Of a stretch of DNA of 28,501 nucleotides, positions 1 to 28,501 are shown in pieces. Origin of the DNA: a virus; IMG/VR virus record IMGVR_UViG_3300009593_000089, positions 1-28,501 of that record, one strand, 5' to 3'. Positions within the stretch are counted from its first letter, which is position 1. Each line of letters starts with the position of its first letter. The notes below the pieces were generated by a model that saw nothing but the letters and a program-made list of their open reading frames with translations, had not been told where the DNA came from and ran no database searches. The position numbers and the translations under genes were made by a program.

Positions 1-30
1 AAAAAACAGAGTAAACTGCAAATCACATAA

Positions 31-68
31 AACAACAACAACAACAACAACAAAAACAAAAACAAAAA
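31..68 (+). repeat. CAA-rich leader of the first gene
   Basis: Seven tandem AAC triplets (31-51) run into three tandem CAAAAA units (51-68), two bases before the ATG at 71. The tract has almost no G or T, so the RNA leader would be essentially unstructured. No Shine-Dalgarno sequence is present. I infer a translation-promoting leader for an abundant product; this is not proven. The frame of the gene at 71 is open upstream to the window edge, but the A/C monotony argues against coding. Confidence 0.6.
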
Positions 69-70
69 TT

Positions 71-523
71 ATGGCAAAATTTGTAAAATTTAAAATTGAA
101 AACGCTACAGCTCCAGGGAGTGGTGGCGATTGGGGAGGTAGAGATGTACTTATCCCTGTAAGTGATATTGAAAATATCGCAGATAGTACTGCTGCTGGTG
201 TTTACACCGCAATCATTACACTTAAAAGTGGTTTAGCAACTTACAATGCTGGACATGCTGATGGCGCAACTGTACCTGCAGATTCTATAGCAGGTAGAAT
301 ATGTACATTGACTGTATCTATTTCGCAAACAGCCGCTACAAATCCAACTGCAGTTACTGTAGATGGTAACATGCCTTCTCAAGCTATTGTTAAAGCTTTA
401 ACAGCTAACCCAGGTGGTGTAGCTGCTGCAGCTCAACTTGGTTTAGATGGTGGCGGAGTAAGAGGTACTGATGATCAAATGTACTGGTCAAGTGCTGTTT
501 TCTCAACAGATAACACTTTATAA
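71..523 (+). CDS. Small Ala/Gly/Thr-rich probable virion protein (unknown family)
   Basis: This 150-residue protein is rich in Ala, Thr, Gly and Val. It has alternating polar and hydrophobic stretches that look like beta-strands and no predicted membrane segment or catalytic motif. An Ala-rich segment (about residues 107-122, containing LTANPGGVAAAAQ) precedes a Gly-rich tail. Codon choice (many GCT, GGT, ACT and some C-ending codons) resembles the major capsid gene at 10024 more than the AT-ending enzyme-like genes, suggesting high expression. With the CAA leader, this suggests an abundant virion component such as a head decoration or auxiliary protein. I do not recognise a named family, so the role is inference. 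The ATG at 71 is the natural start because it directly follows the low-complexity leader. Confidence 0.6.
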   Translation: MAKFVKFKIENATAPGSGGDWGGRDVLIPVSDIENIADSTAAGVYTAIITLKSGLATYNAGHADGATVPADSIAGRICTLTVSISQTAATNPTAVTVDGNMPSQAIVKALTANPGGVAAAAQLGLDGGGVRGTDDQMYWSSAVFSTDNTL

Positions 524-528
524 GATAA

Positions 529-684
529 ATGAAATCAAGGGGATTTGGCGACAGTATAGCGAAATTCACTGAAAAAACAGGAATTAAGACCGTTGTAGAT
601 AAAATGTCTGACGGTCTTAATATTCCTTGTGGATGTGAGAATCGTAAAGAATGGTTCAATAAAAAATTTCCTTATATTAAATAA
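529..684 (+). CDS. Cys-x-Cys microprotein, conserved phage type
   Basis: A 51-codon frame starts at ATG 529, five bases after the previous stop, and ends with TAA at 682-684. The N-terminus (GFGDSIAKFTEKTGIKTVVD) looks like an amphipathic helix. The C-terminus carries a C34-G-C36 pair followed by ENRKEWFNKKFPY. I recall similar microproteins (a GD-type helix, a CxC pair, then RKE-x-x-N and FPY) in marine phages next to small HExxH proteins, and that is the arrangement here, with the peptidase ATG one base after this stop. The two cysteines could bind metal only with partner ligands or in a dimer. The function is unknown. Tight packing and a good ATG support it as a real gene despite its size. 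Confidence 0.75.
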   Translation: MKSRGFGDSIAKFTEKTGIKTVVDKMSDGLNIPCGCENRKEWFNKKFPYIK

Positions 685-685
685 C

Positions 686-1045
686 ATGGCATTTAAAATA
701 AAACCTCCTTTTAATTTAGCCCTTTTAAGCACTTCAATGTTTGAAAGAGATATGAAAGGAGATCAAGTTCACGCTAGAACACCTAAAAATGGAGTTATTG
801 TTTTAAACGAAGATTCTTTTACGAAAGATAGGGATCCTGGTGAAAAATTAAAAACTATTGTTCACGAACTTGAACATGTTAGGCAATATAAAGATGGGGA
901 ATTAGATTATGGAATCAACGGTGCTGGTAAAGAAGTTGTATATTGGAAAGGAAAAGAATATCCTTACGCTAAGATGGCTTCTGGAGATCCAAACCAACCT
1001 TGGGAACTTAAACCTTATAAACTAGAAAACAAATTAAACACTTAA
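686..1045 (+). CDS. Minimal HExxH zinc metallopeptidase-like protein
   Basis: Starting at ATG 686, the product is 119 residues. It contains TIVHELEHVRQY, with H60-E61-x-x-H64 matching the zincin metal-binding helix. A later PWE (105-107) could supply the third ligand, E107. A conserved-looking VYWKGKEYPY segment (85-94) lies between. I recall this compact layout (HExxH, then WKGK, then PWE) in small marine phage proteins of unknown substrate. No signal peptide is visible, so it should act in the cytoplasm or in the virion. Possible roles are prohead or virion protein processing, peptidoglycan peptide cleavage in the nearby lysis cluster, or a non-catalytic fold. I reject the upstream ATG at 629 because it lies inside the preceding microprotein gene in another frame; 686 sits one base after that gene's stop. 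Confidence 0.7.
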   Translation: MAFKIKPPFNLALLSTSMFERDMKGDQVHARTPKNGVIVLNEDSFTKDRDPGEKLKTIVHELEHVRQYKDGELDYGINGAGKEVVYWKGKEYPYAKMASGDPNQPWELKPYKLENKLNT

Positions 1046-1055
1046 TATTAAAAAA

Positions 1056-1547
1056 ATGAATAAAAACAACAAAAAAGGTGCTGCTCAAGGTGGTGCTGTC
1101 AATGCAAAAGACCCAGCAGATGCTGCAAAGCAACTTGATTACTTAGGTAGTGCAAGAGGTTATACTCAAAACTTCGGACCAGCTAGACAATCAGGTTACC
1201 AAAAAGGTGCTGCTAAAGTCGATGAAATAATGGGTAAAGGTGCTGCTCAACAAACTTATAATCTTGATGCGGTATTAGAGCATGGGAAGAAGTTACACAA
1301 AGCTAGAGAGGCCAAAAAGACATCAGAGAGAAACTTGACTTTTGTTTCTGGTGTGTGGGATTCTATTAAAAAAGCTAATACTGGTGAAGGAAAAAAAGCT
1401 CTAGAGACATATGGTCCAAACTATGGTAAGGAAATCTCAAAAGGTGTTATACCACAAACTGAAGCTCAAAAGAATGCTTATCTTAAAGCATTCAATGTCA
1501 GTAAAAGCAATAAAGGTGGAACATGGCCAGAACCAGGAGATAACTAG
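1056..1547 (+). CDS. Hypothetical protein with KGAA repeats
   Basis: This 163-residue basic protein belongs to no family I recognise. The N-terminal third carries the short motif KGAA three times (KKGAAQ, QKGAAK, GKGAAQ) within Gly/Ala/Gln-rich sequence. The middle (about 70-110) is a charged helix-like region rich in Lys and Glu, and the C-terminus is Gly/Pro-containing and polar. No membrane segment or catalytic motif is visible. It starts ten bases after the peptidase gene behind an A-run leader (attaaaaaa) and is followed almost directly by a GTG-start gene, so it is probably co-transcribed with both. A structural or packaging-associated role is possible but unsupported. Confidence 0.6.
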   Translation: MNKNNKKGAAQGGAVNAKDPADAAKQLDYLGSARGYTQNFGPARQSGYQKGAAKVDEIMGKGAAQQTYNLDAVLEHGKKLHKAREAKKTSERNLTFVSGVWDSIKKANTGEGKKALETYGPNYGKEISKGVIPQTEAQKNAYLKAFNVSKSNKGGTWPEPGDN

Positions 1548-1549
1548 AA

Positions 1550-1759
1550 GTGAAAAAATCAAAAACAGGGTATTTAAAAAATAGTCCTGATGTTAACAAT
1601 AAATCTAATTTAATTCCTAGTAATAAAATTACTATGAAGGGGGTTGAACATAAGGTTAAAGGTGTTGACAACAGGGGTTATACTACTATTATGTACCCTG
1701 GTTATGATTATATTTTTCCAAACGGAAACCAAGTTTTAGAAACAAAATTAGATGAGTAA
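1550..1759 (+). CDS. Short conserved phage protein, GTG start
   Basis: This 69-residue protein is read from GTG 1550, two bases after the previous stop. It has a purine-rich ggag about nine bases upstream. The core is NLIPSNKITMKGVEHKVKG, then VDNRGY and MYPGYDYIFPNG. I recall proteins with an IPSN-x-ITMKGV core and a YPG-x-DY-x-FPG tail in several Bacteroidota phages, always without a known function. An internal ATG would remove the conserved N-terminal part, so the GTG start is preferred. The last bases overlap the holin gene by eight nucleotides (ATG at 1752), suggesting coupled translation with it. No membrane segments are seen. Confidence 0.65.
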   Translation: MKKSKTGYLKNSPDVNNKSNLIPSNKITMKGVEHKVKGVDNRGYTTIMYPGYDYIFPNGNQVLETKLDE

Positions 1760-2213
1760 ACCAAAAAAGAAATTTGCAGAGACTACTGTAGGTAAACTAT
1801 TGTTTGGTGCTGCCTCACTAGTTAATCCTACTTTAGGTAATTTAATTAGTGGCGTTTCATCTCCTGCAGAAGCTATTGCTGCTATAGGTAAATCAAACGT
1901 AAGTAGTGAAGATAAAATAAAACTACAACAACTTATATTTGAGCAGCAAAATAAAGAAATGGATGCTATCACTTCAAGATGGGAGGCAGATAGTTTATCA
2001 GATTCGTGGCTTTCTAAAAACGTACGCCCACTAGTTTTAGTATGGTGTATTATAGTATTTTCATTAGCTGGTATATTGGATAGCGTAGAAACTATACCTT
2101 TTCATATAGGAGAATTATGGAACGATACTTTTGAGAAAGTGATGATGTCAGTTGTTTTAGCTTATTTCGGTGGTCGAACAACTGAAAAAGCAACAAGTTT
2201 ATTTAAAAAATAA
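1752..2213 (+). CDS. Holin of the 3TM type
   Basis: This 153-residue protein probably permeabilises the inner membrane at the end of infection. The lysine-rich N-terminus leads into a weakly hydrophobic, possibly amphipathic segment (about 13-35). A charged helix follows with SRWEADSLSDSWLSKNVRPL (75-94), which matches my recollection of 3TM-family phage holins (tryptophan-containing juxtamembrane region, then 'RPLVLV'). The first clear membrane helix is about 93-109 and the second about 128-140, ending in a basic tail. It overlaps the preceding small gene by eight bases. Two more short genes, one with a membrane anchor, follow downstream and may belong to the same lysis cluster. No endolysin with a recognisable muramidase or amidase motif is visible nearby; the HExxH protein at 686 is the only enzyme candidate. 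Confidence 0.8.
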   Translation: MSKPKKKFAETTVGKLLFGAASLVNPTLGNLISGVSSPAEAIAAIGKSNVSSEDKIKLQQLIFEQQNKEMDAITSRWEADSLSDSWLSKNVRPLVLVWCIIVFSLAGILDSVETIPFHIGELWNDTFEKVMMSVVLAYFGGRTTEKATSLFKK

Positions 2214-2235
2214 ATAAAATCTGTAACTATACAAT

Positions 2236-2580
2236 ATGAGCACTTATAAAAATAAAATCAATAAAAGATTAAAAAGAAAAGCTCAATTACATGGGGCTGC
2301 ACAATCTCAACATGGTATATCCGGTTTTGGCCCTAGGACTATTCCTTCTTCTACTTATGATAAATGGTTGAATGAAGATATTAGTCCTGGAGTTCCTGGT
2401 ATAGAACCAAGTTCTAATAGAAAAACTCAATTTGAGTCAAGTTGGACGCGACGCGAGGATTGGAATCTAAAAAGAGAACAAGCAATGTGGGATTGGATCC
2501 CAAGGGCTAGTGCTAGACCAACAAAAGAAACCACTATGGAAGAAAGAAATAAAAAACAAACTTGGCTTTCACAAGGGTAA
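2236..2580 (+). CDS. Hypothetical protein, Trp-rich C-terminus
   Basis: This 114-residue, strongly basic protein is not from a family I recognise. The N-terminus (MSTYKNKINKRLKRKAQLHG) is a dense run of Lys and Arg. A proline/glycine/serine-rich middle probably lacks fixed structure. The C-terminal half holds five tryptophans (SSWTRREDW, MWDWIP, TWLSQG). A GAAQ motif echoes the repeats of the 163-residue protein at 1056, although the match is too short to call homology. It starts 22 bases after the holin stop. The charge suggests nucleic-acid or scaffold contacts, but that is speculation. Confidence 0.55.
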   Translation: MSTYKNKINKRLKRKAQLHGAAQSQHGISGFGPRTIPSSTYDKWLNEDISPGVPGIEPSSNRKTQFESSWTRREDWNLKREQAMWDWIPRASARPTKETTMEERNKKQTWLSQG

Positions 2581-2610
2581 ATAAAATTAAATATAATTAA
2601 ATTAAATAAA

Positions 2611-2793
2611 ATGAAAAATAAACTTAAAATAATTACTTTAAGTATTATAACTATTATTAGTGTTTATGCTATAGGTTACACGCAAGCAGAAAAAAAAATA
2701 CTAACTATGATACTTGACGAAAACTATCACACAGAACTTAAGAAAAAAGTAGAATATCATTTTGATAATCACTTTAAACAATCAACTAAATAA
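2611..2793 (+). CDS. Small single-pass membrane protein
   Basis: This 60-residue protein has a short basic N-terminus (MKNKLK) and a hydrophobic helix at about 7-23 (IITLSIITIISVYAIGY). A charged, mostly helical tail follows. The shape fits an N-terminal signal anchor with the tail outside the inner membrane. A cleavable signal is less likely, and no lipobox cysteine is present. Its position after a holin suggests a lysis accessory such as a spanin-like or antiholin-like protein, but no family signature supports that. The gene follows an AT-only leader repeating aaatta-type words, as do its neighbours. Confidence 0.6.
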   Translation: MKNKLKIITLSIITIISVYAIGYTQAEKKILTMILDENYHTELKKKVEYHFDNHFKQSTK

Positions 2794-2816
2794 ATTAAAC
2801 AATTAAATCAATTAAA

Positions 2817-3074
2817 ATGAGTGAAGAAATTAAAAAATTAGACGAACAAGAGTTTAAACAAGTAACTGAACATCAAGAAGCAATAAATAAATTATTGTTA
2901 CAGATCGGAGCTTTAGAATCACAAAAACATGCTGCATTGCATGAAATTAGTGACGTTAATAAAGACGGTGAAGAAATGAAGAAAACTCTTGAAGATAAAT
3001 ACGGAGCTATTAATATAAGCTTAAAAGATGGTACTTTTGAACCAATTGAAAAAGTAGAAGAAGAGAAAAAATAA
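2817..3074 (+). CDS. Short coiled-coil protein, conserved phage type
   Basis: This 85-residue acidic protein has heptad-like hydrophobic spacing through most of its length (about 5-62). It then has DKYGAINISLKDGTFEPIE, a tail resembling the 'KYG, I-x-L-x-DGTF-x-P' ending of small coiled-coil proteins I recall in Bacteroidota phages. Their function is unknown. The end is very acidic and lysine-rich (EKVEEEKK). It shares one base with the next start (TAATGG at 3072-3077), so translation of the two is probably coupled. It is probably a dimerising structural or chaperone-like accessory protein. Confidence 0.65.
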   Translation: MSEEIKKLDEQEFKQVTEHQEAINKLLLQIGALESQKHAALHEISDVNKDGEEMKKTLEDKYGAINISLKDGTFEPIEKVEEEKK

Positions 3075-3301
3075 TGGATCACATCATAAGAAAAATCAGT
3101 ATAGGTTCTGATTATAAAAATGATGCAATGCATTATGCTGTAACACAACCTGTATATGGTGGTCATGAAATTTCTCATATCTTATATGAAGAAAAAGACA
3201 ATTCTTATAATATTTTCATTAAAAAAAACAATGAGGTATTGCCATGGAAAAAATTTAATTCTAACATGGCAATATCTATTGAGTATGATTTAGAGTACTA
3301 A
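3074..3301 (+). CDS. Short conserved phage protein of unknown function
   Basis: This 75-residue protein begins MDHIIRKISIGSDYKNDAMH and ends with PWKKFNSNMAISIEYDLEY. Both ends match my recollection of a small conserved phage family (start 'I-KKISIG-DYK-DAMHY', end 'WK-FN-NMP-SIEYN'), which has no assigned function. The alternating pattern in the middle suggests a small beta-rich fold. The histidines HEISH (residues 31-35) are a chance near-HExxH that I do not interpret as catalytic. Both borders are one-base start-stop overlaps (3074 and 3301), so it is translated in a chain with its neighbours. Confidence 0.65.
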   Translation: MDHIIRKISIGSDYKNDAMHYAVTQPVYGGHEISHILYEEKDNSYNIFIKKNNEVLPWKKFNSNMAISIEYDLEY

Positions 3302-3906
3302 TGAACAGCATATATGATTTTATTGTTGAACCATTAGGCGAAACTTATAACAATGAAGTTAAGGTAGGGGATAAAAATCTTATACTAAATACTAAAGTTG
3401 AAAAACATAAGTTTGTAAATAATTATGCAAAAGTAATTGCAATACCAAAAGCTTTTACCACACCTATTAAAGTAGGGGATTCTATTTTAATTCATCATAA
3501 CGTTTTTAGACGTTGGTATGGTATGGATGGAAAACAAAAAAATGGTAAAGCTTTTTTTAAAGATAATTTGTATTTTGTTTCTATAGATCAAATTTATTTA
3601 TACAAAAATAAAGGTGATTGGCGGTCAATTAACAATAGATGTTTTATAAAACCAATAGAAAATAAAAGTCAATTTAAGAGTCAAAAAGAAGAAAAGCTTA
3701 TTGGGGTATTAAAAATAGGTAATAAGGTCTTAGAAGGCCTCGGAGTGAGCGAGGGAGACCTTGTAGGGTATAAACCTTACGGAGAATATGATTTTTTAAT
3801 AGATAATGAAAGATTATATTGTATGAAATCAAATGACATTGTAATTAAATATGAGTATCAAGGAAACGAAAAAGAATATAATCCACGCTGGACGAGTAGC
3901 GGTTAA
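3301..3906 (+). CDS. GroES-like protein with two apparent domains
   Basis: This 201-residue protein looks like two GroES-type beta-barrel units in tandem. Unit one (about 1-102) has a mobile-loop-length insertion, then VIAIP, then IKVGDSILIHHNVFR (56-70) and an ending IDQIYLY, which parallels the 'V-x-VGD-x-V' and 'D-I-L' edges of Hsp10. Unit two (about 112-187) has VSEGDLVGYKPYGEYDFLID followed by ERLYCMKSNDIVIKYEY, which aligns well with the GroES ending 'VGD-x-V-f-y-x-G-x-e-x-i-d-g-e-e-y-x-i-l-x-e-x-D-I-l'. If real, it could cap the host GroEL for folding the capsid or other large phage proteins. Alternatively it is a GroES-fold structural protein. The last 56 bases overlap the next gene, so the C-terminal tail (188-201) is probably dispensable. 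Confidence 0.55.
   Translation: MNSIYDFIVEPLGETYNNEVKVGDKNLILNTKVEKHKFVNNYAKVIAIPKAFTTPIKVGDSILIHHNVFRRWYGMDGKQKNGKAFFKDNLYFVSIDQIYLYKNKGDWRSINNRCFIKPIENKSQFKSQKEEKLIGVLKIGNKVLEGLGVSEGDLVGYKPYGEYDFLIDNERLYCMKSNDIVIKYEYQGNEKEYNPRWTSSG
3724..3762 (+). repeat. Two-tier inverted repeat inside the GroES-like gene
   Basis: AAGGTCT (3724-3730) is exactly complementary to AGACCTT (3756-3762). Inside it, CCTCG (3738-3742) is complementary to CGAGG (3750-3754) around a seven-base loop. The element is GC-rich against an AT-rich background and falls in codons 142-154 of the GroES-like gene, about 90 bases before the overlapping start at 3851. It could fold in mRNA; a role is unproven. Confidence 0.45.
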
Positions 3907-4126
3907 TGAACTTATTAAAGTTGCTAAAGAACCGATTATAGATTTCGGACCAGATATTTCCGCAGATAGATTAAAAAATGCTGCAGCTACTAAAAAATTA
4001 GCTATCTTTGATGCATTCGAAATTCTTACCAGAATTCAAGAAGAAGAAGACATATTAAATGAAAAACCTAAAGAAGTTAAAGAAGAGAAAACTTTTAAAG
4101 GTTTTGCCGAAGGAAGATCTAAATAA
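3851..4126 (+). CDS. Small helical protein upstream of TerL (possible terminase small subunit)
   Basis: This 91-residue protein has HAGRVAVNELIKVAKE (12-27), then SADRLKNAAATKKLAIFDAF (37-56), and a highly charged tail. I recall small proteins with this 'A-RVAI-ELI-VA' plus 'LSADRLKNAAATKKLAIFDAF-IL-RI' pattern directly before TerL in marine Bacteroidota phages. Position and helical composition suggest a terminase small subunit or packaging adaptor, but no helix-turn-helix is obvious. The ATG at 3851 overlaps the GroES-like gene by 56 bases. A TAATG at 3904-3908 looks like a tidier junction but is in the wrong frame, and the conserved N-terminal helix needs the upstream start. The stop overlaps the TerL start by one base. 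Confidence 0.65.
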   Translation: MSIKETKKNIIHAGRVAVNELIKVAKEPIIDFGPDISADRLKNAAATKKLAIFDAFEILTRIQEEEDILNEKPKEVKEEKTFKGFAEGRSK

Positions 4127-6336
4127 TGTACGAGCAAACTTTATATAAAATATTACCTGATTATATTAAACCTAAAATTCTAAAAAGAATGAATAGGTAT
4201 AATAAATGGGAGTATGGATATAACAAAGAACATGATCTTATTGTTATTAGTAAAAATGGAACAGTAGGGGAAATTATACAAATACAAAATTTAGTTATAG
4301 GTTTACCCGTAGCTAAAAATGTGCATAAATTTAAATCAAACGCATGGGAATTTACACCCTTACCGACTCAATTTAAACATATTAAAACTATATTTGATTG
4401 GGAACAATATGATGTAGATTTCAAAGAAAAATGGTATGATTATATTGATAAAGAATTCGAATATAGAGATGAAGGGTTTTTCTTTTATAACAAAAATATT
4501 TCTACTTATATCACTGGCACTCATTATATGTACTTGCAGTGGTCCAAAATTGACGTTGGTAAACCAGACTTTAGAGAAGCAAATAGATTATTCTTTATCT
4601 TTTGGGAAGCTTGTAAAGCGGACAAACGTTGCTATGGAATGGCCTACCTCAAAAATAGACGGTCTGGTTTTTCATTCATGGCGTCAGGAGAAGTTGTTAA
4701 TTTGGCAACTATTTCCAGCGACTCACGATATGGAATCTTATCTAAAACAGGACCTGATGCAAAAACAATGTTTACTGATAAAGTAGTACCTATTTCAGTT
4801 AATTATCCTTTCTTTTTTAAACCGATTCAAGATGGTATGGATCGACCTAAAACTGAGTTAGCATATAGAGTACCAGCAAGTAAATTTACAAGAAGAAAAA
4901 TAATTGCAAACGAAAAACCAGATGAACTTCAAGGATTAGATACAACTATTGACTGGAAAAATACAGGGGATAATAGTTATGATGGTGAAAGACTCAAGCT
5001 ATTAGTTCATGATGAATCTGGAAAATGGGAGAGACCAAACAATATATTAAATAATTGGCGTGTTACAAAAACATGTTTACGATTAGGTTCTAGAATTATA
5101 GGTAAATGTATGATGGGATCTACCTCTAACGCTTTAGACAAAGGAGGAGATAACTTTAAAAAATTATATTATGACTCAGATGTTACTCAACGAAACGCCA
5201 ATGGCCAAACTAGGTCAGGATTATATTCTTTGTTCATACCTATGGAATGGAACTACGAAGGATACCTTGATTCTTATGGGTTACCTGTCTTCGATACCCC
5301 ATCTAAATCTATCAAAGGTCCACAAGATGTCGAAATTGATACGGGAGTCATCGAATATTGGCAAAATGAAGTTGATGGTTTAAAACAAGATCAAGATGCT
5401 TTAAATGAATTTTATCGACAATTTCCACGAACTGAAGAACATGCTTTCAGAGACGAAGCCAAATCTTCCTTATTTAATTTAACAAAAATCTATGAACAAA
5501 TAGATTGGAATGCAGATATAAAACATAGTTCTGTTGTTACTCAAGGAAGTTTTAATTGGAGAGAAGGAATAAAAGATACTATTGTAGAATTTGTTCCTAA
5601 TAAAAGTGGAAGGTTTTATATAAGTTGGGTTCCACCCATGTCTTTACAAAATAATTTCATAACAAAAAATGGGATAAAATATCCTGGTAATCAAGAGCTA
5701 GGAGCTTTTGGTTGTGATAGTTATGATATATCGGGAACTGTAGATGGTAGAGGTTCTAATGGATCTTTACACGGACTTACTACTTTTAGTATGTCAGATG
5801 TTCCACCTAATCATTTCTTTTTAGAATATATCTCTAGACCTCAAACGGCTGAGATATTTTTTGAAGATGTTTTAATGGCGTGTATATTTTATGGAATGCC
5901 ACTATTGGCTGAAAATAACAAACCTAGATTATTGTATCATTTTAAAAGAAGAGGTTATAGAGGTTTTTCTATGAATCGTCCTGATAAAATTTATAATAAA
6001 TTATCTGTAACAGAAAGAGAAATTGGTGGTATACCTAACTCAAGTGAAGATATAAAACAAGCTCATGCAGCAGCAATCGAATCGTACATAGAAACATACA
6101 TAGGTTATAACGGACAAGGTTATGGAGATATGTATTTTAATCGTACATTAAATGATTGGTCTAAGTTTAATATTAATAATAGAACTTCGCATGATGCTTC
6201 TATAAGTTCAGGTTTAGCTATTATGGCTTGTAATAAACATAAATATAAACCTATACCTAAAATAATATTGGCTCAATACGATTTAGGTATAAAAAAATAT
6301 AATAATTCTGGTGATATTTCAAAAATAATACAATAA
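4126..6336 (+). CDS. terL: Terminase large subunit (packaging ATPase-nuclease)
   Basis: This 736-residue protein should pump genome DNA into the prohead at the portal and cut concatemers. The ATPase has a deviant Walker A, KNRRSGFS (176-183), with lysine at the front of the loop as in lambda gpA (KSARVGYS). Walker B is KLLVHDE (291-297, D296 and catalytic E297), and the coupling motif is GSTSN (331-335). FPRTEEHAFR (433-442) is typical of the linker region in this group. The RNase H-like nuclease has acidic candidates D531 and D534 (FGCDSYDISG), E596 (LLAENNKPRL) and D690 (SHDASISSGLA). Length fits crAss-like and related TerLs. It starts one base into the previous stop, and the portal ATG follows its stop directly. 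Confidence 0.93.
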   Translation: MYEQTLYKILPDYIKPKILKRMNRYNKWEYGYNKEHDLIVISKNGTVGEIIQIQNLVIGLPVAKNVHKFKSNAWEFTPLPTQFKHIKTIFDWEQYDVDFKEKWYDYIDKEFEYRDEGFFFYNKNISTYITGTHYMYLQWSKIDVGKPDFREANRLFFIFWEACKADKRCYGMAYLKNRRSGFSFMASGEVVNLATISSDSRYGILSKTGPDAKTMFTDKVVPISVNYPFFFKPIQDGMDRPKTELAYRVPASKFTRRKIIANEKPDELQGLDTTIDWKNTGDNSYDGERLKLLVHDESGKWERPNNILNNWRVTKTCLRLGSRIIGKCMMGSTSNALDKGGDNFKKLYYDSDVTQRNANGQTRSGLYSLFIPMEWNYEGYLDSYGLPVFDTPSKSIKGPQDVEIDTGVIEYWQNEVDGLKQDQDALNEFYRQFPRTEEHAFRDEAKSSLFNLTKIYEQIDWNADIKHSSVVTQGSFNWREGIKDTIVEFVPNKSGRFYISWVPPMSLQNNFITKNGIKYPGNQELGAFGCDSYDISGTVDGRGSNGSLHGLTTFSMSDVPPNHFFLEYISRPQTAEIFFEDVLMACIFYGMPLLAENNKPRLLYHFKRRGYRGFSMNRPDKIYNKLSVTEREIGGIPNSSEDIKQAHAAAIESYIETYIGYNGQGYGDMYFNRTLNDWSKFNINNRTSHDASISSGLAIMACNKHKYKPIPKIILAQYDLGIKKYNNSGDISKIIQ

Positions 6337-8745
6337 ATGAAGATAAACTATAATAGTAATAGCGCGTTTCCAGCTCAGGTAGTACCTATGCAGGAAAAGA
6401 TGTCTTGGGAGTATGGAAAGCAAGTTGCTAATGCTATACAATCAGAATGGTTCGCGCAGGGAAGAACTAATGGTAATAGGTATTTAACTACATTTAATAA
6501 TTTTCATACAAGAAGATTATATGCTAGAGGAGAACAACCTGTACAAAAATATAAAGATGAATTATCTATTAATGGTGATTTATCTTATTTAAATTTAGAT
6601 TGGAAACCTGTCCCAATCTTATCTAAATTTGTAGATATATTAACAAATGGTATATCAGCTAAAGATTATGATATAAAAGCATACGCTCAAGATCCAGAGT
6701 CAATTAAAAAAAGAACAAAATACGCAGAAGGTTTAGCTAAGGATATGTATGCGTGGGAAATACAAGAGCAAGTAAAAGCTAGTACAGGTGTAGATATATC
6801 AAACACTAAAATTCCAAGAAACGATTTACCAAAAAGTATTGAAGAAATGGAATTGCATTTGCAATTATCTTATAAACAATCCATAGAAATAGCAGAAGAA
6901 GAGGCGATTAGTCAAGTATTAGCGCAAAATAAATTTGAATTATTAAAACGTAGAATAAATTTAGATTTAGTTACTTTAGGTATAGCAGCCGCTAAAACTA
7001 ATTTTAATCCATCAAATGGTATAACATTAGATTATGTAGATCCAGCTTATATGGTTTATTCGTATACAGAAGATCCTAATTTTGAGGATTTATATTATGT
7101 AGGTGAAGTAAGGGCGATGACTATTCCTCAAGTTAAAAAACATTTTCCTAATATTTCTAATGAAGAATTAGAAAAATTACAAAAATATAATAGTAATAAT
7201 AATTATATTTATGGATGGGGTGCATATGATGAAAATACAGTACAAGTTTTATTTTTTGAATATAAATCTTATGCAGATCAAGTTTTTAAATTAAAACAAA
7301 CTGATACTGGTTTAGAAAAAGTATTAGAAAAAATGGATACCTTTAATCCTCCAGAATCAGAATCTTTTTCTAAAATAAGTAGAAGTATAGAGATATTGTT
7401 TGAAGGAGCTAAAGTGTTAGGAACAGACGTGTTATTAAAATGGGAGTTGGCAGAAAATATGACAAGACCTATGGCTGACACTACCAAGGTTGAAATGAAT
7501 TATGCTATTTGTGCACCAAGAATGTACAAAGGTAGAATAGAATCTTTAGTTACTAAAACAATGGGTTTTGCGGACATGATTCAATTAACTCATTTAAAAC
7601 TACAACAAGTATTATCTAGAATGGTTCCTGACGGTGTCTTTTTAGACATGGACGGATTAGCTGAAGTCGACTTAGGTAATGGAACAAATTATAATCCAGC
7701 AGAAGCATTGAACATGTATTTTCAAACTGGTTCTGTTGTAGGTAGGTCATTAACTCAAGATGGTGAATTAAATAGAGGTAAAGTACCAGTTCAAGAATTA
7801 TCTTCATCAGCTGGTCAAGCAAAAATAAGTGCTTTAATATCTACTTATAATTATTATCTACAGATGATTAGGGATGTAACCGGTCTTAACGAAGCAAGAG
7901 ATGGTAGTTTACCAGATAGAGATACACTAGTTGGATTACAAAAAATTGCAGCTCAACAATCAAACATTGCTACTAAACATATTAATAATGCTAGTTTATT
8001 TATGAGCTTAAGGTTATGTGAAAATATTTCTAAAAAATTAACAGATGTATTAAACAATCCTTTAACTGCTCAGTCTTTAATGCAAAGTATATCAGTATAT
8101 AATACTCATACATTAGATGAAGTAAAAAATTTATCTTTACATGATTTTGGTATATTCTTAGAGTTAGAACCAGATGATGAAGAAAAAGCACAATTAGAAC
8201 AAAACATACAAGTAGCTTTACAAGCAGGAGGAATTGAACTTGAAGACGCTATAGACTTAAGACAAATAAAAAATCTTAAACTAGCTAATCAAATGCTTAA
8301 GCAAAGACGTAGAATTAAGCAAGAAAAAGATCAAAGAATACAAGAAGCAAATATACAAGCACAAGCACAAGCAAATGCTCAATTAGCAGAAAAAACAGCT
8401 ATGGCGGAAGTGCAAAAACAACAAGTATTAACTGAACAAAAAGTTAATATAGAACAAGCTAAATCACAGTTTGAAATACAAAGAATGCAAACTGAAGCTG
8501 AAATAAAACGTATGTTAATGGCCGAAGAATTTAACTATAATGTTCAATTAGCTAGAGCCGAAAGACAAACGGAATCATTAAAAGAAACAGAAATAGAAGA
8601 TAGAAAAGACAAAAGAATTAAAATGGAAGGTTCACAACAAAGTGAAATGATCCAACAAAGACAAAATGATGGAGCACCAATTAATTTCGAGTCAAGCAAT
8701 GATAGCATAGGGGATTTTGGATTAGAAGCTTTTAGCCCTCAATAA
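6337..8745 (+). CDS. Portal protein
   Basis: This 802-residue protein is the probable dodecameric portal through which DNA enters and leaves the head. It follows TerL with no gap, and its size matches portals of crAss-like phages. The N-terminal half has portal-like features: PVPILSKFVDILTNGISAK (about 88-106), a wing-type alpha/beta core and a region around VDPAYMVYSYTEDP (230-243). A stem-like helical stretch with GLNEARDGSLPDRDTLVGLQ (517-536) is typical of large portals of this group. The C-terminal 150 residues (about 640-760) form a Gln/Ala/Glu-rich coiled coil that could build a long barrel into the capsid. The extreme C-terminus is acidic and probably flexible. Confidence 0.88.
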   Translation: MKINYNSNSAFPAQVVPMQEKMSWEYGKQVANAIQSEWFAQGRTNGNRYLTTFNNFHTRRLYARGEQPVQKYKDELSINGDLSYLNLDWKPVPILSKFVDILTNGISAKDYDIKAYAQDPESIKKRTKYAEGLAKDMYAWEIQEQVKASTGVDISNTKIPRNDLPKSIEEMELHLQLSYKQSIEIAEEEAISQVLAQNKFELLKRRINLDLVTLGIAAAKTNFNPSNGITLDYVDPAYMVYSYTEDPNFEDLYYVGEVRAMTIPQVKKHFPNISNEELEKLQKYNSNNNYIYGWGAYDENTVQVLFFEYKSYADQVFKLKQTDTGLEKVLEKMDTFNPPESESFSKISRSIEILFEGAKVLGTDVLLKWELAENMTRPMADTTKVEMNYAICAPRMYKGRIESLVTKTMGFADMIQLTHLKLQQVLSRMVPDGVFLDMDGLAEVDLGNGTNYNPAEALNMYFQTGSVVGRSLTQDGELNRGKVPVQELSSSAGQAKISALISTYNYYLQMIRDVTGLNEARDGSLPDRDTLVGLQKIAAQQSNIATKHINNASLFMSLRLCENISKKLTDVLNNPLTAQSLMQSISVYNTHTLDEVKNLSLHDFGIFLELEPDDEEKAQLEQNIQVALQAGGIELEDAIDLRQIKNLKLANQMLKQRRRIKQEKDQRIQEANIQAQAQANAQLAEKTAMAEVQKQQVLTEQKVNIEQAKSQFEIQRMQTEAEIKRMLMAEEFNYNVQLARAERQTESLKETEIEDRKDKRIKMEGSQQSEMIQQRQNDGAPINFESSNDSIGDFGLEAFSPQ

Positions 8746-8769
8746 TTACTAATTTTATAATATTATATT

Positions 8770-10005
8770 ATGTCAGAAGAAACAAAAACAACTGAACCTG
8801 TAAAACAGGAAGGTGACTTTAAAATAAAGTCAAAGAAAAAAACGCCTAAAAACTTAGGTCACGCAAGTAACAAAGAAGTTACAAAACTAGATTTAACCAA
8901 ACCTGAAGCTACAGGGGAAATAGTCCCTGAAGTTACTAAGGTTACAATATCAAAAGACGATGCCATTTCAGAGCAAGAAACAGGAGAGGTATCTGTGGGC
9001 GAATCACCCGGAGATAGCAAAAGCGTGGACGGACAAGTACGGTCCAGCGAAAGTGTGGAAGTACAAGAATCCAAGCAAGAGGATTCTATCGTTGAAATCG
9101 AAGAAATCATAGAAGAAAAAACAGAGGAATTAACTGATAAAGTTGAAGATGCTGTTAAAGAAACTGTAAAAACAGGTAAACCATTACCTGAAAATATAGA
9201 AAATTTAGTTTCATTTATGGAACAAACAGGGGGAACTGTAGAAGATTATGTAAGATTAAATCATGATTATACAAAAACCGATGATGTTACTTTATTAAAT
9301 GAATACTATAAACAAACTAAACCTCATTTAAATAGTGAAGAAATTGCCTTCTTATTAGAAGATAATTTTAACTATGATGAAGAGGTGGATGAAGCTAGAG
9401 ATGTTAAAAAGAAAAAACTAGCTTTCAAAGAAGAAGTTGCAAAAGCTCGTACAGAATTAGAGAATCTTAAAGATAAATACTATCAGGAAATCAAGTTGAG
9501 ACCTGGTGTATCTCAAGATCAACAAAAAGCTACGGATTTTTTCAACCGATACAATGAGCAACAGGAAGTGATGGAAAATAACCATCAGGATTTTAAAAAT
9601 AAAACTAATCAATTGTTTAATGCTGAATTTCAAGGGTTTGATTTTGAGTTAGGGCAAAAAAAGTTTAGATATAAAATTTCAAATCCTAAACAAACTGGTG
9701 AAACACAAGTTGATATTAGTAAATTTATAAATAAATATACTAACGATCAAGGAGTTGTTACTGATCCAGCAGGTTATCATAAATCACTGTATGCTGCTAT
9801 GAATGCGGATAAACTCGCTAATCATTTTTACGAACAAGGAAAAGCTGACGGCGTCAAAGGTGTCGTTGATAGTTCTAAAAATATCACAAATGAAAAGCCA
9901 AGGCAAGTTGCCGACGGAAATGTCTTCATAAATGGATTAAAAGTAAAATCAATTAGTGGATTAGATTCCTCAAAACTTAAAATTAAAACAAAACGATTTA
10001 ACTAA
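8770..10005 (+). CDS. Acidic scaffold-like head protein
   Basis: This 411-residue protein lies between the portal and the major capsid protein, the usual place for a scaffold. The N-terminal 115 residues are Glu/Thr/Val/Ser-rich and probably disordered. A long helical, coiled-coil-like region follows (about 190-275, including ARTELENLKDKYYQEIKLRP). The C-terminal third looks more ordered and ends in a basic tail (SKLKIKTKRFN), reminiscent of capsid-binding ends of scaffold proteins. No protease motif is visible. The call rests on position, charge pattern and coiled coil rather than a recognised family. Codons 65-105 contain more G and C than the neighbours, probably reflecting composition rather than transfer. 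Confidence 0.65.
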   Translation: MSEETKTTEPVKQEGDFKIKSKKKTPKNLGHASNKEVTKLDLTKPEATGEIVPEVTKVTISKDDAISEQETGEVSVGESPGDSKSVDGQVRSSESVEVQESKQEDSIVEIEEIIEEKTEELTDKVEDAVKETVKTGKPLPENIENLVSFMEQTGGTVEDYVRLNHDYTKTDDVTLLNEYYKQTKPHLNSEEIAFLLEDNFNYDEEVDEARDVKKKKLAFKEEVAKARTELENLKDKYYQEIKLRPGVSQDQQKATDFFNRYNEQQEVMENNHQDFKNKTNQLFNAEFQGFDFELGQKKFRYKISNPKQTGETQVDISKFINKYTNDQGVVTDPAGYHKSLYAAMNADKLANHFYEQGKADGVKGVVDSSKNITNEKPRQVADGNVFINGLKVKSISGLDSSKLKIKTKRFN

Positions 10006-10023
10006 TTAAAATTTATAATTATT

Positions 10024-11472
10024 ATGGGATTTTTATCACCACAATTCGGCTCGATTATTCCGTCGCCGATACAACAAACACTAGCAAGCAACTATCTTCA
10101 ATTTGATGGTGGTGCTGGTGGAAACTTTGCTCAGCAATATTTACCTGAGCTTTATGAACAAGAAGTCGAAAGATATGGTAACAGAACTTTATCTGGATTT
10201 CTTAGAATGGTAGGAGCTGAGCTTCCTATGACATCTGATCAGGTTATCTGGTCTGAACAAAACAGATTGCATATATCTTATGACAACTGTACCTCTGCTT
10301 CTGGAGCTGGTACCCTTATAATTCCTGCTACAGCTGGAGTTACTAATGTTATCTCTGCAAACCAAACAATCGTTGTTATGGACGCGTTTGGTAATGAATG
10401 TAAAGGTTTAGTTACTGCATCTGATCCTAACGCAGCTGGTGCTGCTGGGAGAACTATTACTATCACTACTTATGGCGTTCTTAATATGGCCGCTGCAGGT
10501 CTTGTTGATGGTGCTGGTAAAAAGATATTTGTTTATGGTTCTGAATATGCAAAAGGATCTACAACTCCTAACTATGCCACTGGTAACAATGGTTATGTTA
10601 GTATTGATCCTGCATTTACGCAGTTCCAAAACAAACCAGTTATTATTAGAAATAAATATGTAGTAAACGGTTCTGATACTGCTCAAATTGGGTGGGTTGA
10701 AGTTGCTACTGAAGATGGTACAAACGGTTATTTATGGTACTTGAAAGCTGAGTCTGAAACAAGACTTAGATTTGAAGACTACTTAGAAATGATGTGTGTT
10801 GAAGGTGAACTAGTTGGTGCTAACGCAGCAGCTTTTGCCGCAGCATTACAACCGGGTGGTACTGAAGGTTTATTTGCAGCTATCTCGGCTAGAGGTAATG
10901 TTGAAGTTGGATTCAGTGCTGCTGCTGGTATAGGAGATTTTGATGATATTCTTAAAAACCTAGACACGCAGGGAGCTATTGAAGAAAACATGCTTTTCTT
11001 AAACAGAGAAGTTTCATTAGATTTTGATGACATGCTTGCTTCTATTTCTGCTGGTTCTGCTGGTGGAACTGCTTTTGGATTATTTGAAAACTCAGAAGAA
11101 ATGGCATTGAATCTTGGGTTCAGCGGTTTCAGAAGAGGTTCTTATGACTTCTACAAAACTGACTGGAAATACTTAAATGACGCTTCTACAAGGGGTGCAC
11201 AAGTAGGACCTGCTTCTATTGAAGGAGTTTTAATTCCAGCTGGTACATCTACTGTTTACGATCAAATTCTTGGTACAAATATTAGAAGACCATTTTTACA
11301 CGTTAGATATAGAGCATCACAAGCTGATGACAGACGTATGAAATCATGGTTAACTGGTTCTGTTGGTGGAGCATTTACTTCAGATCTTGATGCTATGGAA
11401 GTTAACTTCCTATCTGAAAGATGTTTAGTAACTCAAGCTGCTAACAACTTTGTATTATTCAAAGGAGTTTAA
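10024..11472 (+). CDS. Major capsid protein
   Basis: This 482-residue protein should form the icosahedral shell and presumably has the HK97 fold. The N-terminus, GFLSPQFGSIIPSPIQQTLA, followed by a GGAGGNFAQQYLPELYEQEV segment, matches my recollection of major capsid proteins of crAss-like and related Bacteroidota phages, as does the length. A helix rich in acidic residues (about 250-262, RLRFEDYLEMMC) resembles a backbone helix of the fold. The C-terminal part contains GTNIRRPFLHVRYRASQADD. Codon choice is biased to GCT, GGT and some C-ending codons, consistent with very high expression. A strong terminator follows ten bases after the stop, so this is the last gene of a transcription unit or the point where read-through is reduced. 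Confidence 0.9.
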   Translation: MGFLSPQFGSIIPSPIQQTLASNYLQFDGGAGGNFAQQYLPELYEQEVERYGNRTLSGFLRMVGAELPMTSDQVIWSEQNRLHISYDNCTSASGAGTLIIPATAGVTNVISANQTIVVMDAFGNECKGLVTASDPNAAGAAGRTITITTYGVLNMAAAGLVDGAGKKIFVYGSEYAKGSTTPNYATGNNGYVSIDPAFTQFQNKPVIIRNKYVVNGSDTAQIGWVEVATEDGTNGYLWYLKAESETRLRFEDYLEMMCVEGELVGANAAAFAAALQPGGTEGLFAAISARGNVEVGFSAAAGIGDFDDILKNLDTQGAIEENMLFLNREVSLDFDDMLASISAGSAGGTAFGLFENSEEMALNLGFSGFRRGSYDFYKTDWKYLNDASTRGAQVGPASIEGVLIPAGTSTVYDQILGTNIRRPFLHVRYRASQADDRRMKSWLTGSVGGAFTSDLDAMEVNFLSERCLVTQAANNFVLFKGV

Positions 11473-11481
11473 TCACTTTAT

Positions 11482-11524
11482 ATAAAGATAAGGCGTCTTA
11501 ACGGCGCCTTACCTTTATTTTTTT
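11482..11524 (+). terminator. Intrinsic terminator after the major capsid gene
   Basis: ATAAAG-a-TAAGGCG (11482-11495) pairs with CGCCTTA-c-CTTTAT (11505-11518) around a nine-base loop, giving a 13-pair stem with one mismatch. A run of seven T (11518-11524) follows directly. This is a textbook rho-independent terminator on the + strand and the clearest in the window. Confidence 0.9.
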
Positions 11525-11548
11525 AAAACTATTAAATTATATTATATC

Positions 11549-12376
11549 ATGGCAAAAAAAGCTAAAAAAATACAGTCTACTGTAGAGATACCCGTTGTGG
11601 AAACTCCAGTGATTGTGAAAGAAGAAAAAAAACATCCCAGAGATATTTGGGTAATAAAAGATAGAGTGTATTGGGTAGCCGGTGCTCACCATCCTTTAAC
11701 ACTAACAATTCCTAGTAAGCATACAAAAAAGCATCCTTTACTTTGGTTTGATGATAAAACCGGGGAACAAAGAGAATTAAGATATGCTACTAATCAAAAC
11801 TCACCATTTGTAGACGAACAAAAAGGTGAAGTTACTTTAGGTCATATAACTTTTAGAGATGGAAGTTTAATGGTACCTAAAGAACAACAAAATTTACAAA
11901 AATTATTATCTTTATATCACCCTATGAAAGACGGGAGATACAAAGAAAAAGATGATGTAGCTATAGCGGTAGACGAACTACACGATATTAATTTAGAAAT
12001 TGACGCATTAAATGCTGCAAGACAGATGGATGTGGATCATGGAGAAGCTATTTTACGAGTTGAAAAAGGTAGCTCAGTTTCTGAAATGAGTTCTAAAGAA
12101 ATTAAAAGAGATTTAATGCTAATGGCTAAAAAACAACCAAAAACGTTTTTAGCTTTAGCTAATGATGAGAACGTAGTATTAAGAAATTTTGCTATTAGAG
12201 CAGTAGAAGCTAATATTGTTAAACTTTCTAACGATCAAAGAAGCTTCCATTGGGGATCTAATGATAGAAAATTAATGAGCGTTCCATTTGACGAAAATCC
12301 TTATTCGGCTTTTGCCAGTTTCTTAAAAACTGATGAAGGTGTAGAGATTTATAGGTCTATAGAAAAAAATCTATAA
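11549..12376 (+). CDS. Head-accessory structural protein (unknown family)
   Basis: This 275-residue protein follows the capsid terminator. The lysine-rich start (MAKKAKKIQ) and a Val/Pro linker lead into a domain with RDIWVIKDRVYWVAGAHHPL (32-51). It continues with VDEQKGEVTLGHITFRDGSL (88-107) and then VPKEQQNLQKLLSLYHP (109-125), a pattern I associate with structural proteins placed after the capsid gene in related phages, without a known role. The C-terminal half is helical and charged, with a LALANDENVVLRNFAIRAVE stretch (201-220) reminiscent of a helix-repeat. It is probably a head decoration, head-fibre base or head-completion protein. The two hairpins on either side (11482 and 12385) may give it its own expression level. 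Confidence 0.6.
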   Translation: MAKKAKKIQSTVEIPVVETPVIVKEEKKHPRDIWVIKDRVYWVAGAHHPLTLTIPSKHTKKHPLLWFDDKTGEQRELRYATNQNSPFVDEQKGEVTLGHITFRDGSLMVPKEQQNLQKLLSLYHPMKDGRYKEKDDVAIAVDELHDINLEIDALNAARQMDVDHGEAILRVEKGSSVSEMSSKEIKRDLMLMAKKQPKTFLALANDENVVLRNFAIRAVEANIVKLSNDQRSFHWGSNDRKLMSVPFDENPYSAFASFLKTDEGVEIYRSIEKNL

Positions 12377-12384
12377 ACAAGTGA

Positions 12385-12422
12385 TTATATATTAAGGCGG
12401 CTTTTGTCGCCTTGATGTATAG
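12385..12422 (+). other. Strong hairpin without a U-tract
   Basis: Bases 12385-12401 pair with 12406-12422 around a TTTT loop. The stem has 17 pairs including several G-T wobbles; its core is AAGGCGGC-TTTT-GTCGCCTT (12394-12413). No T-run follows, so it is not a classic terminator; it could stabilise or pause the transcript, or mark a processing site. The AAGGCG/CGCCTT core repeats that of the terminator at 11482. Confidence 0.6.
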
Positions 12423-12439
12423 ATCTAAATTAAAGAAAT

Positions 12440-13240
12440 ATGGCAATAAACGTAAACACGGTATATCAAACAGTATTAACAATACTTAATAAAGAACAAC
12501 GAGGTTATATAACCCCAGATGAGTTCAACAAAATTGGTACTCAGGTGCAATTAGATATATTCGAACAATACTTTGATGATTTAAATCAACAATTACGTGT
12601 GCCACAAGCTGATGTAGATTATTCTGATAGGATAGAAAATATAGATGAAAGAATTTCTATATTTAAAACTTTTGGAGATGCTACATATGATAATACAACA
12701 ACACCTAACAATCCTTTTTGGGTTTTACCGGCTGTTGATACTTATAATAATACGATTATATACACAGGTGTAGAACCTACAACACCTCCATATCCTTCCT
12801 CAATATTATCTTTCTATAGATTAGGCCCAGTGGTTTATAATATACCCAGAGGTATTCCCGTAGAAATACAAAGACTTCAAAGAAGTGATTACTACGAAAC
12901 AGAAAGATCAAAATTAACTCAAGCAACACAAACTTTTCCTACATATTTATATGAGAATAACAAACTATATATTAGTCCTAGTGGTATTAATACTAATGGG
13001 GATGTTACTGTAGATTTTGTAAGAAAACCTAGAAATGTAATATGGGGATATTCCGTAGGACCGGTACAACAATACATTTATGACTCAGCAATATCACAAA
13101 ATTTTGAATTATCTGAATCAGAACAAACTTCATTAATAGTTAAAATCTTACTATATGCTGGTGTTGTTATAAAAGACCCTCAACTTATTCAAGTAGCTGC
13201 AGCTGAAGAACAAGCTACAGAAGTTAATCAAAAAAGTTAA
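12440..13240 (+). CDS. Connector/ring-type structural protein
   Basis: This 266-residue protein has an N-terminal helical region, NTVYQTVLTILNKEQRGYIT (6-25) followed by PDEFNKIGTQVQLDIFEQYF (26-45). I recall a similar start in structural proteins downstream of the capsid gene in marine Bacteroidota phages. The central part is beta-rich with prolines, and IPRGIPVEIQRLQRSDYY (136-153) sits in a putative core. The C-terminus is helical and Ala/Glu-rich. By position it could be one of the head-to-tail ring proteins seen in crAss-like virions, but this is inference. The next gene starts six bases after its stop, so the two are probably partners. Confidence 0.6.
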   Translation: MAINVNTVYQTVLTILNKEQRGYITPDEFNKIGTQVQLDIFEQYFDDLNQQLRVPQADVDYSDRIENIDERISIFKTFGDATYDNTTTPNNPFWVLPAVDTYNNTIIYTGVEPTTPPYPSSILSFYRLGPVVYNIPRGIPVEIQRLQRSDYYETERSKLTQATQTFPTYLYENNKLYISPSGINTNGDVTVDFVRKPRNVIWGYSVGPVQQYIYDSAISQNFELSESEQTSLIVKILLYAGVVIKDPQLIQVAAAEEQATEVNQKS

Positions 13241-13246
13241 TAAAAT

Positions 13247-14485
13247 ATGGCTATTCCAGATGGCGGTTTAATAACCGAAACTAACAGACAATATTACGCA
13301 GGAGCTCAAGGCTTTGTAGTTACAGATATAGCGGGTCAAAGTATTTTTACTTTTACTTTTGATACTGATTTAAAATTAGCTAACTATGATCCTACTAGTG
13401 ATGATTATGGTTTAAATAACTTCAAACTTTATACTAGTCCGGACGGGTTTACATATACTGAATATATAACAGCATATACATTAGTGGGTAATACTATTAC
13501 ATTAGGAGCTCCACTAGCTCAAAACATGACTATAGTATGTCAATTAACAAGCTTAACTGGTGGGAATTACGGTGACAAAGATGCTTACGGTACAACTGTT
13601 GAAAATAATTATGGAAGCTATGCTTATGTTACTTTAAATGATGTTATAAATAATTTTATAGTAGCATATGTAGGTGCAGGAAAACTTATTCCTAGTGTTA
13701 AAAGAACTGATCTTATTTTTCATGCTAAAAGAGGTTTACAAGAATTTAGTTATGATACTTTAAAAAGTATAAAATCTCAAGAGCTTACAATCCCTCCAAG
13801 CTTAGGATTAGCTTTACCACAAGATTATGTTAACTATGTAAAAGTATCTTGGATAGATCAACTAGGTGTTTTACACCCTATATATCCTACAAATAATCTT
13901 ACTGATAGTCCTTATGAAATTCCAGCTCAAGATAACTTAGGGGTTCCTGTACAAGCAGGTGATGATGATAATATACAAACTCCTTCTATTACAGAAGAAC
14001 GATGGGCAGAGGCGAATACAAATTTAATAAACCAAGAATTTAACAGTAGTGAATTTAATCAAGGATTAGATTGGTGGGGTTATGATTGGGGTAACGGTGG
14101 TTACTGGTATATGGCTTATGGGCAACTATACGGTATGGATCCTAAAACTGCTAACATGAATGGTTGGTTTAATTTAAATGAAAGAGAAGGTAAAATAGCT
14201 TTTTCAAGTAATTTAGTAGGACAATTAATTATTTTTGAATATGTTTCAGATGGTTTAGCTTATGAGTTAGATAGTAGAATACCTAAAATGGCAGAAGAAG
14301 CTTTATATGCTCACATGTCTCACGCGGTTATAGCATCGAGAATAAATCAACCTGAATATATTGTACAAAGATTAAAAAGAGAAAGAAGTAGTAAACTTAG
14401 AAATGCTAAAATTAGATTATCTAATATTAAACTTGAGGAAATATCTCAAGTAATGAGAGGAAAATCTAAATGGATAAAACACTAA
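13247..14485 (+). CDS. Tail connector / ring protein
   Basis: This 412-residue structural protein starts six bases after its neighbour. The first 120 residues are beta-rich with an adhesin-like look (GFVVTDIAGQSIFTFTFDTD at about 23-42). The middle has DVINNFIVAYVGAGKLIPS and a segment with SVKRTDLIFHAKRGLQEFSY, then TIPPSLGLALPQDYVNYVKV, which resembles connector or gatekeeper proteins of short-tailed phages. An unusual Trp/Tyr/Gly-rich stretch (DWWGYDWGNGGYWYMAYGQL, about 279-298) suggests a surface or interface loop. The C-terminus is helical and strongly basic. Its role as a ring protein joining portal to tail fits gene order, but no named family is certain. Confidence 0.6.
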   Translation: MAIPDGGLITETNRQYYAGAQGFVVTDIAGQSIFTFTFDTDLKLANYDPTSDDYGLNNFKLYTSPDGFTYTEYITAYTLVGNTITLGAPLAQNMTIVCQLTSLTGGNYGDKDAYGTTVENNYGSYAYVTLNDVINNFIVAYVGAGKLIPSVKRTDLIFHAKRGLQEFSYDTLKSIKSQELTIPPSLGLALPQDYVNYVKVSWIDQLGVLHPIYPTNNLTDSPYEIPAQDNLGVPVQAGDDDNIQTPSITEERWAEANTNLINQEFNSSEFNQGLDWWGYDWGNGGYWYMAYGQLYGMDPKTANMNGWFNLNEREGKIAFSSNLVGQLIIFEYVSDGLAYELDSRIPKMAEEALYAHMSHAVIASRINQPEYIVQRLKRERSSKLRNAKIRLSNIKLEEISQVMRGKSKWIKH

Positions 14486-14491
14486 AATTAA

Positions 14492-17400
14492 ATGGCTGAA
14501 GTTAAAAACGCTTTTATAAAGTCCAAGATGAACAAAGACCTGGATGACAGGCTGTTACCATCTGGAGAATATCGCGATGCGCAAAATGTTCAGATCAGTA
14601 GATCAGAAGGTTCAGATGTGGGGGCATTAGAAAACGTTTTAGGAAACTCAGAAGTATTATTTAACGGGCAAAAGTTCTCTACTCTTGTAGGTGCTGCTAA
14701 CATTAAATGTATAGGTGAATTTGTAGATGAAAATAACACAACTATATATAGTTTTTGGACAGATAATTTTGACACTCAAGCTGAAACTAATATTATATAT
14801 AACCCTGCAGCAAAAAACTATATCATGGGGTACAACCAACAGAGTGGTGAATTTGCTGTATTAGTAGAAGGTGCTTTTTTAAATTTCTCACAAACTAATC
14901 ATATAATAGGGATTAATATTATTGAAGGTCTTTTATTTTGGACTGATAATAGAAACCAACCTAGAAAAATAAATGTTGATGCAGCTAATAGCTTTGGTAG
15001 TGCTTATGTAGTACCAACTTATTATACTGATGAAGATTCTATATCTGTATCTAAATATAATCCTTATCAACCTATAGAAGTTTTAAATGTAAGTAGTCAA
15101 GCTGGTCAACCAGTTATAACGGCGGATACTAATGGTGTTGTTAGTGATTCTAAGACTATTATAGTAGATAATGTTGTGGGAGTAGTTGCAGTAGGACTAG
15201 GTGTATCAGGCACAGGTGTTAAAAGTGGAACTATCGTAACAAAAATAAATAGCGTTACTAGTTTTGATACAAATAAATCTAACACTATAGCAAACAACAT
15301 TGCTTTAACTTTTGGTGGATTAGAAACTACCATGTATGATGTTACATCTACAACATTACCAGATGGAACAGCAAACCCTTATTTAGACGCTACTTATGGT
15401 GGTGATCCTCAATTTTTAGAAGATAAATTTATAAGATTTAGTTATAGATTTAAATTCGATGATGGTGAATATTCTATATTTGCACCATTTACTCAATCAA
15501 TGTTTATCCCTAAACAAGATGGTTATTTTATAAGTGATGATGAAAAACTTACTTATGAAAGTACTATTGTAGATTTTATGGAAAACAAAGTAACAAAAAT
15601 AGATTTACTTATTCCTCTTCCTGCAACCCGCGCTGTTCTTCAAGCTACAACAACATCCCCAATTAAAATTACAGAAATAGATATTCTATATAAAGAATCT
15701 GATGGCCAAGCTATAAGAGTAGTAGATACTATTAAAGTAGAAAATGCTCCTCCATGGAATACTAGTCTTACGGATGATGTGTATATTTATAGTTATGAAT
15801 CTACAAAACCTTATAAAACTTTACCAGAAGATGAATTAATAAGGGTATATGATAGAGTACCTGTAAGAGCTAAAGCTCAAGAGTTAATAAGTAATAGAAT
15901 TACATATGGTAATTTTCAAGACAAACATACTCCACCTCCTTCTTTAGATTATCAAGTAGGTGTGTCTGATAAAGCAGCAAACACATTAGCGTATAGTAGT
16001 CACGCAATTACTGAATATCCTAATCATTCTCTAAAACAGAATAGAAATTATCAAGTTGGTATTGTTTTATCAGATAAATTTGGTAGACAATCAAGCACAA
16101 TATTATCTAATAGTTTAGCAAGCTTAACAGCTGGGGGATTTGGAGCTGATACTGTTTATAGTCCTTATCGTTGTGACCCTGCAACTGGTGGTTGTGCAGA
16201 TACAGTTGCTCCAGCTTGGCCAGGCGAATCTTTAAAAGTTTTATTTAATGACACGATTAATAGTGATTCTCCAGCTATAGTACCTAAAGAAAATGGTACC
16301 CCGGGTTTATATAATTCAGATAAAACTAACGCAAACTATAATCCTTTAGGTTGGTATTCTTATAAAATTGTAGTTAAACAACAAGAACAAGAATATTATA
16401 ATGTATATTTACCTGGAGTGATGAAAGGTAATCCTGATGGAACAAACACTGGTGGAGCTTTATCAAATATTGTATTAATAAATGATAATATAAATAAAGT
16501 TCCTAGAGATCTTAGTGAAGTTGGACCACAACAAAAACAATTTAGAAGTTCTGTACAATTATTTGGTAGAGTTCAAAATGATGCAGCGACCGGAGTGGTA
16601 ACAACAGCTGGTAACGAACAGTTTTATCCCGGAAGATTAAGTGATACAGTTAGTATTATTCAAGATTTAAGAGATCTATTTGATATAGATGTTACTATAG
16701 TTAATACACTTGATGTATGGGGTTTTTATACAGCTAAATCTAATCCTTTAATAGGACAAGTAATTACTACTCAAGCTTTTGGAGTAATAGCAGATGCAAG
16801 TAGCCCTTATGATCCTATAGAATATTTAGCAATTTATGAAACTGAACCAGAAGTTTCTAGATTAGATATTTACTGGGAAACTTCTACAACAGGTTTAATA
16901 TCAGATTTAAACACGGCGGTTGCTACAGACACGGGAGGAGTATGGTCTACTGGAGGATTTGTACTTAATTTAGAAGAAGATGATGCACTTAATACTGTAG
17001 TTGCTGGTCCGTTTTACGGGGAAGATGTTATTGGAACTCAAATACCTAGTGCAAGAATTGATACTGATCCAGCAAATGGAAAATGGAGTGTTTTTGATAG
17101 CAAAGCAATACCTGAAAATGTTACAAGTAAATTTACATTAGTAGAATCTGCGGGAAGTCCTTATACATATACTTTAAAAACGGCTGAGAAATTTTATTAT
17201 GGACCTGATGCTTCTACTACTGGTAATTATGAATTTAATTTTACATATGATATAAGTGGAGACGAAAGTACTCCACCAGCTCAATCAGGACAATTAGGTA
17301 ATATACCACCTACAATAGATGGTACATGTCCAAGAAATATTACGGTAACCACTGATGCTTTGCCTGCTATAGTTACATTAACAGGTAAAAATGGATCTGC

Positions 17401-18547
17401 AGATACCACAAGAGATACAGATAACTTAACATGGTCTATTGTATCTCAAACACAAGGAGGAAGTCCAGTTAGTATATTTACAATGACAACAGTAGCTAAC
17501 CAAGGTGTAATTACGGCTGCTACTGGAGCTGCAACTTACGCTGTAGTTGCTAGAGTAACAGATGCAGGTGGATTAACAGCTGATTGTACTTTAAATATTA
17601 CAATAGGTCAACCTGAGGTTCCTGGTAGATTTGTTCAAACTTCTCCCCCTATGAACGATGGAGATGGTTCAAGATATTATTTTAGCCCAAGTTATACTGC
17701 TTTAGATACAACACCTACAGGACCAATCGCTGCTAATGTATATGGAACTTCTTTAGTTGCTCCAGCTACAACTAACAGCAGTCTTTATTGTACAACTCCA
17801 GGTGATACAGGTGATTACACTTTCATTAGAGACAAACAGTCAGCTGGTTTAGGTATAAGTGAAGGAGCTTTTTACGTACAATTTTGGGGAGAATCAAGTA
17901 ACACAGGGCTTTCTGGAGCTATTGAAGTACAAGCAACAGTAGAATATAGAGCAAGTTCTGCTAGCCCTTGGACCGTGGCAGTAGATGTTGATAATTCATT
18001 GATTGGGGTAAGTACTACATCTGATTATAGTGGTACATATTCTGGTTCATATGGAGCAGTAGGTGAAGGAGGAATGACTAATACAAGTGGTACAAATAAA
18101 ATGACTTTAGGAGCTAGTTTAACTAGTACGTCTGGAGTAAGAAGAGTTTTTGCTTTTGACTTACCAGGCGAATATAGAATAACAATGGGGGCGTTAGAAG
18201 GAACAGGTTGTAATTGGAATAATTGTGCTTCTACTAAAAATATAAATGTAAGTCAAGGGTTTATAATGGGGGATTATAATTATGCAGGTGGTGTTTCTAC
18301 TCCTCAACAATATCAATATAATGTAGGTGGTGTAACTTATTATGCTAAAGAACATATAACTAAATATGTAACTCAATTATATACTGATTTAAACCTTACT
18401 ACAAAAGCTACATTTGGTGGAAGTGTTGTTAAAACATTTTATAGACCAAGTGTTAATTGGGAATACACTAAAGATGGATCTTATACTGCTACGTTTAATG
18501 CACTTGGTGCTAGAACTACCGTGTCTGCACCCGTACTTTATCCCTAG
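14492..18547 (+). CDS. Giant tail 'stabilization'-type protein with inserted domains
   Basis: This 1351-residue protein starts FIKSKMNKDLDDRLLPSGEY, then RDAQNVQI and EGSDVGALENVLGN. This signature is shared by the stabilization/muzzle-type tail proteins of crAss-like and many marine phages. It probably forms the tail hub or muzzle below the connectors. Residues about 207-278 (GLGVSGTGVKSGTIVTKINS) look like a small adhesin-type repeat domain inserted near the core. Residues about 933-1042, starting near NIPPTIDGTCPRNITVTTDA and ending DCTLNITIGQPE, resemble a cadherin/Ig-like domain. The last 300 residues are Gly/Ser/Thr/Tyr-rich beta sequence that may be surface exposed. The next gene begins 30 bases downstream and looks like the continuation of the same assembly. 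Confidence 0.75.
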   Translation: MAEVKNAFIKSKMNKDLDDRLLPSGEYRDAQNVQISRSEGSDVGALENVLGNSEVLFNGQKFSTLVGAANIKCIGEFVDENNTTIYSFWTDNFDTQAETNIIYNPAAKNYIMGYNQQSGEFAVLVEGAFLNFSQTNHIIGINIIEGLLFWTDNRNQPRKINVDAANSFGSAYVVPTYYTDEDSISVSKYNPYQPIEVLNVSSQAGQPVITADTNGVVSDSKTIIVDNVVGVVAVGLGVSGTGVKSGTIVTKINSVTSFDTNKSNTIANNIALTFGGLETTMYDVTSTTLPDGTANPYLDATYGGDPQFLEDKFIRFSYRFKFDDGEYSIFAPFTQSMFIPKQDGYFISDDEKLTYESTIVDFMENKVTKIDLLIPLPATRAVLQATTTSPIKITEIDILYKESDGQAIRVVDTIKVENAPPWNTSLTDDVYIYSYESTKPYKTLPEDELIRVYDRVPVRAKAQELISNRITYGNFQDKHTPPPSLDYQVGVSDKAANTLAYSSHAITEYPNHSLKQNRNYQVGIVLSDKFGRQSSTILSNSLASLTAGGFGADTVYSPYRCDPATGGCADTVAPAWPGESLKVLFNDTINSDSPAIVPKENGTPGLYNSDKTNANYNPLGWYSYKIVVKQQEQEYYNVYLPGVMKGNPDGTNTGGALSNIVLINDNINKVPRDLSEVGPQQKQFRSSVQLFGRVQNDAATGVVTTAGNEQFYPGRLSDTVSIIQDLRDLFDIDVTIVNTLDVWGFYTAKSNPLIGQVITTQAFGVIADASSPYDPIEYLAIYETEPEVSRLDIYWETSTTGLISDLNTAVATDTGGVWSTGGFVLNLEEDDALNTVVAGPFYGEDVIGTQIPSARIDTDPANGKWSVFDSKAIPENVTSKFTLVESAGSPYTYTLKTAEKFYYGPDASTTGNYEFNFTYDISGDESTPPAQSGQLGNIPPTIDGTCPRNITVTTDALPAIVTLTGKNGSADTTRDTDNLTWSIVSQTQGGSPVSIFTMTTVANQGVITAATGAATYAVVARVTDAGGLTADCTLNITIGQPEVPGRFVQTSPPMNDGDGSRYYFSPSYTALDTTPTGPIAANVYGTSLVAPATTNSSLYCTTPGDTGDYTFIRDKQSAGLGISEGAFYVQFWGESSNTGLSGAIEVQATVEYRASSASPWTVAVDVDNSLIGVSTTSDYSGTYSGSYGAVGEGGMTNTSGTNKMTLGASLTSTSGVRRVFAFDLPGEYRITMGALEGTGCNWNNCASTKNINVSQGFIMGDYNYAGGVSTPQQYQYNVGGVTYYAKEHITKYVTQLYTDLNLTTKATFGGSVVKTFYRPSVNWEYTKDGSYTATFNALGARTTVSAPVLYP

Positions 18548-18577
18548 TAAGTAAATTAATAAATAAGTGATAATAAT

Positions 18578-20017
18578 ATGGGAGCTATTATAGAAGTAAA
18601 ATACTTTAATTCTTTTCTTTTGAAAAAGACTTATGACTCAGCAACAAGCGCGCCGGGTTGGAATGGTTCTTTTGGTGTACCTACAGGAGTTGATGGTCAT
18701 TATCCAGTTTTTGCTACGTCAGTAAATGCAGATAGTTGGGTTATAGAAGAGGCGAGAATAAGGGGTGGTTATAATAATACTAACGTAGACTACGGGGTTA
18801 AAGCTTATTTAGTAGAAGATGAACCTAATTCTTCTGTGAGATCAAATGCTATGATTTATTCAGGTATTTTTAACTCACGAACTGGTATAAACAATTCAAA
18901 TGTTTTCTCCGTGGGTACTGATATCACAAAAGCTGCTGATCCAATCAACGGTTCTATCCAAAAATTATATGCTGAAGATACAGCATTGATTATTTTCCAA
19001 CAAGATAAAGTTAGTAGAGCACCTATAGATAAAGATGTTATTTATAATGCTGAAGGTGGAGGAAGTTTATCAGCTTCTAATATGGTTATAGGTGATATAA
19101 TTCCTTATGCAGGTGAATATGGTATTAGTAATAATCCAGAAAGTTTTGCAGTATATGGATATCAAAAATATTTTACTGATAAAAATAGAAATGCAGTATT
19201 AAGATTATCTAGAGATGGTATAACAGAAATAGCTAATTACGGAATGATTGATTATTTTAGAGATCAATTTGGTGTATTAGATAGTACAACTTGGGGTGCG
19301 GGAAAAGCATTAGGGGCTTATGATATATATAATAAACAATATGTATTATCACTACAACAAAGTCCTAAAGCACATGATGGTACTATTAACCCTTCTCCTT
19401 CTACAGCTACATTAGTTTTTGACGAAAGAGTATTAGGTTGGACAAGTTTTTTCAACTATATACCAGATCAAATCTTCAGTTTACAAAGTAATTATTATAG
19501 CTTTAAAGATGGAGGGTTATGGAAACATTACGATACTACAACTATACCACCTAATAGAAATAATTTTTACGGAACCCAATACAATTCTTCTATACAATTT
19601 GTTTTTAATCCGGAGGTGAGTTTGTCTAAAGTATTTAAAACAGTTAACTACGAAGGTAGTAATGGTTGGGAGGTGAGTCAATTTGATGCCGCAAGATCTT
19701 TTGAATTAGTAGATTCTTGTAACACGGTGTTAAGTTATACTGATGGAGCTTATGACTCGGCTGGTAACACAGGAACCGCAGTGCTATTAGCTAATCAACC
19801 CGTACGTTATGCTGGTTTTGTTAAAAAAGAAGGAAAATACTTTGCAAACTTAGTAAATAATAGTACAGCAACGACAGGTGAAGTTATTTTTGGTAGCGCA
19901 ATGACTGGTGTTAAAGGTTATTATGCAACTGTCACAATAGAAACAGACGACACATCAAGATCTAATCCAGTAGAATTATTTGCTGTATCTTCAGATTTTG
20001 TAGAGTCATCATATTAA
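18578..20017 (+). CDS. Tail structural protein, probable partner of the stabilization protein
   Basis: This 479-residue beta-rich protein contains VIEEARIRGGYNNTNVDYGV (56-75) and YSGIFNSRTGINNSNVFSVG (91-110). It continues with GSIQKLYAEDTALIIFQQDK (121-140) and FTDKNRNAVLRLSRDGITEI (202-221). I recall these blocks from large tail proteins of crAss-like and marine phages, where they often seem to be joined to the MNKDLDDRL-type region carried here by the preceding gene. Several stop codons in the 30-base gap show that the two are separate genes. The repeated surface-type sequence suggests a tail hub, muzzle or nozzle component. No catalytic motif is apparent. Confidence 0.7.
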   Translation: MGAIIEVKYFNSFLLKKTYDSATSAPGWNGSFGVPTGVDGHYPVFATSVNADSWVIEEARIRGGYNNTNVDYGVKAYLVEDEPNSSVRSNAMIYSGIFNSRTGINNSNVFSVGTDITKAADPINGSIQKLYAEDTALIIFQQDKVSRAPIDKDVIYNAEGGGSLSASNMVIGDIIPYAGEYGISNNPESFAVYGYQKYFTDKNRNAVLRLSRDGITEIANYGMIDYFRDQFGVLDSTTWGAGKALGAYDIYNKQYVLSLQQSPKAHDGTINPSPSTATLVFDERVLGWTSFFNYIPDQIFSLQSNYYSFKDGGLWKHYDTTTIPPNRNNFYGTQYNSSIQFVFNPEVSLSKVFKTVNYEGSNGWEVSQFDAARSFELVDSCNTVLSYTDGAYDSAGNTGTAVLLANQPVRYAGFVKKEGKYFANLVNNSTATTGEVIFGSAMTGVKGYYATVTIETDDTSRSNPVELFAVSSDFVESSY

Positions 20018-20027
20018 ATTAAATTAA

Positions 20028-20429
20028 ATGAATACAAGAACATTAACTGAGTCTGATTATGAAATATTATCAGACTGGTGGAAAGCGTGGAATTGGCCCG
20101 TAATGGCAAAAGATATGTTACCGGATAATGGTACGGGTGGTATAATGATAGAGAATGAAGGTGAAAATATAGTAGCTGGATTTTTATACTGGAGCAATTC
20201 TAAAATGGTATGGCTTGACTGGATTATATCTAATCCTAATGCAGATAAAAAAATACGTAAACAAGCTATAGAACTGTTAATACTTACAGCAGAACAAATG
20301 GTTAAAGAAGCTGGGAGTAAATACATGATGTCTATAAGTAGGAGTAATAGCTTATTAAAAATACATGAAAAAATAGGGTGGAGTATAGATAAAACCCCAT
20401 CACACGAAATGATAAAAGTGATAATTTAA
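20028..20429 (+). CDS. GNAT-like acetyltransferase
   Basis: This 133-residue protein has the layout of a GNAT fold. It begins LTESDYEILSDWWKAWNWPV (6-25) and has GGIMIENEGENIVAGFLYWS (37-56), then a strand MVWLDWIISNP and a basic helix (KIRKQAIELLILTAEQMVKE). It closes with SNSLLKIHEKIGWSI (106-120). This fits the substrate-side helices, the acetyl-CoA-binding strand-helix and the C-terminal 'L-I-x-x-x-x-x-x-G-F' strand of the superfamily. The pyrophosphate-binding Q/RxxGxG/A loop is degenerate (NADKKIRKQAIEL), so acetyl-CoA binding is uncertain. I recall similar small proteins in the structural clusters of marine phages. The target could be a virion or host protein. A start ten bases after the tail gene and an end eleven bases before the next gene indicate co-transcription. 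Confidence 0.7.
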   Translation: MNTRTLTESDYEILSDWWKAWNWPVMAKDMLPDNGTGGIMIENEGENIVAGFLYWSNSKMVWLDWIISNPNADKKIRKQAIELLILTAEQMVKEAGSKYMMSISRSNSLLKIHEKIGWSIDKTPSHEMIKVII

Positions 20430-20440
20430 AATTAAAGGAT

Positions 20441-21214
20441 ATGGCAGTAATATCAGCAACAACAGCCTTAACGATTGGGGCAGTAGCCGCAGGAACAGCA
20501 GCAACCGCAGCCGTTGTTGGAGGCGCAGTACAATCAGGCCAAGAGCACAAATCAATGCGTAGGGCACGAGATGCAAAAGAAGCGGCGGCGTTTAAAGTAA
20601 AAGAATTACAAGATGCTAGACAAAAAATTATAAATCCTTATGCAGGTGTTACATCATTAGCTGACATGGCAACTGATCTAACCGGTATGATGAGTAACCC
20701 TTATGCTCAATTAGGGGTTGCTACACAAGCTGCTGAAATTCAAGCAGAAGAAGCTGATATATCATTAGCTAATACTTTAGACATGTTAAGAGCTACAGGA
20801 GCTAGCGCGGGTGGAGCAACTGCTTTAGCACAAGCTGCTTTAGCAAGTAAGTCTGGGGTAGCCGCTAGTATAGAACAACAAGAGGCTCGAAACGAACAAC
20901 TAAAAGCTCAAGGTGCTCAAAACTTAATGCAAGCACAAATAACAGAACAACAAAGGTTACAAGGTATTGCAATATCTGAAGGTCAAAGAGAACAAGCTGC
21001 AGATGCTCAAGGGAAATTATTTGAGTTTGAAGCACAAGAAGATAGAGATAACGCAGATATTGCTTATAATATATCTAAAGAAACTGGAGCTGCTCAAAGA
21101 GAAGATGCATCTAGACAAAGAAGAGATGCTGCTACTGCAGGAATATTTACTGGAATAGGTAATGTTGCTAGTGGGGTTGCAAGCTCTGCCTTTACCATGG
21201 GTATGGGAAAGTAG
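20441..21214 (+). CDS. Internal virion protein, Ala/Gln-rich; probable frameshift donor
   Basis: This 257-residue protein has a hydrophobic Ala-rich N-terminus (about 1-30) that could insert in a membrane. A conserved-looking block follows, with INPYAGVTSLADMATDLTGM (64-83), SNPYAQLGVATQAAEIQAEE (86-105) and ATGASAGGATALAQAALASK (118-137). Long Gln/Ala/Glu-rich helices follow (about 140-230). This resembles small pilot or internal virion proteins of short-tailed phages (T7 gp14-like in logic, not sequence). The zero frame ends ATG GGA AAG TAG. The slippery heptamer GGGAAAG (21205-21211) is in the right phase and is followed by a GC-rich hairpin. A -1 slip would extend the protein to 306 residues. 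Confidence 0.75.
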   Translation: MAVISATTALTIGAVAAGTAATAAVVGGAVQSGQEHKSMRRARDAKEAAAFKVKELQDARQKIINPYAGVTSLADMATDLTGMMSNPYAQLGVATQAAEIQAEEADISLANTLDMLRATGASAGGATALAQAALASKSGVAASIEQQEARNEQLKAQGAQNLMQAQITEQQRLQGIAISEGQREQAADAQGKLFEFEAQEDRDNADIAYNISKETGAAQREDASRQRRDAATAGIFTGIGNVASGVASSAFTMGMGK

Positions 21215-21231
21215 GTGCCGGAGGCGGCGCT
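21205..21231 (+). promoter_or_regulatory. Candidate -1 frameshift signal (slippery heptamer plus hairpin)
   Basis: G-GGA-AAG (21205-21211) is read in the zero frame of the upstream gene and fits X-XXY-YYZ. It is the same heptamer used for the lambda G/GT frameshift. The stop TAG follows at 21212-21214. A GC-rich hairpin lies at 21215-21230 (GTGCCG and CGGCGC around GAGG), in an otherwise AT-rich region. The spacer is only about three bases, shorter than usual. A longer outer pairing (GGGTAT at 21199-21204 with ATACCC at 21233-21238) is also possible. Confidence 0.6.
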
Positions 21232-21360
21232 AATACCCCCATGAGTTACAAGGATTGGTCTAGTAATGCAATGAATAAATCTGGAATGTATCAAGCAGGT
21301 TTAATGAAAAATGTAGATACAAGTAGAAAAGCTTATAGGGCATATAAAAAAACTTTTTAA
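21211..21360 (+). CDS. -1 frame extension (49 codons), possible trans-frame C-terminus
   Basis: Read in the -1 frame from 21211, this gives VGAGGGANTPMSYKDWSSNA and ends RKAYRAYKKTF before TAA at 21358-21360. The Gly-rich start looks like a linker and the basic tail is helix-like, so the frame appears coding. The first ATG is at 21241 (39 codons). It follows ggcgctaataccccc, unlike the A/T-rich leaders of every other gene here, and may be buried in secondary structure. Expression by frameshifting from the upstream gene therefore seems likelier than independent initiation. It is also possible that the two were one gene split by an indel or sequencing error. Confidence 0.55.
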   Translation, partial: VGAGGGANTPMSYKDWSSNAMNKSGMYQAGLMKNVDTSRKAYRAYKKTF

Positions 21361-21373
21361 ATAATAAAACAAT

Positions 21374-23056
21374 ATGGGATATAAAATACCAGGAGCAGAC
21401 TATACAATCTCTAATAAACTAGAAGTTAACCCAGGTGGACAAGGATTAACTTCACTTGGAAACATGTTTGCACAACTAGGTAACGCTTATGTAGCTAATC
21501 AAAAGAAAACTAATGAATTGAAACAATTAAAAAATGAATATAGGGTTTCAACTATGTTAGCTAATGATCAAATTGTCGATGGTTTATTACTAAAAGGAGA
21601 AGAACAAATTAAAGATAAAGGTATTTATGAACAGTGGTCTGCAGAAGTTATAAAAAGAGGGGAAGAAGCTACTCAAGCTCAAATAGATATACAGTTTGGA
21701 GATTTATCCCCCGAAGATGAAAAAGCTAAAAGAGAAATACTTACAAATTTTAGCAGGTATAATAACAAAAGTTTAACTACTATGGGTAGATATCTGGCGG
21801 ATGTAGAAGCATATAAAAAATCTAAATTAGATTCTAATAATACAGATACTGTAATAGGTGATATGGAAACCGGCGAACAACTTTTAAACACTATAACATT
21901 AGACGCAAGTTCAGGGGCAGATATTAATACTCTTTATGACGGAGCTACTTCTTCGCGAACACTTAAAGTTTCAGGTAATGACAATGTGTTGCATTCTAAA
22001 GTTAGTATTCCTGCTAACAGTTCGTTTATAACACATATGAAAGCACATCCTAAATTTAAAGATGTACTTAAAAATGGTATTGAAGCTGGTAATATAAAAC
22101 AAGATGAAAATGGTAATTATATTTTTGAAAGAGAGATAAACTTTAATGCCTACGAAGGTGAAGAAGGTTTTGATTTTGTTGTACCTATGGGTGAAAAATT
22201 AAATAGAGATGAAGTATTGCATGTTAGTGGGTTCACTGATAAAGATAATAATATTATGGATAAAGCGTTTGTTCATACAAACGTAGGGCAAGATCGAGAA
22301 GGAACTGAAGATGATACACCTATATTAACTTATGAAACTACTGAAAATTTAGCTAATAATAATGTAAGTATAAAATCACATGAAATTGTTGATATAAATA
22401 AACTTAACAATAGCGATGAATTCAATGCAATGATAAGTTCAGAAACTGCGACTTTATTAAGTGAAAATAGAACTGCAGTTATAGCAACTAACCTAGCTAA
22501 TAATTATGATGTTTCAGGTAAAGTTGTTATGGGGAATAAAACTTATGATTCTGTAAAAGATTTTTTAGATGGAGGTACGTTAGAACAGAAAAAAACTTGG
22601 ATTAATTTACAAATTAGAAATAATATACTAACTGGTAAAGAAGGAATATTTGGAGGAATGCAAGATCCCGCAACCAAAGGAGTAAGTTTAGTAAGAAAAA
22701 AAGTAGATTCTAAACTGCTTAAATATTTAAATGATAATAATGTTCTTAATGCTGCAGGTCAAACATATAGCGCGGGTGACGATGTGTATATGAGGGTAAC
22801 TAATGATGTAGAAAAAATTGTTAAAGATGATGGTCCTACTTTTGCTGAAAGAATGAGAGCTGGTTTAAAAGCAAAAAATCCAAACCTTGGATCACTGTTT
22901 GCTGTTCCGATAAAACCAAAAGGTTACGATCAACAAATAGTTTATTTTCCAGCAAAAGGTGAAGACCCAGCAGGTGTTTATAGAGTAGGCACAGACGGAA
23001 TGAAAGTTATAGGCGCACAAGCAATACCACCATCAAGTTTAGCATCACTCTTTTAA
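21374..23056 (+). CDS. Internal virion (cargo-type) protein
   Basis: This 560-residue protein has the N-terminus GADYTISNKLEVNPGGQGLT (7-26), then SLGNMFAQLGNAYVANQKKT (27-46) and a long charged helical region to about 165. The rest is mixed alpha/beta with no recognised enzyme motif. The segment order (PGG linker, LGNM-type helix, helical stalk) resembles large virion-internal proteins placed next to the giant protein genes in crAss-like phages. The hydrophobic N-terminal half-helix could help membrane contact. It lies between the frameshift-type internal protein and the giant gene, and so probably belongs to the ejectosome or capsid cargo. The function is inferred from position only. Confidence 0.6.
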   Translation: MGYKIPGADYTISNKLEVNPGGQGLTSLGNMFAQLGNAYVANQKKTNELKQLKNEYRVSTMLANDQIVDGLLLKGEEQIKDKGIYEQWSAEVIKRGEEATQAQIDIQFGDLSPEDEKAKREILTNFSRYNNKSLTTMGRYLADVEAYKKSKLDSNNTDTVIGDMETGEQLLNTITLDASSGADINTLYDGATSSRTLKVSGNDNVLHSKVSIPANSSFITHMKAHPKFKDVLKNGIEAGNIKQDENGNYIFEREINFNAYEGEEGFDFVVPMGEKLNRDEVLHVSGFTDKDNNIMDKAFVHTNVGQDREGTEDDTPILTYETTENLANNNVSIKSHEIVDINKLNNSDEFNAMISSETATLLSENRTAVIATNLANNYDVSGKVVMGNKTYDSVKDFLDGGTLEQKKTWINLQIRNNILTGKEGIFGGMQDPATKGVSLVRKKVDSKLLKYLNDNNVLNAAGQTYSAGDDVYMRVTNDVEKIVKDDGPTFAERMRAGLKAKNPNLGSLFAVPIKPKGYDQQIVYFPAKGEDPAGVYRVGTDGMKVIGAQAIPPSSLASLF

Positions 23057-23066
23057 AAAATAAAAT

Positions 23067-26000
23067 ATGGAAGTATATATATTAAATGGAGAAAAACTAA
23101 CTCTAGAACAACTCCAGGCTTTAGCTAATGAAGCAGGGCTTGGTTTAGAAGACTTTAAATATTTTAACAAAGTAGAAGTTAAACAAGTAAAGAAAGACCC
23201 CAATGCTCTGGATGCGGCTGCGGGAGAGGACACAGCATCCTTATCTTTGGAATCACAATTGGAAGCTTCGAATTCTCGTTATTCAAAAATAGTAAATAAT
23301 ATTAAAAAAGAATATAACGACAAGTATTCTAGCAATTATATAGATGGTGTTTCAAATCCTACCTCTAGTAAGTTTAACACGCAAAGACTAGAAGAAGCTA
23401 AAGTCAGAAAAGATTTAGAAACACAAATTATAGCTCGTAATAACGATCCTGACCAACTCACAACTTTAACTTTAGATCAAGCTATTGAAAATCCTGATAG
23501 AATTTTACATCAAAAAGAAGATGCTATTGTAAATTGGTTACGAAAAGAAGTACCTTTTTATGATCCTCAAGCTGGAGAAACCTGGGGTAACTCGGTTATG
23601 ATAGGTGATAAAGAAATAGATTTAGTAGAATTACTGGATCCTAGTAAAAGAAGAAAAAATGAAACTATTCAAATACTAAAAGAATTAAAAAATGCTAAAA
23701 AACTTAAAACTGATGATGAGATAATAGGTATTAGCGCTAGTAATTTAGGTAAAAGTATAGAAGAAAATTCCAAAAACGTTAATTCTGTAAATGCGTTATT
23801 AAAAGATAGTACTCCTTATGAATTAGAAAAAATAACAGATATAGTAGAAGTAGGGGAGGGAATGAATAGAGGTGAAGAAGAAGTTACTACATATAATGTT
23901 TTGAAAGACGGAGAAGTAATAGCAAACTTACCAGCAGGTGATTTAGATGATTTTTTCCAAAATAATATAACTAAAGAGGAGTTTAAGAAAATGCAAGAAA
24001 GATCTTTTAAAGCTTTGTCTACGATGGCGGCGATAATGGATGCTAAAAATCATCAAGATTTTGTAAAAATTAAAGATGATCCTGAAACTAGATTAGATTA
24101 TTTTGAAAATAATTTTGGAGATGATTTAATTAAAGAGTTAAAAGCAAATGGGAGTTTTTCTTCAGAAGAAATAGAGGCAATTAAAGATTACTTGTTACAA
24201 CAAAAAAAAGATACTACTTCTAAATTTGCTCGAGCTGGTATGTGGGGTTTTTATTCCAACAGTAAAGATATAGATCAATTAGCTACAAACTATAGTACAT
24301 TAGAAGGTTTAGATGATAGTTTAAGAGAGAAATTAATAAGGTCCGGAATTAACAACCAAGCTTTAGAAAATTTAGCATCACAAGGTATTAACGATTTAAT
24401 TTTTAATAAAATAAATCAAGGTCAAACAAGTCTTTTAGGGGATTTTTTATCGGAAACTAAACCAAAAGACTTATTACAACTAGCTAATTTTTATAATGAT
24501 CCAAACAATATTTATAAAATACTTCAAACAAAAGCTTTAAAAGAAGGTAAAACAATAGAACAATATTTAGGTGGAAATGTATTTAAAGATACAGATTTTA
24601 AATTAGATGAAGATGTATTAGAAATGTTTGAGAAAGGAGACATTGAAGAAACATATGAACTCGCTGGTGGTATGAAAAATACCTGGGATTTTATAGGAGA
24701 AAGATTACAGGAGGAAGATCAAAAAGCACAAGTTGAGCATATTAAGACTTTTTATGAACCTAAAATAAAAGAAATTGTAGAAACAATAAATAACATTGGG
24801 GAAGAATTACCTGATGGTTATACTATTGTCTCTTCTCCTACTAAAACTGGCCCTATATTATCCATCAGAGGAACAGAAAAAAATCCTAGCTCAGATAGGA
24901 TAGCTGATATAGAAACTTTATCTGGTAAATTAGCTAGTGCTCAAAGTACTTTTCATAATTTAGCTAGAGATAGAGAAGTTGCAATAGATGAATTAATTAC
25001 TAATTCTGAAGCTTTCTATGCTTCTTTAGCTGATAGAAAACAATATGATTATATAATTGATGCAGCGCATAGAGAATATGGTTTAGGGAATTTAATAGTT
25101 AAAGATGTTAATGATGCTTTTACTTCTACGTTTTTAGCTTTACCAACACTATTCGATTCAGAATGGGCAATTGGTAAACAAAAACAATTAAACGATAAAA
25201 ACAATTATTACAAAGAAATGACTGGTCCAGAGTTTAGTTTAGAATATATAACTAGAACTTTAGGCCAACAATCAGCTAATATAACATTAGCTATAGCTAC
25301 AGCAGGTGGAGGAAGCGCTTTAGGTTTAAGCAACGCAGCAGTTTCTAACGCTATTGGAATAGGTTTTGGGACAACTGCTGGTACACAAACGTTTAGAGAT
25401 TTAAACATACAGGTTGACGCTTATGATGAAGCCTTAAGACAAAAAGAAATATATAAAAAAGCATTTGCTAAAGGAGAAATAAGCGAGTATAATTATACTA
25501 TGGCCATGAGGGATATTGATAAGACTTTAGCCATGAAACGTTTGAATGATAATCAAATTTTAACAGCCTCATTTTCCAATGGTATAATAGAAGGTGTATT
25601 TACTAAATATTTAGGCACTGCACCAAACTCTATAAAACTTATAAAAGATTTTAGTACAGTTAATAGAAAACTTATAGCTGAACAATTATTCAAAGGTAAT
25701 TATTCTAAAGTTACTAATCTTATTGGTAAACCTTTAGCAATTAGAACTGGTTCGGAGGTGTTTGAAGAGTTAAGTATTTTTGGAGGACAACAAATTGTTA
25801 CAGAAGCCGGGATATTAGGTAGAGATATAGACGAAGGTGAATTTAAAAGTGGTTTAAATGAAACATTTTGGGCTACAGTAGTAACAGCTGGTTTATCACA
25901 AGGAACTGGTATTGCTTACAGTGGATTGAATGCTGTGGGTATAACTAAAGAATATGAAAAAGCTATTTCTAAAAGACGATTTAATATTAATGGTTTATCT

Positions 26001-28501
26001 AAAACTTTACAAGGTAAAACTTTTAAGAAGTTAAGTCCAGAGGTTCAAAAAGCTTTACTGTTTGACATTGGGGAGGAAATGAAGGAAATGGGGTTAGCTG
26101 TTGATCAAAACTCAATAGATCTTTTAAACCTTGGAGCTCCAGAAATCAATAGGTTAATTGGAACTCAAATGATTAAAAGAGACTTTTTAGTAAGTGAAGG
26201 TATAAATCCTTTCTTATCAAAAGCTCAAACCGATACAGCGATTGCGGCTAAGAAAAAAACAATGACAGCTCAGCAAGTGAAGGATTTTGATGGAGTTCTT
26301 AATAGTTTAGATACTCAAATAAATAATATAAAAGAAACTGCTACTAAAAATAATAATTATACTATTGCTAAAAATGCTTTAGGAAATTTATATAAAAGTT
26401 ATAATATTTCTTTAAAAAACGATACAGAATATGATAGTAAATCCCCTAAAGATAAACTAGTATATATAATTAATAAAGCCAGAACTGATTTTGAACAAGA
26501 TGCTATTAATAAAGCTAAGTCAAATCCTCGAATGGTTGAATGGGTTGATGGATTAAGGTTAAATAAGGAAGGTGAATTAACTACTGACAAAAGATTTAAA
26601 AAACTTACTAACGAACAGAAAGAAAATATATATCGTAATTGGGGGAAAAAACAAGCGTTAGATGCTTCAAGGGCTTTCGGTACCCAATTAAATGTTAACA
26701 GAAATGCTAAACAAATTTTAGGTGATGTAAAAAACGTTAAGGTAGAAGAATGGACCAATGATGATAAAGGTATTCAATTATTAATTGATACAGGATTAGA
26801 GGTAGGAACAGCAGAATTTGCAGACGCTTTAAATAAACTACAAGAAAATAAAACTTTTGGTCTTGTTTTTGGTAAAACTATTTTAACCCAAAACAAAGAA
26901 GGAATGGAAGCTGATTTAGCTAAAGGTGAATTAAGAGCTGGAACAGTTATTTTACATGAATTTAGCCATATAACGGATGATGCTAGGATGAAATCTCCAG
27001 AAGCTAAAGCTAAATACTTTAATAACTTATTTAAGGCAGCAGCTACTAGTGATAATAAAGCTTTAAATAGAATTCATAATGAAATTGTTTTAGATTTAAA
27101 TAATATATATGGAGAAATAAACAACGAAAACAAAGTTATTTGGGAAGATGAATATAGTAAATATCTACAAGAAAGATTATATGCTTATGAAGATGAAGTT
27201 CAAATAGAAAAAGATGATAATTTTCTTACTAGAGTTTTCAACGCCACTGATCCGGGTAATTTAAATACACCGGAAAAAGCTTTAAACTATTTAGCGGCTA
27301 ACAATGCTGCGTTTAGAAGTGGCAAACTTTCTAAAGAAACTATTAAAGCTATAGATGAATATAAAGGAAAAGATTTAAAACAATCGGAGAAAAACATAAA
27401 TGAATTAGCTATAGAATATAAAGAATTACCGGCTGATAAAAGAGCTAGTTTTATATTAGATACTGATTTTTATAGACAATATCTTAATACTGCTTTAGCA
27501 GCTATGGGTTTCAATATTGCAAAAGGAGATATAGCTACAGATCAAGCAGAAGGTTTTGCTGTTGATGCTTTTGACAGAGTAACTAGAAGTTATAAACCAG
27601 GAGAAGGTTCGTTTACTAACTGGATATATAAAACTATTGGTCGAGAAGGTAGTGCTAAAATAGGGGAAGAAATAGAAAGAAAGAAAAAGTTAGTACGCCA
27701 AAGCCAAGCTCAAGAACAAACTAGACTAGTTGCTAAAGAAACAGCAGAAGATGCTGTAAACTTAGAAGAAAGAAAAAAATCTGAAGGTAAGGGTAAATCT
27801 CTAGTAGATCCAAGAAAATTACCAGGAGTACCAACAAACATTGACAATCTTATAAAAGTTGATAAAAACGATGTTGTGATAAACCCTGAGTCTAGATCTT
27901 ATACTACAGATTTTAGAAGTATATCAGACAAGTATGGTTCTAAAGTGGCAGGTGAAATTTATGGGATAGATGCGGGTAAACTTAAAAAAGGTGCTGATCT
28001 TACGTATGCACAAAATAAAGTAGTTGATGGTAGAAAAGTAATTTCTGAAGCTGAAAGAATACAGGGTGATTATGCAAACATTCAAGATGCTAAAAAATTA
28101 ATTTCTTTATATCCTGAATTTAATATAAGTACACCTACAGCTGTAACAACAAAGCAAGGTCAAGAAACTAAAGTTGATAAAGACGTACAAGGAAGATCAT
28201 TGGGTATTGCTCCTAGTGTACAAAATTATTTTTATGAAGATTACATTGATCCTAAAGCTTTAAATAAAGAAACTAAAAAAGATGCTATAACAAATCCTAA
28301 AGGAAGATCTAAAGGTAGCACTAGTCAAACACAAGTAAGAAGATTAAAACCTGAATTTAGAGGAACTATATCTAATGAGACTATTAAAAAACTACAGAAA
28401 GACTTAGGTATAACAGGAAAAGGTGAATTTAATGTTCCACCAAAGGGTAAAGCGAGAACTGAATTTGGTAGACTGCTTATAGGTTTAGCAAACTTAAAAG
28501 G
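23067..28501 (+). CDS. Giant internal virion (polyvalent-type) protein, partial
   Basis: The frame from ATG 23067 stays open for at least 1811 codons and runs off the window. The N-terminus is acidic and helical. Two Gly/Ala-rich hydrophobic stretches (about 732-775 and 927-955) could enter the host membrane. A zincin motif, VILHEFSHITDDAR, has H1297, E1298 and H1301, with downstream ERLYAYEDEV as a source of a third acidic ligand. Residues about 1495-1530 contain AFDRVTRSYKPGEGSFTNWI, which looks like the sigma-70 region 2 helix-turn pattern 'A-x-x-x-x-D-x-x-x-G-x-F-x-x-W/Y'. The overall plan resembles large polyvalent proteins ejected with phage DNA. No phage RNA polymerase active-site motif (DxDGD type) is seen in the visible part. 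Confidence 0.75.
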   Translation, partial: MEVYILNGEKLTLEQLQALANEAGLGLEDFKYFNKVEVKQVKKDPNALDAAAGEDTASLSLESQLEASNSRYSKIVNNIKKEYNDKYSSNYIDGVSNPTSSKFNTQRLEEAKVRKDLETQIIARNNDPDQLTTLTLDQAIENPDRILHQKEDAIVNWLRKEVPFYDPQAGETWGNSVMIGDKEIDLVELLDPSKRRKNETIQILKELKNAKKLKTDDEIIGISASNLGKSIEENSKNVNSVNALLKDSTPYELEKITDIVEVGEGMNRGEEEVTTYNVLKDGEVIANLPAGDLDDFFQNNITKEEFKKMQERSFKALSTMAAIMDAKNHQDFVKIKDDPETRLDYFENNFGDDLIKELKANGSFSSEEIEAIKDYLLQQKKDTTSKFARAGMWGFYSNSKDIDQLATNYSTLEGLDDSLREKLIRSGINNQALENLASQGINDLIFNKINQGQTSLLGDFLSETKPKDLLQLANFYNDPNNIYKILQTKALKEGKTIEQYLGGNVFKDTDFKLDEDVLEMFEKGDIEETYELAGGMKNTWDFIGERLQEEDQKAQVEHIKTFYEPKIKEIVETINNIGEELPDGYTIVSSPTKTGPILSIRGTEKNPSSDRIADIETLSGKLASAQSTFHNLARDREVAIDELITNSEAFYASLADRKQYDYIIDAAHREYGLGNLIVKDVNDAFTSTFLALPTLFDSEWAIGKQKQLNDKNNYYKEMTGPEFSLEYITRTLGQQSANITLAIATAGGGSALGLSNAAVSNAIGIGFGTTAGTQTFRDLNIQVDAYDEALRQKEIYKKAFAKGEISEYNYTMAMRDIDKTLAMKRLNDNQILTASFSNGIIEGVFTKYLGTAPNSIKLIKDFSTVNRKLIAEQLFKGNYSKVTNLIGKPLAIRTGSEVFEELSIFGGQQIVTEAGILGRDIDEGEFKSGLNETFWATVVTAGLSQGTGIAYSGLNAVGITKEYEKAISKRRFNINGLSKTLQGKTFKKLSPEVQKALLFDIGEEMKEMGLAVDQNSIDLLNLGAPEINRLIGTQMIKRDFLVSEGINPFLSKAQTDTAIAAKKKTMTAQQVKDFDGVLNSLDTQINNIKETATKNNNYTIAKNALGNLYKSYNISLKNDTEYDSKSPKDKLVYIINKARTDFEQDAINKAKSNPRMVEWVDGLRLNKEGELTTDKRFKKLTNEQKENIYRNWGKKQALDASRAFGTQLNVNRNAKQILGDVKNVKVEEWTNDDKGIQLLIDTGLEVGTAEFADALNKLQENKTFGLVFGKTILTQNKEGMEADLAKGELRAGTVILHEFSHITDDARMKSPEAKAKYFNNLFKAAATSDNKALNRIHNEIVLDLNNIYGEINNENKVIWEDEYSKYLQERLYAYEDEVQIEKDDNFLTRVFNATDPGNLNTPEKALNYLAANNAAFRSGKLSKETIKAIDEYKGKDLKQSEKNINELAIEYKELPADKRASFILDTDFYRQYLNTALAAMGFNIAKGDIATDQAEGFAVDAFDRVTRSYKPGEGSFTNWIYKTIGREGSAKIGEEIERKKKLVRQSQAQEQTRLVAKETAEDAVNLEERKKSEGKGKSLVDPRKLPGVPTNIDNLIKVDKNDVVINPESRSYTTDFRSISDKYGSKVAGEIYGIDAGKLKKGADLTYAQNKVVDGRKVISEAERIQGDYANIQDAKKLISLYPEFNISTPTAVTTKQGQETKVDKDVQGRSLGIAPSVQNYFYEDYIDPKALNKETKKDAITNPKGRSKGSTSQTQVRRLKPEFRGTISNETIKKLQKDLGITGKGEFNVPPKGKARTEFGRLLIGLANLK

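Follow-up and report, generated by a model that had tools for sequence, protein, structure and literature searches.

A recurrent slippery heptamer suggests programmed −1 frameshifting in a putative ejection protein gene of an environmental phage family

The most familiar phage frameshifts are those of tail chaperones and capsids; the case described here would be family-wide and lie in a presumed ejection module. The G-GT site of lambda, where a low-level −1 slip takes place, is GGGAAAG. Read as G_GGA_AAG, this heptamer is reported to shift very readily in E. coli, and so does A_AAG when preceded by A_AA; it is also the g-t site of HCTV-5, and neither product of lambda G/GT is found in the mature virion, both serving tape-measure assembly (PMC5009743). 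Close parallels to the present case are the capsid frameshifts of T7/T3, A2, A118, PSA, and Privateer (PMC5009743, PMC7881722). Privateer uses GGGAAAG too, and its minor capsid form was found by mass spectrometry (PMC7881722). The Ig-like extensions of T3, A2, A118, and PSA are reached via −1, +1, or in-frame decoding, depending on the phage (PMC5009743). In Alteromonas virus H4/4, a putative −1 slippery site is annotated as joining the endolysin gene to an internal virion protein (PMC5658483). Within the open-licence literature surveyed, no frameshift was found in this type of gene with the layout described below, except for the H4/4 annotation. By term search, “internal virion” and “ejection” are absent from the PRFect paper (PMC10885494), and the word frameshift from the main text of the crAss001 structure paper.

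Judged by analogy, the locus reported here is one that works as T7 gene 10A/10B but on a different gene, and no sequence relation is claimed. As in T7 and in the phiEco32-like capsid frameshifts of Privateer and SU10, the predicted shift is −1, concerns a putative virion protein of a presumably short-tailed phage, and would yield a C-terminally extended minor form. However, in T7, Privateer, and SU10 the shifted gene is that of the major capsid protein, whereas the gene considered here takes the gp14 position of the presumed ejection module and encodes a small protein predicted to be helical. The tails of this family are mostly too short for an Ig domain and extend another gene, unlike the Ig-like extensions. 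A low-level −1 slip is common to lambda G-GT as well, but the counterpart of our gene in Cellulophaga phage phi38:1 is annotated as structural. In H4/4, a podovirus, the annotated putative −1 slippery site likewise concerns an internal virion protein. There, however, the internal protein is the downstream product in a genome-announcement prediction, whereas here it lies upstream and gains a short tail.

The window, by which we mean the whole stretch of viral DNA analysed (28,501 nt), has the following features at the site.

20441 to 21214, plus strand: zero-frame gene of 257 aa; its product, a putative internal/ejection protein, resembles T7 gp14 only in position and through weak fold similarity
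21205 to 21211, plus strand: slippery heptamer G GGA AAG, in phase G|GGA|AAG and seen again in relatives
21212 to 21214, plus strand: zero-frame stop TAG, immediately 3′ of the heptamer
21215 to 21230, plus strand: hairpin GTGCCG-GAGG-CGGCGC, a putative stimulator with six pairs (one G-U), 3 nt past the heptamer
21211 to 21360, plus strand: −1 frame tail, 49 codons (21211-21357) plus stop (21358-21360)

The final codons of the gene are ATG GGA AAG TAG. The original prediction had placed GGGAAAG in X-XXY-YYZ phase at a G GGA AAG TAG end, a six-pair hairpin right behind the stop, and a −1 frame open for 49 codons, and all three were found as described, at 21205-21211, 21215-21230, and 21211-21357, respectively. 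The ATG of the next gene, at 21374, stands 13 nt beyond the −1 stop. A second record (L001; L numbers denote loci throughout) is identical to the window except for three adjacent mismatches in 10,771 nt, and a −1 frame of this tail length was open in about 1% of shuffles of it. The heptamer itself is not rare, as GGGAAAG occurs once in the window and 3.08 copies are expected from shuffles. The case for a frameshift therefore rests on the phase of the heptamer, on its placement next to the stop, and on its reappearance in relatives. Two other interpretations of the site were considered and rejected. Readthrough of the TAG cannot produce a tail read in the −1 frame, and a zero-frame TGA lies nine codons past the TAG; a terminator role for the hairpin was discarded when a terminator scan reported none at that place. 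Rfam gave no match near the site.

Relatives were collected in six scans of viral contigs (best 80 loci per query) and one of genome contigs (two loci). Of the 390 loci that were read, five were discarded (four had no stop, and one was too short), and duplicates, defined by the same last 100 residues and the same 40 nt downstream, were collapsed, leaving 180. The zero-frame stop and the next gene were at most 50 nt apart in 135 of them (short gap) and more than 50 nt apart in 38 (long gap), and in seven the gap was unmeasurable. The 50-nt limit was chosen post hoc, after an initial table had been inspected, and these figures supersede an earlier motif-based pass (162 unique loci, 37 with long gaps). 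The sample is not random, as it holds the best 80 of at least 562-564 relatives per scan and the first query sequences (the window, L067, L088, L009, and L049) all carry the arrangement. For these reasons, 38 of 180 should not be taken as a prevalence.

A canonical in-phase heptamer was present within the last six codons in 28 of the 38 long-gap relatives vs 5 of the 135 short-gap ones (Fisher p 5e-19), and it abutted the stop in 20 of 38 vs none of 135 (p 4e-16), with one of the seven unmeasurable loci positive on either count. These p values are uncorrected for descent. By hand count, the 28 sites comprise 13 GGGAAAG, five GGGAAAT, two GGGAAAA, one GGGAAAC, three AAAAAAG, one AAAAAAC, and three GGGTTTC/T. 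The background in the interior of the same gene, over 36,787 codon boundaries, is 2.3% within six codons and 0.4% directly. Other same-strand open reading frames of these loci (about 120 codons or more) had a heptamer within six codons of the stop in 77 of 461 cases and directly at it in 11, these 11 heptamers consisting exclusively of A and T. Conservation of the heptamer with an extension in the −1 frame among homologous proteins had been named in advance as support for frameshifting, and both recur in the 28 long-gap relatives, many of them diverged. As a feature of the sequences, the observation is real and beyond chance.

Shared descent was addressed in two ways. In 19 independent pairs differing in gap, presence of the heptamer agreed with the gap in 12.7, opposed it in 0.1, and showed no difference in 6.2 (averages; median p 2e-4). 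For a FastTree phylogeny, clustering at 90% reduced 174 rows to 148 representatives, whereby L043, L371, and L253 were lost. A canonical −1 site is carried by 28 of the representatives; the −1 label requires 20 changes vs 25.8 when shuffled, and at least 16 of the 20 fall on well-supported branches. As reconstructed on this tree, the −1 arrangement is repeatedly gained or lost. Given that 135 of the 180 relatives have a short gap and lack the arrangement, the tail is dispensable in the family.

The tails themselves look like protein. Over 28 loci, the −1 frame stays open past the zero-frame stop for a mean of 32 codons, vs 9.5 for the +1 frame and 11 for the zero frame, and 25 of the 28 tails terminate 4-21 nt ahead of the next gene. 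Assuming independent loci, the product of the chances of open tails reaching the next gene is about 1e-25. Tails are 15-63 residues long; relative to the core, Pro, Thr, Ser, and Asn are abundant in them, whereas Ala and Gln are scarce. Homologous tails were found in the sets L037/L039, L256/L257, L009/L248/L253, L073/L088, L004/L027/L094, and L035/L049. When the tail of the window was searched alone, only the near-identical L001 contig matched; the window/L001 tail and that of L007 have their first 10 residues in common. A lack of extension homology was to have counted against frameshifting. Such homology exists among the tails of several relatives, but for the window's own tail it is limited to L001 and the 10-residue start shared with L007.

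The evidence on hairpins is more equivocal. The stretch past the heptamer was among the 5% most stable sampled segments of its locus at 18 of 28 sites vs none of 135 control stops, and at L001, whose site has the same letters as the window, none of the sampled segments of the locus was as stable. This comparison flatters the sites because the control stops lie in A/T-rich sequence (G+C 0.47 at sites and 0.25 at control stops, with 0.35 and 0.34 for the respective whole loci). Compared with same-letter shuffles, the mean z was −0.67 for sites vs +0.27 for controls, with four of 28 sites below −2; the window hairpin scored −0.62 and, separately, −1.63 for 61 nt. The z-scores are small because the stretch after the heptamer is G+C-rich. 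No outstanding hairpin was seen at 10 of the 28 sites, including L052, L094, and L300. A permissive, uncontrolled stem search returned a stem in 27 of 29 cases and was not counted as evidence. Stimulation of frameshifting by the hairpin is likely but not proved.

Taken together, we hold with high confidence that programmed −1 ribosomal frameshifting adds a variable tail to the putative gp14-like protein, in the absence of protein, reporter, or ribosome-profiling data. A programmed −1 frameshift extending this protein was the core of the original prediction, and the recurring heptamer with its extension and the fused relatives described below support it. Ribosomes ending the 257-aa protein would reach G GGA AAG, where the stop codon follows directly and a stable hairpin comes right behind it. 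A fraction would slip back one base on GGA AAG and read 49 more codons in the −1 frame, giving a predicted product of 306 aa, and the remaining ribosomes would terminate at the TAG, giving the short form. Two forms of the putative ejection protein would be made at a set ratio with the long form in the minority, and both would be incorporated into virions; ratio and incorporation are inferred. The most likely role we can infer for the flexible tail of the minority subunit is to make a lineage-specific contact with the host envelope or within the portal/tail. The Pro/Thr/Ser/Asn-rich, Ala/Gln-poor composition of the tails makes a flexible contact arm our best guess.

It could be argued that the slip does occur but yields only C-terminal noise, a relic of gene fission. 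This reading is compatible with the slip itself, and we regard it as unlikely without ruling it out. Most examined relatives lack the arrangement, and the tails change fast under modest constraint (over ten pairs with members in common, pS was 0.48 and pN 0.30, and in one pair pN exceeded pS). In addition, L018 and L020 seem, from comparison of their ends, to carry out-of-frame decayed versions of a C-terminus that is still in frame in L023. On the other hand, a mere relic would not be expected to recur at heptamers across the tree, to keep tails open as far as the next gene, or to reach similar tails by different solutions (−1, +1, and fused).

The +1 solution was found among the 10 long-gap relatives without a canonical heptamer, of which three have a +1 tail, three a −1 tail, and four (L020, L132, L167, and L273) no convincing tail. 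In L041, L043, and L105 the zero frame ends TTT GGG TAA and the +1 frame is open. Over 17 residues, the +1 tail of L041 shares 82% identity with the −1 tail of L052, to which the +1 tail of L043 is also homologous; that of L105 found no match in a tail-vs-tail search. L041 and L105 form one supported group within a clade that also contains L052, L067, and L094, and in this small clade a +1 frameshift apparently replaces the −1 one, to judge from the reading frames. L067, L203, and L371 have −1 tails partly like others at non-canonical sites.

Matching tails fused in frame also bear on whether an originally fused gene was split, either by an error in sequencing or assembly or by a one-base indel of natural origin. 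Fused single-frame homologs with a matching C-terminus had been named as support for frameshifting, and one clear pair was found: the −1 tail of L081 matches the in-frame C-terminus of L080 (81% over 16 aa). A second pair, L300 and L289, matches as well (86% over 22 aa), but its junctions, one split and one fused, are nearly identical and differ by one A in a run of nine or 10 A, so that this pair may reflect an indel or transcriptional slippage. A third match, L248 vs L227, is weak (47% over 30, E 0.002). For L300, the indel explanation is not excluded and stays open. As a general account it is very improbable, since 24 of the 28 splits occur at GGGAAAN or GGGTTTN in diverged contigs without a long homopolymer, the stop follows the heptamer directly in 20 of 28, and random events would not pick in-phase heptamers against a background of 2.3% or 0.4%. 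L001 agrees with the window, and a one-base error in the window itself is unlikely, as far as can be told from diverged contigs that share the arrangement at GGGAAAN without a long homopolymer.

There is also very little room for the tail being a separate small gene with its own start, translated by reinitiation past the stop. The window does offer a 39-codon open reading frame from the ATG at 21241, 26 nt past the zero-frame stop, and 11 of 29 −1 tails, that of the window included, contain an ATG. However, 18 of 29 lack one, and 18 of 29 lack any ATG, GTG, or TTG leaving ten codons (the overlap of the latter with the no-ATG set was not compared). The ATG at 21241 is preceded by TAATACCCCC, which is not purely A/T-rich, and the earlier remark that it lacks the usual A/T-rich leader is correct. 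Tail similarity begins at, or a few residues from, the slip site in L001/L007, L037/L039, and L009/L248/L253, and two relatives have the matching tail fused in frame. Slippage in transcription rather than translation as the source of the −1 product can be given hardly any weight: A-runs longer than 7 count as slippage sites in the GeneTack paper (PMC3711429) and four of 28 sites are in A-runs (three AAAAAAG, and the AAAAAAC of L300 within a 9-A run), but the other 24 are GGGAAAN or GGGTTTN without such a run, and a hairpin with an adjacent stop suits ribosomal frameshifting.

The genes around the frameshift gene are relevant to what its protein might be:

18578 to 20017, plus strand: gene with a crAss muzzle C-terminal domain (crAss_MUZ_C)
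20028 to 20429, plus strand: small gene just upstream of the frameshift gene (phrog_17252, function unknown)
21374 to 23056, plus strand: next gene, 560 aa, gp15-like by position only
23067 to 28499, plus strand: open gene, 1811+ aa, gp16-like by position only

The match of crAss_MUZ_C to the gene at 18578-20017 scored 54.6 bits (cut-off 27) and covers the C-terminal muzzle domain only. In the window this domain coexists with a terminase and a portal protein matching Flavobacterium elemo and Cellulophaga phages. Terminase and portal each matched 87 phage records (elemo, Cellulophaga, Tenacibaculum, and Maribacter phages and one unclassified phage). The label crAss-like in the original prediction is supported only in part: the muzzle domain agrees with it, but the matches of terminase and portal are to phages of Flavobacterium (elemo), Cellulophaga, Tenacibaculum, and Maribacter. 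The gene order in the window is that of the elemo and Cellulophaga phages. The small gene at 20028-20429 had no match in Pfam; its counterpart by position in MW202828 is annotated as an N-terminal acetyltransferase subunit, and in phi38:1 the same place is taken by a small structural gene, gp098.

In phi38:1 (Pervagoviridae), gp097-gp101 have an order similar to that of the window and are all annotated as structural by similarity to phi18:1. The counterpart of the frameshift gene, gp099, matched the family profile in hmmsearch (1.7e-7, among four sequences picked by position). This match is weakened by composition (15.7 bits of bias for a score of 18.9 bits), and hhalign gave a probability of 96. 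Among the four counterparts searched, only gp099 and, weakly, elemo gp20 passed the HMMER inclusion threshold. The counterparts by position in MW202828, elemo 6-3D, phi38:1, and phi19:3 all end in frame without a slippery stop. A tblastn search with the proteins of the window, L067, and L308 (185-aa part) found no match in 50,697 phage records, and PHROGs and Pfam gave no hit for the frameshift-gene protein. PDB sequences provided nothing usable (one designed protein, E 0.14).

The AlphaFold model of the protein is long-helical without strands (pLDDT 76.5, pTM 0.47), with residues 1-28 below pLDDT 50 and an N-terminus rich in Ala, Gly, and Val. PDB folds matched the model through long helices only (best E 3.4, Z 6.9). 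In BFVD, the top-ranked Foldseek match (E 4.7e-3) carries the name internal virion protein, as do five others that are not significant (E 1.9 to 7). Like T7 gp14 and the crAss001 cargo proteins, the protein has a helical model and its gene precedes two larger genes (560 and 1811+ aa in the window), but no significant sequence match was found. Our description of it as a putative internal/ejection protein resembling T7 gp14 is inferred from gene order and weak similarity. A major capsid gene of the T7 10A/10B type was also considered and rejected. The model consists of helices without strands and differs from the HK97-type capsid fold, the gene lies about 12 kb downstream of the portal gene, and in phi38:1 several proteins are structural, among them its counterpart gp099.

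The same site may serve as a docking point for an exchangeable C-terminal cassette, carried by a minority of ejection-protein copies and reached by −1, +1, or in-frame decoding, with different phages inserting unrelated short tails at this one place and recoding setting the dose of a fast-evolving tail through which the ejection machinery would be adapted to the host envelope or to a partner protein. We offer this only tentatively, as a possibility short of an expectation. The cores of L002 and L004 are 87% identical, yet the tail of L004 matches those of L027 and L094, whereas the tail of L002 matches those of L041, L043, and L052. In the core, L027, L094, L041, and L052 share only 53-57% identity with L002 and L004. 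Tail similarity that does not always track the core would fit cassette exchange, as inferred from these comparisons, but retained old variants or quick divergence would also explain it.

If programmed frameshifting is true, the dosage of the C-terminus of an internal protein would be under selection. Ordinary gene calling would clip this protein in many environmental genomes. Cultured relatives of this environmental phage family infect Bacteroidota, in which translation initiation differs from that of E. coli, and the family would supply a set of frameshift sites from phages with likely Bacteroidota hosts. In addition, relatives of one gene with a −1, a +1, a fused, or no tail would form a natural series. 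Among distant relatives, a different in-frame C-terminus, of which L018 and L020 may keep out-of-frame remnants, ends in ..DVEFKKI, or close to it, and recurs in L023, L038, L051, L089, L108, L350, and L389.
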